Positions 1 through 64,000 of a stretch of 64,000 bases of DNA are shown piece by piece (position 1 is the first letter of the stretch; the number at the start of each line of letters is the position of its first letter). Source of the DNA: an uncultured Sphingomonadaceae bacterium (GTDB lineage Bacteria; Pseudomonadota; Alphaproteobacteria; Sphingomonadales; Sphingomonadaceae); the NCBI GenBank assembly GCA_947489315.1, contig CANLCX010000004.1:62001-126000 (forward strand), given 5' to 3'. Under the pieces are notes generated by a model that was not told where the DNA came from, made no database searches, and was given only the letters and a program-made list of their open reading frames with translations. The position numbers and the translations under genes are program-made.

Positions 1-690
1 ATCGTCGGTGCTGGCGCTGTGGGCAGCGAGCTTGCTGGCGAACTGGCTTTTGCGCGACCAGAGAAGCGGATTACGCTCATAACTGCAGCTGAAAGCTTAT
101 TCCCGGATTATCCGGTGAAGCTCGGCCGCATGATGCAGCGACAATTGGGCGAACTCGGCGTGAAGCTGCGCTTGGGCGAGCGGATCAAAAAACTGAAAAG
201 CGCGGACGAACCGTTTGTGCCGCTTAAAAACAAGATCAAACTGTCCGATGGTTTTCCGATTGATGCTGATCTGGTGATTCCGGTCATTGGCGCTAAACCG
301 GTGACCGGTCTTTTGCAGACTCTGGCAGGTGTGGCGTTTGATGGACATGGCCGAGCGAGCGTTGATGGCTGGCTGCGGCCGACAGAAAATCCCGATCTGT
401 TTATCGTCGGTGATATCGCAAATACCGGTGATACGATGACCATTGTCGGCCTGACGCGTCAGGTGAACTGGTTGAAAAAAGCCATCAGGGCGCATCTGCG
501 CGGCAAAGCCATGGCAGAGGTCAAACCTTATAAGCCATGGCCTAAGCCGCTGATATTATTGCCCTTGGGACCGGATAAAGGCGCGAGTGCTTTGCCCTTT
601 GGTGTCACCGGGCCTTTGCTGACATCTGCGATCAAGGGCAAAAAGCTGTTCATCCCGCGCTATCATCGGGAGTTTAACTGGAAGCCTTAA
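1..690 (+). CDS. FAD-dependent pyridine nucleotide oxidoreductase, C-terminal part
   Basis: The gene is cut by the left edge; the frame is open from base 1. The visible part starts inside the second Rossmann fold (IVGAGAVGSELAGEL, the GxGxxG dinucleotide-binding loop) and continues to the FAD-contacting motif LFIVGDIANTGD near the middle. The C-terminal stretch, with LPLGPDKGASALPFG and a KGKKLFIPRY tail, resembles the AIFM2/FSP1-like branch of two-dinucleotide-binding flavoproteins, which pass electrons from NAD(P)H to quinone-type acceptors. That branch assignment is inference; the fold is clear. The stop codon overlaps by two bases the stop of the convergent acyl-CoA synthetase gene. Confidence 0.85.
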   Translation: MVGAGAVGSELAGELAFARPEKRITLITAAESLFPDYPVKLGRMMQRQLGELGVKLRLGERIKKLKSADEPFVPLKNKIKLSDGFPIDADLVIPVIGAKPVTGLLQTLAGVAFDGHGRASVDGWLRPTENPDLFIVGDIANTGDTMTIVGLTRQVNWLKKAIRAHLRGKAMAEVKPYKPWPKPLILLPLGPDKGASALPFGVTGPLLTSAIKGKKLFIPRYHREFNWKP

Positions 691-2327
691 GCGGCGACCG
701 GGTCCAGCATTTTGAGAGCCAGATCTTTGGCATCTTTGTAACCGGGTTTGCCATTGGCCGCTCGCGGCACATCGTCGACCACTAAAAACGCCCGCGGGGT
801 TTTATAGTCAGCGAGCTTACCGCGGACATGATCGTGCAGAGTTGCTTCATCAAGCGTGTGCCCGTTAGCGAGCGAAAGCACAGCGGTGACTTTTTCACCA
901 AAACGGTCATCGGGGACGCCGACCACCAGACAGTCGTAAACACTGTCGTGCGTTTTCAGGGCTTCCTCGACTTCTTCCGGGAAAATCTTTTCGCCACCGC
1001 TATTGATGCAAACCGATCCGCGGCCGAGCAGGGTCACGGTGCCATCGGCTTCGACAACAGCAAAGTCACCGGGAATCGAATAGCGTACTCCGTTAAAAGT
1101 CTTGAACGTCGCGGCGCTCTTTTCTTCGTCCTTATAATAGCCGAGCGGGACCATCCCGCCATTGCAGATCATTCCCATTTCGCCAGACCCGGGTTTCACT
1201 TCGCGGCCATCTTCGGTCAAAATCTTGGTGGTCTCCGCCATTTCAAAGCTGGCTGTCTTGTCGATAGCGGCATTTTCGCGGGTCGTTACCGACGCGCCCA
1301 TGCTGCCTTCGGTCGAGCCCATGCTGTCGACAATCATCATTTCGCTATGTTCGAGCAGTCCTTGTTTGACTTCGGCAGACCACATCACGCCGGATGATCC
1401 CATCATCTGCACCGAGGTTAGATCATAAGGCTTACCTGCTGCTTTGGCATCATCAAGTGCCGCGAGCATGGGTTTGGCAAACACATCGCCGACAATGGTA
1501 ATATCGGTCGCTTTTTCATCATCCGCCAGCTTCCAGAGCGCATGGGGATCAAAATGCCGGTTGTTGAACAGGATGACACAGCCGCCAAGCGCATGCGGAA
1601 TCATAGCGCCGATCCACATGCCGGTGCCGTGCATGATCGGGCAGGCGGGGATTGCCCGGCCAGTTGCGCCAGCGGCATGCAAGGCCTGCGCAAGAGGGCC
1701 AAAGCCATCGGCTCCTTGCGGCAATTCCATGCCCCGCATCTCAAAACCCTTGGTGAACAAGGCGCTGGAAAAGGTTTTGTGATCGTACATCACGCCCTTG
1801 GGCATGCCGGTGGTGCCGCCGGTATAGAGCATGTAGAGATCATCATCGGAGCGCGCTATAACCGGCATCGGATCGGCGGCTTGCAGAGCGGTTTCATAAT
1901 CCACTGCGCCGTCCAGATGCTCGCCAGAGCCATCGTCAATTTCCAGAAAGAGTTTCACTTGTTCCAGCTGATCTCGGATCGCGGCGACGCGCGGCGCGAA
2001 TTGCGCATGATAAACCAATGCCTCGCTATCGCTGTTGTTGATGACGTGGGTCAGCTCCGCTTCGAGATAGCGGTAATTGACATTGACCGGACAGACGCGC
2101 GCTTTGAACGATGCAAATTGCGCTTCCATATATTCGGCGCAATTATAGGCGTAAATAGAGAGCTTCGCGCCGGGTTTCAGGCCATGATCGATGTAAACCT
2201 GTGCCAGTCGCGCAGCACGCTGTTCATATTCGGACCAGCTATAGCGCTTGGCGCCTTCCACAATTGCGGGTTTGTCCGGAATCGCCTGGGCAATATTTTC
2301 CCAGATATCAGCCATGTGCCAGCTCAT
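687..2327 (-). CDS. acyl-CoA synthetase (AMP-forming, FadD-like)
   Basis: Activates a carboxylic acid to its CoA thioester through an acyl-adenylate. About 546 residues. The P-loop MLYTGGTTGMPKG lies near residues 166-178, the acyl/AMP motif DSMGSTEG follows mid-protein, the hinge region reads GRGSVCINSGGEKIFPEEVE, and the catalytic lysine is probably in NGKPGYKD near the C-terminus. I chose the ATG at 2327 because AAGGAGAG sits just upstream; an in-frame extension to 2411 has no comparable site and adds a non-conserved leader. Last gene of the minus-strand acyl-CoA block, in the position a pathway-entry ligase (compare AtuH) could occupy. The substrate cannot be read from sequence. Confidence 0.9.
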   Translation of the reverse strand: MSWHMADIWENIAQAIPDKPAIVEGAKRYSWSEYEQRAARLAQVYIDHGLKPGAKLSIYAYNCAEYMEAQFASFKARVCPVNVNYRYLEAELTHVINNSDSEALVYHAQFAPRVAAIRDQLEQVKLFLEIDDGSGEHLDGAVDYETALQAADPMPVIARSDDDLYMLYTGGTTGMPKGVMYDHKTFSSALFTKGFEMRGMELPQGADGFGPLAQALHAAGATGRAIPACPIMHGTGMWIGAMIPHALGGCVILFNNRHFDPHALWKLADDEKATDITIVGDVFAKPMLAALDDAKAAGKPYDLTSVQMMGSSGVMWSAEVKQGLLEHSEMMIVDSMGSTEGSMGASVTTRENAAIDKTASFEMAETTKILTEDGREVKPGSGEMGMICNGGMVPLGYYKDEEKSAATFKTFNGVRYSIPGDFAVVEADGTVTLLGRGSVCINSGGEKIFPEEVEEALKTHDSVYDCLVVGVPDDRFGEKVTAVLSLANGHTLDEATLHDHVRGKLADYKTPRAFLVVDDVPRAANGKPGYKDAKDLALKMLDPVAA

Positions 2328-2411
2328 CGAGTCTCTCCTTTTTCTTTTGAACATAGCCAGAAAAAGGCCCAATTCAATAGCGGGCACAATAGATAGACCC
2401 GATAGGTTCAT

Positions 2412-3230
2412 TCACCCTGTTTTGATAGAACGCGTCCCTGGCGCCGGCGGGCTTTCCGCGCCGCCAGCAAAACATTGCGCTATGGCCATCCACCGGGTTG
2501 CGTTTGGACCGGTCACTTTTAAGTCTGTATCCGCAATATTGCGAGTCTGGGTAACGACTTGGCAAAATTCCTCAGCTAAACCCTCAATCCGCTCTTCTTC
2601 GCTCTCATCGCCATAGTCCCAGACTGCACCAGAGGGGGCAGTAAGCTTGAGATAGGGCACAGGCTGCGGCGCTTCTTCGCCGTTGACCTTGAAGGTCCAG
2701 CCATAGGTGTTGAGGCCGATCATCACGATATTGCGGATGCGGTCCGCATTTTCGCGCTTGAGGCCGAGCACATCATAAATGGCCTGCGCATGCGACCAAT
2801 TTTCCATCAACCGCGCGGTGATCGACGACCGTACACTCATCGATGGACCGGCCCATTCGACCCGCATTGCGGGATCAGCAGCGCCAAATTCGGGTGCCAT
2901 TTTCTGATAAAAGTCGCGCCAGGTTTTCACGAGCTGCGAGCCGGACTGATTGTCGAGATAGTCCGCTTCAAAAAACCGCATGGAGGTCTGGCCCTTCATG
3001 GCGTTTGACTTCATTGCGGCCATCGCTTCCTTGAAAAAGTCGTGGAATTTTTCCGGCTCTGTCAGCGACCAATAAGCGGCCATGTTCCAGATATGCAGAT
3101 GGCGGAGGATGGCATTGATCGTCCAACCCTTGAAACCGGTCTCCTGCTCCATCTGCTCATCGGAAAGGTCCTTGACGAGCCCATATATGGCTTCGCTTTC
3201 GTCGAGAAAATCCTGAGCTTGGTCCATCAT
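2412..3230 (-). CDS. TIGR03084-type DinB/MDMPI-fold metal-binding protein
   Basis: A 272-residue protein of the DinB / mycothiol-dependent maleylpyruvate isomerase fold. The N-terminal helix carries GWTINAILRHLHIWN, and WSHAQAIYDVLG lies in the middle; these histidines are the expected metal ligands. The C-terminal part (about residues 170-255) matches my memory of the TIGR03084 family, which has no established reaction. It starts four bases after the stop of the CoA transferase gene and belongs to the same operon, so a role in the same acyl-CoA pathway is likely but unproven. The double ATG at 3230/3227 leaves the exact start open by one codon. Confidence 0.8.
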   Translation of the reverse strand: MMDQAQDFLDESEAIYGLVKDLSDEQMEQETGFKGWTINAILRHLHIWNMAAYWSLTEPEKFHDFFKEAMAAMKSNAMKGQTSMRFFEADYLDNQSGSQLVKTWRDFYQKMAPEFGAADPAMRVEWAGPSMSVRSSITARLMENWSHAQAIYDVLGLKRENADRIRNIVMIGLNTYGWTFKVNGEEAPQPVPYLKLTAPSGAVWDYGDESEEERIEGLAEEFCQVVTQTRNIADTDLKVTGPNATRWMAIAQCFAGGAESPPAPGTRSIKTG

Positions 3231-3234
3231 ATGC

Positions 3235-4395
3235 TTATTCTTTCCCTAATCCTAATTCCGCCAAAATGGCGTCTGTATGTTGCCCAAGTGCCGGGCTTGG
3301 CGCTGTCTCGGGTAGCTTCTGGCCGTTGATATATAACGGCGAAGCGACATTGTGAATGGTGCCGAGTAGCGGGTGATCTTGTTCTTCAAACGCAGCAATC
3401 GCCAATATCTGCCCATGCGATTTCACATCGGCCAGTGTCAGACAAGGCGCGGCAGGTACATCGCCTTTGGTCAGGCCGGCAATCATCGTATCCGTATCGT
3501 GGCGTGGCGGTTCACTGGAAACAATCTGCGCGAGTTCAGCCATGTGCATGCTGCGATTTTCCAGGCCCTGATATTTTTCCTCGGCCTTCAAATCTTCGCG
3601 GCCCACCATTTCGAACACAACTTGCCAATGGTCGTCACTCATTGCGGCGTAGGCAATGGCGCCGTCGGTGGTACGCAGAGGCATCTGGTAATAATCGGCA
3701 AAAGGCGGAGCGTGGATCGCGTCATCGTCCATCAAGGTCAGATGCATGCCGCCGTCCGGCCAGAGAAAGGCGATACAACTGGCGAGCATCGACAGATCAA
3801 TATGTTGTCCTTCGCCCGTTCGCTCGCGGGCAAATAGCGCCGCCGTAATCGCTTGCGCCGCGGTATAGGCGGTCAATTTGTCGCACAGCAATGTCTTTAC
3901 ATAAGCAAAGCCGTCGGGATGGCCTTGGGTACCCATAAAACCCGCCATGGCCTGCATCACATGATCATAGGCAGGGCGATCAGCCATCGGACCCTCGCGC
4001 CCAAAGCCGGTAATCGCGCAATAGATAATCTCTGGCTTTTCGGCGCGCAGGCTTTTGCTGTCGAGACCCAACCGTTGCATCACACCGGGGCGATAATTGT
4101 GGATGACAATATCGGCATCAAGGCAAAGCTTGTGGGCCGTGGCGACGCCCTCTTCGGTTTTCAGATCCAGCGTAATGGATCGTTTGGCGCGATTGCAATT
4201 GTTGAACAGACCGGAAATGCTGTCCTTCCGGCTGCCGAGCCAGCGCATCGGATCGCCCATGCCGGGCGGTTCGACCTTGATGACTTCGGCCCCTTGCTGC
4301 GCAAACATCATGGTAGCGAGAGACGCGGTGATCATCGTTGAAAATTCAACAACCTTTATGCCCGCCAGCGGCTGCCGTGCTGTCACCTCTGTCAT
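3235..4395 (-). CDS. family III CoA transferase (CaiB/BaiF)
   Basis: Moves CoA between carboxylic acids through an aspartyl-CoA thioester. The 386 residues are normal for the family. The N-terminus LAGIKVVEFSTMITASLATMM and the nearby GAEVIKVEPPGMGDPMR form the CoA-binding fold; NYRPGVMQRLGLD follows, and CDKLTAYTAAQAITAALFAR carries the presumed catalytic aspartate. An SD-like AGGGGAT precedes the ATG. Its place between nitronate monooxygenase and TIGR03084-type genes suggests it handles an intermediate of the carboxylase pathway encoded upstream. The substrate is unknown. Confidence 0.9.
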   Translation of the reverse strand: MTEVTARQPLAGIKVVEFSTMITASLATMMFAQQGAEVIKVEPPGMGDPMRWLGSRKDSISGLFNNCNRAKRSITLDLKTEEGVATAHKLCLDADIVIHNYRPGVMQRLGLDSKSLRAEKPEIIYCAITGFGREGPMADRPAYDHVMQAMAGFMGTQGHPDGFAYVKTLLCDKLTAYTAAQAITAALFARERTGEGQHIDLSMLASCIAFLWPDGGMHLTLMDDDAIHAPPFADYYQMPLRTTDGAIAYAAMSDDHWQVVFEMVGREDLKAEEKYQGLENRSMHMAELAQIVSSEPPRHDTDTMIAGLTKGDVPAAPCLTLADVKSHGQILAIAAFEEQDHPLLGTIHNVASPLYINGQKLPETAPSPALGQHTDAILAELGLGKE

Positions 4396-4403
4396 AATAT
4401 CCC

Positions 4404-5546
4404 CTAGTCCTCTAAATTGGCGGCGAGTCTTTCATAGGCGGTGATAAAATCTTCCTTGAAGCCTTGCACAACCTGCGCAGTGGACATCGGCTGGTTCATC
4501 AGGCCAACGCCTTGCCCGACCCAATAGGTCGCGAGATCTTTTGCCCCCTGGTTGTCGCCCTGACTCAATTTGTCGATAGAGCGCAGCGGTGGTTCGGCCA
4601 CCAAAGACTGTAATGGCATTGCTAGTGGTTGCGGAGCATCTTCCGCCTCCCAAGCGTCGGTCCACGGTGAGCGCAATTGCCGCGATGGCTTGCCGGTGCG
4701 CGAACGGGCGCGAACCGTATCGCGCGACGTGGCGTTCAGCATTTTCTCTTTCACGACGGGATTGGTTTCAGCCTCTGCCGTGGTCAGCCAGACTGATCCG
4801 CACCATACGCCACTCGCGCCCATCGCCATGGCGGCGGCCATTTGCGCGCCGGTAGCAATACCGCCTGCTGCGAGTACCGGCGTGTCATCTCCCATATCGC
4901 GCAAGGCGTTGCAGACTTCGGGGATCAAAACCATGGTGGCGACATCGCCGGTATGGCCGCCAGCCTCTCCGCCTACCGCGATCAGGATATCCACGCCAGC
5001 GGCAACCTGGCTCATCGCATGTTCCTTGGTGCCGATCAGCGCGGCCACGGGCACAGCATGTTCGCGGCCCATGTCGGTCATGACCTGCGGCGGAATGCCC
5101 AGCGCGTTTGCGATGAGTTTGATCGGATGGCGAAAAGCAACTTCCAGCAGGGCGCCGGCATTGCCGCCGCGCAAATTATCGGCGCCCACCGCATGTTCCC
5201 GGCGGAGGTCTTCCAGATCACCGGGATCGACATTATGGCGCGCCATTATATCCCGGGAAAATTGCTTATGTTCTTCTGGTACCATCGCCAGCGTCGTTTC
5301 GACGTCAATCTGCTGGCCTTTGCCCTCAACCTTGTTGGGCACGATGATATCAAGGCCATAGGGTTTGCCGTCGACATGATCATCAATCCAGCTCAGCTCT
5401 TCTTCCAATGTTTCGGGTGTACAGTTCACGCCGCCAAAAACGCCCATGCCGCCTGCTTTGGAAACGGCGGCAACAACATCGCGACAATGGCTGAACGCGA
5501 CCAAAGGAAATTCGATGCCCAGCATGTCGCAAATCGGGTTTTTCAC
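4404..5546 (-). CDS. nitronate monooxygenase / 2-nitropropane dioxygenase-like FMN protein
   Basis: A TIM-barrel FMN flavoprotein of 380 residues. The motif GGEAGGHTGD holds the histidine usually called catalytic, and PVLAAGGIATGAQMAAAMAM followed by GASGVWCGS is the phosphate-binding end of the barrel. The start is a GTG at 5546 whose G is shared with the TAG stop of the carboxylase alpha gene, so the two are translationally coupled. Many proteins of this family in acyl-CoA operons probably do not act on nitronates; an enoyl- or acyl-CoA redox role is possible here, but that is inference from neighbours. Confidence 0.85.
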   Translation of the reverse strand: MKNPICDMLGIEFPLVAFSHCRDVVAAVSKAGGMGVFGGVNCTPETLEEELSWIDDHVDGKPYGLDIIVPNKVEGKGQQIDVETTLAMVPEEHKQFSRDIMARHNVDPGDLEDLRREHAVGADNLRGGNAGALLEVAFRHPIKLIANALGIPPQVMTDMGREHAVPVAALIGTKEHAMSQVAAGVDILIAVGGEAGGHTGDVATMVLIPEVCNALRDMGDDTPVLAAGGIATGAQMAAAMAMGASGVWCGSVWLTTAEAETNPVVKEKMLNATSRDTVRARSRTGKPSRQLRSPWTDAWEAEDAPQPLAMPLQSLVAEPPLRSIDKLSQGDNQGAKDLATYWVGQGVGLMNQPMSTAQVVQGFKEDFITAYERLAANLED

Positions 5547-7558
5547 TACGCGTCATCCTCTTCGTCCGTTTCGTCAGCGACGATTTCCAAGATCAGATCG
5601 TCGGCGGCAATTTGTTTGCCCGCTGCAGCCGCAACCATTTCAACCGTCCCGTCAGTTTCCGCCAAAATTTCATGCTGCATCTTCATCGCTTCTAACACCG
5701 CTAGCTTGTCGCCTCTTGCCACGACCGCGCCTTGTTCGACGAGTATCTCAAGTAATAGGCCATGCATCGGCGCAACGACAGTACCGCCGCCAGCCATATC
5801 TTCCATGGCACTCAGCCCCGTCATGTCGGTGACGGATAGTGACCGTGTCGGAAGCGCAAGATGCAGATGGCGGCCATGGGCATGATAAATGGTTTCAACC
5901 GTCCAACCATTGACGCGCAGTTTTGCTGTATCATCCGCAATCGAGAGCAGCTCTATCTGTGCTTCCTGACCCGTACCTTCCACGTGATAATGGCCGGGTT
6001 GACCAACATGGACATGGATGGTCCCGTCCGTTTCGGTCGCCTCACCCAATTGTGCATATTGAGTCACGGTTTGCAGATTGGCTGTGCTCGACCAATCCAG
6101 CATTTCCGGATTGACGTTGAGCGCTAACTTATGGGCAGCCTGTTGGCGCAGCTTATGTTGCAGCACGGCGGCAATGGCAAAAGAGTCAAAACTATGTGCG
6201 CCCAGATCAACGCCATCCTCACCATAATTTTCAGCAATAAACGCAGTGGTCGCCTGACCTGTGATAAAATCTTCTTTGCCGAGCGCATTAATCAGAAAGT
6301 CGCGATTGGTCTTTGGACCGAACAGGGCGGTCTGAGACAAGGCCTTGACCATTTGTCGCCGCGCATCTTCGCGGGTCGCGCCATGGGTGATGATCTTGGC
6401 GACCATGCTGTCGTAAAAGGGGGAGACTTCGCCGCCGGTGGCGATCCCACTGTCGACACGGGCAATGGCCGAGGGATGCCACAAGTCGATATGACCCGTG
6501 CTTGGCAGGAAATCATCGACGGGGTCTTCGGCGTAGAGCCTTACTTCCATGGCATGGCCGGTGAGGGTGACGTCCTCTTGCTTTATACCAAGCGGTTCGC
6601 CTTGCGCCACTTTGAGCTGGAGCGCTACGAGATCGAGACCCGTAATCTCTTCAGTGACGGGATGTTCGACCTGCAGCCGCGTGTTCATTTCCAGAAAATA
6701 GAAACCACCGGATTGATCGAGCAAAAACTCAACCGTACCCGCGCCGCGATAGTCGACCGCACGGGCCGCCTCCACAGCGGCTGCGCCCATTTCAGCGCGC
6801 AGCTCTTCGGTCATCACGGGGCAGGGCGCTTCTTCGATCACTTTTTGATGGCGCCGCTGCACAGAACAATCGCGCTCGCCGAGATGGATCGTGTTGCCAT
6901 GGGCGTCGGCAAAAACCTGAATCTCGACATGACGCGGTTTGATAATTGCTTTTTCGAGGATGAGTTCGCCATTGCCAAAAGCATTTTCCGCTTCTGAGCG
7001 TGCGAGCTTGATTGCGTTGGGAATCTCAGCCTGATCATGGACCAGTCGCATACCGCGGCCACCGCCGCCTGCTGCGGCCTTGACCATTAGTGGCACGCCA
7101 ATTTTTGCGGCTTCCGTGATCAATGTTGCGTCGGATTGGTCATCATCCTGATAGCCGGGAACGCAGGGCACACCGGCTTTGATCATTGCGCGTTTGGAGC
7201 GGGCCTTATCGCCCATTACATCAATGGCTTTTTCCGGTGGTCCGACAAAGATGATGTCGGCATCGGCACAGGCTTGCGAGAAGGCTGCATTTTCAGACAA
7301 GAAGCCATAGCCGGGATGCACGGCATCGGCGCCGCTATCCTTGGCCGCCTGGATGATTGTGTCGATCAGCAGATAGGATTCATTGACTGGTGCAGGCCCG
7401 ATATGGACCGCATCATCCGCCATATGAACATGGGGTGCATCGGCATCGGCGTCTGAATAGACCGCGACGGTTCTTATGCCCTGCGCCTTGGCCGTGCGCA
7501 TGATACGGCAAGCGATCTCGCCGCGATTGGCAACAAGGAGTGTGGATATCTGTGTCAT
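5546..7558 (-). CDS. acyl-CoA carboxylase alpha subunit (biotin carboxylase + biotin carrier)
   Basis: Carboxylates biotin with ATP and bicarbonate, then delivers it to the beta subunit encoded two genes upstream. 670 residues, as in propionyl-, methylcrotonyl- and geranyl-CoA carboxylase alpha chains. Order: biotin carboxylase N-domain (LLVANRGEIACRIMRTAK), ATP-grasp with the glycine-rich loop MVKAAAGGGGRGMR, the C-terminal carboxylase domain, a linker, and a biotinyl domain with LEAMKMQHE, whose lysine is residue 626. SD AAGGAA lies six bases before the ATG. With AtuA and an AtuE-like hydratase in the same run, a geranyl-CoA-type (AtuF) role is the best guess. Confidence 0.93.
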   Translation of the reverse strand: MTQISTLLVANRGEIACRIMRTAKAQGIRTVAVYSDADADAPHVHMADDAVHIGPAPVNESYLLIDTIIQAAKDSGADAVHPGYGFLSENAAFSQACADADIIFVGPPEKAIDVMGDKARSKRAMIKAGVPCVPGYQDDDQSDATLITEAAKIGVPLMVKAAAGGGGRGMRLVHDQAEIPNAIKLARSEAENAFGNGELILEKAIIKPRHVEIQVFADAHGNTIHLGERDCSVQRRHQKVIEEAPCPVMTEELRAEMGAAAVEAARAVDYRGAGTVEFLLDQSGGFYFLEMNTRLQVEHPVTEEITGLDLVALQLKVAQGEPLGIKQEDVTLTGHAMEVRLYAEDPVDDFLPSTGHIDLWHPSAIARVDSGIATGGEVSPFYDSMVAKIITHGATREDARRQMVKALSQTALFGPKTNRDFLINALGKEDFITGQATTAFIAENYGEDGVDLGAHSFDSFAIAAVLQHKLRQQAAHKLALNVNPEMLDWSSTANLQTVTQYAQLGEATETDGTIHVHVGQPGHYHVEGTGQEAQIELLSIADDTAKLRVNGWTVETIYHAHGRHLHLALPTRSLSVTDMTGLSAMEDMAGGGTVVAPMHGLLLEILVEQGAVVARGDKLAVLEAMKMQHEILAETDGTVEMVAAAAGKQIAADDLILEIVADETDEEDDA

Positions 7559-7568
7559 CTCTGGTTCC

Positions 7569-8381
7569 TTATTCCGGCTTCACGGCCCAATTGGGTCGGC
7601 GCTTTTCAAAGAAGGAGGCGACGCCTTCTTTGGCTTCATCACTGATCATGCGGTCGGCAAAATTTTCGGCAGCCAGGCGGATCACTTCTTCGCGGGGCTT
7701 GCCAGCAATCTGGCCGAGCAGTTCCTTTGTCGCCGCCACGGCGCCCGGCGCAGCACCAAGCACCTGTTTGCGCAGTTGCATCTCGATGGCTTCGAGGCCT
7801 GGAACATCATCCGCGATAAAATCGGCAAAGCCCAGTTCATGGGCTTGCGTGCCGTCAAAGCGCGCAGCGGTCAGCATCAGCCGTCGGCCGGTGGCATAGC
7901 CAAGCTTTTGAATCACAAACGGCGATATCTGCGCCGGGGCCACACCGATGGCGGTTTCGGTCATCGCAAAGCGCGCCCCAGATTCGCAAATCACGACATC
8001 AGCGCAACAGGACAGGCCAAAGCCGCCCGCCATGGCCGCACCTTCGATCAGGACGATCACCACTTGCGGCGCGGTGTTGACGAGGTCGAATATTTCGGCG
8101 GCACCTATCGACATTTTTACTGTCGCATCGCGGTCGCCGCTGGCCTGAAAATTTTCTTTGAAATTTTTGAGGTCAGCACCGGCACAAAATACACCGCCAC
8201 GCCCGCGTAAGGTGATGCCCCGGACCGTCCGGTCATCACGAACGCCTTTTAAAACAGTGGCTAATTCTGCCACCAAGGCGTCACTCAACGCGTTGCGATT
8301 ATCCGGCTGATTGAACCAGATGGTGAGCCAGCCTTGCCGGAGGTCCAGTTCGAGGGTGCTGGTTTCGGGGAGGTTCGTCAT
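7569..8381 (-). CDS. enoyl-CoA hydratase/isomerase family protein, AtuE-like
   Basis: Crotonase-fold protein of 270 residues. The oxyanion loops are RGRGGVFCAGADLKNF and EGAAMAGGFGLSCCADVV. Of the two catalytic glutamates of classical enoyl-CoA hydratase, the second is kept (FAMTETAIG) but the first position is glycine (GGFGLS), and the usual PGGGG loop is replaced by APAQISPFV. From memory, this GFG...PAQ pattern fits the isohexenylglutaconyl-CoA hydratase (AtuE) branch. It lies between the carboxylase beta and alpha genes, as expected for hydration of a carboxylated glutaconyl-CoA. Its SD, AGGAG eight bases before the ATG, comes from a palindromic repeat arm. Confidence 0.88.
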   Translation of the reverse strand: MTNLPETSTLELDLRQGWLTIWFNQPDNRNALSDALVAELATVLKGVRDDRTVRGITLRGRGGVFCAGADLKNFKENFQASGDRDATVKMSIGAAEIFDLVNTAPQVVIVLIEGAAMAGGFGLSCCADVVICESGARFAMTETAIGVAPAQISPFVIQKLGYATGRRLMLTAARFDGTQAHELGFADFIADDVPGLEAIEMQLRKQVLGAAPGAVAATKELLGQIAGKPREEVIRLAAENFADRMISDEAKEGVASFFEKRRPNWAVKPE

Positions 8382-8387
8382 GCTGTG

Positions 8388-8471
8388 TGCTCCTGCGCAG
8401 GCAGGAGCCCATCTCCTGCTATTCGGTCAGCCACAACGGCGGGAGATGGACCCCCGCCTTCGCGGGGGAAC
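8388..8471. repeat. palindromic intergenic repeat, family A, short copy
   Basis: Two hairpins flank a central stem. Hairpin 1 (8389-8408) has GCTCCTGC and GCAGGAGC arms; hairpin 2 (about 8451-8467) has CCCCCGC and GCGGGGG arms. CCATCTCC and GGAGATGG between them can pair around a 26-base loop. The right half, reverse-complemented, is a diverged copy of the left half. The same architecture recurs at 12030-12175. On the minus strand the outer arm supplies the AGGAG ribosome binding site of the enoyl-CoA hydratase gene. No transposase is linked. Confidence 0.85.
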
Positions 8472-8493
8472 AAAAAGCGTTGAGTAGAAAAAA

Positions 8494-10116
8494 TCATATC
8501 CGCGCCACTCCGAAAGCATTGGGATGCAGCGTACGGTTCTGAGCCTCGAAAATCGTTTCGAGGGCAAAGCCGAGCACCTTGCGCGTGTCCCGTGGATCAA
8601 TCACGCCATTGTCGAGGACGCGGCCAGAGGTGAAGAAAGCGCTTTCCTGTGCTTCGAAAATATCTCTGATCCGCTGGTTTTGCTTGGCAATAGCTTCTTC
8701 GTCTGGCTCCACACCTTTGCGCTGCGCTTGGACCTTTGCGACGTGGCTCATCGTGTTGGCCGCCGAAGCACCCGCCATCACGCCGGTTTTCGCATTGGGC
8801 CATGAAAATAGAAAATCGGGTTCAAAGGCGACGCCGCTCATCCCGTAATTGCCTGCACCAAAGCTGGCACCGATATAGAGCGACAATTTCGGCACGCGCA
8901 CATTGGACACGGCCTGGATCATCTTGCTGCCCAGCTTGATCATGCCCTTATGTTCGGACTCGGTACCGACAATATAGCCGGTGGTGTTGTTCAGGAATAT
9001 GATCGGCAGTTCAGACTGGTCGCAAAGCTGGAAGAAATGTGTCGCCTTGGCCGCGGCTTCGGGATCGAACGGACCGTTATTGCCGATTAAGCCGACCGCA
9101 TGGCCCATGATGCTCGCCTGCATGCAGACGGTGCCGGGGCCATAGCGGCTTTTGAATTCCTCAAAGTCGGAACCATCAACAATCCGCGCCGCTACTTCCC
9201 GGACATCATAGGGGATGGTATAATCGGTCGGTACAATGCCCGCGATTTCGTCAATGTCGTAAATGGGTTCTTCGTAATCATTCTGCCGGATGGGCGTAGT
9301 ATTTTTGTTCCAGTCAATCCGTCCCATTGTGTCGCGTGCTATCGCAATACCATGGGCATCATCATCCGCGAGATATTCGACGCTGCCAGTGGTGGTCGCA
9401 TGCATTTCGGTACCGCCCAGTTCGCGGTCATCAGCTACTTCGCCGGTCGCCGCATGAACCAAAGCCGCGCCGCCAAGCGCTGCCATGCCATTGTCGCGCA
9501 CACCAATCACATAGTCCGACATACCCGGCATATAGGCGCCGCCTGCGGTGGAGGGGCCATGCAAGACCACCATGGTGGGAATGCCTGCCGCGCTCAGCCA
9601 AGCGAGGTTGCGGAACAGCATCCCGCCATGGGCCCAAAGCTCGACTTTATATTCCATCAGGTTCGCGCCTGCGCTTTCGACCAGGTGGATGAAGGGTAGC
9701 TTCAATTCCTGCGCCATTTTTTGCGCGCCCTTGGACGCGTCCCAGCCGCCCGTGGTGGCCGCTCCGGCTCTTATGCCGCTATCATCGACCCAGATCATGC
9801 AGCGCACGCCTTTAACAAAGCCGATGCCAAGGATCACGCTGCCGCCCGGGATACTGGTATCGGGATTGTCGTCCTCGACCAGATAATTGGCCATGTTGTA
9901 GAGCCGCAAAAACGGCATACCGGGGTCGAGCAGTCGCGTCAGCCGCTCATGCGGGGTCAGCTGCCCGCGTTTTTCAAAAGTCGGGCGGCGTTTTTCCGAC
10001 GCTTCAACGGCCCGCTTCTCGAGACTGCGCAGATGGTCGATCAGCGTCAGCATATCCTTGCGATTTTGGGCAAAGCTGTCGGAGCTGGTGGATATTTTCG
10101 ATTTAAACTGGGGCAT
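8494..10116 (-). CDS. acyl-CoA carboxylase beta subunit (carboxyltransferase)
   Basis: Transfers the carboxyl group from carboxybiotin to an acyl-CoA. About 540 residues with N- and C-terminal crotonase-like carboxyltransferase halves: GGAYMPGMSDYVIGV in the first, ASFGAGNYGMSGVAFEPDF and WPNAKTGVMAG in the second. Methylcrotonyl-, geranyl- and propionyl-CoA carboxylases share these, so substrate is not decided by motifs. I chose ATG 10116, ten bases after AGAGG; a TTG at 10122 overlapping the stop of the AtuA-like gene is an alternative. Partner of the alpha subunit at 5546-7558, from which it is separated by the hydratase gene and a repeat. Confidence 0.92.
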   Translation of the reverse strand: MPQFKSKISTSSDSFAQNRKDMLTLIDHLRSLEKRAVEASEKRRPTFEKRGQLTPHERLTRLLDPGMPFLRLYNMANYLVEDDNPDTSIPGGSVILGIGFVKGVRCMIWVDDSGIRAGAATTGGWDASKGAQKMAQELKLPFIHLVESAGANLMEYKVELWAHGGMLFRNLAWLSAAGIPTMVVLHGPSTAGGAYMPGMSDYVIGVRDNGMAALGGAALVHAATGEVADDRELGGTEMHATTTGSVEYLADDDAHGIAIARDTMGRIDWNKNTTPIRQNDYEEPIYDIDEIAGIVPTDYTIPYDVREVAARIVDGSDFEEFKSRYGPGTVCMQASIMGHAVGLIGNNGPFDPEAAAKATHFFQLCDQSELPIIFLNNTTGYIVGTESEHKGMIKLGSKMIQAVSNVRVPKLSLYIGASFGAGNYGMSGVAFEPDFLFSWPNAKTGVMAGASAANTMSHVAKVQAQRKGVEPDEEAIAKQNQRIRDIFEAQESAFFTSGRVLDNGVIDPRDTRKVLGFALETIFEAQNRTLHPNAFGVARI

Positions 10117-10118
10117 AG

Positions 10119-11939
10119 TCAAAGCGCCTCTGCAAGAGATTGCGGTATGGAAACGGGAGTGGCGAGCAGGATCTGGGCATAGCTTTTACCCTGCGGATCA
10201 TTGCGCATTGATGCAACCCCGCCGCCGCCGAGAATGTCATGGAGTAGGAAGTTGATCGCGCCCGTGCCGGGCATATAGAAACGCTCGACACTGGTTGGAT
10301 CATCCGGTTGCGCAAGGAAATGGGCAAAGCGCTCCCGCACGGTGTCTTCGCCGAGCGCGGCCCAAATCCATGGCGCAAAGACCTTATCGCGGGGCAAGAT
10401 GCCGATATTGGATTTATCGCCTTTGTCCCCCGATCGACCCCAAGCAAGTTGAATCAACGGTACTTCCACCATCGATTCATCAGTGCTGGGAAGGCTGGGC
10501 GTGTCGGGGCGCTGGATTGATGTTGCGTCAAAACCTGTTCCAGTCGCTTCTGAAAATTCCCGCGCGTCATCCCCGACCGTCACGGAAACCGAAACTTCTG
10601 ATTTTGGCACGCGCAAAGAAAACAACCGCACCACCGGAGAGGGCTTGGGCCTCCCACCGGCAAACAGCGCCAGTCCCGGCGGCGTAGCCAGTCCCATGCC
10701 AGTCGCTTCCTTGAGCATCAGCATGGTTGCTTTGGGATCGCGATGTTTGACGCCAATTTTCAGAACGACTTCGCGTGTGCCAGTCTCCCCGGCAAAGGCT
10801 CCATAATGACTGTCATCGCCCAAAGTCTCGATCAGCACATCATCAAAATCGCCGGCATTGGAGGCGCGCAATTTGGCGCGCGCGCGTTTGAGGGCATTGG
10901 CGGCAAAGCTTTCCGCCTTGCGCTTAGCGTCCATTCCGATGAAGAAAAATGGTGCGACCAGCTTCCAGCCATCCGAATAGGTGGCGCAGGTCTTATATGT
11001 ATCGGGTGCCGCGTGGCCGAGGGCACCAGAAACCGATACGCGGTCCTCGCCGATCTGTTCCAATGCCACGCCGCTAAAATCACAGACAACGTCCGGCAGC
11101 ATATAGGCTTGCGGATCACCAATTTCATAAAGCATCTGCTCGCCGATTGTGCCGACATTGACGATGCCCCCGGTGCCATCCGGCTTGGTTGCAATGAAGC
11201 TGCCATCCGCCGCGATTTCGGCAATCGGATAGCCGGCATTGTCCATGCTGTCGGCTATGCTTTCCCAGTCGGTGAAATTGCCGCCTGTCGCTTGCGGCCC
11301 GCATTCCAATATATGACCGGCCAGGCTAGCGCCGGAAAGCTGGTTGAGATCACCCGCGTTCCAGCCAAATTCATGGATACAGGCACCCAATGTGACCGCG
11401 CTGTCAACGCAGCGGCCGGTAATCACGATATCCGCGCCCTGATCAAGCGCGGCCGCTATCGGGAAAGCGCCAAGATAGGCATTGATGCTGGCAATATTTT
11501 CCGGGTCTGGGAAAGCCTCGCCTGAGAACATTTCCCGGCGATCGGCAAAATCAGCTGCATGGGATGTCAGGTCATCGCCGGTTATGACAGCGACTTTCAG
11601 GTCGAGCCCGGCCTCGGCAATCACGGCGCGTACGGCCGCTGCACAAGCGATGGGATTGGTCCCGCCGGCGTTAGAGATCAGCTTGATGCCCTGTTGTGCG
11701 ATGGCGCCAATATGCGGCTTGATCACCGCAGAGACGAAATCAACCGCATAGCCCAGGTCGGGATTTTTGCTGCGCGCCCGCGCCATGATCGACATGGTAA
11801 TTTCGGCAAGATAGTCGAAAACAATATAGTCCAGCTTTTGCTCATTTTGTCCGGCCTGCAGAAATTGCGGCACCGCCATATCGGACTCGCCCCAAAAGCC
11901 ACTGGCCCCGCCTATGCGAATGATTTTGTCAGCCGTCAT
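10119..11939 (-). CDS. AtuA-like protein (DUF1446 plus C-terminal AtuA-type domain)
   Basis: About 606 residues. The N-terminal three quarters start with KIIRIGGASGFWGESDMA and carry SNAGGTNPIACAAAVRAV and DIVITGRCVDSAVTLGACIH, typical of the DUF1446/AtuA family. A separate C-terminal module (about the last 110 residues) begins near VPLIQLAWGRSGDKGDKSNI, the small domain fused in AtuA. In Pseudomonas, AtuA is needed for acyclic terpene catabolism and has been proposed to act after the hydratase step. I moved the start to the ATG at 11939, which has AGGAGA upstream. It is followed closely by the carboxylase beta gene. Confidence 0.88.
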   Translation of the reverse strand: MTADKIIRIGGASGFWGESDMAVPQFLQAGQNEQKLDYIVFDYLAEITMSIMARARSKNPDLGYAVDFVSAVIKPHIGAIAQQGIKLISNAGGTNPIACAAAVRAVIAEAGLDLKVAVITGDDLTSHAADFADRREMFSGEAFPDPENIASINAYLGAFPIAAALDQGADIVITGRCVDSAVTLGACIHEFGWNAGDLNQLSGASLAGHILECGPQATGGNFTDWESIADSMDNAGYPIAEIAADGSFIATKPDGTGGIVNVGTIGEQMLYEIGDPQAYMLPDVVCDFSGVALEQIGEDRVSVSGALGHAAPDTYKTCATYSDGWKLVAPFFFIGMDAKRKAESFAANALKRARAKLRASNAGDFDDVLIETLGDDSHYGAFAGETGTREVVLKIGVKHRDPKATMLMLKEATGMGLATPPGLALFAGGRPKPSPVVRLFSLRVPKSEVSVSVTVGDDAREFSEATGTGFDATSIQRPDTPSLPSTDESMVEVPLIQLAWGRSGDKGDKSNIGILPRDKVFAPWIWAALGEDTVRERFAHFLAQPDDPTSVERFYMPGTGAINFLLHDILGGGGVASMRNDPQGKSYAQILLATPVSIPQSLAEAL

Positions 11940-12029
11940 ATACTGGTCTCTCCTGAAACCAGCTTGGGTCAAGTGGCCCGACTTATCAACCCGTTATTCA
12001 GCCATGCCCGGTACGAAAAAACCTTATCG

Positions 12030-12175
12030 TGCTCCTGCGCAGGCAGGAGCCCATCTCCTAACGTTGAGTCAAAGCCCAACATCAGAAGGAGGCGATAAAT
12101 CGCATATCACGCTGCACCTTTGCCAACCGCTCAAGATGGTAGAATGGGAGATGGGCCCCCGCCTGCGCGGGGGCA
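12030..12175. repeat. palindromic intergenic repeat, family A, long copy
   Basis: Same architecture as 8388-8471: hairpin GCTCCTGC/GCAGGAGC at 12031-12050, then CCCATCTCC, a roughly 90-base centre, GGAGATGGG, and a second hairpin CCCCCGC/GCGGGGG ending near 12174. It fills most of the 264-base gap between the AtuA-like and FadJ-like genes. The loop is longer than in the short copy and has no evident reading frame. It resembles bipartite REP-type elements; no mobility gene is nearby. Confidence 0.83.
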
Positions 12176-12203
12176 CACTAGTCTTTAAATCTGTCGGTCA
12201 GCT

Positions 12204-14393
12204 TCAGGCCGCTTTGTAAAAGCTCTCACCGGCATCCGCTTTTTCACGGAAGCTCATGGGCGGTTTGAACCGCTCGCCATATTTCTGGGCCATATTGTCG
12301 GATGTGCGAACAAAATTGTCGACACCGATCGTATCGATATGGCTCATCGGGCCGCCGGTCCATGGCGCAAAGCCCCAACCGAAAATGGCGCCGAGATCAG
12401 CAGATTGCGGATCGGAGACAACGCCTTCGTCGAAGCACTGCGCCGTGGCAATCAGCTGGATGTACATCAACCGCTGTTTGACTTCCTCGACCGTTGGCTG
12501 GTCTTCGGCGAGCGGGAAATGCTCTTTCAGACCCGGCCACAATTTCTTGGAACCATCATCGGCATATTCATAAAAGCCGCCACCAAAGCGCCGACCGCGA
12601 CGGTCGATTTTCTTGACCATCAGCTCCATAAGGTCCTCTGTCCCGCTTGGAACATAGGCGTCGCCCATTTCTTCCTTGGTTGACGTCATGATGTCATAGC
12701 CAAGTTGCAACGTGGTTTCGTCAACAATGGCCAGCGGACCAATGGGCATGCCCATGGACACAGCGGCATTTTCGATCAGCGCCGGGTTCACGCCTTCGGC
12801 GACCATCATGGTTGCTTCATTGGCATAAGGCGGGAAGACACGGTTGGTATAGAAACCACGCACATCTTTCACGACAATCGGTGTCTTGCGAATGCGCGCG
12901 TTGTAATCGAGCGCCACAGCCAAGGCCTTGTCGCCGGTTTCTGCACCGGGGATGATTTCCAGCAATGGCATTTTCTCAACCGGTGAGAAAAAGTGCATGC
13001 CGATAAACTGATCGGGACGCTCGCTGTTTTTCGCGAGACCCGTAATCGGCAGAGTTGAGGTATTGGATGCGAAGACCACATCCTTGCCAATCACTGCTTC
13101 GGTCTTCTTGATCACATCGGCTTTCACGTCAGGGCGTTCAAACACCGCTTCGATGATCAGGTCGACATCTTTCAGATCGTCATAATTATCGGTCGGTGTA
13201 ATCCGCGCCATGAAAGCATCGGCTTTTTCCTGTGTCATCTTGCCGCGCTTCACGCCTTTGTCGACAATCTTCTGGCTATAGTCGATCGCCTTTTGCGCTT
13301 CTTCCATATTGCGGTCGAGGACGATGACATTCATGCCCCCCTTGGCCGTCACATGGGTGATGCCAGAGCCCATCAGGCCAGCGCCGAGGACGCCAACTGT
13401 CTTGAGTTCGGTTGGCGGAACGCCTTCGGGACGCATCGCGCCTTTGTCAGCCGCCTGTTTGTTGACGAACAAAGTGCGGATCATGTTCTTGGCTTGCGGG
13501 CCGGAGAGCAGCTTGGTGAAATATTTGCTTTCCACTTTCAACGCGGTGTCGATTGGCAGCATCGAACCTTCATAGAGGCAAGACAGGATCGCCTTGACCG
13601 CTTCGTAATTGCCCTTGCTCTGTTTCAGCGCCATCGCGGACGAACCGAGGTAAAGCGGCACTGCGCGCGGGTCCATCGAACCGGCACCGCCGGGGAATTT
13701 CCAGCCCTTTTTGTCCCATGGGGCAGAGGCTTTCGGATTGGCTTTCACCCACTCTTTGGCCTTAGCGACAACGTCTTCGGCAGGAACGACTTCATCGACA
13801 ATCTTCTGCGCAAGAGCGGCTTGCGGATTCATGGGCTGACCCATCATGATCGCCATGCCAGCGGCTTGCAGGCCAGCGAGACGCGGCAGGCGCTGGGTTC
13901 CGCCGCCACCGGGCAGCAGGCCAACTTGAACTTCAGGAAGGCCGAGTTGCAGTTTCGGATGATCGGCACAGACGCGGTAATGGCAGGCTAGAGCCAGTTC
14001 CAGACCACCGCCCAGAGCCAGACCGTTAATGGCGCAGGCAACCGGCTTCGCATGGGCCTTGCCTTTCAACAGGTCTTTCGCGCTGTTGCCGCCGGTTTCC
14101 ATCTTGCGCAAGATGGCGTTCAATCCCCAGGCTTGCTCAAACGCCTCTTTCATCGTTTCCGCCTTGGAAGAGCCAAGCATGTTGAGGTCGGCCCCGGCGA
14201 GGAAACCGGATTTCTTGCCTGATGTTATCACTGCGCCTTTGATTTCGTCATTGGCAATTAGTTCATCAACGAATTTCGGGAAGTCGGCCATCAGGCCTTC
14301 GTTCCAGACGTTCATCGACTGGCCGGGAAGGTCGATGGTGACAAGGGCAATGCCGTCGCTGTCAATGTCGACGGTGAGAGTTTCGTAAGTCAT
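12204..14393 (-). CDS. bifunctional enoyl-CoA hydratase / 3-hydroxyacyl-CoA dehydrogenase (FadB/FadJ type)
   Basis: Carries out hydration and NAD-dependent oxidation in beta-oxidation. 729 residues. The N-terminal crotonase domain has both glutamates, in LALGGGLELALACHYR and LGLPEVQVGLLPGGGGTQR. The dehydrogenase half starts near residue 325 with VGVLGAGLMGSGI and has HFFSPVEKMPLLEIIPG and NRVFPPYANEA, followed by the C-terminal helical domain. SD AGGAC is seven bases before the ATG. It follows the thiolase gene by 53 bases, giving the usual FadB-FadA pair in reversed order. Unlike the small hydratase at 7569-8381, its active site looks standard. Confidence 0.94.
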   Translation of the reverse strand: MTYETLTVDIDSDGIALVTIDLPGQSMNVWNEGLMADFPKFVDELIANDEIKGAVITSGKKSGFLAGADLNMLGSSKAETMKEAFEQAWGLNAILRKMETGGNSAKDLLKGKAHAKPVACAINGLALGGGLELALACHYRVCADHPKLQLGLPEVQVGLLPGGGGTQRLPRLAGLQAAGMAIMMGQPMNPQAALAQKIVDEVVPAEDVVAKAKEWVKANPKASAPWDKKGWKFPGGAGSMDPRAVPLYLGSSAMALKQSKGNYEAVKAILSCLYEGSMLPIDTALKVESKYFTKLLSGPQAKNMIRTLFVNKQAADKGAMRPEGVPPTELKTVGVLGAGLMGSGITHVTAKGGMNVIVLDRNMEEAQKAIDYSQKIVDKGVKRGKMTQEKADAFMARITPTDNYDDLKDVDLIIEAVFERPDVKADVIKKTEAVIGKDVVFASNTSTLPITGLAKNSERPDQFIGMHFFSPVEKMPLLEIIPGAETGDKALAVALDYNARIRKTPIVVKDVRGFYTNRVFPPYANEATMMVAEGVNPALIENAAVSMGMPIGPLAIVDETTLQLGYDIMTSTKEEMGDAYVPSGTEDLMELMVKKIDRRGRRFGGGFYEYADDGSKKLWPGLKEHFPLAEDQPTVEEVKQRLMYIQLIATAQCFDEGVVSDPQSADLGAIFGWGFAPWTGGPMSHIDTIGVDNFVRTSDNMAQKYGERFKPPMSFREKADAGESFYKAA

Positions 14394-14446
14394 GAATTTT
14401 GTCCTGCTAAATTTGGGATTGGGGCGGTTGAGGCTGTTGCAGCGCT

Positions 14447-15661
14447 CTAGTTCACCCGCTCAATGATAGTGGCGATGCCCATGCCACCGCCGATGCAAAG
14501 CGTCGCCAACGCGGTCTGCTTGTTCGAGCGTTCCAGCTCGTCCAGCACCGTGCCGAGGATCATCGCGCCAGTTGCACCCAGAGGATGGCCCATGGCAATC
14601 GCGCCGCCATTGACGTTCATGTCGCTATGATCGACATTCATGGCATCCATGAAGCGCAGGACCACGGCGGCAAATGCCTCGTTCAATTCCCACACGTCAA
14701 TGTCGCTGGCTTCCATGCCCGCGCGCTTGAGCGCCTTTTGGGCTGCAAATTCAGGACCGGTGAGCATGATCGTTGGCTCTGACCCAATCGCCGCCATGGA
14801 GACGATGCGGGCACGCGGTTTCAGACCGTATTTTGAGGCAGCTTCATCATTGCCGATCAGCACCGCTGCAGCACCATCAACAATACCAGAGCTATTACCG
14901 GCATGATGGACATGGTTCATTTTCTCAATGTCAGGATGTTTCAAAATCGCGACATCGTTAAAGCCGGGCATTTGCTCGCCCATCATCTGGAAGGCGGGGT
15001 TTAGAGCGCCCAAAGACTGCATATCTGTTTCCGGACGCATGAGTTCGTCATGGTCGAGAACGGTTTCGCCAATGACATCCTTGATAGCGAGGATAGATTT
15101 GGCAAAACGTTTTTCTTCCCAGCTTTTTGCTGCGCGCTTTTGGCTTTCCACGGCATAGGCATCGACATCATCGCGGCTATAGCCATATTTCGTAGCGATC
15201 AAATCAGCAGAAATGCCCTGCGGCACAAAATATTCCTGAAAGACCAGAGTCGGGTCAGCCATGCCGCCGAGACCGTCGCTGCCCATCGGAATGCGGCTCA
15301 TGGACTCAACGCCGCCGCCAATCGCGAGGTCGGCTTCACCGGATTTGATTTTGCCCGCAGCGATATTCACGGCTTCCAGACCGGAACCGCAGAAGCGGTT
15401 GACCTGAATGGCCGAGGTGGTGTCGGCATAACCGGCTTTGAGGGCTGCCATACGGCTGATGACCGCACCTTGCTCGCCAACGGGTGAGACGCACCCATAA
15501 GCAATATCTTCGACTTCATGGCCATCGAGCTCGTTGCGGTCATTGACCGAGCCCAGCACCTGAGCGGCGAGATCGAGAGCGGTGATTTCATGCAGGCTGC
15601 CGTCGCTGCGGCCTTTGCCACGCGGGCTGCGCACAGCATCATAAATATAGGCTTCGGTCAT
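14447..15661 (-). CDS. acetyl-CoA C-acyltransferase (thiolase, FadA type)
   Basis: Cleaves 3-ketoacyl-CoA with CoA. 404 residues, normal for the family. The nucleophile cysteine is in [12 protein letters not shown], the catalytic histidine in [16 protein letters not shown], and the second cysteine in TLCIGGGMG at the C-terminus. AAGGAA lies seven bases before the ATG. The 141-base gap upstream carries a TTTACGT-centred dyad also found before etfB, so this gene probably heads the fadA-fadB-atu-like transcription unit. Confidence 0.94.
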
Positions 15662-15735
15662 GCGATATTCCTTGTTTTGATTAAGTCTGAACGATTAAGT
15701 GCATAGTTAATGTTGCGCTGCAGCACAGTCAAGCA

Positions 15736-15752
15736 GTTTACGTAAACGTCAA
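15736..15752. promoter_or_regulatory. candidate operator, dyad around TTTACGTAAA, upstream of thiolase
   Basis: On the minus strand the site reads TTGACGTTTACGTAAAC, with the perfect 12-base palindrome GTTTACGTAAAC inside it. The etfB promoter region at 52643-52664 holds the same TTGACGTTTACGT core. From memory this resembles sites of MerR-type regulators of branched-chain and fatty acid catabolism (LiuR) in proteobacteria. The regulator is not in this window. It lies 75-91 bases before the thiolase start. Confidence 0.6.
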
Positions 15753-15802
15753 TCGTGAAAGATAGGCGACTCGCCTTGTCCTTCTTGTGCTTCCGCTATA
15801 GC

Positions 15803-16963
15803 CTATTCGAGAATGCTTTGATATTTCTGGCTGAAGACATCCCGCCCAACAATATAGCGCATGATCTCACTGCTGCCGGCATAGATCCGGCTCATCCGCG
15901 CATCGGTGAAGATTCGGCTAATCTCATATTCCTTCATATAGCCCGCGCCGCCATGCAGTTGCAGCCCGAGATCGGCCATTTCCCATTCGATTTCACTGCC
16001 CAGCATCTTGCCTTTGGCCGCGATATTGGCGTTGAGGCCGCCCTGATTATGCACTTCGACACAATGATCCACATAGACCTGCAGCATATCAATTTTGGAA
16101 TCCATTTCGGCCATTTTAAACTGGGTATTCTGCATGTCGGACAGTTTTTTGCCGAATACATCGCGCTCCATCACAAATTCACGCGTGACATCAAAGGCGC
16201 GGCGGGCTGAGGCGGCATAGCCGACCATCGCAATCAGCCGTTCTTCGGCCAGACCTTCCATCAGATGGATAAAGCCTTTGCCCGGCGTGCCGAGCTGGTT
16301 TTCTTTGGGGATCTTGACGTTGTTGAAAAACAGCTCGGCAGTATCTTGCGCATGCAGTCCAATTTTTTCCAGATTTTGACCGCGTTCAAAACCTTCCATA
16401 CCGCGCTCGACGATCAGCAACACCATCGCATGCTTGTCATCCACGCCCGCCATTTTTGCAGCGACAATGACCACGTCCGCGTTGATGCCATTGGAAATAT
16501 AGGTTTTGGAGCCGTTCAGCACCCAATGATCGCCCATATCGGTGGCCGTGGATTTCATGCCCGAAAGATCGCTACCTGCGCCAGGCTCGGTCATGGCGAC
16601 CGCCAAGATGGTTTCACCGCTGACACATTTGGGCAGGAATCGCTCACGCTGTTCCTCATTGCCGATATTTTTGAAATAGGGACCAACCAGACGGCTATGC
16701 AGCGTGTTATACCATTCCGCGCAGCCCGCCCGGGTGGTTTCCTCAATAATGATCTGCTCATAGCGGAAATCATTATCGCCCATCCCGCCATATTTTTCAT
16801 CCGGCCAGACCATTAGGAAACCTTGGTCACCTGCTTTCTTGAAAATCTCGCGGTCGACAATCCCGGCCTCGCGAAATTCATCCATGCGTGGCGCCACGTC
16901 ATCGGCCAGAAAGCGGCGATAGGCGTCGCGGAACATATGCTGTTCTTCGGTAAATTTACGCAT
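15803..16963 (-). CDS. acyl-CoA dehydrogenase
   Basis: FAD enzyme that desaturates acyl-CoA and passes electrons to ETF, which is encoded at 50930-52605. 386 residues. VAMTEPGAGSDLSGMKSTA is the first signature; IFTDARMSRIYAGSSEIMR is near the C-terminus. Medium-chain enzymes have their catalytic glutamate in YEGT; here that position is alanine (YAGSS). A glutamate in LAEERLIAMVGYA fits the alternative base used by the long-chain and isovaleryl-CoA dehydrogenase types. SD AAGGA is eight bases upstream. A branched or long substrate is therefore plausible, but not shown. Confidence 0.93.
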   Translation of the reverse strand: MRKFTEEQHMFRDAYRRFLADDVAPRMDEFREAGIVDREIFKKAGDQGFLMVWPDEKYGGMGDNDFRYEQIIIEETTRAGCAEWYNTLHSRLVGPYFKNIGNEEQRERFLPKCVSGETILAVAMTEPGAGSDLSGMKSTATDMGDHWVLNGSKTYISNGINADVVIVAAKMAGVDDKHAMVLLIVERGMEGFERGQNLEKIGLHAQDTAELFFNNVKIPKENQLGTPGKGFIHLMEGLAEERLIAMVGYAASARRAFDVTREFVMERDVFGKKLSDMQNTQFKMAEMDSKIDMLQVYVDHCVEVHNQGGLNANIAAKGKMLGSEIEWEMADLGLQLHGGAGYMKEYEISRIFTDARMSRIYAGSSEIMRYIVGRDVFSQKYQSILE

Positions 16964-17145
16964 GGGAGAAATCCTTCAATATTGGCAGTTCAACGGCATT
17001 TTTGCTTTACGGCGCGATAACGAATCGACTTTAACCGGTCAATTAAAACATCTAACAGGCGAAAGCCGCAACCTGTTCTTTTTGTCATGCGCTTCGATCG
17101 TTGTTGATCGTTGCAATTGTTTGAAAAGGCTTGTTAAGAGTGGCC

Positions 17146-17715
17146 ATGGCGAAAAATGACGATAAACCCTTCATATTGGGCCTTGGCGGCACAACCAACC
17201 CGCATAGCTCGACCGAACAGGCCTTGGCTATTGCGCTGAAGACGGCGTCGGATGCGGGCGCGGAAACCGAATTATTCGGATCGGCCAAGCTATGCGCCTT
17301 GCCGCATTACCGGTCCGACCCTGCAGGATTAAACGAAACCGGAAAATTGTTGGTCGAAGCGGTTCGCCGTGCTGATGGCATTATCCTGGCGAGCCCCGGC
17401 TATCATGGCACCATCTCTGGTTTGGTCAAAAACGCAGTCGATTATATTGAAGAAACATCGGGCGACGCGCGCGTCTACCTCGATGGTTTGCCGGTCGGAC
17501 TGATTGTCACGGCCTATGGATGGCAGGCGACAGGTTCCACATTGGCAGCGATGCGCTCAATCGTTCACGCGCTGCGGGGTTGGCCAACCCCGCTAGGCGT
17601 CGGCATTAATGCCTCGGGCGGTATTTTTAAAAATGGTGTTTGTGCAGATGAAGGGGTGAACGAACAATTGCACCTCGTGGCGCAGCAGGTCATGCAGGGT
17701 TCCCATCGTCGGTAG
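17146..17715 (+). CDS. NADPH-dependent FMN reductase family protein
   Basis: Flavodoxin-fold reductase of 189 residues from the ATG at 17146. FILGLGGTTNPHSSTEQALA is the phosphate-binding N-terminus, and ILASPGYHGTISGLVKNAVD is the flavin-ring motif of the SsuE/ChrR-like family. AAGAG lies before this start; GTG and TTG codons further upstream are less convincing. It is divergent from the acyl-CoA dehydrogenase gene, with about 180 bases between, and its stop is 15 bases from the convergent epimerase gene. It could supply reduced flavin to a monooxygenase, but no partner is adjacent. Confidence 0.87.
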   Translation: MAKNDDKPFILGLGGTTNPHSSTEQALAIALKTASDAGAETELFGSAKLCALPHYRSDPAGLNETGKLLVEAVRRADGIILASPGYHGTISGLVKNAVDYIEETSGDARVYLDGLPVGLIVTAYGWQATGSTLAAMRSIVHALRGWPTPLGVGINASGGIFKNGVCADEGVNEQLHLVAQQVMQGSHRR

Positions 17716-17730
17716 CTTTTGGTTCGGCAG

Positions 17731-18738
17731 CTATTCCGGCGGCAGATTGCCGTAAAAATCCCGATACCAACTGACAAAGCGCTTGAGCCCGTCTTCCAGC
17801 ATGACTTTCGGTTCATAACCGGTCAGCGCATGCAATTTCGACACATCGGCATAGGTGGCGGTGACGTCTCCGGGCTGCATCGGGCGCATGACTTTCTCGG
17901 CTTCCATGCCCAGCGCCTGCTCCAGGGCCTCGATCATTTCCATCAGACCGACCGGCCGGCTGTCACCGATGTTTAATATCCGATGTTCGCTCGGAGCTGG
18001 CGGATTATCAAGCGCCCCCAATATGCCATCCACAATATCGTCAATATAGGTGAAGTCGCGCGCCATCTTGCCTTGGCCGTAAACTTCGATAGCTTCGCTA
18101 GCGAGAATCTTTTTGGTAAAACCAAAATAGGCCATGTCCGGTCGGCCCCACGGGCCATAGACGGTGAAAAACCGCAGACCGGTTTGCGGAAAGCCATAAA
18201 GCTTTGCATAGGATGCGCTCATCAATTCGCCGGAGCGTTTGGTGGCGGCATAAAGCGATACCGGGTCAACCGCTGGTTCTTCCTCGGTAAAACCCTCACC
18301 GCCCATGGGCTTGTCACCATAGACAGAACTGGACGATGCATAAACAAGATGCTCGAAATCCGGTGCATGGCGGCTCGCTTCAAGCAGGCTTAAATGGCCT
18401 TCCAGATTGGACTTTTGATAGGCAAATGGATTTTCAATACTATAGCGCACACCGGCCTGGGCGGCGAGATGGATGATGCGCTTCACGCCATTTTCTTGAA
18501 CCAGTTTGCTTACGCCATCGGCATCGGAGACATCCAGTTCGGCAAATTCAAACCCTTCCAATGACCGTAAATTTGCAAGGCGCGCGGCTTTCAGGCGGGG
18601 ATCATAATAATCATTCAGATTATCGATGCCGATGACGCGCTCTCCGCGCTCGACAAGCTGATGAGATACGGCGTGGCCGATGAAACCTGCAGCCCCGGTA
18701 ACCAATATGGTGCCTGAATAGATATTTTCATCATCCAT
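17731..18738 (-). CDS. NAD-dependent epimerase, UDP-glucuronate 4-epimerase type
   Basis: Extended SDR, about 335 residues from ATG 18738 (GAGGA, nine bases upstream). ILVTGAAGFIGHAVSHQL binds NAD; VYASSSSVYG and SLYAATKRSGE give the Ser and Tyr-x-x-x-Lys catalytic residues. The stretch FFTVYGPWGRPDMAYFGFTK is typical of UDP-glucuronate/galacturonate epimerases used for capsule or lipopolysaccharide sugars. No other polysaccharide gene is nearby, so it stands alone here. Confidence 0.9.
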   Translation of the reverse strand: MDDENIYSGTILVTGAAGFIGHAVSHQLVERGERVIGIDNLNDYYDPRLKAARLANLRSLEGFEFAELDVSDADGVSKLVQENGVKRIIHLAAQAGVRYSIENPFAYQKSNLEGHLSLLEASRHAPDFEHLVYASSSSVYGDKPMGGEGFTEEEPAVDPVSLYAATKRSGELMSASYAKLYGFPQTGLRFFTVYGPWGRPDMAYFGFTKKILASEAIEVYGQGKMARDFTYIDDIVDGILGALDNPPAPSEHRILNIGDSRPVGLMEMIEALEQALGMEAEKVMRPMQPGDVTATYADVSKLHALTGYEPKVMLEDGLKRFVSWYRDFYGNLPPE

Positions 18739-18821
18739 TTGGTTCATTCCTCTGTCGTGGGATATCATGGCTTAGTGCGGTAACAGTAAAAAGCGAAGAT
18801 TTCCAATCACCTGATTTCGGT

Positions 18822-19865
18822 TCAGCCTATTTTTCGGTCAAATTCCGAAACATAATCATCAATGCGTTGGAGGGATTGCTCGATGGCGTCTTCGCCGAGA
18901 AATGATCCACGGAAACTATTCTTCGCCAATTTTACAATATGGTCTTTATCTAGGTTCAAAGCCGTTGCCGTCGCCTCATAATTATCATTGAGATAGCCCC
19001 CGAAGTAAGAGGGATCATCTGAATTCATGGTTGCGCAAAGGCCAAGATCGAGCATTTTCTTAAGGGGATGATCTTCCAGCCTGTCGATCACACAGAGAGA
19101 AAGATTGGACAAAGGACAGACGGTAAGCGCCATTTGATTATCGCGCAGTCTTTCGATCAATCCGTCATCTTCAAGCGACCGGTTGCCATGATCCATCCGG
19201 TCTATTTTGAGCAGATCAAGCGCTTCCCATATATATTCCGGCGGCCCTTCTTCTCCTGCATGAGCAACGGTTTTAAGGCCCAGCGTCTTTGCTTTGGCAA
19301 AGACTTTAGAAAATTTGGACGGCGGGTGACCCAGTTCCGATGAATCAAGGCCAACGCCGGCTATTCTATCGAGATAAGGCATGGCGTCTTCGAGCGTGGC
19401 AAAAGCCTCTTCTTCACTCAGGTGGCGAAGGAAACACATGATCAACTGCGATGTTATACCCAGCTGCGATCCGGCATCATCCATTGCTCGCAATATGCCA
19501 TCAATGGCGGTTGAAAAGGCGATTCCGCGTCCGGTATGTCCTTGGGGATCAAAAAATATCTCTGCGTGAATGGCATTGTCGGCATGGATCCGCTTAAAAT
19601 AGGCCATGGTCAGGTCATAGAAATCCTGCTCGGTGCGCAGGACATTCATCCCCTGATAATAGATATCCAAAAAGTCTTGCAGGTTGGAAAAAGCATAAGC
19701 TTTGCGCACCTCATCCGCCGAGGCAAACGGAATATCAACCGCGTTGCGCTGCGCTAACGCAAACATCATTTCTGGCTCCAGGGACCCTTCAATATGCAGA
19801 TGCAGTTCCGCTTTCGGGATACCGGCAATAAAGGCCTGACGCTGCTGGGGGGAGGCAAAAGACAT
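18822..19865 (-). CDS. adenosine/adenine deaminase family, probably adenine deaminase
   Basis: Zinc-dependent purine 6-aminohydrolase of 347 residues. Metal ligands: AELHLHIEGS at the N-terminus, TVAHAGEEGPP in the middle and MNSDDPSYFGGY near the C-terminus; MDHGNRSLED supplies a further conserved histidine. The SDDPSYFGGY form is what I know from fungal and bacterial adenine deaminases rather than classical adenosine deaminases. It is two bases from the phosphoribosyltransferase gene, giving a route adenine to hypoxanthine to IMP. That substrate choice is inferred. Confidence 0.9.
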   Translation of the reverse strand: MSFASPQQRQAFIAGIPKAELHLHIEGSLEPEMMFALAQRNAVDIPFASADEVRKAYAFSNLQDFLDIYYQGMNVLRTEQDFYDLTMAYFKRIHADNAIHAEIFFDPQGHTGRGIAFSTAIDGILRAMDDAGSQLGITSQLIMCFLRHLSEEEAFATLEDAMPYLDRIAGVGLDSSELGHPPSKFSKVFAKAKTLGLKTVAHAGEEGPPEYIWEALDLLKIDRMDHGNRSLEDDGLIERLRDNQMALTVCPLSNLSLCVIDRLEDHPLKKMLDLGLCATMNSDDPSYFGGYLNDNYEATATALNLDKDHIVKLAKNSFRGSFLGEDAIEQSLQRIDDYVSEFDRKIG

Positions 19866-19867
19866 AT

Positions 19868-20470
19868 CTAACTCTTTATCATAATGGGATTGGGAATATC
19901 TTCTTCACCAAAGATAATCGCCGCATCCGTCTTGTTGTTGAAAATTTCCTCTTTGGTCAAACCATCCAGTTCGTGCGGAAAGATCAGCCAGTCTTCGGTT
20001 TCGTGAATGAAGAAGTCCGGTCTTAACTCTGTCTGATTGCGCGAGGGTTTGCTGTACACGGTGGCGACGCGCACATCTTTTGGCATATTGTGACGGCACC
20101 GATCGCTCAATTCCTTTAGAAAGGCTTCGATACTCCGGCCGCTGTCAAACACATCATCGACGATCAGCAAGCTATCGTCGGGATTAAGTGTGTCGACCAG
20201 ATAGCCCAGCGCAAATACCCGCACCGAGCGCTCCTGCCGATCAATGCCGGAATAAGAGGATGTTCTGATGGCGATATGGTCGGTCGAAACGCCGTGAAAT
20301 TCCAAAATCTCCTGCACCGCAATGCCAACCGGTGCGCCGCCCCTCCAAATGCCGACAATATGCGTGGGAGAAAAATCACTTTTTAGGATTTGCATACCAA
20401 GCCGAAACGAGTCCGACAGCAAGGCGTCTGCTGAGATGTAGGTCTTCACTATAGGTTTTTCTGAAGTCAT
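19868..20470 (-). CDS. purine phosphoribosyltransferase (hypoxanthine/guanine-type)
   Basis: Type I phosphoribosyltransferase, about 200 residues. SLLIVDDVFDSGRSIEAFL is the PRPP-binding loop; GIWRGGAPVGIAVQEIL is the N-terminal fold motif. It is likely to salvage hypoxanthine or guanine with PRPP. Transcribed ahead of the deaminase with a two-base gap, so the two are almost certainly coupled. The start is taken as ATG 20470; a GTG nine bases earlier is only three bases from GGAG and less likely. Confidence 0.88.
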   Translation of the reverse strand: MTSEKPIVKTYISADALLSDSFRLGMQILKSDFSPTHIVGIWRGGAPVGIAVQEILEFHGVSTDHIAIRTSSYSGIDRQERSVRVFALGYLVDTLNPDDSLLIVDDVFDSGRSIEAFLKELSDRCRHNMPKDVRVATVYSKPSRNQTELRPDFFIHETEDWLIFPHELDGLTKEEIFNNKTDAAIIFGEEDIPNPIMIKS

Positions 20471-20608
20471 GATGATCACTATCTCCGGCGGCCGATGGAA
20501 ATGTCGGTGTGCATAAAGTCCTAGGATATTATGGCATTAGCATTATGCAGGAAGATAAGTAGCCGCTGTTGCATACATGTTAAACCCATATTTCCCGGAG
20601 AGCCAAAA

Positions 20609-21250
20609 ATGACTTTAATCGTCCACCATCTCAACAATTCACGGTCTCAGCGGATATTATGGCTGCTTGAGGAAATCGGGATCCCTTATGAAATTCGTCA
20701 TCATCAACGCGATTCGGTGACCAATCAGGCACCGCCAAGCCTCACGGCCCTGCATCCTCTCGGCAAGTCACCAATGATTGAAGATGACGGACGCATGATC
20801 ATCGAATCCGGTGCTATTGTAGAACATATTTGCGCGCATCATGGCGGTAGCCAATATGTACCGGAGCGCGGTACGGACGATTATATTCGTCATCTCGAAC
20901 TCATGCATTTCGCCGAAGGGTCCGCAATGACTCCGATTCTGTTGAACCTCTATGTTGGCCGGTTGGAAGAAGCGGGCGCCCCGTTATTGCCGCGGATCAA
21001 CGAACAGCTCACCAGCCATTTTGATTTTATGGAAAGCGAACTTTCGTCTTCTGGCCATTTTATCGGTGATAGCCTCAGCGCAGCGGACTTCATGCTCAGC
21101 TTCCCGGCTGAAGTAGCGATTGCCCAAGGCCGTGCGGACACGCATCCGAAATTGGCCAAATTTGTGCAATGGTTGCAATCCCGCCCAGCCTATCAAAGAG
21201 GTCTTGAAAAAGGCGGCGTCTATAATTTCGCGCCCGCACAAAATAGCTGA
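20609..21250 (+). CDS. glutathione S-transferase
   Basis: Thioredoxin-fold GST, about 213 residues from the ATG at 20609, which follows GGAGAG. IVHHLNNSRSQRILWLLEEI is the N-terminal glutathione site with the catalytic serine region; LGKSPMIEDDGRMIIESGAI holds the cis-proline and the gamma-glutamyl-binding ES. The helical C-terminal domain includes SLSAADFMLSFPAEVA. The gene stands alone between the purine salvage pair and the phytase operon. Class and substrate are not clear. Confidence 0.92.
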   Translation: MTLIVHHLNNSRSQRILWLLEEIGIPYEIRHHQRDSVTNQAPPSLTALHPLGKSPMIEDDGRMIIESGAIVEHICAHHGGSQYVPERGTDDYIRHLELMHFAEGSAMTPILLNLYVGRLEEAGAPLLPRINEQLTSHFDFMESELSSSGHFIGDSLSAADFMLSFPAEVAIAQGRADTHPKLAKFVQWLQSRPAYQRGLEKGGVYNFAPAQNS

Positions 21251-21325
21251 AAAAGTCGGCCACCTTAATATCATAGGCAACTGTTTCTGGGCGGCTGCGG
21301 GCGGGATATTAAAACTGCAATAAAC

Positions 21326-21359
21326 CTGTCATCCCTCCGTCACGGACAACGCATATTTT
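21326..21359 (+). promoter_or_regulatory. candidate Pho box with -10 element
   Basis: CTGTCAT at 21326-21332 and CCGTCAC at 21337-21343 are direct repeats with an 11-base period, the PhoB arrangement (CTGTCAT, four bases, CTGTCAT). A TATTTT at 21354-21359 follows ten bases after the second repeat, where a -10 belongs when the Pho box replaces the -35. The second repeat matches 5 of 7. Downstream are a TonB receptor and a phytase, a fitting target for phosphate starvation control. Confidence 0.65.
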
Positions 21360-21375
21360 TGGAACATGTGATCCC

Positions 21376-21403
21376 TAGGGCTCCTTCAAACGATGGAGCC
21401 CTA
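21376..21403 (+). promoter_or_regulatory. leader hairpin covering the ribosome binding site of the TonB receptor gene
   Basis: TAGGGCTCC (21376-21384) pairs perfectly with GGAGCCCTA (21395-21403) around a ten-base loop. The only SD candidate for the ATG at 21409 is GGAG at 21395-21398, inside the 3' arm, ten bases before the start. It has no U-tract, so it is not a normal terminator. As drawn, the fold would limit translation unless opened. Confidence 0.6.
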
Positions 21404-21408
21404 ATCAT

Positions 21409-24291
21409 ATGCCTGTATCAAAAAATACCCGCCGCCTTGCGATTTTCTCCGCGCTGCTCTCCACAGCAGTAATTTCAACAACAGCTTGGGCAGGCACTAT
21501 TGTCGGCACGGTAAGTGATCCAAGCGAAACCCGTGGGCTGCCATCAGCGCAGGTGCGGATCATCGAGTTGGACCGGGTTATCACAACTGGCCGTGATGGG
21601 AGCTATCGGTTTCCCAGTGTTCCAGCGGGAACCTATACATTGGAAACGCGCTATGTCGGTGCAGATACGGTGCAGACCAGTATCACTGTTTCAGAAACCG
21701 GCCTTACCTTGGCTGATATTGTCCTACGGTCTGGCAGTAAAAACGAGATATTGGTTATCGGGCAAGGTGCCAACCAGGCGAGTGCTTTGTCGCGCAAACG
21801 TGAAGCGGATGGTGTGTCATCGATCCTGACGCGGGATGCTGTTGGCCAGTTCCCGGATCAGAATGTCGCCGAATCTCTTCGCCGTTTACCTGGGATCAAT
21901 ATCCTCAATGATCAGGGGGAGGGCCGGTTCGTGTCCGTGCGCGGGCTTGATCCCAGTTTGAACAGTTCGTCGCTAAATGGCGTCCGCATTCCCTCTCCCG
22001 AGAGCGATGTGCGCTCGGTTGCGCTAGACGTTATCTCCAGTGACCTGATCGAATCGATTGAAGTCAAGAAATCGCTGACGCCGGATATGGATGGCGATAC
22101 GATTGGTGCCTCGATCGAGATTAATACGGTTAGCGCCTTTGACCGCAAAAAGGATTTGCTTACCGCGAGAATCGAAGGCAGCTATAACGATTATTCCGGC
22201 CAAGTGACGCCCAAAGCCAGCATCGATTTCTCGACCCGGCTGACCGATGATATCGGTATAGCGGGTGGTTTTTCCTATTATAAGCGCGAATTCGAGACCG
22301 ATAATATCGAAGCCGACGGCTGGGATATTAATGACGATGGCGTGGCTTATGCTGAGGAAGTACAATATCGCGACTATGATGTAGAGCGCGAGCGGATCAG
22401 CGCCTCTCTGTCGCTCGATTTTCGCGCCAGCGACAGCACGGAATTATATGTCCGTGGAGTTTACAGTCAATTTGACGATCAGGAATTTCGTGGTCGCACC
22501 ACGTTTAAAGTCGAAGATGCTTTCCTCGCCGGCGGTGATGCAAACAGCGCGCTTTTTCAGGATACAAACCCGGGTTTCATACCGGATGAACCGGGTGACG
22601 AAGACGACAGCGAGATCGAGATTGAGCGTGATATGAAGGATCGGTTCGAGAGCCAGAAAATACGATCTATCGTTCTCGGCGGAGAAACGGATACCGGGCC
22701 GTGGAATTTCAAATATTCGGGCAGCTGGTCCAAGTCGAGCGAGCGGGAGGATAGTTCAGTCGATCCAACCACTTTCTCCTCGACTTTCGGAAGCGGCGAC
22801 GGCGTGAGTGTGCTGTTTGACTATAGCGATGATCGCACCCCATTTTTCAGCTATCCGACGGGAGCGGTGCTGGCGAATGACCCCAGTTCATACCTATTGG
22901 AAGATGTAGAACTGACCATATTGTCAGATTCGCAGGATGAAGAATTTGCCGCCCGCTTCGACGCGTCCCGCCTGTTCGCAATGGGCAATGGCGATTTTAC
23001 CGTTCAGGCGGGTTTTAAGGGCCGCTGGCGCGAAAAAAGCTTTAATGGCGACGTTGAATTTTACGAAGACGGGACGGGGAGCTATGCACTGGATGATGTG
23101 CTCGGTTCCGCAACTTACCGGATCATCGATATCAACCCCTATCCAAGCCTGCGTGGGCCCACCGAATATTTCCGCGCCAATTTCGGTGATTTCGAGCTGC
23201 AGGAACTGGACAGCCAGTTTGATTCTGCTGTGTCGGATTATGTTAATCAGGAAGATATTTATGCGGGCTATTTGCTCGGCCGCTGGGACAGCGAAAAGTT
23301 ACGTGTTATCGGCGGCATTCGGTTTGAACGGACCGAGAATATTATCTCTGCCAATACTGTGACCCTGGTTGAAGCGGGCGGGGTGTTTGAAGGGGTAGAT
23401 GTTACAGACGATACCGTCTTTGTGTCTCCAAACGGTTTTACCCGCAGCTATGACGACTGGCTGCCGAGTCTTAATATCCGGTTTGAACCGCAGCGTAATC
23501 TGGTGCTGCGGGCTGCTGGTTATCGCAGTGTTGTACGGCCTAATCTGGCGGACTTGGCCCCACGTTTTTCCGTCGAACAAAATGATGAAAACGAGCGGGA
23601 AGGCGAATTTGGCAATCCCGATCTGCAGCCCTATGAAGCGTGGAATTTTGATGCCTCTGCAGAATATTATTTCAGTTCGAACGGTGCGATAACGGCGAAT
23701 GTCTTTTACAAAGATATCAAGAACTTCATTGTCGATAGCGTAGAGAATGATGGTACGCGTTTTGGAATTGCTTTTGATGAGGCCGTCATCCCGATTAATG
23801 GGCCTAGCGCAGAAATTTTCGGTTTCGAATTTGGCTTTGCGCAGGCCTTCACCTTTTTGCCAGATCCGCTGGACGGCCTGCTGATCAATTTCAACTATAC
23901 GTTTACCGATGCCAGTGGAACGGTGCCTACGGATGGCGATGTCAATGATCTGCGAAACATCCCGTTGCCGAGCAGCTCCAAGCATACGTTTAACGCCGTG
24001 CTGGGTTATGAAAAAGGGCCGTTCGACTTCCGATTGGCTGGAACCTACCGGGATCGTTATCTCGATGAACTGGGTGCAGAATCCGGCGAGGATCGCTATG
24101 TGGATAACCATTTCCAGCTGGATGCGAGCGTGAAGTTAAAGGTTACCAAGAATATCCGGCTGTTTGGCGAATGGATCAACATCAATAACGCGAAATATTT
24201 CGCCTATCAGAATTTCGATACGCGCAAGCGGCTGCTGCAATATGAAGAATATGGGTCAACGTTTAAATTTGGCGCGAAGGTGAATTTCTGA
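21409..24291 (+). CDS. TonB-dependent outer membrane receptor, probably for phytate or its products
   Basis: 960 residues. A signal peptide ends near residue 28 (TAWA). A carboxypeptidase-regulatory-like domain (IVGTVSDPSETRGLPSAQVR ... GSYRFPSVPAGTYTLETRY) precedes the plug, which has FPDQNVAESLRRLPGI and VSVRGLDPSLNSSSLNGVR, then the 22-strand barrel ending in an aromatic residue (KFGAKVNF). RNLVLRAAGYRSVVRPNLAD and the ELGAESGEDRYVDNHFQLD region are typical barrel strands of the TonB-CarboxypepD family. Its stop shares a base with the phytase start, so the two are made together. Ligand identity is inference from that coupling and the Pho box. Confidence 0.92.
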   Translation: MPVSKNTRRLAIFSALLSTAVISTTAWAGTIVGTVSDPSETRGLPSAQVRIIELDRVITTGRDGSYRFPSVPAGTYTLETRYVGADTVQTSITVSETGLTLADIVLRSGSKNEILVIGQGANQASALSRKREADGVSSILTRDAVGQFPDQNVAESLRRLPGINILNDQGEGRFVSVRGLDPSLNSSSLNGVRIPSPESDVRSVALDVISSDLIESIEVKKSLTPDMDGDTIGASIEINTVSAFDRKKDLLTARIEGSYNDYSGQVTPKASIDFSTRLTDDIGIAGGFSYYKREFETDNIEADGWDINDDGVAYAEEVQYRDYDVERERISASLSLDFRASDSTELYVRGVYSQFDDQEFRGRTTFKVEDAFLAGGDANSALFQDTNPGFIPDEPGDEDDSEIEIERDMKDRFESQKIRSIVLGGETDTGPWNFKYSGSWSKSSEREDSSVDPTTFSSTFGSGDGVSVLFDYSDDRTPFFSYPTGAVLANDPSSYLLEDVELTILSDSQDEEFAARFDASRLFAMGNGDFTVQAGFKGRWREKSFNGDVEFYEDGTGSYALDDVLGSATYRIIDINPYPSLRGPTEYFRANFGDFELQELDSQFDSAVSDYVNQEDIYAGYLLGRWDSEKLRVIGGIRFERTENIISANTVTLVEAGGVFEGVDVTDDTVFVSPNGFTRSYDDWLPSLNIRFEPQRNLVLRAAGYRSVVRPNLADLAPRFSVEQNDENEREGEFGNPDLQPYEAWNFDASAEYYFSSNGAITANVFYKDIKNFIVDSVENDGTRFGIAFDEAVIPINGPSAEIFGFEFGFAQAFTFLPDPLDGLLINFNYTFTDASGTVPTDGDVNDLRNIPLPSSSKHTFNAVLGYEKGPFDFRLAGTYRDRYLDELGAESGEDRYVDNHFQLDASVKLKVTKNIRLFGEWININNAKYFAYQNFDTRKRLLQYEEYGSTFKFGAKVNF

Positions 24292-25340
24292 TGCGTGATT
24301 TTGATAAAATCTTGTTGGCGGGAACCTGTTTGCTCGCAGCGGCATGTACCGATCAGAGCGCTTCTAGTGCTATGGATACAGAATTGATCGCGGTGCCTGC
24401 CGTCGCTGAAACCGATAGTGTCGGGACCGTCGGCGATGATGCAGCGGATGATCCGGCGATCTGGCGGAACCCCCAAGATCCCTCGCAAAGTCTGGTGATC
24501 GGAACCGATAAAAAAGCTGGCCTCCATATCTATGACCTCAAGGGTCAGCAAAAAGCGTTCCTCGCCGCGGAAGCGGTGAATAATGTGGATATCAGAACCG
24601 TCTCTTCGACTTCTGGCGAAGTGATATTGGTCGGCGCGAGTGATCGCAGCGATCGTGAGAAGCCCCGCCTCGCGCTTTACACGCTGGACAGCGAGAACAT
24701 AAAGCTGAACCCTTTGGCGAATATTCCGGTCGGAACCGGAGAGGCTTATGGGTTCTGCTTTGGCATGTTGGGTGCGGATGACCTGCGTGCTTTCATCGTG
24801 ACCAAAGAAGGTACAATCATTGATATGTCTGTCACACTCTCGAACAGTGCGCCGTCGGTTGAAGTCAATCGTACCTTCAAATTGCAAACACAGCCCGAAG
24901 GTTGTGTCGTCGATGACCGTACAGGTGTGCTTTATGTCGGTGAAGAAAATGTCGGCATCTGGTCTTTTGATCTGGGGCAGGAGAGCCCTGAGCCCGTTCA
25001 ATTTGCGGTCCTGAAAGCGGGGGAACTGACAGCTGACGTTGAAGGACTGGCACTGGCTCCAGAAGGCGCGAGTGGCGGCTATCTGCTGGCATCGAGCCAA
25101 GGCGATAACAGCTTCGCGATATATGATCTGGAAACGCGCGCGTTTCGTGCCCGTTTCGCGGTCGAGGACGGAGCGATTGATACGACGTTCGATACCGACG
25201 GGATAGAGCTGATAGTTGGCGATTTCGGGCCGGACTATCCTGGCGGTCTTTTCGTCGCGCAAGATGGCGACAATGGAGACGGGACCCAGAATTTCAAATT
25301 TCTGTCCTGGGACGCGATCCGCAGATCTTTGGATCTCTGA
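24291..25340 (+). CDS. beta-propeller phytase, lipoprotein
   Basis: Hydrolyses phytate to release phosphate, using calcium. 349 residues. A lipoprotein signal ends at Cys19 (LLAAAC), so it is probably anchored at the outer membrane. DDAADDPAIWRNPQDP, GTDKKAGLHIYDL, NNVDIR and FDTDGIEL match the six-bladed phytase family, whose acidic and basic cleft residues sit in these turns; QPEGCVVDD and EGLALAPEGASGGYLLASSQ are also typical. ATG 24291 overlaps the TGA of the receptor gene by one base. Release outside plus TonB import is a coherent phosphate-acquisition unit. Confidence 0.92.
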   Translation: MRDFDKILLAGTCLLAAACTDQSASSAMDTELIAVPAVAETDSVGTVGDDAADDPAIWRNPQDPSQSLVIGTDKKAGLHIYDLKGQQKAFLAAEAVNNVDIRTVSSTSGEVILVGASDRSDREKPRLALYTLDSENIKLNPLANIPVGTGEAYGFCFGMLGADDLRAFIVTKEGTIIDMSVTLSNSAPSVEVNRTFKLQTQPEGCVVDDRTGVLYVGEENVGIWSFDLGQESPEPVQFAVLKAGELTADVEGLALAPEGASGGYLLASSQGDNSFAIYDLETRAFRARFAVEDGAIDTTFDTDGIELIVGDFGPDYPGGLFVAQDGDNGDGTQNFKFLSWDAIRRSLDL

Positions 25341-25367
25341 TCTACGGATACTATAGAAAACTGCGAT

Positions 25368-26180
25368 TCAGAGATTAAAAACCCGGCGAGCATTGCCAAA
25401 AAGGAAGGCGTCCTGCTGCTCTGGCGTAAAGTCTAGCTGGTCCAGGCCGTGCAAGCATTGTGCAGGAGACAACATCGGCCAATTTGTTCCAAACATGACG
25501 CGCTTGGAGCCGAGACTTTTCATAAAACCGACAAAGTCCGAAGGAAGGCGATGCACGGCATAGGCGGATGTATCGACGTGGAAATTGGGGAATTTGATCG
25601 TCAAGGAAATCAGCTCGTCAATCCATGGAAATCCAACATGGCCGCCCACGACAACCAGTTCTGGAAAATCGAGAAGCACATCTTCCAGATAGGGGATTGG
25701 TCGCCCTGTTTCGGATCGCAGCAACGGGCCGGTATGACCGATTTGCGTGCAAAACGGCACGCCAAGATCAACGCAGGCGGCATAGATGGGATAATAGCGG
25801 CGATCATTTGGCGGTAGATCCCAAAGCCAGGGAACCACACGAACGCCGACAAATTTTTCTCCATCCACCCATTGGCGGATATCCCGGACCGCTTGCATAG
25901 GGTTGGTAAGGTCCACCGTCGCAATCCCACGGAACCGGTCTGGTGCGCTGTCGATCTGATCGCTCACTTCCTCATTGCTGATCATTGATCCTTGCGGACC
26001 ATGCCAGGCTGAGAGCAGGGAAATATCCACGCCAGCCGCATCCATCGCGCGCAGAGTCGATTCAGTTGTGGGAATCAAGGGTTCATCGGACTGGTTCGTC
26101 CATCGCAGCAAAGTCTCGAGCCAAGGGGCCTTTGCCATGCGCGCTGTGGTCATTTGTGACCAAACATCTATCGCGCCCAT
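25368..26180 (-). CDS. amidohydrolase-family TIM-barrel protein without the N-terminal HxH
   Basis: About 270 residues from ATG 26180 (AGGAG seven bases upstream). The C-terminal part is typical of amidohydrolase-2 / ACMSD-like enzymes: VVVGGHVGFPWIDELISLT and VMFGTNWPMLSP. Family members normally begin with a metal-binding HxH just after the first strand; here the strand reads AIDVWSQMTT, with no histidines. Metal use or activity may therefore differ. It is divergent from a MarR gene across a perfect palindrome, so probably under that regulator. Substrate unknown; ring or lactone hydrolysis is possible. Confidence 0.85.
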   Translation of the reverse strand: MGAIDVWSQMTTARMAKAPWLETLLRWTNQSDEPLIPTTESTLRAMDAAGVDISLLSAWHGPQGSMISNEEVSDQIDSAPDRFRGIATVDLTNPMQAVRDIRQWVDGEKFVGVRVVPWLWDLPPNDRRYYPIYAACVDLGVPFCTQIGHTGPLLRSETGRPIPYLEDVLLDFPELVVVGGHVGFPWIDELISLTIKFPNFHVDTSAYAVHRLPSDFVGFMKSLGSKRVMFGTNWPMLSPAQCLHGLDQLDFTPEQQDAFLFGNARRVFNL

Positions 26181-26202
26181 TTTAATCTCCTCTTGCAAAT
26201 AA

Positions 26203-26218
26203 ACTACATATATGTAGT
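26203..26218. promoter_or_regulatory. MarR-type operator palindrome
   Basis: ACTACATATATGTAGT is a perfect 16-base palindrome in the 76-base gap between the divergent amidohydrolase and MarR genes. Its size, symmetry and place are typical of a MarR dimer site controlling both directions. It lies 23-38 bases before the amidohydrolase start and 39-54 before the regulator start. Confidence 0.75.
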
Positions 26219-26256
26219 AATAAGGTGATGATATTGTCAATATCGAAAGGAAACGG

Positions 26257-26685
26257 ATGTCGGCGTCAGAGCATCGTCTCTATTTTTTGCTGCAACGGGT
26301 TGCGCATCGTCTGAAAAAGCGAGCCGACGGGGCGCTGAAAGACTCGGCTGGCCTGACAACGGCGCAAGCGGCTGCTCTGTCGATCATTGCCAAAGACGGG
26401 CCGGTCACACAGCGCTTTGTGGCCGACAAACTGTCGCAGCGGGAAAGTGCCGTCATGACGATGGCGAGCCGGTTGCTGGCTGCTGACTATATCAGCCGAG
26501 AGAGGTCTGTGTCGGATGGCAGGGCCTGGGAACTCACCATAAGCATGAAAGGAAGGGAGGCGCTGAGCAAAATAAAGGCTCCCTTTGGCGAGATAAACGA
26601 TCTGCTCGATAAAAATATCGATGCTGAGGACGCTGAACGACTAGCCGCAAGCCTCAAGAAGATACTTGCTGCTTTGGATGAATAA
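26257..26685 (+). CDS. MarR family transcriptional regulator
   Basis: 142 residues with a winged helix: LTTAQAAALSIIAKDGPVTQ enters the DNA-binding domain, ADKLSQRESAVMTMASRL is the recognition helix region, and RSVSDGRAWELTI is the wing with the conserved D-x-R. Terminal helices provide dimerisation. AAGGAA is five bases before the ATG. It probably binds the palindrome at 26203-26218 and represses itself and the divergent amidohydrolase gene, with an aromatic or phenolic ligand as effector; the ligand is a guess from the family. Confidence 0.92.
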   Translation: MSASEHRLYFLLQRVAHRLKKRADGALKDSAGLTTAQAAALSIIAKDGPVTQRFVADKLSQRESAVMTMASRLLAADYISRERSVSDGRAWELTISMKGREALSKIKAPFGEINDLLDKNIDAEDAERLAASLKKILAALDE

Positions 26686-26710
26686 GGAAACGGATCGAAA
26701 GAGATAAATT

Positions 26711-27091
26711 ATGCCAAGCCGAAAAAGAGTTGAGCAATTTATTCACACCGTGGTGCATGGTGATCATGCCGAGGCCATAAAAGATTTTTATCATGCAGAC
26801 GCAACGATGCAGGAAAATCGCGAACCACCACGGCGCGGTCGTGATAGCCTGATAGCACATGAAAAAAAGGCAATGGGTCGTTTGCGGGAGATGAAGACGC
26901 ATCCGCCCGAAACAGTGCTTGTCGATGGCGATAATGTGATGATCTTATGGACATTTGATGCAACGGATAAGCAAGGTGTAACGCGCAGACTCAATGAAAT
27001 TTCCCATCAGGTCTGGTCGGCCGATGGCATTATCAAAGAGCGGTTTGTCTATGATAGCGCGACCGCTTGGCAGGTTGTTGAACCAGATTGA
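26711..27091 (+). CDS. SnoaL-like / NTF2-fold protein
   Basis: 126 residues. FIHTVVHGDHAEAIKDFYHA and a conserved YDSATAWQVVEPD end fit the cone-shaped SnoaL/NTF2 fold, which includes isomerases, hydrolases and binding proteins. No catalytic residue can be named safely. It follows the MarR gene by 25 bases and precedes three dehydrogenase-type genes, suggesting a small catabolic cluster under MarR control. Confidence 0.78.
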   Translation: MPSRKRVEQFIHTVVHGDHAEAIKDFYHADATMQENREPPRRGRDSLIAHEKKAMGRLREMKTHPPETVLVDGDNVMILWTFDATDKQGVTRRLNEISHQVWSADGIIKERFVYDSATAWQVVEPD

Positions 27092-27174
27092 TTATAAAAG
27101 ATAATCGCAACCTATATCTTTTCAGAGCAATCGCCTAACGTCCCGCCAAACAGCTTGAACAGGACATCCTATCT

Positions 27175-27948
27175 ATGAATCTTAAAGACAAAATTATCGT
27201 TATTACAGGCGGCGCAAGTGGCATTGGCGCTGCCATGGCGCGACGCTTTGCCGCGGCAGGCGCAAAGCATGTTGTCTGCGCCGATCGGGATTTAGCCGGG
27301 GCGCAGTCCGTAGCGGACGATATTGGTGGAACGGCCATTCAAACCGATGTGTCTTTGGAGGCAGATATTTCATCGCTTATCGAGACGGTGGAAAAGGACA
27401 TCGGCCCTATCGATCTGTTTGTCTCTAACGCCGGTATCATCATGGAAGGCGGCGTTGAAGTTGCGGATGACGGCTGGCAGAAAATCTGGGACATCAATGT
27501 CCTCGCCCATATTCGCGCGGCCCGTATTTTGGTTCCGAAAATGCTCGCGCGGGGCGGCGGATATATTTTGAGCACGGCCTCTGCGGCTGGCCTGCTGACG
27601 CAAATCGGTTCGGCTCCCTATTCGGTTACCAAACATGCAGCTGTGAGTTTCGCTGAGTGGCTCGCAATCACCCATGGCGATGAGGGGCTGAAAGTCTCGG
27701 TGCTCTGTCCGCAAGGCGTGGCAACGGCGATGACCGCCGATATTGATACTTCCACTGTGGCGAAAGACGGTATGCTGACCGCTGAAGCGGTTGCGCAGAT
27801 CACGCTGGATGCGATTGAAGAAGAACGTTTCCTGATAATGCCGCACCCGCAAGTGGCTGATTATATCAAGCAAAAGGGTAGCGATCCCGAGCGTTGGATC
27901 ACCGGCATGCAGCGCTGGCAAGCAATGTTGAACGAACAAGCCTCCTAA
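27175..27948 (+). CDS. short-chain dehydrogenase/reductase
   Basis: Classical SDR of 257 residues. The cofactor loop is VITGGASGIGAAMARRFA, with an aspartate at the end of the second strand (CADRD) favouring NAD. SNAGI and the catalytic set Ser (STASAAGL), Tyr and Lys (YSVTK) are intact. An 83-base gap separates it from the SnoaL-like gene. The C-terminal 60 residues, with HPQVADYIKQKGSDPERWI, are of a form common in sphingomonad and mycobacterial steroid or alcohol dehydrogenases, but no substrate can be read. Confidence 0.92.
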   Translation: MNLKDKIIVITGGASGIGAAMARRFAAAGAKHVVCADRDLAGAQSVADDIGGTAIQTDVSLEADISSLIETVEKDIGPIDLFVSNAGIIMEGGVEVADDGWQKIWDINVLAHIRAARILVPKMLARGGGYILSTASAAGLLTQIGSAPYSVTKHAAVSFAEWLAITHGDEGLKVSVLCPQGVATAMTADIDTSTVAKDGMLTAEAVAQITLDAIEEERFLIMPHPQVADYIKQKGSDPERWITGMQRWQAMLNEQAS

Positions 27949-28031
27949 CACTAATGGCCTGACAAAATGGAGCATTGGGCAGAGGTCCCTGTGCGATTAG
28001 CTTCCTCCACAAATATAAAGGAGGATTCGAA

Positions 28032-28964
28032 ATGGCATTGGTATCAGTGGTCGGCGCAACCGGGCGTCAAGGATTGGCACAAATCAGGCAATTGGGGGCG
28101 ACTGGCCATAGGGTCCGCGCGCTATCACGTAGCGAAACGCCTGATTTGGGCGGTAGCAATGTTGCCGATGAGGCGCGCATTTTCGATCTCTATGACGAAG
28201 AAACCTGGGTCCCGGCCTTTGAAGGCTCGGACGCCGTTTTTTATACGCATCCTTTGCAAGCGCGTGAGGATCGGGCCACTTTGACGGGGCGCGTCGCGGC
28301 TGCGGTACAAAAAGCAGGCGGGAAACGGTTTATCTGGAACACGTCGAGCTGGATCCCAGAGCGTCCGGGTGATCCGTTCACCTATGGCAATAATACTATT
28401 GCCGTAAATTCGATTTTTCGCTCTGGCGTGCCCGCAACCGTTTTTGGTTCGGTGCTGTTCATGGATAATCTGCTGACCAACTGGGCGCGGCCATTCATTG
28501 TCGACGAAAACCGCTATGTCTATCCGCACAGAGCCCATTTGGAGGCTAACTGGATCAGTCTGGATGATGTCGGTAAATGCATGGTCGCCGCCATGGAGCG
28601 CCCTGATTTCGAAGGCTCATGGTTGAATATCGGCGGGCCGCAGCGTGTCAAACCGCCGCAGGTTGCTGAAATATTGTCGAAAGTCTTTGGCCGCGAAATC
28701 AAATATGACCCCTGTACGCCGACGGAATTTGGCGACTTGCTCGTCGCTGCATTTGGTGATGATGTACCGGAAGAAAATCGCGCAACCATGTCTGCCGGCA
28801 TTGCGGCCTTCTACGAATATAACAACACCGCAGAGACCAAGCCGTTTGAAGTGAACACGGACTTCATGCAGCAGCGTTTGCCAGAGGTTGAATTTGAGAC
28901 GCTGGAAGAATGGGCTACGCGTCAAGATTGGTCGGACAACGCGCACAGACCCCCTGCAGGGTAA
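28032..28964 (+). CDS. NmrA-like NAD(P)-binding protein
   Basis: Atypical SDR of about 310 residues from ATG 28032, which has a strong AAAGGAGG upstream. VSVVGATGRQGLAQIRQL is the GxxGxxG nucleotide loop. The middle (FIWNTSSWIPERPGDPFTYG) lacks the usual Tyr-x-x-x-Lys pair in recognisable form, as in NmrA/HSCARG redox-sensor proteins. It is followed five bases later by another SDR gene. Function could be sensing or reduction; I cannot separate these. Confidence 0.85.
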   Translation: MALVSVVGATGRQGLAQIRQLGATGHRVRALSRSETPDLGGSNVADEARIFDLYDEETWVPAFEGSDAVFYTHPLQAREDRATLTGRVAAAVQKAGGKRFIWNTSSWIPERPGDPFTYGNNTIAVNSIFRSGVPATVFGSVLFMDNLLTNWARPFIVDENRYVYPHRAHLEANWISLDDVGKCMVAAMERPDFEGSWLNIGGPQRVKPPQVAEILSKVFGREIKYDPCTPTEFGDLLVAAFGDDVPEENRATMSAGIAAFYEYNNTAETKPFEVNTDFMQQRLPEVEFETLEEWATRQDWSDNAHRPPAG

Positions 28965-28969
28965 GGTAA

Positions 28970-29737
28970 ATGACAAAACGCTTGGAAGGCAAGGTGGCGC
29001 TTGTCACCGGCGGCGCTTCTCGTCCGGGCATTGGTGCCGCCATTGCTGAGCGGTTGGCGGAAGAGAATGCGATTGTCGTACTTAGCGATATTGATCTTGC
29101 CGGGGCGGAAGAAACCGCGGCTTTGATCCGCAAAAAAGGCGGCAATGCCGTTGCAGTAAAACAAGACGTCACGTCTCAACAGGATTGGGATGACGTCATT
29201 GCCGTGATACTTGCTGAGCACGGACAACTGGATGTGCTGGTCAACAATGCCGGTATATTGGAGGTTGCTGCTATTAACAGCGACAGAGCGGTGCCCGCCC
29301 TTCGCCGGCAATTTGACGTCAATGTCGAGGGCAGCTTTATGGGAACGCAAGCTGCTGTGGCGGCGATGCGTCAATCCGGAGGCGGTTCGATAATCAATCT
29401 GTCTTCCGTTGCCGGGCTTGTCGGTTTCCGCGGAAGCGCCAGCTACGCCGCATCGAAAGGTGCAGTAAAATTGTTCAGCAAATCAGTCGCGCTTGAAGTG
29501 GCGGCAGAAAATATTCGGGTCAACACGGTGCACCCGGGCATCATCCGAACCAATATGCAAAGCGCGGGCGCAGACACAAATTCCGATAACTACCAAGCGA
29601 TAGAGGCGGCCATACCAGCAGGCAGGTTGGGCGAACCGAGAGACATTGCAAATTGTGTGTTGTTTCTGGCATCGGATGAATCTAGCTATGTGACCGGCGC
29701 GGAATTTGTCATTGATGGTGGATATACCGCGCAATAA
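28970..29737 (+). CDS. short-chain dehydrogenase/reductase (3-oxoacyl-ACP reductase-like)
   Basis: Classical SDR of 255 residues: ALVTGGASRPGIGAAIAERL (the loop has a two-residue insertion, ASRPGIG), VLVNNAGI, SSVAGLVGFRGSASYAASKG with catalytic Ser, Tyr and Lys, and the C-terminal ESSYVTGAEFVIDGGYTAQ. AAGG before the ATG. Last gene of the run that starts at the MarR regulator. Confidence 0.92.
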   Translation: MTKRLEGKVALVTGGASRPGIGAAIAERLAEENAIVVLSDIDLAGAEETAALIRKKGGNAVAVKQDVTSQQDWDDVIAVILAEHGQLDVLVNNAGILEVAAINSDRAVPALRRQFDVNVEGSFMGTQAAVAAMRQSGGGSIINLSSVAGLVGFRGSASYAASKGAVKLFSKSVALEVAAENIRVNTVHPGIIRTNMQSAGADTNSDNYQAIEAAIPAGRLGEPRDIANCVLFLASDESSYVTGAEFVIDGGYTAQ

Positions 29738-29750
29738 AAATTTCTCATGG

Positions 29751-29780
29751 TTGAACCTTTTGGCGCTTTGCTCCGACTAT
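29751..29780 (+). promoter_or_regulatory. candidate promoter of the sigma factor gene
   Basis: TTGAAC at 29751-29756 and GACTAT at 29775-29780, 18 bases apart, precede the sigma factor start by about 20 bases. The -35 is good and the -10 is poor, so recognition by an alternative sigma factor, possibly its own product, is as likely as by the housekeeping one. Confidence 0.3.
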
Positions 29781-29799
29781 AGGAGTAAAGGTCATTGGG

Positions 29800-30363
29800 A
29801 TGTCTATGCGTTACAGCGATACCGATAGGATTTATGATCAGCTGTTGCTGACTCGGATTCAGGCTGGGGATCGGCGCGCGGGTGAACGATTGGCGGCAAG
29901 GTGGCATCCGCGCTTGATGCGGACGGCTTATCGGCTGTTGCGTGATGAGGAACAGGCTCGCTCGGCGGTGCAGGAAGCATGGGCTGGGATTTGCAAACGT
30001 TGGCGCGGCTTAAGGGATCCGTCCCGCTTTCCTGCATGGGCGTACACGATCCTGCATCGCAAATGCGCCGACCAGATAGGTAAGAATCAAAAGAAGCGGA
30101 GCCTTCATGCCGCCGCTACAGAAACTATGGAAACATCCGTAGCACCGCGTGGCGAAGACAAGGTTACAATTGATCAAGCCTTTGACGGCTTAAGCGACGA
30201 TCACCGAACGGCGGCTTTGCTCTATTTTGGCGAAGGCTTGACGATAAAGGAAATTGCCGAGGTGACGGGTACGGCAATTGGCACAGCAAAATCCCGCCTG
30301 TTTCATGCGCGCCGACAACTAAAGGCAGCGCTGAATGACGAACCCAATGAAGGAGAAATATGA
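29800..30363 (+). CDS. ECF-type RNA polymerase sigma factor
   Basis: 187 residues. Region 2 runs from about DRRAGERLAARWHPRLMRTA to RFPAWAYTILHRKCADQI, with the DEEQARSAVQEAWAGICKRW helix; region 4 is QAFDGLSDDHRTAALLYFGE followed by LTIKEIAEVTGTAIGTAKSR, the DNA-binding helix-turn-helix. Its last codons overlap the next gene by four bases (ATGA), which encodes a small membrane protein likely to act as its partner or anti-sigma factor. Confidence 0.92.
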   Translation: MSMRYSDTDRIYDQLLLTRIQAGDRRAGERLAARWHPRLMRTAYRLLRDEEQARSAVQEAWAGICKRWRGLRDPSRFPAWAYTILHRKCADQIGKNQKKRSLHAAATETMETSVAPRGEDKVTIDQAFDGLSDDHRTAALLYFGEGLTIKEIAEVTGTAIGTAKSRLFHARRQLKAALNDEPNEGEI

Positions 30364-30737
30364 TGACAAAATTTGATGATGAGTTGGCTGCGACATTAAG
30401 CGCTGACGATAAAGCTTTTCTAAAAGATCTGGAAGATGGTCGCGGGATGTTCGAACAATTGGGCAGCGCTTTTCAGGGACCCATGCGTTTTTGGACCTAT
30501 TTAATGTTTGTCTACACACTGGCTTTCGTTGCGCTGGCATTTTTCTCTGGGTGGCAGGCGATTGAAGCAGTGGAATTGCGCGAAACCATATTATGGTCTG
30601 CAGGTTGTATAATTTCATTCATCGCCATTGGTCTGCTCAAAATGTGGTTGTTCGACCGGATGAATACGCTGACAATTCTTGGAGAGCTAAAAAAGATCGA
30701 ACTGCGGCTGGCACAGCTTAGTGATGCGCGCGGCTAA
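30360..30737 (+). CDS. small membrane protein (DUF6768-like), likely sigma factor partner
   Basis: 125 residues. A soluble N-terminal part (LSADDKAFLKDLEDGRGMF) is followed by two membrane helices, about FWTYLMFVYTLAFVALAFFS and ILWSAGCIISFIAIGLLKMW, and a short basic-acidic amphipathic tail. It overlaps the sigma gene by four bases, so is coupled to it. Proteins of this layout next to ECF genes are usually thought to hold the sigma factor at the membrane; that role is inferred, and the family has no known mechanism I can name. Confidence 0.75.
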   Translation: MMTKFDDELAATLSADDKAFLKDLEDGRGMFEQLGSAFQGPMRFWTYLMFVYTLAFVALAFFSGWQAIEAVELRETILWSAGCIISFIAIGLLKMWLFDRMNTLTILGELKKIELRLAQLSDARG

Positions 30738-30742
30738 ACGAA

Positions 30743-31744
30743 TCAGGCGATCATACGTTCGATAAACCAGTAGGTCGCGATGATACCTATGGCATAGGAT
30801 GTTCCGGTCTTGACCGGTTGCGACCATGATTGCCGAAAGTTGCGGATCAGGGCGAGCAGGACAAGAGCAATCGCAACGATGAAAAGCTGCCCTATTTCTA
30901 CGCCCAGGTTGAAGGTCAAAAGCGCCATCGGAACATCATCTTGGGGCAATCCGATTTCGGCCAAAGCACCGGCAAAACCAAAGCCGTGGAGCAGCCCGAA
31001 CAGAAAGGCGACAATCCATGGAAAGCGTTCTGAGAGTCTCGGTCCAGTAAGATTGTTATCGCGCTGTGCCTTCACGATTTCAACCGCTAGAAAAACAATC
31101 GAGAGCGCGATAATCGCCTCTACCGGTTGCGAAGGCAGGGACAAATAACCCAGCGTAGAACCGATTAACGTGACGCTATGCGCGATGGTAAAAGCGGTAA
31201 CGGTTTTCGCGATCAGCCAACCCCCTTTGAGGAGCAGGACCAGCGCCAGCACGAATAGCAGGTGGTCAAATCCCATCACAATATGTTCGAAACCGATAAT
31301 TGTATAGGTCCATGCCACATTGGCGATGGCGTCCTTTTGGGCGATGGTGGCGACGGGCGCATCTGGGGTTAGACGCAGCGTCTGGGTTTCGTCATCAAGC
31401 GGCGCAATTCTAACGAGGGCGTCAGTTGTGGAGAGTTCCAGTCCCTTGAGGCCGATGGATTGACCAGCGATGGAGCCAGTGCATTTCAGCACCTTGCTGG
31501 TCAAAATATTCGATGCCGCAAAGCGCCGTTGGGTTTCACCGACAGCACTGCACACCTCCGGTATTATGACGTCCCCCGAACGGCCCAATCTAGACTGTGC
31601 AGAGGCCTTCCAGAGCAAGCTCCACTCGCTTGGCGACACCTGGTTCAGTTCTACATAAGCGGGGCGCAGCTCGTCGGCATGGGCCTCGGTTCCCCCGAAT
31701 AGCAAACCGATAAAACAGGCAATGGCGAGGACGCAGCCCTTCAT
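30743..31744 (-). CDS. HupE/UreJ-like membrane protein with an exported N-terminal domain
   Basis: 333 residues. A signal peptide (to about AHA, residue 23) leads a periplasmic domain of roughly 120 residues with paired cysteines. The membrane part begins near IIGFEHIVMGFDHLLFVLAL and has about seven helices, with FTIAHSVTLIGS and FGLLHGFGFAGALAEIG. The histidines in these helices are the family signature of HupE/UreJ metal-permease-like proteins. It starts in a four-base overlap with the foldase gene. A transport role for nickel or another ion is only family-level; no hydrogenase or urease gene is here. Confidence 0.85.
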   Translation of the reverse strand: MKGCVLAIACFIGLLFGGTEAHADELRPAYVELNQVSPSEWSLLWKASAQSRLGRSGDVIIPEVCSAVGETQRRFAASNILTSKVLKCTGSIAGQSIGLKGLELSTTDALVRIAPLDDETQTLRLTPDAPVATIAQKDAIANVAWTYTIIGFEHIVMGFDHLLFVLALVLLLKGGWLIAKTVTAFTIAHSVTLIGSTLGYLSLPSQPVEAIIALSIVFLAVEIVKAQRDNNLTGPRLSERFPWIVAFLFGLLHGFGFAGALAEIGLPQDDVPMALLTFNLGVEIGQLFIVAIALVLLALIRNFRQSWSQPVKTGTSYAIGIIATYWFIERMIA

Positions 31745-32553
31745 TTTCGACCAGTGACTTTAATGTCATATTGGGAGCGATATTTATCGAAGGCTGCTTC
31801 TTCCAAGCTAGCCGTTTGTGCTGCGCGCCAATCGTTGGTTACGGCCTGCCGCACGTCATCCAGCGCAGGTGATTTTCCGGGTGTTTTGGACGTGACTTTA
31901 ACGAGATGCTGTCCAAAGCCGGACGGTATGGGGCCTTGCCACTGACCAACCGCGAGACCGTTTAACCCAGCGCCAAATTTTTCCCCAAACTGGCGTGTGA
32001 TTTCGAAGGCATCGGCTTGTGTTAATTTGATCGGTAGCGAAATGGCTTGCCTGATCGTGTCCGGTTCAACCGTCCCCTGATTCAGCCCGTCCAGGGTTGC
32101 TGGGACGGTCTGTTCAGCATTCCGGCCGAGATAAATTTGCTCCAGATTATAGAGTGACGACAGCGCATATTTGTCCGGATGATCATCCAGCCATTTTTGT
32201 AACAGGGCATCGGAAGGATTGTCTTGTGCGCCTTCCTGATTGTCGAGGAAGCGCATTTTCGTAAACAGGCGACGGCGGATTAGCGGGTCATTGCGATCGA
32301 GGCCGAGACGCAAAGCTTCACGATAGTAGATTTCCTCTTTGACTTCTTGGTCGATCAGGTTGTCCAGCTCGTCTTGCGTGGGCGCTCGACGGAAATTTTG
32401 CACCCAACCGGCCTGTAACCGCGCGACATCGGTCTCGCTTATGGAGATGGTATAATCTGCCGGATCGCGATTGGTGCCGGTGGCCCAGAAAAAGGCGAAC
32501 ACCAATAATGCCCCGCCCAGAAAATGGACTAACGGTTCTTTCAGCAGTTTCAT
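31741..32553 (-). CDS. membrane-anchored parvulin-type peptidylprolyl isomerase
   Basis: 270 residues. One N-terminal membrane helix (EPLVHFLGGALLVFAFFWAT) puts the rest in the periplasm. A SurA/PrsA-like helical chaperone part contains RRAPTQDELDNLIDQEVKEE and YYREALRLGLDRNDPLIRRR; the parvulin domain region contains LPIKLTQADAFEITRQFGEKF and GPIPSGFGQHLVKV. It lies between a HupE-like and a DUF3604 gene and may fold one of them. The catalytic set of parvulins is not complete by eye. Confidence 0.85.
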   Translation of the reverse strand: MKLLKEPLVHFLGGALLVFAFFWATGTNRDPADYTISISETDVARLQAGWVQNFRRAPTQDELDNLIDQEVKEEIYYREALRLGLDRNDPLIRRRLFTKMRFLDNQEGAQDNPSDALLQKWLDDHPDKYALSSLYNLEQIYLGRNAEQTVPATLDGLNQGTVEPDTIRQAISLPIKLTQADAFEITRQFGEKFGAGLNGLAVGQWQGPIPSGFGQHLVKVTSKTPGKSPALDDVRQAVTNDWRAAQTASLEEAAFDKYRSQYDIKVTGRK

Positions 32554-32601
32554 CTCCCCGTGATACTCCTGATTAGCCGCGCAGGTTGAGCACCCATGGG
32601 G

Positions 32602-34503
32602 TCAGCTTGTCGTGGAGGCTGGCGTGTACCAGATCGGCGAAGAGTAGGCTCGCTCTTGCTGGATTTTGATAACATCGTCCGGCAGCGTGAGGCCGAATTT
32701 CAACGCATCATAAACCGGCCATGTCGGTGTTGGTATCTCTAAGACACGGACATAGTAAAACGCATTTTGTTTCGCATCGAAATCCGGGTCCTGCCACCAT
32801 GTGACCAGTTCCGGCGCACCGATATTATTTTCCCAAGTGCCTTTGGCGAGATCGACAGTATTGCCCACCGCGGCCAGTTTTCCGTCAGCGCCAACTTTGC
32901 GGTTATCGGGACTGCTCCAGCTGACATTATAGATTTTCTCTTGAGATTTCCCGCTGGCATCAACCCAACCTTTGACAACTTGAATCCGATCGAGATTGGC
33001 GCTCTCAGGATCCATCAGAGCAGAGACGAGGAAGGTCGGTGCCTTGCCATCGCCCCCTGTCAGATCGCCGCCCATCGGGACGCCCTTGCTATAGCCGGTC
33101 TTTACGAGATCGCTGGTATCACCCTCGGCAAAATCAAACCCGCCAAAGAAACGGACCTGCATACGTGGCCCGGTGGTCGCATAAACTTCGCGGCGCATCA
33201 TCGCATCGAAAATCGCTTCGCGCGTGTTGCTGGTCGCCCAAACCGCAGCATAGCCGCTGGACAGATAATTCCAACCAAAGCGGCCTTTGCGCGTGCCCAG
33301 ATTTTGCGGCGCCATTGCGCGATCTTTATTGTTAATCTCGTTGCCGCTATGCTTGCCGTAGAAATTATTCTCGTCAGCCGTGGCCAGCGATGTGTGGCTG
33401 TCGGTTGAACCGATCATGCCGAACTTAAAGGGATTAGCGCCCATTTTTTGTGTGAATTCCAAACCGCGCTTCAAGGCTTCCCGAACATAGCTACCACCAT
33501 AGCTTTCAGGCGGCATATCCTTGCTGCAGCTTAGATTGCATTTATCCCAGCCGGCATCACCATAGTTGGCAAATTCATCATTAGGCGAGAGAAAGGGGTG
33601 GCTTTCGCTGTCGCCTTTAATTTGCGTGACTTCGACAATCGGCTCCCGCAGTGCGCGCGTTTTAATGTAAGCCTCGTCAATGGGACTGCCGTCGAGCTTG
33701 TTCATCGCAAACATGCGGCCATTGGACACATTGCTGTTATGCGGAATGGCGAGTATTTTGCCGCCCGTATCCTTTTCATAGGCACCCATATAAGCCCAGA
33801 GCTGTTCGGGATCACCAGCGTCAAAACTGGCAAAAGGGAGCACCGTGCTGGTCTTGTCAGACCCATCGCGGAACATCACGACCCGGTGCAAATTATCTCC
33901 GCCGGGCATCGGCGTATATTCAAAGCCATGAAAGGCGGTAAATTTACCCGGCTCATTATATTCGTCCAGGGTCTCGCCATGTTCAGTCCACAGGGACTTG
34001 ATCCGATCTGCCGATTCTTCCGGATCGAAAAGACCTTCAGGCAATGTTCCGGTCGCTGCGCCATCAATCAGCTCGGAAGTGACGCGTAATGAGCCTTCGT
34101 CACTTTCGTGCATCATGTCATGCCAGCGGAGCAAAAATTTATTGCCCAAGAGCGCAATGCGCGGGGCTTCATAAAGCGCCTTGGTCGCGCCCACCGCGTC
34201 GCTATGATCCGCGATCACCAGAAAATCCAGAGGACGGGAGAGCTTCGCTTTCGCGCCCTTGCTTGCGGTTACTTCTTCCCCTTTGGCGAAGCGTAACGCC
34301 GCTTCGGCATCAAGCCGGGTACCAAAACCGAATGCATCAATGCTGTTATCGGTGTGCAGGTGGGTGTCGCCCCAGAAAACCTGTTCGGGATATTCGGTGT
34401 TGGTGACATTGGCATCGGAGCCACTTGATCCACCGTCTTTGCTACATCCTGAAACGGCCAAAGCTGCTGAGCAGACCGCGAGTAAAAGTGCTTTGCGCAT
34501 CAT
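32602..34503 (-). CDS. DUF3604 lipoprotein (PHP-hydrolase-like)
   Basis: About 633 residues. A lipoprotein signal ends at Cys20 (VSGC). FWGDTHLHTDNSIDAFGFG is a PHP-type HxH metal motif at the start of the mature protein; FLVIADHSDAVGA, GFEYTPMPGGDNLH, IPHNSNVSNGR and FGMIGSTDSHTS supply further histidines and aspartates in the order seen in metal-dependent PHP hydrolases. I start at ATG 34503 (GAGGG upstream); that SD sits in a small stem CCTCAT/ATGAGG at 34510-34524. Found in a trio with the foldase and HupE-like genes. DUF3604 has no established substrate. Confidence 0.88.
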   Translation of the reverse strand: MMRKALLLAVCSAALAVSGCSKDGGSSGSDANVTNTEYPEQVFWGDTHLHTDNSIDAFGFGTRLDAEAALRFAKGEEVTASKGAKAKLSRPLDFLVIADHSDAVGATKALYEAPRIALLGNKFLLRWHDMMHESDEGSLRVTSELIDGAATGTLPEGLFDPEESADRIKSLWTEHGETLDEYNEPGKFTAFHGFEYTPMPGGDNLHRVVMFRDGSDKTSTVLPFASFDAGDPEQLWAYMGAYEKDTGGKILAIPHNSNVSNGRMFAMNKLDGSPIDEAYIKTRALREPIVEVTQIKGDSESHPFLSPNDEFANYGDAGWDKCNLSCSKDMPPESYGGSYVREALKRGLEFTQKMGANPFKFGMIGSTDSHTSLATADENNFYGKHSGNEINNKDRAMAPQNLGTRKGRFGWNYLSSGYAAVWATSNTREAIFDAMMRREVYATTGPRMQVRFFGGFDFAEGDTSDLVKTGYSKGVPMGGDLTGGDGKAPTFLVSALMDPESANLDRIQVVKGWVDASGKSQEKIYNVSWSSPDNRKVGADGKLAAVGNTVDLAKGTWENNIGAPELVTWWQDPDFDAKQNAFYYVRVLEIPTPTWPVYDALKFGLTLPDDVIKIQQERAYSSPIWYTPASTTS

Positions 34504-34604
34504 ATTTTCCCTCATCCTATGAGGAGAAAACTATCGGTGTTCCGGGCTTGGCGCAAGGGCTTCATGAATAGCAATGCCGACAGACGGATTCCGTAACGGC
34601 ATGT

Positions 34605-35486
34605 CTAAGATGAAGCGGTAGTGTCTGAGCTATTGGGGTCAAAATAGGGACGATCGCCTGCAATTGTGGCGCGTTCCATGACGCGACGAGCCGGAAAATA
34701 ATCGGACGCAGCAAAATGCTGTGATGCCCGGTTATCCCAAAAGGCGATGGCGCCGGCCGTCCATTTGAAGCGGCATTGGATCTCCGGATTGGACGCCGTG
34801 CCATAGAGTTTTTTGAGCAGCGCTTTGCTCTCTTCTGCACTCATGCCGACAATATGGCTGGTGAAGGCGCTGTTGACATACAGGCTTTGTAATCCGGTTT
34901 CGGGATGGGTGCGCACCACCGGGTGTTCCTGTAGCGGATATTGATCGTGCAGTTCTTCGGGTTTTTTGTTCAGGCGTTTGGCAAATACTCTGGCAATATC
35001 GTGAATTGCCGTCAGGCCAGTGATTTGTTCGCGGATATCCTGCGGCAATTTTTCGTAAGCAAGGTTCATATTGGCAAATAAGGTATCCCCGCCAACAGAT
35101 GGAATTTCGAGGGCACTAAGCACCGACCCCAGCGATGGTTCGGGGCGCCAGGTGACATCGCTATGCCACATATTTTCCTGGCCCTTGCTCTTTTCGCCAT
35201 GCGCAATCCGCAATATCTCCGGATAGGGTTGGTCCTTTGGCGTGGCGGGATGGATTTCCAGTGGCCCGAATCTTTTGGCAAAATTCAGCAGCTGTTCGCG
35301 ATCGAGATGTTGATCGCGAAAGAAAATGACTTTGTGGTCGAGCAAAGCCTGTCGGATATCCGAGATAATATCGTCCGCGAGCTGTGCCGATAAATCAATG
35401 CCAGAAAGTTCAGCGCCGATTGCCGGGGTCAGTTGATGGATATCGAAAGCGCTTTCGATATCCGATGCTTGTGCTGCGGTTGCCAT
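34605..35486 (-). CDS. TauD/TfdA family 2-oxoglutarate dioxygenase
   Basis: Fe(II)/2-oxoglutarate enzyme, 293 residues. The HxD of the iron site is in MWHSDVTWRPEPSLGSVL; the distal histidine is in WDNRASQHFAASDYF, and RRVMERATIAGDRP has the arginine that binds oxoglutarate. ALEIPSVGGDTLFANM is a TauD signature. AAGGAG precedes the ATG. The substrate may be taurine, a sulfonate or an aryloxy-acid; no transporter is adjacent. Codons 9-17 contain a perfect 26-base palindrome, described separately. Confidence 0.92.
   Translation of the reverse strand: MATAAQASDIESAFDIHQLTPAIGAELSGIDLSAQLADDIISDIRQALLDHKVIFFRDQHLDREQLLNFAKRFGPLEIHPATPKDQPYPEILRIAHGEKSKGQENMWHSDVTWRPEPSLGSVLSALEIPSVGGDTLFANMNLAYEKLPQDIREQITGLTAIHDIARVFAKRLNKKPEELHDQYPLQEHPVVRTHPETGLQSLYVNSAFTSHIVGMSAEESKALLKKLYGTASNPEIQCRFKWTAGAIAFWDNRASQHFAASDYFPARRVMERATIAGDRPYFDPNSSDTTASS
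35438..35463. repeat. perfect 26-base palindrome inside the dioxygenase gene
   Basis: The 13-base arm GGATATCGAAAGC abuts its exact reverse complement with no spacer. In the dioxygenase frame it encodes SDIESAFDI (residues 8-16). A random perfect 26-base palindrome is expected about 0.001 times in a window this long, so it is unlikely to be chance. It could be a protein-binding dyad downstream of the start. Confidence 0.9.
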
Positions 35487-35630
35487 GCCAACTCCTTAAT
35501 AGTGTGAGTTATGCGTAGCATGATTAGTTGTGAAATCGCTACCGTCAGATCATATAGGTCAAAATAGCTTCCAAGCGCTGCAGCGCCCTTGTTAGTGATC
35601 AATATAAAGAATTCCGCAGGAGAGCAGTTG

Positions 35631-37568
<1,938 letters not shown>

Positions 37569-37657
37569 GCTTTCAAGACTTTGTAATAAAATTACGCAGC
37601 TTGTTTACGACGCGAAAATGACCTGATACCAACAGGATAATCATAAAGGGAATCGCA

Positions 37658-39493
37658 ATGACCAAATATGTCCTCCTCGCCACCACTGCTTTGCTTGCGG
37701 CTTGCTCCTCCACCAGCGGAGAGGTCGTTAGCGCCAGCGCGAATTCATCGGCAACGCAAGCCGAGACGGCCGAAGTTGATAGCGATATTAACGCCCGCCT
37801 CTCCGCATTTTTCGATGATTATGATCAAATAGAATTAGCCAACTCACCGCTTTCAAAATCCTTCCGCGGTGTCAGGGATGCGGATTACGGGAAACTGGAC
37901 GATCCCAGCGATGTGGCGGAGGTTGAGCAATATGAGCGGGGCCAGGAGGCGCTGGTGGTGATGGAAGCAGAGTTTGACGAAAGCCAGCTCAACGACGCCA
38001 GCAAACTCAGCTATCGTTTATTCCAAGCGCGCGCTGAGCGGTCCAAAAACGCATTTCCGTTTCGCCGGAACAGCTATATTTTCGATCAGATGAATGGCGC
38101 ACAGAGCCAGATTCCGGCTTTCATGATCAACATTCACCGGGTGACCAACAAAGCGGATGCCGAAGCCTATGTCAGCCGGCTCAACGCGTCGGGGCCATTT
38201 TTTGAATCACTGGTCGCGCAATCCGCCGAGCGCGCAAATGATGGCATTATCGTCCCGGACTGGGTTTTTCCCTATGTGATTAATGACACCAAAAATGTAA
38301 TCAGCGGCGCGCCATTTGAAGAGGGCGAAGATTCGCCCATTTATGCGGATCTGAAAAAGAAAGTGAATGCGCTTTCCATTCCAGATGCTGAGAAAGCCGA
38401 TTTGATTGCGCGGGGACGCACTGCTTTGACCGGCAGTCTTGCCCCGGCTTATAAAAAGCTGATTGCCGAAATGGAGCGGCAGCAGAAAATGGCTGTCGAC
38501 GGCGACGGTGTGTGGCGTTTCAAGGACGGCGCGGCTTATTATGCCGAGCGGCTGAAAAATTACACGACCACTGACCTGACGGCTGACGAAATCCATCAAA
38601 TTGGACTTGAAAATGTCGCGCGTATTCACGGCGAAATGCGCAAAATCATGGCGCAGGTTGGATTTGAGGGCAGTTTGCAGGACTTTTTCGTCCATCTCAG
38701 GACCAGCGATCAATATTTCCACACCAGCCGGGCAGACTATCTCGCCGAGGCGAATATGAAGCTGGCAGCAATGGAAAAAGAGCTACCGAAATTCTTTAAT
38801 ACACTGCCCAAGGCACCATTTGTGATCAAACCGGTAGAAGCTTTTCGCGAAAAATCCGCCGGTAAGGCCTTTTATCAGCGGCCTGCACCCGATGGATCTC
38901 GGCCCGGCACTTATTATGTCAATCTCTATGACTTGAAGGGCATGTCAAAGACCGAGTTGGAGGCTTTGGCCTATCATGAAGCTCTACCGGGGCACCATTT
39001 GCAGCTAGCGATTCAGACCGAACTGGGCGATTTGCCTGCGTTCCGCAAATTTGGCGGGGTCACAGCTTATTCGGAAGGTTGGGGTCTTTATACCGAGGAA
39101 CTCGGCAAAGATATGGGCTTTTACACTGATCCTTATTCGGATTTCGGACGGCTTGGCATGGAGTTGTGGCGTGCCTGCCGACTCGTCGTCGACACCGGTA
39201 TCCATGACAAACGCTGGAGCCGCGAAAAGGCGATCAAATATTTGACCGACAATACGCCCAATCCGGATAGCGATATTCGCAAGGCGATCGAGCGTTACAT
39301 TGTCTATCCCGGGCAAGCGACGGCCTATATGATTGGCAAACTCAAAATCATGGAATTACGGGCAAAATCGCAAAAAGAACTGGGTGATAAATTTACAATG
39401 GGTGATTTCCATGACGTTATTTTGCGTAGCGGCCCGGTTCCGTTGAACATCATGGAAGAACGGGTCGACAACTGGATTGCCGCATCACGCTGA
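37658..39493 (+). CDS. DUF885 family lipoprotein, metallopeptidase-like
   Basis: 611 residues. The lipoprotein signal ends at Cys16 (LLAAC). Almost wholly helical beyond that, with the metal motif AYHEALPGHHLQLAIQTEL (HExxPGHH) and a downstream glutamate in AYSEGWGLYTEELG, as in DUF885 relatives of M2/M3-like zinc peptidases. ATATYMIGKLKIMELR-like C-terminal helix (here ATAYMIGKLKIMELR) is also family-typical. The role is probably peptide hydrolysis in the periplasm. AAGGGA lies before the ATG. It follows acs by 89 bases but is unlikely to be functionally linked. Confidence 0.9.
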   Translation: MTKYVLLATTALLAACSSTSGEVVSASANSSATQAETAEVDSDINARLSAFFDDYDQIELANSPLSKSFRGVRDADYGKLDDPSDVAEVEQYERGQEALVVMEAEFDESQLNDASKLSYRLFQARAERSKNAFPFRRNSYIFDQMNGAQSQIPAFMINIHRVTNKADAEAYVSRLNASGPFFESLVAQSAERANDGIIVPDWVFPYVINDTKNVISGAPFEEGEDSPIYADLKKKVNALSIPDAEKADLIARGRTALTGSLAPAYKKLIAEMERQQKMAVDGDGVWRFKDGAAYYAERLKNYTTTDLTADEIHQIGLENVARIHGEMRKIMAQVGFEGSLQDFFVHLRTSDQYFHTSRADYLAEANMKLAAMEKELPKFFNTLPKAPFVIKPVEAFREKSAGKAFYQRPAPDGSRPGTYYVNLYDLKGMSKTELEALAYHEALPGHHLQLAIQTELGDLPAFRKFGGVTAYSEGWGLYTEELGKDMGFYTDPYSDFGRLGMELWRACRLVVDTGIHDKRWSREKAIKYLTDNTPNPDSDIRKAIERYIVYPGQATAYMIGKLKIMELRAKSQKELGDKFTMGDFHDVILRSGPVPLNIMEERVDNWIAASR

Positions 39494-39505
39494 TCCGCGA
39501 TGCGC

Positions 39506-39556
39506 ACAGTTATTTGGCCGTAACTGTCAATAATAGCAGAAAAAAGTGTCTTTTTT
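39506..39556. repeat. two short inverted repeats downstream of the DUF885 gene
   Basis: ACAGTTA (39506-39512) pairs with TAACTGT (39521-39527), and AAAAAAG (39540-39546) with CTTTTTT (39550-39556). They lie 13 and 47 bases after the DUF885 stop. The second, rich in A and T, could end transcription weakly in either direction. Confidence 0.55.
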
Positions 39557-39652
39557 GTCCAATTAGTAAAGGGCGCTATTGGTGCATGGAACATGAGCGA
39601 CCAAAGGAAACTCAGCCGCATTAATAGTGCTGCGGAGACTTCTTTTCCTCAT

Positions 39653-39689
39653 TGGCCTGGCTATTTTATTAGCCAGGCCAGTTTTTTTT
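39653..39689 (+). terminator. rho-independent terminator
   Basis: TGGCCTGGCTA (39653-39663) pairs with TAGCCAGGCCA around TTTTAT, then an eight-T run ends at 39689. It is the strongest terminator in the window. It is 160 bases after the DUF885 stop and 75 bases before the AraC gene, so either a long 3' UTR ends here or a small RNA lies between. Confidence 0.88.
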
Positions 39690-39763
39690 CCTATTTTTTC
39701 AGCTATAACCATGCAACCAATGGAATTCCGGTTTGCCCCCGAACCGGATAAAAGGGGTTCGCT

Positions 39764-40606
39764 TTGGTTAGTTTGAGATATTTTGCGCCTGCAGAAGATG
39801 TTCGGGATTTGGTCTCCGTCTACTATCTGTTTGAAGTTGAGCATCCTAGATTTTCGGATAATGAACGCGCCGCAATCGCGCAGCTACGCTTTCTTTTGGA
39901 CGGCACGGCTGATCTAAGCTTTGCCGATGGAAAAACCTATCCGGCCAAAGATGCCATGCTGGTTGGACCGTCTACAGGCTCTATGCATTTTGATGTGAAA
40001 GGGCCTTTTCGCATGTTTGGCGTCGGCCTGTTGCCAGCGGGTTGGGCAGCACTCACGAAGAAATCAGCAGCCGATTTTGCGGACAAAGCCGTGCCGGCCA
40101 ATAAGATTTTCACCGATGAGATTGACAAAAGCCTGGAATTATTGCGCGGCTGCGACGATGCGGACGGGATGACAGCTTGGGCCGACCGGATTTTCCGGGA
40201 TTTGCGGCACCGGGTCAAGCCAGAGGTAGAGCAGTTCACGAAAATGGTCGATGAATGGCTGTCATCTGAGCCTTCTCCGCCGGTCAGTGCGCTGATGGAG
40301 CGATCGGACCAAAGTTCCCGCCAAGTGCTCCGGACTGTCAACAAACTCTATGGCATGGCACCTAAATATCTCGCCCGCAAATATCGCGCGCTCAGGGCTG
40401 CGCGGGCCTATGCCGAACATAATGAAGACGAGTTACTGGCACTGGAAGATGCCTTCTACGATCAATCTCATATGATTCGGGAGATCAAATTTTTCGCCGG
40501 CACGACTCCTACCAAATTGCGCGTCGCAGAAGGTGAAACAGCGAGTTTGATTGACCAGCGCGGCCTACTGAAAGGGCATATTCCGCCGCTTACTTCTGAT
40601 ACATGA
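39764..40606 (+). CDS. AraC family transcriptional regulator
   Basis: 280 residues. The N-terminal sensor domain (LRYFAPAEDVRDLVSVYYLF; FRMFGVGLLPAGWAAL) resembles the DUF6597-type. The C-terminal AraC pair of helix-turn-helices includes SSRQVLRTVNKLYGMAPKYL and DAFYDQSHMIREIKFFAGTT, the usual second-helix signature. The start is a TTG after AAGGGG; no better ATG exists in frame. Target genes are not evident; it follows a terminator and precedes an orphan membrane protein. Confidence 0.9.
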   Translation: MVSLRYFAPAEDVRDLVSVYYLFEVEHPRFSDNERAAIAQLRFLLDGTADLSFADGKTYPAKDAMLVGPSTGSMHFDVKGPFRMFGVGLLPAGWAALTKKSAADFADKAVPANKIFTDEIDKSLELLRGCDDADGMTAWADRIFRDLRHRVKPEVEQFTKMVDEWLSSEPSPPVSALMERSDQSSRQVLRTVNKLYGMAPKYLARKYRALRAARAYAEHNEDELLALEDAFYDQSHMIREIKFFAGTTPTKLRVAEGETASLIDQRGLLKGHIPPLTSDT

Positions 40607-40652
40607 AAATTTTGATTTTTGGATCTTGTCAAAAAAATGAGGCGCGGGGGCA

Positions 40653-41303
40653 TTGCGAACAAGTTTATCAGCGACGGCGCCGTATCTATTTCCAGTGATA
40701 GCAGGCTTTTTGCCGCTGATTTTGCTGGTGATCGTTACACTCACATCTGAGATCAACGTAGACCAGCTGACGCGCGATCCTAACGCTTATGCTGGAGTTC
40801 ACCCAATTACCGGAGCGCTGTCGACGTTAGGACTGTTCCTTTGGGCGGCGGCGGCGACTATGTGGATGCTATGTGCCGTCCTGCATAAATTGCAGAACCA
40901 AAGCCGGAAAATGCACTATGCTGCTGTCTCTGCCGCGCTTTCTGCCTACATGTTATTCGACGACGCCTTTCAGTTCCACGAGACAATCGGGCCATATAAT
41001 TTTCATATACCGGAACGGCTGATCATGGCTATTTTGGCAGTTATTATCCTCCTATATTTGGCAGGATATCGCGAGAGGATAATGGCCAATAGCGGTTTCA
41101 TATTTCTTCTATCACTAGCTTTCTTAGGCGGCTCTGCAATCATTGATACCGTCGGATTTATAGCGCGAATGATGCCCAAAGATGTCATGTATTGGGTAGA
41201 GGATGGCATGAAATGGTTTGGAATTTGCTACTGGTGTGCCTTCGCCTTTTTGCATTTCCGAGCAGAGGCGGTGAGCATCTTGTCTGTGAACAAGGTTAGG
41301 TAA
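40653..41303 (+). CDS. hypothetical multi-pass membrane protein
   Basis: 216 residues with about six membrane helices: near residues 10-30 (FPVIAGFLPLILLVIVTL), 52-75 (TGALSTLGLFLWAAAATMWM), 90-105, 122-140, 148-168 and 190-206. A conserved-looking DDAFQFHETIGPYNFHIPE loop joins helices 3 and 4, with acidic and histidine residues that could bind a metal or lipid head group. I do not recognise a family with confidence. The start is a TTG with GGGGG close upstream; both are weak. Confidence 0.72.
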   Translation: MRTSLSATAPYLFPVIAGFLPLILLVIVTLTSEINVDQLTRDPNAYAGVHPITGALSTLGLFLWAAAATMWMLCAVLHKLQNQSRKMHYAAVSAALSAYMLFDDAFQFHETIGPYNFHIPERLIMAILAVIILLYLAGYRERIMANSGFIFLLSLAFLGGSAIIDTVGFIARMMPKDVMYWVEDGMKWFGICYWCAFAFLHFRAEAVSILSVNKVR

Positions 41304-41435
41304 TAATGACGTCGCTTTTCAACATATAAACTCGACCCATGTGGCGAAGAGCGGATTTTTTGCCGTTCACCTCAGGAACATGATGATTTATAAGATATCA
41401 AAAGCGCTTGGAGTTGCAATCTTCCCTAAATGCGA

Positions 41436-41454
41436 CTAAATAAGTCTTATTTAG
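41436..41454. promoter_or_regulatory. inverted repeat in the SUF promoter region
   Basis: CTAAATAAG and CTTATTTAG flank a single central T: a perfect 9+1+9 dyad 28 bases before the ATG of the Rrf2 regulator. It could be the operator for that regulator, or for Irr/Fur-type iron control, and would overlap the expected promoter. Confidence 0.65.
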
Positions 41455-41481
41455 AGAATCACACGATTTTTGAGAGATTTT

Positions 41482-41940
41482 ATGCGGCTTTCCAGCCTTG
41501 CCGACTATGCTGTTGTCCTTATGTCCGCTGCTTCGCGGCACTGCGGTGCTGCGCTTTTGGCAGAGGGAAAGCTCAACGCATCGACATTGGCGCTGGAAAC
41601 GGGTGTGCCGCTACCGACCACACAAAAACTGGTCAGCCGCCTATCCGCCGCCGGATTGATCGAGTCGACCCGCGGCATCGGTGGCGGGATTCGGTTGGCG
41701 CGTCCCCCGGCATCGATCAGCCTTGCGGATATCGTTGAGGCAGTTGAAGGGCCGCTCGCTATTACCACGTGCACAATCGATGGTAATCATGATTGTGCAC
41801 TGGAAGACAGCTGTACGGTCAAGCCGCATTGGGGCGTGATTAACCAGACAATCCGCAAAGCATTGAACGACGTAAGCCTTGCCAGCCTCGCAGAAGCGCC
41901 GGCTGCACAGAAAATCAAATCTATGGAACACACGTTATGA
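41482..41940 (+). CDS. Rrf2 family SUF regulator
   Basis: 152 residues from ATG 41482 (GAGAG six bases upstream). [20 protein letters not shown] and [20 protein letters not shown] are the Rrf2 winged helix; [20 protein letters not shown] is the wing and linker. The cysteines in [15 protein letters not shown] are spaced as for an Fe-S cluster, as in IscR and SufR-like sensors. The last four bases overlap sufB (ATGA). It probably senses cluster status and controls the operon from the dyad at 41436. Confidence 0.92.
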
Positions 41941-43448
41941 GTGAAGCAGTGAAAACAGATGTTCAGGAACAGGACGAGCGGACTGCGATGAATGCAGAAG
42001 CCCAGGCCGCGGTCGATAATGCCAGCAGCTATGAATTTGGCTGGTCGTCCGACATTGAACAGGATTTTGCACCCAAAGGCCTGAACGAAGATACGGTGCG
42101 TTTCATTTCCGACAAAAAGGGCGAGCCGCAGTGGATGCTGGACTGGCGCCTCAAGGCCTTTCGCATGTGGGAAACGATGGAAAGCCCCGATTGGGCAAAG
42201 CTTGAGATCCCGATGATCGATTATCAGGATGCCTATTATTATGCCGAGCCCAAGGCGAAGCCAAAGCTGAACAGTCTCGACGAGGTCGACCCGGAAATTT
42301 TGCGGGTTTATGAAAAGCTTGGCATTCCGATCGAGGAGCAAAAGGTGCTCGCTGGCGTGGAAGGCGCGCGCAAGGTAGCCGTGGATGCGGTGTTTGACAG
42401 CGTGTCAGTGGCGACAACCTTCCGCGAGGAACTGGAAGAAGCGGGCGTGATTTTCCGTTCGATCTCCGAAGCGATCAAGGAATATCCCGATCTCGTTCGC
42501 AAATATCTCGGCAAGGTCGTGCCGATGAAGGACAATTATTTCGCGACGCTCAATTGCGCCGTGTTCAGCGACGGGACTTTTGTTTATATTCCCAAGGGCG
42601 TCAAATGCCCCATGGAACTGAGCACCTATTTCCGGATTAATGCGGAGAACACAGGCCAGTTTGAACGCACCCTGATCATTGCGGAAGAAGGCAGCTATGT
42701 CAGCTATCTTGAAGGCTGCACCGCGCCGATGCGCGATGAGAATCAGCTCCATGCGGCGGTGGTCGAACTGGTTGCGATGGATGATGCCGAGATTAAATAT
42801 AGCACCGTCCAGAACTGGTATCCCGGTGACGAGAACGGCAAGGGCGGCATCTATAATTTCGTGACCAAACGCGGCCTGTGTCAGGGTAAAAACAGCAAAA
42901 TCAGCTGGACTCAGGTCGAGACGGGCAGTGCGGTAACATGGAAATATCCAAGCTGTGTTCTCAATGGCGAGAATAGCGTCGGTGAGTTTTACTCGGTGGC
43001 GCTGACCAATAATTATCAGCAGGCCGATACCGGCACCAAGATGATCCACAACGGCAAGAACACCCGTTCGACGATTATTTCCAAAGGTGTCAGCGCAGGT
43101 AATAGCGACAATACCTATCGCGGCCTGGTCCGCGTGGGTGCGAACGCGGAAAATGTCCGCAATTTCACGCAATGTGACAGCTTGCTGCTCGGCGACAAAA
43201 GCGGCGCGCATACCGTGCCCTATATCGAGGTGAAAAATCCGACCGCACAGATTGAGCATGAAGCCACGACGTCAAAAATTTCCGACGACCAGATGTTTTA
43301 CGCCCAGCAACGCGGGCTGGACGAAGAAGAGGCGGTGTCCCTGATCGTCAACGGCTTTGCCAAGGATGTTTTGAAGCAGCTGCCGATGGAATTTGCGGTG
43401 GAAGCACAGAAATTGCTGGCGATATCGCTTGAGGGGAGTGTGGGGTAA
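41937..43448 (+). CDS. sufB: Fe-S cluster assembly scaffold SufB
   Basis: 503 residues. Part of the SufBC2D scaffold that builds [4Fe-4S] clusters. [20 protein letters not shown] and [20 protein letters not shown] are beta-helix core motifs with the conserved cysteines; [20 protein letters not shown] and [19 protein letters not shown] are the C-terminal signature, with the conserved cysteine and glutamate that carry sulfur and ligate the cluster. Usual length. It is followed directly by an unexpected small lipoprotein gene. Confidence 0.97.
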
Positions 43449-43936
43449 TGAAGCATTTACCAAGCGCTCTGCTGGCGTCCGGATTGTTACTGGGTTGTGC
43501 GGATGCTGGCGTGGCAGCTGACAAACCAAGAGCGGCTGTGACTCTCGTTGCGGAACTAGCGTCCCCCTATCTGGATTGCACGGCCAAGCTCGATCGTCCG
43601 GAAAATGCCTATATCCCAGTACGGGGGCCTAAGATGGACTGGGAAGGCGCGCGAAAGAAGTTGGCTGAGGAAAGCGGTCAACGCGATACGCCGTGCGGTC
43701 TGTATGCAACCCACGCGCGGATCGTCGATCGACTTGCGTCAGATTATTCGAATATGACGAAGACAGATCTGGAATATTACGTGTTTCAAACCATGGACCA
43801 GCTGAGAACATTGAACCGCAGCATCTATCTTTGGAAAGATGGCGCGCCTGGCCTTCCCATGGTGGCACCGCCGCCCAGAGTACAAACGCCAATTCAACCG
43901 ATCACATCAAGAGACCTAAAAAATGCTAAAAATTGA
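43448..43936 (+). CDS. small lipoprotein of unknown function inside the suf operon
   Basis: 162 residues. The signal ends at Cys17 (LLLGC), giving an exported, lipid-anchored protein. The mature part has three further cysteines (YLDCTAKL and TPCGLYATHARIVDRL hold two) that could form a disulfide, and a proline-rich C-terminus. It shares one base with the stop of sufB and overlaps sufC by 14 bases, so it is fully embedded in the operon. I recognise no family. A periplasmic protein in a cytosolic Fe-S operon is odd. Confidence 0.75.
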   Translation: MKHLPSALLASGLLLGCADAGVAADKPRAAVTLVAELASPYLDCTAKLDRPENAYIPVRGPKMDWEGARKKLAEESGQRDTPCGLYATHARIVDRLASDYSNMTKTDLEYYVFQTMDQLRTLNRSIYLWKDGAPGLPMVAPPPRVQTPIQPITSRDLKNAKN

Positions 43937-44666
43937 AAACCTCCACGCCAACGTAGGCGATACAGAAATCCTCAAAGGTCTTTCGCTCGAACTGAACGCG
44001 GGTGAAATCCATGCGATCATGGGGCCCAATGGCGCCGGTAAATCGACACTGTCATATGCATTGGGCGGCCGCCCCGGCTATGAAATCACGTCCGGAAGTG
44101 TGAACTTTGACGGGCAGGATTTGCTCGCGCTCGATCCGCATGAACGGGCAGCGGCGGGTATCTTCCTCGGCTTTCAATATCCGGTCGAAATTCCCGGTGT
44201 GTCCAATCTCCAATTCTTGCGCGAAAGCCTCAACAGCCAGCGCAAGTCGCGCGGGGAAGAGCCTTTATCTGGCGCAGAATTTATCAAGCTGGCCAAGGAA
44301 AAAGCGGGCTTGCTGAAAATGGACATGGATATGCTCAAACGCGCGGTCAATGTCGGGTTTTCCGGCGGCGAGAAAAAGCGCAACGAGATGGTGCAAATGG
44401 GGATTATCGATCCCAAACTGGCGATCCTTGACGAGACCGATAGCGGCCTCGACATCGACGCGCTCCGCGTTGTTGGTTCCGGGATTAATGCGATTATGCG
44501 CAAACCTGACAAGGCGGTTCTGCTGATCACCCACTATCAACGCCTGCTCGAATTGGTCAAACCGGACTTTGTCCATGTGTTGGCGGGTGGCCGGATCGTC
44601 AAAACTGGTGGCCCCGAACTGGCGCTGCAACTGGAAGAAGAAGGTTATGAGGCGGTGGCCGCATGA
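43923..44666 (+). CDS. sufC: Fe-S assembly ATPase SufC
   Basis: 247 residues. ABC-type ATPase: Walker A MGPNGAGKSTLSYALGG, signature NVGFSGGEKKRNEMVQM, Walker B LAILDETDSGLDIDALR, and H-loop LLITHYQRLL. It powers the conformational changes in the SufBC2D scaffold. It starts 14 bases inside the upstream lipoprotein gene and overlaps sufD by four bases. Confidence 0.97.
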   Translation: MLKIENLHANVGDTEILKGLSLELNAGEIHAIMGPNGAGKSTLSYALGGRPGYEITSGSVNFDGQDLLALDPHERAAAGIFLGFQYPVEIPGVSNLQFLRESLNSQRKSRGEEPLSGAEFIKLAKEKAGLLKMDMDMLKRAVNVGFSGGEKKRNEMVQMGIIDPKLAILDETDSGLDIDALRVVGSGINAIMRKPDKAVLLITHYQRLLELVKPDFVHVLAGGRIVKTGGPELALQLEEEGYEAVAA

Positions 44667-45421
44667 GTGCATTGCTTCCCCTCCCAACCAAGCGCGATGA
44701 AGCATGGCGCTATGCGGACTTGAAGGCGCTTGAGGCTGTTTGGCCCAAGCTTGACGGGCCGGAAAAGATCGCGGTTGCCGCTGGTGAATCGGCGTCTCGC
44801 CAAATTTCTGTGCTGCCGATAATCGACGGCGTCGGCATAGTCGATCTTGATGTCACCATTGGAGACGGCGCGAATTTCGCATTGCATGTGTTGGCTGTTG
44901 CCGCCGACTATGGCCGCATTCAGGTCAAGGTCACGCTCGGCAAAGGCGCGCATTTTGAACTGGGTGGCGCGATATTGGGTTCGGGCACACAGACGTTGGA
45001 GATTGTGACCGAGACGATTCATGCGGAGCCGAATGCGACATCCAATCAGGTTGTGCGCTCGGTACTGGCAGGCAAAGCCACTGGCAGCTTCCTCGGTAAA
45101 ATCAATGTCGCGCGCGATGCGCAGAAAACCGATGCAGCGCAGTCGGTCAAGGCGATGCTACTCGACCGCACCGCGACCGCCAATGCCAAGCCGGAGCTGG
45201 AAATTTTCGCTGACGATGTGAAATGTGCCCATGGCGCAACCGTGGGCGAACTCGACAAACAGGCGCTTTTCTATATGGCCTCGCGCGGCTTGCCGCCGGA
45301 ATTGGCGCAGAAATTGATGCTGCAGGCATTTATCGCCGATGCTTTCGTCAGCATGGACGATGACGCGGCGCGCGAAGCGATTGAGAGTAAGGCGCTTGAG
45401 GCTTTGGAGCATTTGTCGTGA
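44663..45421 (+). CDS. sufD: Fe-S cluster assembly protein SufD
   Basis: 252 residues, short for SufD. KRDEAWRYADLKALEAVWP is the N-terminal signature; the beta-helix core (HAEPNATSNQVVRSVLAGKA) and the C-terminal SRGLPPELAQKLMLQAFIAD are clear, with the histidine of CAHGATVGELDKQALFYM at the SufB interface. Overlaps by four bases on each side (ATGA with sufC, GTGA with sufS) show strict coupling. The protein lacks most of the N-terminal helical domain of longer SufDs. Confidence 0.94.
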   Translation: MSALLPLPTKRDEAWRYADLKALEAVWPKLDGPEKIAVAAGESASRQISVLPIIDGVGIVDLDVTIGDGANFALHVLAVAADYGRIQVKVTLGKGAHFELGGAILGSGTQTLEIVTETIHAEPNATSNQVVRSVLAGKATGSFLGKINVARDAQKTDAAQSVKAMLLDRTATANAKPELEIFADDVKCAHGATVGELDKQALFYMASRGLPPELAQKLMLQAFIADAFVSMDDDAAREAIESKALEALEHLS

Positions 45422-46629
45422 ATAAAATGTCCGCCATCAAGACAAGCCACCGCGCCGACTTTCCCGGCATAGCCGAGGACTGGCATTATCTCGATACCGC
45501 TGCGACCGCGCAAAAGGCGAAGCCGGTGCTGGATGCGATTGCTCGTGCCTATGGCCCCGATTATGCGACTGTCCATCGCGGCGTGTATGAACGCTCCGCC
45601 AATATGACGCTGGCCTTCGAAGCCGCCCGCAAACGGGTTGCTGGTTTCTTGGGCGCTACGAGCGAGAATGAAATCGTCTTCACTAGCGGGGCTACCGACA
45701 GTATCAATCTGGTCGCGGAAAGCTGGGGCAATGCGAATGTCGGTAAAGACGACCGTATCATGCTGTCGCAGCTGGAGCATCACAGCAATATCGTACCGTG
45801 GCAAATGCTCGCCGAACGGGTTGGCGCGCATATCGATGTCGCGCCCTTGACCGACGATGGTCAGATTGATCTCGACTGGATTGAAGCCAATCTGTCCGAA
45901 CAGCACAAGCTGGTGGCGTTGGCGCATGTATCCAATGTGCTGGGGTCTTTGCTCGACGCAAAACGCACGGCAACTATCGCCCATAAAGTCGGCGCGAAAC
46001 TGTTGCTGGACGGCTGTCAGGCGGCGCCGAGATTGCCAGTGGATGTGCAAGATCTCGGCTGTGATTTCTATGTCTTTTCCGGCCACAAAATTTATGGCCC
46101 GACGGGCATCGGCGCGCTGTGGGCGCCTTATGACATTCTTGACGCCATGCCCCCATGGAAGGGCGGCGGGTCAATGATTGACCGGGTTAGTTTTGACGGC
46201 ACAACCTATGCACCCGCGCCGGGCCGCTTTGAAGCGGGCACGCCGCATATTGCCGGGGTCGTCGGTCTGGACGCCGCGATCCAATATGTTGAAGCTATTG
46301 GTTTGGACGTGATCTCCGCCCATGAAAACACAACGTTGGCTATGGCGCGCGAAGCCTTGTCCGGCATCAACAGTGTGCGGGTATTTGGCCCCGATCAGAG
46401 CATGGGCATATTAAGTTTTGCGGTTGGCGACGTGCATCCGCACGATGTCGCCACTATATTAGATGAAAGCGGGGTTGCGATCCGCGCCGGTCATCATTGC
46501 GCGCAGCCGCTGATGGACTATCTGGGCGTGCCAGCAACGGCGCGGGCCAGCTTTGGAATTTATAGCGATGCAGAAGATGTCGCGGCCTTGGTAAAAGGCA
46601 TTGAACGGGTAAGAAAGATTTTCGGGTAG
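45418..46629 (+). CDS. sufS: cysteine desulfurase SufS
   Basis: 403 residues; a PLP enzyme that takes sulfur from cysteine. YLDTAATAQKAKPVLDAI begins the fold; the PLP lysine is in YVFSGHKIYGPTGIGALW, and the reactive cysteine in RAGHHCAQPLMDYLGV, typical of group II (SufS). The start is GTG 45418, with GGAG eight bases before; ATG 45427 is further from it. A SufE partner is not in the window. Confidence 0.96.
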   Translation: MNKMSAIKTSHRADFPGIAEDWHYLDTAATAQKAKPVLDAIARAYGPDYATVHRGVYERSANMTLAFEAARKRVAGFLGATSENEIVFTSGATDSINLVAESWGNANVGKDDRIMLSQLEHHSNIVPWQMLAERVGAHIDVAPLTDDGQIDLDWIEANLSEQHKLVALAHVSNVLGSLLDAKRTATIAHKVGAKLLLDGCQAAPRLPVDVQDLGCDFYVFSGHKIYGPTGIGALWAPYDILDAMPPWKGGGSMIDRVSFDGTTYAPAPGRFEAGTPHIAGVVGLDAAIQYVEAIGLDVISAHENTTLAMAREALSGINSVRVFGPDQSMGILSFAVGDVHPHDVATILDESGVAIRAGHHCAQPLMDYLGVPATARASFGIYSDAEDVAALVKGIERVRKIFG

Positions 46630-46638
46630 GAAAAAGAG

Positions 46639-47172
46639 ATGAGTGAAGAACGCAAAATAGTGGTCGAAGAAGTCGACAGAGTCGAGAAACCCCCTTTGGC
46701 GAAAGTCGAAGATGCGGTTGAAGATACGGCCCCGGAAAAGCCTGCGCCGGTCATGGCTCCCTCGCCCTATGAGGCCGAGAGCGATGTCAGCAAGTTAAAC
46801 CGCAAGCGCGATTATCTCGAAGGTTTTCTGGCGCAACAACCGACCGAAACACCGGCGGGTGAAGCGGGTGGCGATCTTTATGAAGCCGTCGTTGATACCT
46901 TGAAGTCGATTTATGACCCTGAGATTCCAGTGAATATCTATGACCTTGGCCTGATCTACGGTGTTGAAATTACGCCGGATAATCATGCGATCGTGACCAT
47001 GACTTTGACCACCCCACATTGTCCGGTAGCTGAATCCATGCCCGGCGAAATAGAAATGCAGGTCGGCAGCGTCCCTGGCGTTGGCCATAGCGAAGTGAAT
47101 CTCGTTTGGGACCCACCATGGGACCCGCAGAAAATGAGCGACGAAGCGAAGCTCGAGCTGGGGATGCTATGA
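46639..47172 (+). CDS. sufT: SUF assembly protein SufT (DUF59)
   Basis: 177 residues. The C-terminal DUF59/MIP18 domain (about residues 77-177) has TLKSIYDPEIPVNIYDLGLI and TPHCPVAESMPGEIE, with the conserved DPE and the cysteine. The first 75 residues are an acidic, proline- and alanine-rich extension that is probably disordered. SufT matures Fe-S proteins under high demand. Overlaps the acetyltransferase gene by four bases. Confidence 0.93.
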   Translation: MSEERKIVVEEVDRVEKPPLAKVEDAVEDTAPEKPAPVMAPSPYEAESDVSKLNRKRDYLEGFLAQQPTETPAGEAGGDLYEAVVDTLKSIYDPEIPVNIYDLGLIYGVEITPDNHAIVTMTLTTPHCPVAESMPGEIEMQVGSVPGVGHSEVNLVWDPPWDPQKMSDEAKLELGML

Positions 47173-47675
47173 CGGCAACCTTTACTCTATCAGCGACTAT
47201 CGTCCGGGCGGATTACGCCAATGCCGATCATGCTGCTGCGATTGTTCAGATGCTGCGCGTCTATGCGATGGACCCGATGGGTGGCGGCGAAGATTTGTCG
47301 CCGCAGGTGCAGGCTGATTTGGTTCCGGGACTGGCGGCGACACCGGCTGCATCCTCTATATTGGCCTATGTCGGTGATGAGGTTGCGGGTCTGGCCAATT
47401 TGATGACCACATTTTCGTCCTTTGGCGGGAAACCGCTGATCAATATCCATGATATCGTGGTATCCAAAGAGCATCGCGGACTGGGTATCGGACGCAAGCT
47501 ATTCGCAGAGATTGAATCGATAGCGCGCGATATCGGCGCCTGCAAGGTGACCCTGGAAGTGCTTGAGGGCAATGAAACTGCACGCGGGCTTTATGCTTCT
47601 CTGGGCTATGGCGATTATCAACTGGACCCGAAAATGGGCAAAGCATTGTTCTGGCAAAAGAGGCTTGAGACATGA
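47169..47675 (+). CDS. GNAT family N-acetyltransferase
   Basis: 168 residues from ATG 47169 (ATGA overlap with sufT). Acetyl-CoA loop VVSKEHRGLGIGRKLFAEIE and C-terminal NETARGLYASLGYGDYQLD are standard GNAT motifs B and A. Overlap with sufA by four bases places it inside the suf operon. Its substrate is unknown; the position may be just transcriptional, or it may act on a SUF component. Confidence 0.9.
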   Translation: MTATFTLSATIVRADYANADHAAAIVQMLRVYAMDPMGGGEDLSPQVQADLVPGLAATPAASSILAYVGDEVAGLANLMTTFSSFGGKPLINIHDIVVSKEHRGLGIGRKLFAEIESIARDIGACKVTLEVLEGNETARGLYASLGYGDYQLDPKMGKALFWQKRLET

Positions 47676-48034
47676 CCGAAGTAAAAACCAAAACGCGCGA
47701 AATTCCCGCAGCGATCATCCTGACGCCGGCGGCGGAACAGCGTATTGCCGACCTGATGGCCAAGGCGCCAGAAGATGTGATCGGGGTGAAACTATCCACC
47801 CCGCGCAGAGGCTGTTCCGGCCTCGCTTACTCGGTCGATTATGTCACCGAGGAAGTGAAATTTGACGAAAAAATCGTAACCCCCGGCGGCGTATTCTATG
47901 TCGATGGGCCCAGCGTACTCTATCTGATCGGGTCCACCATGGATTGGCAGGAAGATGATTTCACCGCAGGCTTTGTGTTCACCAATCCCAATAGCAAAGG
48001 CGATTGCGGGTGCGGGGAATCCTTCACCGTCTGA
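47672..48034 (+). CDS. sufA: A-type Fe-S carrier (SufA/IscA)
   Basis: 120 residues. The three ligand cysteines are in STPRRGCSGLAYSVDYV and NSKGDCGCGESFTV (Cys-Gly-Cys). VDGPSVLYLIGSTMDWQEDD is the middle signature. It carries clusters from SufBCD to target proteins. Overlaps the acetyltransferase gene by four bases and the SRPBCC gene by one. Confidence 0.95.
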   Translation: MTEVKTKTREIPAAIILTPAAEQRIADLMAKAPEDVIGVKLSTPRRGCSGLAYSVDYVTEEVKFDEKIVTPGGVFYVDGPSVLYLIGSTMDWQEDDFTAGFVFTNPNSKGDCGCGESFTV

Positions 48035-48501
48035 TGGCCAGGACTATTGTTCTGGAAACAGAAATCCCTGCTACCATTGAAAAAGTCTGGCAGGAAGTGC
48101 GGACGTCCCGGCTTTTGCACTATATCACGCGCGGTTTTGTGCGTTTTGTCCCGACCAAAGCGAAGCCGTTTCCCGAGATCTGGGTGGAGGGCGAATATAG
48201 AGCCTGGCTGCTGCTATTTGGCTTCATTCCCATTGGTTGGCAGATAATCGCCATTGAAGATCAGCCGGCCGAAGGCGAGGTTCGTCGTATCCGCGATAAT
48301 GGCCGCGGCATGATGATCCGCACTTGGGATCACATGATAGAAATCAAGCCAAGCGGCATGCAAACGCACTATGCCGACCGGATAACCGTTGATGCAGGAA
48401 TTTTGACACCGCTAGTGGCGATATTTGCAAAGGCATTCTATGCGCATCGCCAAAAACGCTGGGTCCGGCTAGCCGAAAATGGGTTCGATTATGACCGATG
48501 A
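48034..48501 (+). CDS. SRPBCC-fold protein
   Basis: 155 residues. LETEIPATIEKVWQEVRTSR begins the START/SRPBCC fold, and FAKAFYAHRQKRWVRLAENG is the long C-terminal helix. Such proteins bind lipids or aromatic ligands. Its ATG overlaps the stop of sufA (TGATG), so it ends the SUF operon transcript. Function unassigned. Confidence 0.82.
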   Translation: MARTIVLETEIPATIEKVWQEVRTSRLLHYITRGFVRFVPTKAKPFPEIWVEGEYRAWLLLFGFIPIGWQIIAIEDQPAEGEVRRIRDNGRGMMIRTWDHMIEIKPSGMQTHYADRITVDAGILTPLVAIFAKAFYAHRQKRWVRLAENGFDYDR

Positions 48502-48522
48502 CCTGCGGCTTTGTGTGAGCCG

Positions 48523-49530
48523 CTAAAAATCCACCTCGCTTGGATAATCCGTATAAAAATCATTATCCACAGGGAAGTTCGTGAAGGACATTCCAATAGT
48601 GTGGTCAAGCGCCTCGACATGGTGCCACCAGCCGACGGGCGGGAACACAGCCTCGCCCGGGCCGATATCGCATTGCCATAGCTTTGGCGCCGCCTCGCCC
48701 AGTGCGCGGATGTCATCCGGTGAGGCCCATTCACTAAAGCAGTGCAGGTGGTTGCGCATATGGGCTGTGTCATAGGCGGCGACCATGGTGACACGCTTGC
48801 GCCCCGAAATTTGCAGCAGCAGGTTATTGGTCAGGTCGTGGTGAAAAGGCGTTATCGTGCCCCTTGGCCCCATCCAGAAAAAACCGTCATTCCCGCCGCT
48901 CGATTGGAGCAGCGAAATATCGCCTACATCCTCCCATAGTGGCGCCAGCGCCTGTTTGTTTACCGTGTCATTATAGGCGGTGATGTAGAAGTCATTGCTG
49001 CTGTCGGTCTGGCGGAGCAGGGCGACAAATTCGCTGAACGGCACGTGGCGCTTGTGGTTGTCTTTGGCCATTTCATAATCATCGCTCGATTGCCGCTGAC
49101 CTTGCAGCTCAACCACCGCATTACCGATTTTCTCTGCCAGATAATCGAGCGTCCAGCGTTGCATTGCCGGCCAGTGGTCAACCAGCCCGGTCAGTTTCAC
49201 CGGCAGATTGCGATTATGATAGTCGCGGAAAAACACATCCGGTTCGATTGTCTGGACGACCGGAATTTCCGCTCCGTCGCCAGCGTCAGCCCGATGCAGG
49301 CGGCGATAATTGTCCAGCGTCCAATGGCTTTTTTGCAGCCGGTTGCTTACCCGCTTGCCCGCGTTGAAAAGCGGGTCCTTCATCGCCCGCCCGGTCTCAT
49401 AGGCCGCGGCTTTTTCGCTATAGCCAGCGGCGATGAAGCGGGCGGGAAGGTCATTGACAGGACATCCGTCCAGAATGGCTTGCGCGAGGAGATCGCGCTT
49501 GTCGGTTTTGGTTTTGGGGGAAGCTGTCAT
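48523..49530 (-). CDS. cupin-like / JmjC-type protein
   Basis: 335 residues. The double-stranded beta-helix carries PFHHDLTNNLLLQISGRKRV (HxD) and PPVGWWHHVEALDHTIGMSF (distal His), the 2-oxoglutarate/iron pattern of FIH-like and JmjC proteins. FFRDYHNRNLPVKLTGLVDH begins the fold. A helical N-terminal part of about 75 residues precedes it. May hydroxylate a protein or peptide. Convergent with the SUF operon; terminator not evident. Confidence 0.86.
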   Translation of the reverse strand: MTASPKTKTDKRDLLAQAILDGCPVNDLPARFIAAGYSEKAAAYETGRAMKDPLFNAGKRVSNRLQKSHWTLDNYRRLHRADAGDGAEIPVVQTIEPDVFFRDYHNRNLPVKLTGLVDHWPAMQRWTLDYLAEKIGNAVVELQGQRQSSDDYEMAKDNHKRHVPFSEFVALLRQTDSSNDFYITAYNDTVNKQALAPLWEDVGDISLLQSSGGNDGFFWMGPRGTITPFHHDLTNNLLLQISGRKRVTMVAAYDTAHMRNHLHCFSEWASPDDIRALGEAAPKLWQCDIGPGEAVFPPVGWWHHVEALDHTIGMSFTNFPVDNDFYTDYPSEVDF

Positions 49531-49631
49531 GAAAGCGTCATATCAGCGGGACGTTGCAAAAAAAAGACGCTCGAATGGTATTCGACAGAACTTACGCGGC
49601 TTTCGGAAGCTCACAGTTTAAATGATGATAT

Positions 49632-50789
49632 CTAACGCGACGAAGGCCAATGCCAGGAAGGCTCGTCGTTATTATGGACGACGGTCTCTCCCAGTTCTTT
49701 CTCCAGCAGCACTTGGGCTATGCTGGGTTGGTCTGTCAGGGCGTTTACAAGCGCGTCGGAATGAGAAACCACAATCATTTGTGTGGATTGCGCCGCATGG
49801 GCAATCAGCCTCGCCAACGGTTCTATCAACTCGGGATGCAAGCTTGTTTCGGGTTCATTTAAAACCATTAGCTGAGGTGGTCGCGGGGACAAGAGCGCCG
49901 CAACCAATAGAAGATATCGTAAAGTGCCGTCAGACAGTTCGTGCGCCGCCAGCGGTCGTAGCAACCCCGGTTGCTCCATTTCCAAAATGAAACCTGAAGA
50001 GTCTACGGCCACCCCGATAGACGCCCCTGCAAATGCGTCAGCGATCGCCGAATCGAGCTGTGCATGGCCACCGATTTCGCGGATTGTCTGTATGGCGGCT
50101 GCCAAGTCATGACCGTCAGAGCTGAGGACAGGGGTGTATGTGCCGATTTGAGCGCGACGAGCTGGCGCTGTTCTGTCCGTTCGGAAATGGTCGTAGAAAC
50201 GCCAGTCCCGCATTTGTTCTCGCGCAATCAAGAGCTCAGGGGCTTGCACAGGATCGCTGCAATGAGTCATCATACTATCAAAGGTTGCGAGCTGCGTAGA
50301 TACTTGATTCCAGCAGTCTTCCCGGTCCCGTGTTGTGACACCCGGACCGTTGCGTTTGGCGATCATATTTGCGGGTCGGCAAACTTCTCCCATCCACAGA
50401 TGTTCGGATTTAATCTCGGGGTCCTGCGAAAAAAAGGACGGGCCGACTGAGGCCAACCCCAGATCAATAGCATAGCTATAATCATCCGCGCCAAAGCCAA
50501 GCTTTAGGGATATCGCCTTTTTGCGTATGGTTCCTTGCACCGGCTGTGCGCCCGTCTTCATGGCCCGCGAAAAAGATTCCGGACCAGCCCATAGGGTCGA
50601 TGTTAAGCCGCCTTCTGAGGCAAGGCTTTGAACGATCCGGCCCTGCGCACAATCGGCAAGTAACCGCAATGCGCGATAGAGGCTGGATTTCCCGGTCCCA
50701 TTCCCGCCGCTGATGATAGTAAGGTTGGTAAGCGAGACTGTTATGTTCCGCAGAGACCGATATCCGGAAATGGCGAGTGAGTTAATCAT
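49632..50789 (-). CDS. AAA ATPase (RecF/OLD-like, COG4637 type)
   Basis: About 385 residues from ATG 50789 (AAGGTGG upstream). Walker A is IISGGNGTGKSSLYRALRLL; LSDGTLRYLLLVAALLSP is the ABC signature region; Walker B reads LMVLNEPETSLHPELIEPLA, with Asn in place of the usual Asp before Glu; IVVSHSDALVNAL is the H-loop region. Such single-gene predicted ATPases occur widely; no nuclease partner is adjacent, so a defence role is not supported here. Confidence 0.88.
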   Translation of the reverse strand: MINSLAISGYRSLRNITVSLTNLTIISGGNGTGKSSLYRALRLLADCAQGRIVQSLASEGGLTSTLWAGPESFSRAMKTGAQPVQGTIRKKAISLKLGFGADDYSYAIDLGLASVGPSFFSQDPEIKSEHLWMGEVCRPANMIAKRNGPGVTTRDREDCWNQVSTQLATFDSMMTHCSDPVQAPELLIAREQMRDWRFYDHFRTDRTAPARRAQIGTYTPVLSSDGHDLAAAIQTIREIGGHAQLDSAIADAFAGASIGVAVDSSGFILEMEQPGLLRPLAAHELSDGTLRYLLLVAALLSPRPPQLMVLNEPETSLHPELIEPLARLIAHAAQSTQMIVVSHSDALVNALTDQPSIAQVLLEKELGETVVHNNDEPSWHWPSSR

Positions 50790-50852
50790 AAAACCACCTT
50801 GGCAATTGGGGGGGGATTCAAGAACGACCGGTAGACCAATTGTTTTCATAAC

Positions 50853-50881
50853 AAAAAACCCCGGCGCTTTCACGCCGGGGT
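50853..50881 (-). terminator. rho-independent terminator of etfBA
   Basis: On the minus strand ACCCCGGCG pairs with CGCCGGGGT around six bases and is followed by six T residues. It is 49 bases after the etfA stop and upstream of the AAA ATPase start, so it ends the etfBA message. Confidence 0.9.
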
Positions 50882-50892
50882 CTGAAACTGTC

Positions 50893-50916
50893 AAATGGGA
50901 TAAATATATCCCATTT
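50893..50916. promoter_or_regulatory. A/T-rich dyad between etfA and its terminator
   Basis: AAATGGGATA (50893-50902) and TATCCCATTT (50907-50916) are perfect 10-base arms around AATA. It sits just before the etfBA terminator and 104 bases before the AAA ATPase start, so it could be an RNA stem or an operator for that gene. Confidence 0.6.
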
Positions 50917-50929
50917 ATCGAAGAAGGGC

Positions 50930-51859
50930 TTAAACCTTCTCGGTCAACTCCGGCACGGCGTTAAACAAATCCGCAACCAGTCCGATATCGGCCACCTGAA
51001 AAATCGGTGCGTCTTCGTCTTTGTTGATCGCGACAATGACCTTGGAGTCTTTCATGCCTGCGAGATGCTGGATCGCACCGGAAATGCCGATGGCGATATA
51101 GACTTCTGGCGCAACGATCTTGCCGGTTTGACCGACCTGATAATCGTTCGGGACATAGCCCGCATCAACCGCAGCGCGGGAAGCACCGATGCCGGCGCCG
51201 AGTTTATCGGCCAGCGGGGTGATGACTTCTTCGAATTTCTCGGAACTACCCAAGGCACGGCCGCCGGATACGATAATCTTGGCGGAGGTCAGTTCGGGAC
51301 GCTCGGACTTGGCGATTTCTTCGCTGACGAAGCTGGACAGGCCGGATTCGCCTGCGCCGGTAACGCCTTCGATTGTGCCAGAGCCGCCTTCGGTGGCTGC
51401 CTTGTCAAAAGCCGTACCGCGCACGGTGATGACTTTCTTGGCATCCGATGATTTGACGGTCGCAATCGCGTTGCCGGCGTAAATCGGCCGGGTGAACGTG
51501 TCTTCGCTTTCAACCGAGAGAATGTCAGAAATCTGCATGACATCGAGCAAAGCAGCAACGCGTGGTGCAATGTTTTTGCCGGTGGTGGTGGCAGGTGCGA
51601 GGAAAGCATCATGGCTGTCCATCAGGCTAGCGACCAATGGCGCCACATTTTCAGCGAGCTGATTGGCTAGCGCTGCGTCATCAGCGACATGTACGGTGGC
51701 AACGCCGGCGACCTTTGCGGCTTGCTCACCAACGCTGGCACAGCCAGAGCCGACAACCAATGCGTGGACTTCGCCCAATTGTGATGCAGCGGTGACAACG
51801 GCGAGCGTCGCGTCTTTCATGTTCGTGTTGTCATGTTCTACGAGTACAAGAGTTTTCAT
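50930..51859 (-). CDS. etfA: electron transfer flavoprotein alpha subunit
   Basis: 309 residues. FAD-binding C-terminal domain with [40 protein letters not shown] and [20 protein letters not shown]. Takes electrons from acyl-CoA dehydrogenases and passes them to ETF-quinone oxidoreductase. It shares one base with the etfB stop. The natural electron acceptor for the dehydrogenase at 15803-16963. Confidence 0.97.
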
Positions 51860-52605
51860 CAGATCGCTCCTACAGCTTTAAGTTTCGCGACCAGCGCATC
51901 CACATCTTCAACCTTTTCACCGGCCTGACGGACAGGCGGCTCGGTGACATTGGTGGTGGTGAGGCGCGGAGAAATGTCGACGCCATAATCAGCCGGTGTT
52001 TTCTCATCCATCGGCTTTTTCTTGGCCTTCATGATGTTCGGCAGCGACGCATAGCGTGGCTCGTTGAGGCGCAGGTCGGTGGTGACCACAGCAGGCAGGT
52101 TCAATTTAACCGTCTGCAAGCCGCCATCAATTTCACGCTTCACTTCGATGCTGTCGCCGTCAATCGCAACCGTGTTAGCAAATGTACCCTGACCCCAGCC
52201 GAGCAAGGCTGCGAGCATCTGGCCGGTTTGATTGCTGTCATCGTCAATCGCCTGCTTGCCGCAGATGACGAGCTTTGGAGCTTCTTCTTCAACGATTTTG
52301 GCGAGGATTTTGGCAACGCCCAATGGCTCGACTTCATCGTCGGTCATCACCAGGATCGCGCGGTCTGCGCCCATGGCGAGAGCGGTACGCAATGTTTCCT
52401 GTGCCTTTTGCGGGCCAACCGAAACAGCGATAATTTCTTCTGCCTTGCCGGCTTCTTTGAGTCGAATCGCTTCTTCGACAGAAATTTCATCAAAGGGGTT
52501 CATCGACATTTTGACATTGGCGAGATCGACGCCGCTGCCGTCGGATTTAACCCGCGGTTTTACGTTATAGTCTATGACCCGTTTGACGGGCACCAGGATT
52601 TTCAT
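51859..52605 (-). CDS. etfB: electron transfer flavoprotein beta subunit
   Basis: 248 residues. [20 protein letters not shown] and [20 protein letters not shown] at the N-terminus; the AMP-binding region has [16 protein letters not shown] and [20 protein letters not shown]. Forms the heterodimer with EtfA. Its promoter region carries the TTTACGT-centred motif also found before the thiolase gene. Confidence 0.97.
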
Positions 52606-52642
52606 TGCTGTTTCCTTCTTTATATTTCTGCAAACGCCTTAG

Positions 52643-52664
52643 CTTACGTTCACGTAAACGTCAA
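52643..52664. promoter_or_regulatory. candidate operator upstream of etfB
   Basis: On the minus strand it reads TTGACGTTTACGTGAACGTA, with ACGTT and AACGT arms around a central ACGT. It shares TTGACGTTTACGT with 15736-15752. It is 38-59 bases before etfB, in a promoter position, fitting joint control of acyl-CoA oxidation and its electron carrier. Confidence 0.6.
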
Positions 52665-52738
52665 ATATCGATGTTGCGGCGCAGCATGCGCGTTTTCAAG
52701 AACCACGCATAGCTGTCCTTTGTGACCTATGCCGCAGT

Positions 52739-53938
52739 TCAGGCGGCGTCTTTCACCTGTGCGACAATTTTCCTCGCGGCATCGCCAAGGTCATCGGCAG
52801 AAACGATCGGCAGACCGCTATTTGCCAATATTTCCTTACCCTTGGCCACATTCGTGCCTTCGAGCCGGACGACCAGGGGAACCGACAGATCCACTTCTTT
52901 GGCTGCGGTAACAATGCCTTCAGCGATAATGTCGCATTTCATGATGCCGCCAAAAATATTGACCAAAATGCCTTCGACAGCCGGGTCCGCCAGGATGATC
53001 TTGAACGCAGCGGTGACTTTTTCTGTCGTCGCGCCGCCGCCTACATCAAGGAAGTTGGCAGGGAATGCGCCGTTGAGCTTGATAATGTCCATCGTCGCCA
53101 TCGCGAGACCAGCACCATTGACCATGCAGCCGATGCTGCCGTCCAATTTAATATAGGCAAGGTCATATTTGGACGCTTCGACTTCTGCCGGGTCTTCCTC
53201 GGTCTCGTCGCGCAATTTCACCAGATTGGGGTGACGCATCAACGCATTGCCATCAAAGCTCATTTTCGTGTCGAGCACGAGCAGCTGCGCGTCTTTGGTT
53301 TCCACGAGCGGGTTAATCTCCAGCATCTCGCAGTCCATGTCGGTAAACGCGGTATAAAGCTGTTTGCCGAGTTTCTGGGCCTGCTTGTTGAGATCACCGG
53401 AAAGGCCAAGAGCAAAAGCCATCGACCGGCCATGATGCGGCATAAAGCCCTGCGCGGGATCAATCGTGATCGTCTTGATTTTTTCAGGCGTGTTATGCGC
53501 GACGTCTTCAATGTCCATGCCGCCTTCGGTAGAGACGATCATCGCGATACGGCCGCTCGCGCGGTCGACCAGCATGGAGAGATAATATTCTTCCTCAATA
53601 TCCACGCCATCGGTGACATAGAGCCGGTTGACCTGCTTGCCTTCGTCGCCCGTCTGAATGGTGACGAGTGTGTTGCCGAGCATTTCCGTGGCATTGTCGC
53701 GCACCGCGTCGACCGATTTGGAGAGGCGCACGCCGCCGCTGGCATCCGGGCCGAGTTCCTTGAACTTGCCTTTGCCGCGTCCGCCGGCATGAATTTGCGC
53801 TTTGACCACATAGAGCGGTCCGGGCAGTTTTTCAGCTGCTGCAACGGCTTCTTCGACGGTCAGGGCCGCGTGGCCTGCTGGAATGCCGATGCCATATTTG
53901 GCGAGTTCTTCTTTGGCCTGATATTCATGGATGTTCAT
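52739..53938 (-). CDS. sucC: succinyl-CoA synthetase beta subunit
   Basis: 399 residues, standard. ATP-grasp protein: [20 protein letters not shown] starts the fold, [18 protein letters not shown] the nucleotide loop, [18 protein letters not shown] the metal region, and [16 protein letters not shown] the C-terminal interface. Makes succinate and ATP/GTP from succinyl-CoA. sucD, its usual partner, is not next to it; etfB follows instead. Confidence 0.97.
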
Positions 53939-54070
53939 GGGACGGTGCAGCGCCTTTCTTATATATTCGGTTATCGAGTCTTGTGCAGGGCTAAAGCATA
54001 GTCTGATAGGGATTTCCAGCCCTTCGGCCCGGATCGGTCACGATTCCTGCTGATGATTTTGACAGGCGCT

Positions 54071-54385
54071 TCACTTTAGCGCGCAAACGACGCCGGAAGA
54101 GGTCGCAACGCCGAGGATTTCGGGGTCTTGCAGCGCCTTGGTCCGTTTCACAAATTCATTGACGCTAATATCGCCGGGATCGCGTTTTCTGAGTTTGCCG
54201 AGACCATTTAGCTTGTCGATTTGCGCGTAGGATAGGCGGTCAACCATGCGGTCGGCCATGCAGCTTGCTATCGGCTTGGACAGGCCCGCGCTCATCAATC
54301 CGTTGCGCACCCGCGTTTCGGGTGTCGCGCAAGCGGCCAGACTGGCGATCAGAGCCAATCCAGCCACAAGAGATATTCGGGTCAT
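54071..54385 (-). CDS. small lipoprotein
   Basis: 104 residues. The signal peptide ends at Cys19 (SLAAC). The mature part is short and charged, with ISVNEFVKRTKALQDPEILG; Cys residues in IASCMAD and VVCALK may pair. Its ATG overlaps the stop of ppa (ATGA), so it is made from the ppa message. No family recognised. Confidence 0.78.
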   Translation of the reverse strand: MTRISLVAGLALIASLAACATPETRVRNGLMSAGLSKPIASCMADRMVDRLSYAQIDKLNGLGKLRKRDPGDISVNEFVKRTKALQDPEILGVATSSGVVCALK

Positions 54386-54915
54386 TTTTTTGTTTTCGCC
54401 AGCTCTATCGCCTCCAAAACTACGCGCTTGGCTTCTTCGGCATCGCCCCATTTGCCGACGCGAACCCATTTTTCGGGTTCCAGGTCTTTGTAATGGGTGA
54501 AGAAATGCTCAATCTGTTGCATGACGATTTCAGGAAGGTCGCCACCTTCGCCAATCGCGCGATAATAAGGGAAGGTCGCATCAATCGGGACGCAGAGCAG
54601 CTTTTCATCGCCGCCATGTTCGTCTTCGAGGTTAAGGACTGCAATCGGACGGCAACGTACAACACAGCCTGGCATAAATGGTGAGCGCGCTACGACTAGC
54701 GCGTCCAACGGATCGCCATCGGGTGACAAGGTATGCGGAACAAAGCCATAATTGGCCGGATAGCGCATCGGCGTATGCAGGATACGGTCGACGAACAGGG
54801 CTCCGGATGCCTTGTCAAATTCATATTTTACCGGTTCGCCGCCAACGGGGACTTCGATAATGATGTTGAGGCTTTCCGGCGGGTTATCGCCGATAGGGAT
54901 TTTGGTGATGTCCAT
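54382..54915 (-). CDS. ppa: inorganic pyrophosphatase (family I)
   Basis: 177 residues. DGDPLDALVVARSPFMPGCV holds the metal-binding aspartates; KYEFDKASGALFVDRILHTP and YPANYGFVPHTLSPDGDPLD complete the site. Hydrolyses pyrophosphate to drive biosynthesis. Length and motifs standard. Upstream the M61 peptidase gene ends 15 bases away. Confidence 0.97.
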   Translation of the reverse strand: MDITKIPIGDNPPESLNIIIEVPVGGEPVKYEFDKASGALFVDRILHTPMRYPANYGFVPHTLSPDGDPLDALVVARSPFMPGCVVRCRPIAVLNLEDEHGGDEKLLCVPIDATFPYYRAIGEGGDLPEIVMQQIEHFFTHYKDLEPEKWVRVGKWGDAEEAKRVVLEAIELAKTKK

Positions 54916-54930
54916 AGGGTATTTGTCCTA

Positions 54931-56913
54931 TTATCTGGTTTTTGGCTTTAAAAGCCGGTCAATGCCCCCTTCAGCTTGGCTACCCTCTCCAACGGTTTCG
55001 TCCGCGATTATCTTTTCGAGGTGCGGATAGCGAAGCCCGCCTGAATAATCGACCATAAAATTGCTATATTGATCGTCATTTTTCGCAAAAATCTCGATTT
55101 TATTGGGCTGTCCGCGATTTTCCTCAATCGCTTGGGTCAACATTTCGGCGCTATAGGCCTTGCCATTGACGGCCGTGATGGTGAGACCGGTTTTAAGGCC
55201 TGCCTTAAATGCAGGGCCGTCCCACATAACCGCTTTGACCACGCCTTTGTCACTCATTACCATGCCAATACTATGGCTGAGATCCAGCTGTTTGCGGCGT
55301 TTGTCGTTGGCGCTGATGAAGTCGCTTTGGGTTGCATTGTAGACGAGCTTATAGCCGCCGAGAGTCAGGCCATTTTTAGGTGCTGTTGCCGTCGGTTGGT
55401 AAACCCGTTCCTCAATGAAGGCAGCCCAATCATATGGCTGCACCGTGTTGAGCGCCTCGATTACGTCGGATAGCTCGTAGGTGACGACGCCATAGTCGCC
55501 ATTTTTGCCTTTGAAGAAGGTCCGGGCAAAATTTTCGAGCGATTTTTTATCATCTGATTCGCGGCGGATAATGCCGTCAGCTTCCAGCCAGATGAGCAGG
55601 CCTTCATTATAATAGTCTTCCTGACGCTGCCAGCTGCTCCATGGTTTGGGACGGCGCGCGGCAATGATCGGGTCATGGGTTGTGTCGATCAAGGCTCGCC
55701 ACTGGCGCCCCACACGCCGGTCCATACCTGCTGCGATCGCGGCAAAAGCATCCAGCGTATCCTGTTTGGAATATAGCCCGGATCGCGCGCCGAGGACATA
55801 GCCCCAAAATTGGCTCTGCCCTTCATAGACCCATAGTAAATTATCACGCATCGGTTCGCGAAAATCCGGCGTCCACATGCCGGCTGGCCGGCGATATTTG
55901 CCGTTCCAACTATGGACAATTTCATGCGGCAAAAGATTGCGGCGACCGGGCCCGTCATTCCATTTGGTAAAATATTCCCGGTTCACACCATTTTCCGAAG
56001 AGCGATGATGTTCCAGACCAATGCCGCCCATTTCCTCAGTCAGCGCGAGCAGGAAATCATAGCGATCATAGGGATGGCTGCCAAATAGCGCCTCGGACTC
56101 GCGGACCAATTTACTGTGTTTGGCGATGTGCGCTTTTTTGGGTTTGAGATATTTTGCATCATCGGCCACAATATTCAGGTGTACGCGGCGACTCAGCCGG
56201 TGAGTCTGGAAATGCTTTCCGGCAAAGACCGGGCTGTCGACAAGCGTATCATAGTCGGTTTTTTGGTAGACTACGCGGTTTAGATCATCCGTTTTGGGTT
56301 GCCGCGCCTTTGGTCGCATCGCGCTGGCCGCTCGCCAACCGGGAGGATAAATAGCAGTCGCCTCTACCGGTATCTGCCGGACATAATAGCCAGCCGGATA
56401 GAGTGAAACCTGATGCCAGCGCAGGTTCAGCATGGATGGCGCCATGACAATGCGGCCCTGATTGCTGGTGGTAGCAGACGTGAATTGGAATCGCGCTTCA
56501 ATTTCGCTGACCCCGGGCGGAATATCGACGTGAAATGCGTAGACATCGAGATCATCGCGGACCCAGCCCAAATCCGTCTTATCCGCTAATATCCGCAACC
56601 CCGCGAGCTTCTCAATTTCGCCTCGGGGAGCATGATTGCCGGGCAACCACTCGGGATATAGCAAGGTGAGTCGCGTGGCTCCGGTGACCGGTATAAATTG
56701 TCTTACCTTGAATACGCCCTGTTCGTTATCGCGGGCATCGACCTCTAGCCGCATGGTACCGGGATATTTTATGTCCTGCGCTTTGGGAATCGTATCTTCC
56801 GCCGTGACATAAGTCGGTTTGCTCAGATTATCCGGCATAGCGGCTGAGACGGCGGTGGCAGGGGAAACGAAAGACAGGGCCGAAATCAGGCCCAAAAAGG
56901 CAACCAGACGCAT
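54931..56913 (-). CDS. M61 family metallopeptidase with PDZ domain
   Basis: About 660 residues from ATG 56913, which begins a signal peptide (LVAFLGLISALSFVSPATA). The zinc site is LLPHEIVHSWNGKYRRP (HExxH) with a downstream glutamate in LLWVYEGQSQFWGYVLGARS. A PDZ domain near the C-terminus (GMVMSDKGVVKAVMWDGPAF, AGLKTGLTITAVNGKAYS) binds peptide tails. Periplasmic glycyl aminopeptidase-like family. AGGGGA lies upstream. Confidence 0.92.
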   Translation of the reverse strand: MRLVAFLGLISALSFVSPATAVSAAMPDNLSKPTYVTAEDTIPKAQDIKYPGTMRLEVDARDNEQGVFKVRQFIPVTGATRLTLLYPEWLPGNHAPRGEIEKLAGLRILADKTDLGWVRDDLDVYAFHVDIPPGVSEIEARFQFTSATTSNQGRIVMAPSMLNLRWHQVSLYPAGYYVRQIPVEATAIYPPGWRAASAMRPKARQPKTDDLNRVVYQKTDYDTLVDSPVFAGKHFQTHRLSRRVHLNIVADDAKYLKPKKAHIAKHSKLVRESEALFGSHPYDRYDFLLALTEEMGGIGLEHHRSSENGVNREYFTKWNDGPGRRNLLPHEIVHSWNGKYRRPAGMWTPDFREPMRDNLLWVYEGQSQFWGYVLGARSGLYSKQDTLDAFAAIAAGMDRRVGRQWRALIDTTHDPIIAARRPKPWSSWQRQEDYYNEGLLIWLEADGIIRRESDDKKSLENFARTFFKGKNGDYGVVTYELSDVIEALNTVQPYDWAAFIEERVYQPTATAPKNGLTLGGYKLVYNATQSDFISANDKRRKQLDLSHSIGMVMSDKGVVKAVMWDGPAFKAGLKTGLTITAVNGKAYSAEMLTQAIEENRGQPNKIEIFAKNDDQYSNFMVDYSGGLRYPHLEKIIADETVGEGSQAEGGIDRLLKPKTR

Positions 56914-57076
56914 ACTAACTTTATCCCCTGTAACTTGGCTTAAAGGCTGAATGACGCTTTTTAGCAGCGGCGTCCAGAGGGCGGGCAAGAAAACATTCTA
57001 CTTTGGTGATAGAAATTACCCCACTTTCTCTTTTGCGCAGCACCGGCTAAAGCGCCCTCAAGACAAAAGGGACATG

Positions 57077-58408
57077 ATGGCAAAAATACAAACGCCGCAG
57101 GCTGTTCGCGGCACGCAGGATATATTTGGTGAAGATCAGGAGCGTTTCCAGCATGTTGTGGAAACCTTTGAGCGCGTGCGTCGGCTTTACGGGTTTAAGG
57201 GCGTGCAGATGCCTGTGTTTGAGCCAACCGCTGTTTTTGCGCGGTCATTGGGTGAAACCACCGATGTCGTGTCCAAGGAAATGTATAGTTTTGAGGATCG
57301 CGGCGGCGACAGCCTGACCCTGCGGCCCGAATTTACAGCCGGTATCTCGCGCGCTTACTTGACCAATGGCTGGCAGCAACATGTGCCGTTGAAGCTTTCA
57401 ACCCATGGGCCTTTATTCCGCTATGAACGCCCGCAAAAAGGCCGCTATCGCCAATTTCATCAGCTCGATGCCGAGATTATCGGAGTGAGCGAAGCTGCCG
57501 CGGATGTGGAATTGCTCTGTTTTGCCGATCAGTTGTTGAAAGAATTGGGCATATCGGATGGCGTTACTTTGCAGCTCAATACGCTGGGCGATGCCGAAAG
57601 CCGCGATGCATGGCGCGATGCGCTGGTCGAGCATTTTCAGGCACACAAGGCGGATCTGTCCAAAGATAGCCAGGACCGGCTGGAGCGCAATCCGTTACGG
57701 ATATTGGATAGCAAAGAGCGGCAGGATCGCCCGATTGCCGATAGCGCGCCGGACATCGACGCCTATTTGTCAACCGAAGCGAAAGAGTTTTTCACGCAAG
57801 TGACAGAAGGCCTTGATGCCTGCGGTGTCAGTTGGACGCGCAATAGTCGTTTGGTGCGCGGGTTAGATTATTATCGTCATACCGCGTTTGAATTTGTGAC
57901 CGACCGGTTGGGTGCACAAGGCACCGTGCTGGCCGGCGGGCGTTATGATGGGTTGATCGAATCTCTGGGCGGACCAGTCACGCCGGCTGTCGGTTGGGCT
58001 GCAGGTATAGAGCGGTTGGGCATGTTGCTTGCCGATGTTCCCGCTAAGCCTATGGAACTAGCGATCTTGCCGATGGGCGAGACCGCTTCCGCTAAGGCGC
58101 TTGCCGTCGCAAGTGAACTGCGCGGATCGCAATTCTCGGCAGAAATTTTCGGCAGCGGTAAATTTAAAAAACGCATGGCCCGCGCCAATCAGGTCGGCGC
58201 GCTGGCCGCCATTATCATTGGCGAAGATGAAATGGCGTCTGGCAAAGTGCAGTTTAAAAATCTGGCCACAGGCGAGCAAACCGAATTGGATGTGGCCGCC
58301 GTAATAGAAAAAATGTGGGACCTCAGGTTTTCTGAAGACCTCGATAGTTTTGACGCAGACCTGACAGATTTGGAGCAAGAAGTTGCCCAATTGGGAGAGG
58401 CGGATTGA
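57077..58408 (+). CDS. hisS: histidyl-tRNA synthetase
   Basis: 443 residues. Motif 1 includes [15 protein letters not shown]; motif 2 is [33 protein letters not shown] and the [20 protein letters not shown] stretch are the histidine-binding and motif 3 regions. The anticodon-binding domain follows. Of the double ATG, 57077 has AGG at a better distance; 57074 is possible. The last bases overlap prfA (TTGA). Confidence 0.96.
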
Positions 58409-59481
58409 CCACCATATCCCCCCAGCGCATCGCACAAATCGAAGCGCGCTTTGCCGAGCTGCAGGCGATGATGGCCTCTGGCAATCTCGACGGCGATAAA
58501 TTTGTCGAGACGTCCAAGGAATATGCCGAGATCGAACCGGTGGCCAATGCCGCCGCCGAGGTAAAGCGTCTGCGCGACGAACAAGCTGGGCTCGATGAAA
58601 TGCTCGCCGGCGATGATGCCGAAATGAAGGCCATGGCGGCTGACGAAGTCGATGACGTCAAGAAAGCGTTGGAAAAGGCGCAACATGCGCTGGCGCTGCA
58701 ATTGCTGCCTAAGGATGCGGCGGATGAGCGTCCGGCCATGCTGGAAATTCGCGCGGGTACAGGTGGTGACGAAGCGGCGCTGTTCGCGGGTGACCTCTAC
58801 CGCATGTATAGCCGCTTTGCCGACGAACAGGGCTGGAAGATCGAACTGATCTCCGCCAACGCTTCGGAAGTCGGCGGGTTTAAGGAAGTGGTTGCCAATA
58901 TCAACGGCAAGGGGGTGTTCGCCAAATTGAAATTTGAGTCCGGTGTGCACCGGGTGCAGCGCGTGCCCGAGACAGAATCCGGAGGGCGTATTCATACCTC
59001 TGCGGCGACGGTCGCGGTTTTGCCGGAACCGGAAGAAGTCGATATCGATATCCGCACCGAAGACCTGCGCATCGATACCTATCGGGCAAGCGGCGCGGGT
59101 GGTCAGCATGTCAACAAGACCGACAGCGCGATTCGTATCACCCATTTGCCCACCGGGCTGGTCGTGCAATGTCAGGACGGCAAATCACAGCATAAGAACA
59201 AGGCGCAGGCGATGAAAGTTCTCGCCGCACGGTTATACGAACAAGAGCGCGCAGCGGTGGCGAGTGAAGAGGCCGATGCGCGCAAGGCGATGGTCGGCTC
59301 TGGTGATCGCTCCGAACGCATTCGCACCTATAATTATCCGCAAGGCCGGGTGACCGACCACCGGATCAACCTAACCCTGCACAAATTGCCCGAAATCGTC
59401 GAAGGCGGTGCGCTGGGTGAAATGGTCGATGCCCTGATCGCCGAAGATGAAGCCAGCCGCCTCGCCAATCTGGATGGGTGA
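58405..59481 (+). CDS. prfA: peptide chain release factor 1
   Basis: 358 residues. The GGQ catalytic motif is in [40 protein letters not shown] and the stop-recognition region follow the RF1 pattern. The start is TTG 58405 in a TTGA overlap with hisS, with GGGAGAGG five bases upstream. The glutamine of GGQ is methylated by PrmC, encoded next but now joined to a DUF559 frame. Confidence 0.96.
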
Positions 59482-60766
59482 TAAACCTAAACAAACCCCT
59501 CCCCTTCAGGGGAGGGGCAAGGGGTGGGGGCTATCAAAGGAGCGCCTAGCGATTCTTCAAGACCGTGCGAAAGAAATGCGTTCCAATCCCACCGAGCCTG
59601 AAAAGCGGCTGTGGCGAAAAATATCAAATTCGCAGTTGGACGGGTTCAAGTTCCGGAGACAAGCGGTTATCAGCCACTATATTGCCGATTTCTTATGCCC
59701 AAAAAAAGCGCTAATTTTGGAAATAGACGGTGATACGCATCAAGCTGATCAAGATGCGAAGCGAGACGCCGAATTGAAGCAACTTGGCTATCTGACACTC
59801 CGGTTCACCAACGAAGATGTGATGCATAATATCGAGGGTGTACTGCAGGCTGTTTTGGATCAATTATATGGATCCGATCCGCGCTGGCAGGATGCCCCCC
59901 ACCCCAACCCCTCCCCTGAAGGGGAGGGGCTTAATATGGTATTGCGAGAAGCCACCACTGCATTGCAATCCGTTAGTGAAACGCCGCGGCTGGATGCGGA
60001 ATTGCTGATGGCCCATGCTTTGGAGATCAGTCGTCAGGACTTGCTGTTGAATCTGCCGAAGCTCGATGTCCCGGAAGGGTTTGCGGCCTTTCTGGAGCGT
60101 CGAAAGGCCCATGAACCAGTCGCGTATATTATTGGTGAACGGGAATTTTGGAGTCTGCCGTTTCAGGTATCTGCCGATGTCCTCATTCCAAGGCCAGACA
60201 GTGAAATATTGATCGAAACTGCCGTGCAAATCGGTACCGCCTATGCTGCCGAAGCGATTCTCGACCTCGGTACCGGTAGCGGCGCGCTATTGCTCGCGGC
60301 GCTGTCCGAATTTCCCGAGGCCCGGGGCGTCGGGATGGATGCCAGTGCCTCTGCCCTTGCCATGGCCCATAATAATGCTGATCGGTTGGGGCTTAGTGAT
60401 CGTACAAGCTTCCTGTTGCAAGACTGGACGACGGCGGATTGGACGCAATCTTTGGGTGGTCCCTTTGACCTCATTCTCGCGAATCCGCCTTATGTGTCCA
60501 CCAAGGCCATATTATCCCGCGAAGTGGCCGATTATGAACCGCATCAAGCGCTGTTTGCCGGAACCGAGGGCATGGACGATTATCATATCATCATTCCGGC
60601 TCTGGATAGCCTGCTGTCCGCCAAGGGCACAGCACTACTCGAAATTGGCTTCGATCAGGCTGGACCGGTATCCAAACTGGCCGAAAAACATAGCTATGTG
60701 GCTCAATGCAAACAGGATTTGGGCGGCAATGACCGCCTTCTTATTCTGCGCCGGAAACAGGACTGA
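59474..60766 (+). CDS. prmC: in-frame DUF559 endonuclease-like / PrmC fusion frame
   Basis: A single open frame of 430 codons. Residues about 33-133 are a DUF559 (Vsr/PD-(D/E)xK-like) domain: [40 protein letters not shown] (Asp72) and [20 protein letters not shown] (Glu83, Asp85, His89). From Met155 (ATG 59936) comes a complete PrmC of 276 residues, N5-glutamine methyltransferase of RF1/RF2, with [20 protein letters not shown] (SAM loop) and [20 protein letters not shown] (NPPY). No stop separates the parts. The linkers are translated inverted repeats ([21 protein letters not shown]). Since 59936 has its own strong SD, native PrmC is probably made from there; whether the long form exists is open. 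Confidence 0.9.
59496..59929. mobile_element. DUF559 cassette bounded by inverted repeats
   Basis: The left repeat (59496-59531) starts with the palindrome CCCCTCCCCT-TC-AGGGGAGGGG and continues CAAGGGGTGGGGGC. The right repeat (59894-59929) is its near-exact reverse complement, with small differences (AA against TTG, one extra C). The 434-base unit holds only the DUF559 frame. It lies between the RF1 stop and the prmC start. No clear target duplication is seen. The form is that of a small nuclease gene carried between REP-like ends. Confidence 0.7.
59921..59938 (+). promoter_or_regulatory. prmC ribosome binding site supplied by the repeat
   Basis: GGGGAGGGG (59921-59929), the outer arm of the right palindrome, is six bases before ATG 59936, the start of a native-length PrmC. 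It is the only SD-like sequence near. The same arm can pair with CCCCTCCCC at 59908-59916 in RNA, which would hide it. Confidence 0.65.
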
Positions 60767-61007
60767 TCGAATTTGCTTGGTTTTGGCTTATGAAGGCGCT
60801 AAGGATGTTTCAGGCCCAGATGATTTCTGGCAATACCCCTAAAATCGCTGGCCTACCCCCATATAGATAATATTGCTGATGTCCGGTGATACTTTATCTT
60901 TTTTGGGTTGCTGTGGATCATTTCGGCCGCAGCAGGGGCACCGTCTTGAGGCGGTATTTTAACAGAAAGACCGAGTTTATTAACGGTATAAGGACACCCA
61001 GAATTTG

Positions 61008-61751
61008 ATGAATAATCGCCAGCCCGGCCGTCGTCGTGGCCGCAACACCAGTAATAATAATAACCGCAACCAGAATAATCGCGGCGGTGGCGGCGTTGAT
61101 CGCGATAACCGGATCGACAATCGCGCGCGCGGCAATGCGGCGCAGATGCTGGAAAAATACAAAAAAATGGCACAGGACGCACAGGTTAATGACGACCGCG
61201 TCAATGCGGAATATTATCTGCAATTTGCCGACCATTATTTCCGGGTCAATGCCGATACCGTGGCGCGCCGTGAAGAGCAGCGCCTCGCCCGCGAAGAACA
61301 GCAACGCGGCCAAAATACGGATCGCAACAATAATGACCGCAATGACAATCGCGGCGATAATCGTAGCGACAATCGCAATGATAATCGTGAAGATGGCGGC
61401 GAAAAGGAAGAGGGCGAGCGTCAGGATCGCAGCCCACGTGGACGCCAGCCACGCGACCGCGCCCCTAAACCGGATGCAGTAAGAGAAGAAACGGCTGCAC
61501 CGGCACCTCAGTCAGATGACAATGCAGACGCACCGGTCGAGAAAAAACCTGTTCGTGCGCGCCGTCCTCGTAAACCAGCAGCCGAGGTTGCTGAAACCAA
61601 TGGCGAATCAAATGGTCTGGATGCCAGCGCTTTACCGCCGGCAATCTCGATCAGTTCAAGTGATGACGAGCCAGTTGAGGCCGCAAAGAAACCTGTACGC
61701 AAGCGCCGCACGGTAAAAGCCAAAGCGACGGAAGAAGGCGACGCGGCCTAA
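61008..61751 (+). CDS. DUF4167 domain protein, low-complexity
   Basis: About 247 residues. The N-terminal DUF4167 domain (about 30-90) has ARGNAAQMLEKYKKMAQDAQ and AEYYLQFADHYFRVNADTVA. It is preceded by an Arg/Gly/Asn-rich segment and followed by a long Asp-Asn-Arg repeat (DNRGDNRSDNRNDNRED) and an Ala/Pro/Lys tail ending in RKRRTVKAKATEE. Basic, likely RNA-binding and disordered. Function unknown, but conserved in alphaproteobacteria next to prfA/prmC. The 241-base gap upstream has no gene I can see. Confidence 0.88.
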   Translation: MNNRQPGRRRGRNTSNNNNRNQNNRGGGGVDRDNRIDNRARGNAAQMLEKYKKMAQDAQVNDDRVNAEYYLQFADHYFRVNADTVARREEQRLAREEQQRGQNTDRNNNDRNDNRGDNRSDNRNDNREDGGEKEEGERQDRSPRGRQPRDRAPKPDAVREETAAPAPQSDDNADAPVEKKPVRARRPRKPAAEVAETNGESNGLDASALPPAISISSSDDEPVEAAKKPVRKRRTVKAKATEEGDAA

Positions 61752-62500
61752 GTCTTGGGTTGCTCGCTGAGAGCATCCTTTAGCCAATCTGGTAGATCAA
61801 AGCCGATGATATCGTCGACCCGGCGATGTTCGATGGATAGTCCGAGATCGGGATAGGCGACGCGTTGCCGCTTTTCGTCGGCTTGATCGATCGGAACAAC
61901 GACCAGGCGGCGATTGACTTTCTGCCGGTAATTCATCCGCGCGGTATTTTCCTGACCAACATAACAACCCTTGGTGAAACTGACGCCGTTCAGTTCGGTG
62001 GCATTGCATTCCAGCCACAAGGTTTTATCGCTGCCCAATTCGGCCTGGCCTTCGGTCACGCCTAGCGAGAGCCGGTGTGCTCGATAGGCTGCATCGGCGC
62101 TTTCGCCATTCTGGCTGCTATCTAACCAGCGATAGCCCAGCGCGGATAGTCGGGGATCGGCGGATTTCTCGCTCGCATCGAGAGCCCAATGCACGGTTTG
62201 GCTTTCATCGATTTCAATACCGATCTTCCGGCGCAGGCGATAGATTTTCAAGCGCTTGGCCAAGGCTTCGACATGATCCTTCTCACAATCGATCAGGATA
62301 TCATCACCATCGGCCCATAGGAAAAAGTCGAACAGAACTTTTCCCTGCGCTGCCAGCAGAGCCGCCCATTGTGGCGCGCCTGGCTGTACGACCTGCATAT
62401 CCTGTGTCACCAATCCTTGCAGGAAATCGCGACAATCTTCATTGGCATCAGTTGCAGAAATGCGGATCACCGCGCGCTGAATAAGTCTGGTTTCGGTCAT
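61748..62500 (-). CDS. ygfZ: YgfZ/GcvT-domain folate-binding protein
   Basis: 250 residues. The signature KGCYVGQENTARMNYRQKVN holds the reactive cysteine of YgfZ, which uses tetrahydrofolate to help repair or insert Fe-S clusters in enzymes such as MiaB. IRISATDANEDCRDFLQGLV begins the GcvT fold. Its stop overlaps that of the convergent DUF4167 gene by four bases. Divergent from pyrC. Confidence 0.93.
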   Translation of the reverse strand: MTETRLIQRAVIRISATDANEDCRDFLQGLVTQDMQVVQPGAPQWAALLAAQGKVLFDFFLWADGDDILIDCEKDHVEALAKRLKIYRLRRKIGIEIDESQTVHWALDASEKSADPRLSALGYRWLDSSQNGESADAAYRAHRLSLGVTEGQAELGSDKTLWLECNATELNGVSFTKGCYVGQENTARMNYRQKVNRRLVVVPIDQADEKRQRVAYPDLGLSIEHRRVDDIIGFDLPDWLKDALSEQPKT

Positions 62501-62544
62501 AAGGATTAGGTAGGGATGCTCAGCGCCAAAAGAAAGCCCGAACC

Positions 62545-63591
62545 ATGAATCAATCGCTCGACCAGATCACGATAAGACAGCCAGATGACTGGCATGTGCA
62601 CCTGCGTGATAGCGATATGTTGCAGTCGGTGGCGGCTTATACCGCTCGGCAATTTGCCCGGGCGATTGTCATGCCCAATCTTTCCCCGCCGGTGACAGAC
62701 ACAGCGAGCGCGCAGGCTTATCGGGAGCGTATTTTGAAGGCTGCGTCTGGCCATGCGGGCTTCACGCCGTTGATGACCTGTTATCTTACGGATGGTGCCG
62801 ATGCCGTTGACATCGAGTGGGGGTTTGCCAGTGGTGTTTTCACCGCCGCCAAACTCTATCCCGCCAACGCCACCACCAACAGCGCACAGGGCGTGACCGA
62901 TGTTGCCAATATCATGCCGGTGCTGGAACTCATGCAGAAGATGGGCATGCCGCTGTTAATCCATGGCGAGGTCACCGATGCCGATGTCGATGTGTTTGAC
63001 CGTGAAGCCGTGTTTATCGAACGGACCCTGTCGAAAGTCGTCGAACAATTGCCCGACCTGAAAGTGGTATTCGAACATATCACGACGGCCGACGCGGTAG
63101 ATTTCGTGAACGCGGCTGGCCCCAATGTCGGCGCGACGATCACGCCGCAGCATCTCCATATCAATCGAAACGCCATGTTTCAGGGCGGGATTCGGCCCCA
63201 TGCTTATTGCTTGCCCGTTGCCAAGCGGGAACACCATCGGCTGGCGCTGCGCAAGGCCGCGACGTCGGGGTCAACGAAATATTTCCTCGGCACCGACAGC
63301 GCGCCGCATGAAATCCATGCCAAGGAATCCGCCTGCGGCTGTGCCGGGATATTTAACGCGCCTTACGCGTTGGAAAGCTATGCGACCGTGTTTGACGAAG
63401 AGGGTGCGCTCGACAAGCTGGAAGGCTTTGCCTCGGAGCATGGCCCGAAATTTTATGGCCTACCGCTCAATGAAGGGACGGTGACTTTGCAGCGGTCGAA
63501 AACCATCGTGCCGGAGACCATAGAGGCGGGCGGCGCGACAATTGTACCGTTCCACGCTGGACAGGAACTGGGTTGGCAGATCGTCGGATAG
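62545..63591 (+). CDS. pyrC: dihydroorotase, class II
   Basis: 348 residues. Cyclises carbamoyl-aspartate in pyrimidine synthesis. Zinc ligands: [13 protein letters not shown] (HxH), [17 protein letters not shown] (the carboxylated lysine), [21 protein letters not shown] and [15 protein letters not shown] (Asp). The length and order match E. coli PyrC. Divergent from ygfZ over 44 bases. Confidence 0.96.
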
Positions 63592-63597
63592 GACGGA

Positions 63598-64000
63598 TTA
63601 GGCCGCCGCTTTTTTCTTCGCCGAGCTCCCAAATATAGCATCGGCAGAGAATAGCGCGAGGCTGCTCCAGATCAGTATGAAGCATATCAAATGCGATGTC
63701 GTCAGCGGTTCGCGATAGAGAAACACACCGATCAGAAACTGCAACGTCGGCGCCAGATATTGAAATAGGCCGATGGTGCTCAGCTTCATTGTCTTCACCG
63801 CTGCGGCAAAGAGCGTCAGGGGCGCTGCGGTAACCGCTGCACCGCCGAGCAAGAGCATATTGATCGATAGCTCATCGCCAAAATGGGTTGTTGTAGTCGG
63901 CGGCATATTGCCGAAGCTGATCCAGCCGATAAACAGCAGGAATGGAATGAACAAAAAGCTGGTTTCAATCGTCAGCCCGACGACGGGGCCGACCACGGCG
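63598..64000 (-). CDS. rarD: RarD-type DMT family permease, C-terminal part
   Basis: The gene runs off the right edge; its start is not in the window. The visible part has four membrane helices, with FLFIPFLLFIGWISF, MLLLGGAAVTAAPLTLFAAA, IGLFQYLAPTLQFLIGVFLY and LICFILIWSSLALFSADAIF. AVKTMKLSTIGLFQYLAPTL is typical of RarD in the EamA/DMT superfamily. The transported substrate is unknown. Stop six bases from pyrC (convergent). Confidence 0.88.
   Translation of the reverse strand, partial: AVVGPVVGLTIETSFLFIPFLLFIGWISFGNMPPTTTTHFGDELSINMLLLGGAAVTAAPLTLFAAAVKTMKLSTIGLFQYLAPTLQFLIGVFLYREPLTTSHLICFILIWSSLALFSADAIFGSSAKKKAAA

Follow-up and report, generated by a model that had tools for sequence, protein, structure and literature searches.

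The window analysed here, a stretch of 64,000 nucleotides from an uncultured Sphingomonadaceae bacterium (genome G000), carries the release factor gene prfA followed by prmC, which is interrupted in frame by a small cassette with a DUF559 gene. The features are the following, in coordinates of the window.

58405..59481, plus strand: prfA (release factor 1) with PCRF and RF-1 domains; its stop overlaps the native prmC start, an overlap read in 20 genus members
59474..60766, plus strand: fused frame of 430 aa, consisting of prmC codons 1-3 (M-G-D), the cassette and the remaining PrmC
59493..59531, unstranded: left cassette end, an inverted arm with a palindrome (hairpin 59496-59517) and an inner G-rich tag
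59558..59866, plus strand: DUF559 domain (Vsr-like nuclease; PF04480, 9.4e-34), with a structure model of pLDDT 85.6 and fold matches to 3hrl, 3r3p and Vsr
59894..59932, unstranded: right cassette end, an inverted arm with the inner tag and a palindrome (hairpin 59908-59929)
59920..59929, plus strand: AGGGGAGGGG, Shine-Dalgarno-like as read from the sequence, 6 nt 5' of ATG 59936
59936..60766, plus strand: prmC body of 276 aa by translation, with PrmC_N and methyltransferase domains and a possible internal start (Met155)

The whole cassette with both hairpin ends spans 59493-59932, and DUF559 is the sole gene between these ends. A profile search placed the DUF559 domain (PF04480, 116 bits, above the curated cut-off of 20.6 bits), PrmC_N and the methyltransferase domain in one frame, which stays open from ATG 59474 for 430 aa through PrmC including its NPPY. 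The inverted arms at 59493-59531 and 59894-59932 are 39 nt long, 85% complementary and spaced by 362 nt, and each contains a perfect 22-bp palindrome, CCCCTCCCCT-NN-AGGGGAGGGG, at 59496-59517 and 59908-59929. This confirms the original prediction of a Vsr-like DUF559 frame that is bounded by inverted repeats and runs into prmC without a stop. The arm palindromes were found in 0 of 100 dinucleotide shuffles of the window, by which an origin by chance was ruled out. In the direction from outside, the two ends read AACAAACCCCTCC... and TATTAAGCCCCTCC..., and they carry the G-rich tag on their inner side. As a single strand the left-end hairpin reaches -11 kcal/mol with a z-score of only -1.4; for single ends the gain in folding over shuffles is only small (z -1.4, -1.7 and -2.2), and the full short element described below alone stands out (-7.1).

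The cassette is located within prmC, after codon 3 (M-G-D), and not merely between prfA and prmC, because the native start ATG 59474 opens into PrmC in all 20 genus members read. PrmC was sought in 32 genomes including our own, and the junction was read in the 20 belonging to the genus; a start of the ATG 59474 type overlaps the prfA stop and leads in an open frame into PrmC in 20 of these 20, own genome included. The original description is right apart from the placement between the two genes, which has to be amended. The AGGGGAGGGG copy at 59920..59929 may permit an internal start of PrmC at ATG 59936. The assignment of Met155 as the PrmC start applies to G000, where this ATG exists and opens a body of 276 aa, and does not extend to the second filled genome, G006, which has no Met at the equivalent place; the fusion or a weaker start must therefore serve there.

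Aligning the prfA-prmC junctions for empty sites, as had been proposed, revealed 17 genus members without the cassette, two filled in frame (G000 and G006) and one with a short in-frame stretch (G017). The gap between the aligned genes at the 17 cassette-free junctions is 11-17 bp in 15 cases and 38 and 47 bp in the two genomes in which the PrmC alignment starts late. The stretch in G017 contains half-palindromes (MGDNDNITPVYERQGLSHALRE) and is read as a cassette remnant. The fused frame of G006 has 430 aa as in G000, and the two cassettes have identical palindromes and a single one-codon indel inside. For this single genome pair dN/dS was 0.15 in the DUF559 part and 0.10 in PrmC, at a dS of about 1.2 that is near saturation. 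The earlier suggestion of a neutral insertion scar fits poorly with the kept frame and the low dN/dS of DUF559 in this pair. Trees of prfA and prmC disagree: the prfA tree does not place the filled genomes as sisters, and the prmC tree makes G000 the sister of the empty G011. As a separate observation, this conflict and the identities of G018 to the window (99.4% for RF1, about 81-83% for PrmC; window 58405-60766 compared with L101-L119) point to recombination at the junction. Loss, recombination and repeated insertion all fit the patchy pattern and cannot be told apart. At the closest empty site, in G011, a TA duplication is possible and not convincing, and no convincing target-site duplication was seen at the traced insertion sites (the G011 junction and the short-element site L022).

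The motif E-x-D-G-x-x-H is invariant across 16 diverse DUF559 sequences. A profile sequence search matched 3hrl (6e-33) and weakly 3r3p (0.013), which bears the PDB name "mobile intron protein". With the structure model (pLDDT 85.6; window and related-locus sequences), Foldseek returned 3hrl (NGO0050; 3.9e-7), 3r3p (I-Bth0305I; 7.3e-5) and Vsr (1cw0 at 6.8e-3, and also 1vsr). On this model, the DUF559 fold is Vsr/I-Bth0305I-like and of the PD-(D/E)XK class, which makes the protein a putative EDxHD-type nuclease. The same fold search gave weak matches to several Toxoplasma mitochondrial ribosome proteins (E 0.009 and weaker), and PADLOC reported only one weak DpdF match (0.00023). The Caulobacter DUF559 protein VsrA causes an SOS response in cells without the cytosine methyltransferase ScmA and is proposed, in the sections of that paper available to us, as a Vsr-like, putative mismatch-repair enzyme (PMC12907096); the string "transpos" occurs 0 times in the paper's text as available. 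Among the open-licence papers surveyed, no title or abstract opening linked DUF559 with such palindromic repeats.

DUF559 was present in 42 of 60 genomes comprising our own and its relatives, and in 108 of 299 genomes across the phylum. Our sample of 121 loci comprised 72 of the own genome and its relatives and 49 hits of the phylum search; most were picked from the high-scoring end of the lists, and low-scoring and fragmentary matches are accordingly under-represented. With an end-score threshold of 12, the maximum of 200 random placements in the window, inverted repeats above threshold lay on both sides at 93 of 120 DUF559 loci (250-bp flanks; one further locus was short-flanked), compared with 3 of 237 control placements at other positions of these loci and 0 of 22 PrmC loci (350-bp flanks, best score 11). 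With longer flanks, matched ends were found at 62 of 70 loci from the own genome and relatives (2 of the 72 being short-flanked) and at 31 of 49 in the phylum set. The expectation that the repeats flank most DUF559 genes was thus borne out by the 93 matched pairs, and does not hold for the 27 of 120 loci, about a quarter, that have no matched ends. Neither of the outcomes named beforehand as contrary, an arrangement universal in relatives or DUF559 genes elsewhere without repeats, occurred, though the same quarter of loci lacks repeats. Five further loci from a genome collection scored 121 (L185), 50 (L184), 18 (L187), 18 (L188) and 11 (L186); L186, L187 and L188 belong to Bacteroidota by their record titles.

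The usual DUF559 end consists of an outer hairpin and an inner G-rich tag. A motif of four G-tracts on the strand that reads inwards was present in at least one flank at 49 of the 93 loci with ends and in neither flank at 44, and none of 500 randomly drawn 350-bp segments of the window contained it. Concordance between DUF559 clade and end type was first scored with end types taken from crude typed patterns, and the tree required no fewer than 12 label changes. It became much weaker when each set of orthologous sites entered as a single site (38 sites, r 0.20, 88 of 9999 permutations); as much of the signal came from orthologous sites, its reading as co-evolution was abandoned. A search with one query at an E limit of 1e-5 matched 38 of 72,556 plasmid records and 3 of 50,697 phage records, which rules out frequent carriage on plasmids or phages. 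Such scarcity fits a RAYT-like vertical life, and movement between hosts was not seen. Three loci are mentioned for their own sake: similar direct stretches with CCTCTCCCTGTGGGA flank the DUF559 gene on both sides in Neisseria gonorrhoeae (L217), a Deinococcus sp. plasmid carries DUF559 with matched ends (score 20) in opposite orientation within an hpa gene cluster (L220), and a fourth, weak DUF559-like match in G000 (L004, C2:653536-653697; 24.6 bits) lies inside an open frame of 1997 aa.

The palindrome of the window cassette, designated type A, occurs with up to 3 mismatches at 25 places in the own genome, namely twice at the window cassette, twice at a cassette at C1:1245023 and 21 times in paired elements that lack the gene. 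There are eleven such gene-less elements of 90-117 bp each, one partner of which (C3:277.8 kb) has diverged beyond what the pattern detects and is visible on inspection. Some of the elements have spacer sequence in common and non-matching outer flanks (L021 and L022; L024, L027, L028 and L030). The ends of L022 score highest against those of the window cassette and of its ortholog in G006 (62 each, compared with 48 for the next and a median of 20). For a 162-bp type-B element in G014, clade-B cassettes are the best match (80; median 20). T-variants of the type-A palindrome account for 0 of 6 copies in G006, 8 of 21 in G000, 21 of 23 in G010 and 17 of 17 in G012. Judged from these sequences, the palindrome variant appears to differ among genomes in step with the cassette, and shared descent could contribute to this.

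We traced the L022 and L027 sites in 13 relatives. At the L022 site, G022 has a type-A element and G020 one of a related type; eight genomes show a native sequence of 54 bp, and G027 and G031 have other repeats (G017 was left unread). The element takes the place of these native 54 bp rather than adding to them. At the L027 site, type A was found in two genomes, type B in four, a solo hairpin in five, a partial hairpin in G017 and another repeat in G022. In further genomes (L191, L193 and L215) these sites hold repeats of different families, GTCCTGAGCTTGTCGAAGG-like and CGTCATTCCAGCGGAAGCTGGAATC-like, and both sites look like hot spots for small palindromic elements.

A comparison of palindrome numbers between 13 genus genomes with a type-A DUF559 and 12 without gave p 0.010, or p 0.084 after subtraction of the two own copies. 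This test covered 25 of 32 genus genomes; the seven omitted ones, less than 90% complete, have 20 (G001), 8 (G002), 12 (G004), 3 (G008), 4 (G015), 0 (G021) and 5 (G029) copies, and G001 has a type-A DUF559. The genomes G016, G025 and G028 contain 13-19 type-A palindromes each, with no type-A DUF559 detected; the DUF559 remnants in G025 and G028 are of types other than A, which invalidates a comparison that omits these two genomes. With three exceptions and the weaker p value after own-copy subtraction, a clean tie between palindrome number and DUF559 presence was not retained. In G014, a type-B DUF559 gene is apparently split into two frames (L248, C1:869400-872700), and a type-B short element (L209) persists in this genome.

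Cassettes have landed at other sites as well. A type-A cassette lies between sufB and sufC on a plasmid of Sphingomonas parapaucimobilis; among 24 sufB-sufC junctions of the family, 6 contain DUF559 and 18 do not, and type-A-like ends were recognised in the inspected parts of four of the six (L222-L225). At 14 of the 121 DUF559 loci the open frame reaches 230 codons or more. Two of these frames lie in prmC (L003 and L072). In others, DUF559 is in frame with an asparagine-synthetase-like protein (asnB-like, L150; 7ylz residues 1-90 and then 94 onwards flank the insert), with HsdM (L153; 3khk aligned to 496 and then from 505), with MurB as an N-terminal addition (L145) and with CbiG, likewise N-terminally (L136 and L137 by Pfam; L139 and L171 by similar sequence). 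In the frames of L146, L141, L177, L174 and L181 the domain search found DUF559-type domains only. The fusion joints read as Pro/Ser/Gly/Glu linkers, and the inverted-repeat scores of L145 and L137 (8 and 10) are under the threshold of 12. Because DUF559 is found in frame with such unrelated genes, the fusion to prmC seems to be just one of several landings.

Taken together, we regard the insert in the window as probably a palindrome-ended DUF559 cassette, i.e. a REPtron-like mobile unit in which a Vsr-like nuclease replaces the HUH transposase. As a pattern, the mobile unit is well supported by cassette-free sites in relatives, matched ends at 93 of 120 loci and gene-less paired elements, in line with the RAYT-like minimal unit originally envisaged. 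We infer that DUF559 itself moves the cassette and the short elements. The enzyme would recognise the hairpin or the G-rich tag of its own ends, perhaps when these are single-stranded or extruded, and cut there; host repair or some further DUF559 activity would then integrate the released unit, or its copy, at new sites, and short elements would be moved in trans. Since the ends translate into stop-free linkers rich in Pro, Ser, Gly and Glu, landing in frame would be tolerated, with the host protein surviving as a fusion. At prmC, a DUF559-PrmC protein would be expressed from the start codon of the host gene, and selection for PrmC would keep the frame. Counted against DUF559 as the mover are the three type-A-rich genomes without a type-A DUF559, the weak clade-type concordance, the 27 of 120 loci without ends, the absence of matched ends at ycjD, the lack of a convincing target duplication and the replacement of 54 bp at L022.

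Some of these points would be accounted for if the ends and short elements were mobile by other means (host repair, replication slippage or another enzyme), with DUF559 as a passenger or as a palindrome-processing repair nuclease that gains from its position. We consider this unlikely, yet it deserves to be taken seriously: type-A palindromes persist in the three genomes mentioned, VsrA is proposed as a Vsr-like repair enzyme in the available part of its description (PMC12907096), and no strand-transfer activity of a Vsr-like fold was known in this analysis. However, a random passenger would be less constant than a gene that has a matched pair on both sides at 93 of 120 loci, and two types of short elements best match the cassettes of two DUF559 clades.

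The second-best fold match, the catalytic domain of the homing endonuclease I-Bth0305I, suggests another route, in which DUF559 cuts the empty target and repair copies the cassette from a filled homolog, as for free-standing homing endonucleases; the patchy filled and empty states at one site and the conflicting prfA and prmC trees are consistent with it. Related type-A cassettes at different sites (prfA-prmC and sufB-sufC) and short elements scattered among unrelated flanks, which pure homing would not give, nevertheless rule out pure homing, and we rate this route as very improbable. Least credible of all, in our view, is a DUF559-PrmC fusion selected as a functional protein that couples nucleic-acid cleavage to translation termination, a role raised in the original prediction. 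The frame kept between G000 and G006 and the dN/dS of 0.15 for DUF559 speak in its favour, but purifying selection on DUF559 and on the frame is also expected if nuclease and PrmC each matter alone. The fusion is absent in 17 of 20 genus members, and DUF559 is likewise fused to unrelated genes elsewhere, which leaves the coupling to termination unsupported and rules out a functional PrmC fusion as the main explanation.

A self-moving, palindrome-ended cassette, the reading preferred here, looks like an unreported kind of jumping DNA, and to our knowledge a Vsr-like nuclease is not among the mobilisers of such palindromic repeats. In a wider formulation, to which we give an even chance, DUF559 nucleases represent a widespread class of mobile palindromic elements that extends outside Pseudomonadota and has a Vsr-like nuclease as its sole protein. 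This nuclease would spread itself and gene-less elements by cutting hairpin or G-quadruplex-capable ends, the stop-free cassette would sit in frame in housekeeping genes, and some known small palindromic repeats, perhaps BoxC of E. coli, would belong to its elements. If true, this would provide a role for a large family of unknown function, identify a partner enzyme for a group of palindromic repeats in bacteria and extend their mobilisers by a further nuclease type. Odd linker-bearing fused proteins would simply be accounted for by palindromic ends that are read in frame.

Among known systems, I-Bth0305I, a Vsr-like EDxHD homing endonuclease, shares the catalytic fold with DUF559 (3r3p, Foldseek 7.3e-5). 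It is an intron-borne enzyme that homes to one site, whereas DUF559 cassettes have hairpin ends and occupy many sites; instead of one conserved target per element type, we found prfA-prmC, sufB-sufC and many short-element sites. The E. coli gene ycjD resembles the cassettes as a DUF559 gene with CCCCTCACCCTAACCCTCTCCCC...GGGG on its 3' side. In the fabI-ycjD-sapF region of E. coli K-12 (L130), two repeats of the CCCTCTCCC type lie 3' of ycjD at about 1700-1925, on one side only, and one of them presumably resembles BoxC. In contrast to the cassettes, no matched pair of ends surrounds the gene, and ycjD was therefore dropped as a lead to a BoxC-linked cassette. A match to the ycjD region (coverage of at least 80%) was present in 3362 of 5426 E. 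coli genomes; three strains without ycjD have a TetR gene beside fabI instead, and none of these three inspected strains has a simple empty site. The BoxC family itself comprises E. coli repeats of 50-56 bp, according to the portion of the source consulted (PMC2267715).

VsrA of Caulobacter shares the DUF559 domain and differs in being described, in the text at hand, as a putative mismatch-repair enzyme (PMC12907096). Rickettsia palindromic elements likewise sit in frame and without a stop in unrelated protein genes; they measure about 150 bp, and a nuclease gene is not described for them in the accessible part of the source (PMC10969869), whereas the DUF559 cassette carries one. The in-frame insertions in prmC, asnB-like, hsdM, murB and cbiG genes resemble them in behaviour.

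The REPtron (REP/REPIN with RAYT, TnpA-REP) shares most with the cassette. Both have hairpin ends that bear a short tag, pairs in inverted orientation around a linker of variable length, a single gene next to its own repeats and non-autonomous short elements at other places, and both are rare on plasmids, as far as the consulted parts of PMC8266576 and PMC8049555 describe the RAYT side. Dispersed inverted pairs without the gene, a hallmark of REPtrons, are represented by eleven in our genome. RAYTs are single-copy, vertically inherited and not seen on plasmids, and REPINs are commoner in RAYT-bearing genomes, in the passages available from PMC8049555. The differences concern the enzyme, which is a PD-(D/E)XK Vsr-like nuclease and not an HUH (Y1) tyrosine transposase, with no HUH gene between the ends; the tag, which is G-rich and on the inner side, while the GTAG-type tag of REPs is absent at the window ends; and the in-frame gene landings, which are common enough for several among 121 loci. 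The DUF559 cassette, having neither an HUH transposase nor a GTAG tag, is not a REPtron, and the REPtron is its closest behavioural parallel.
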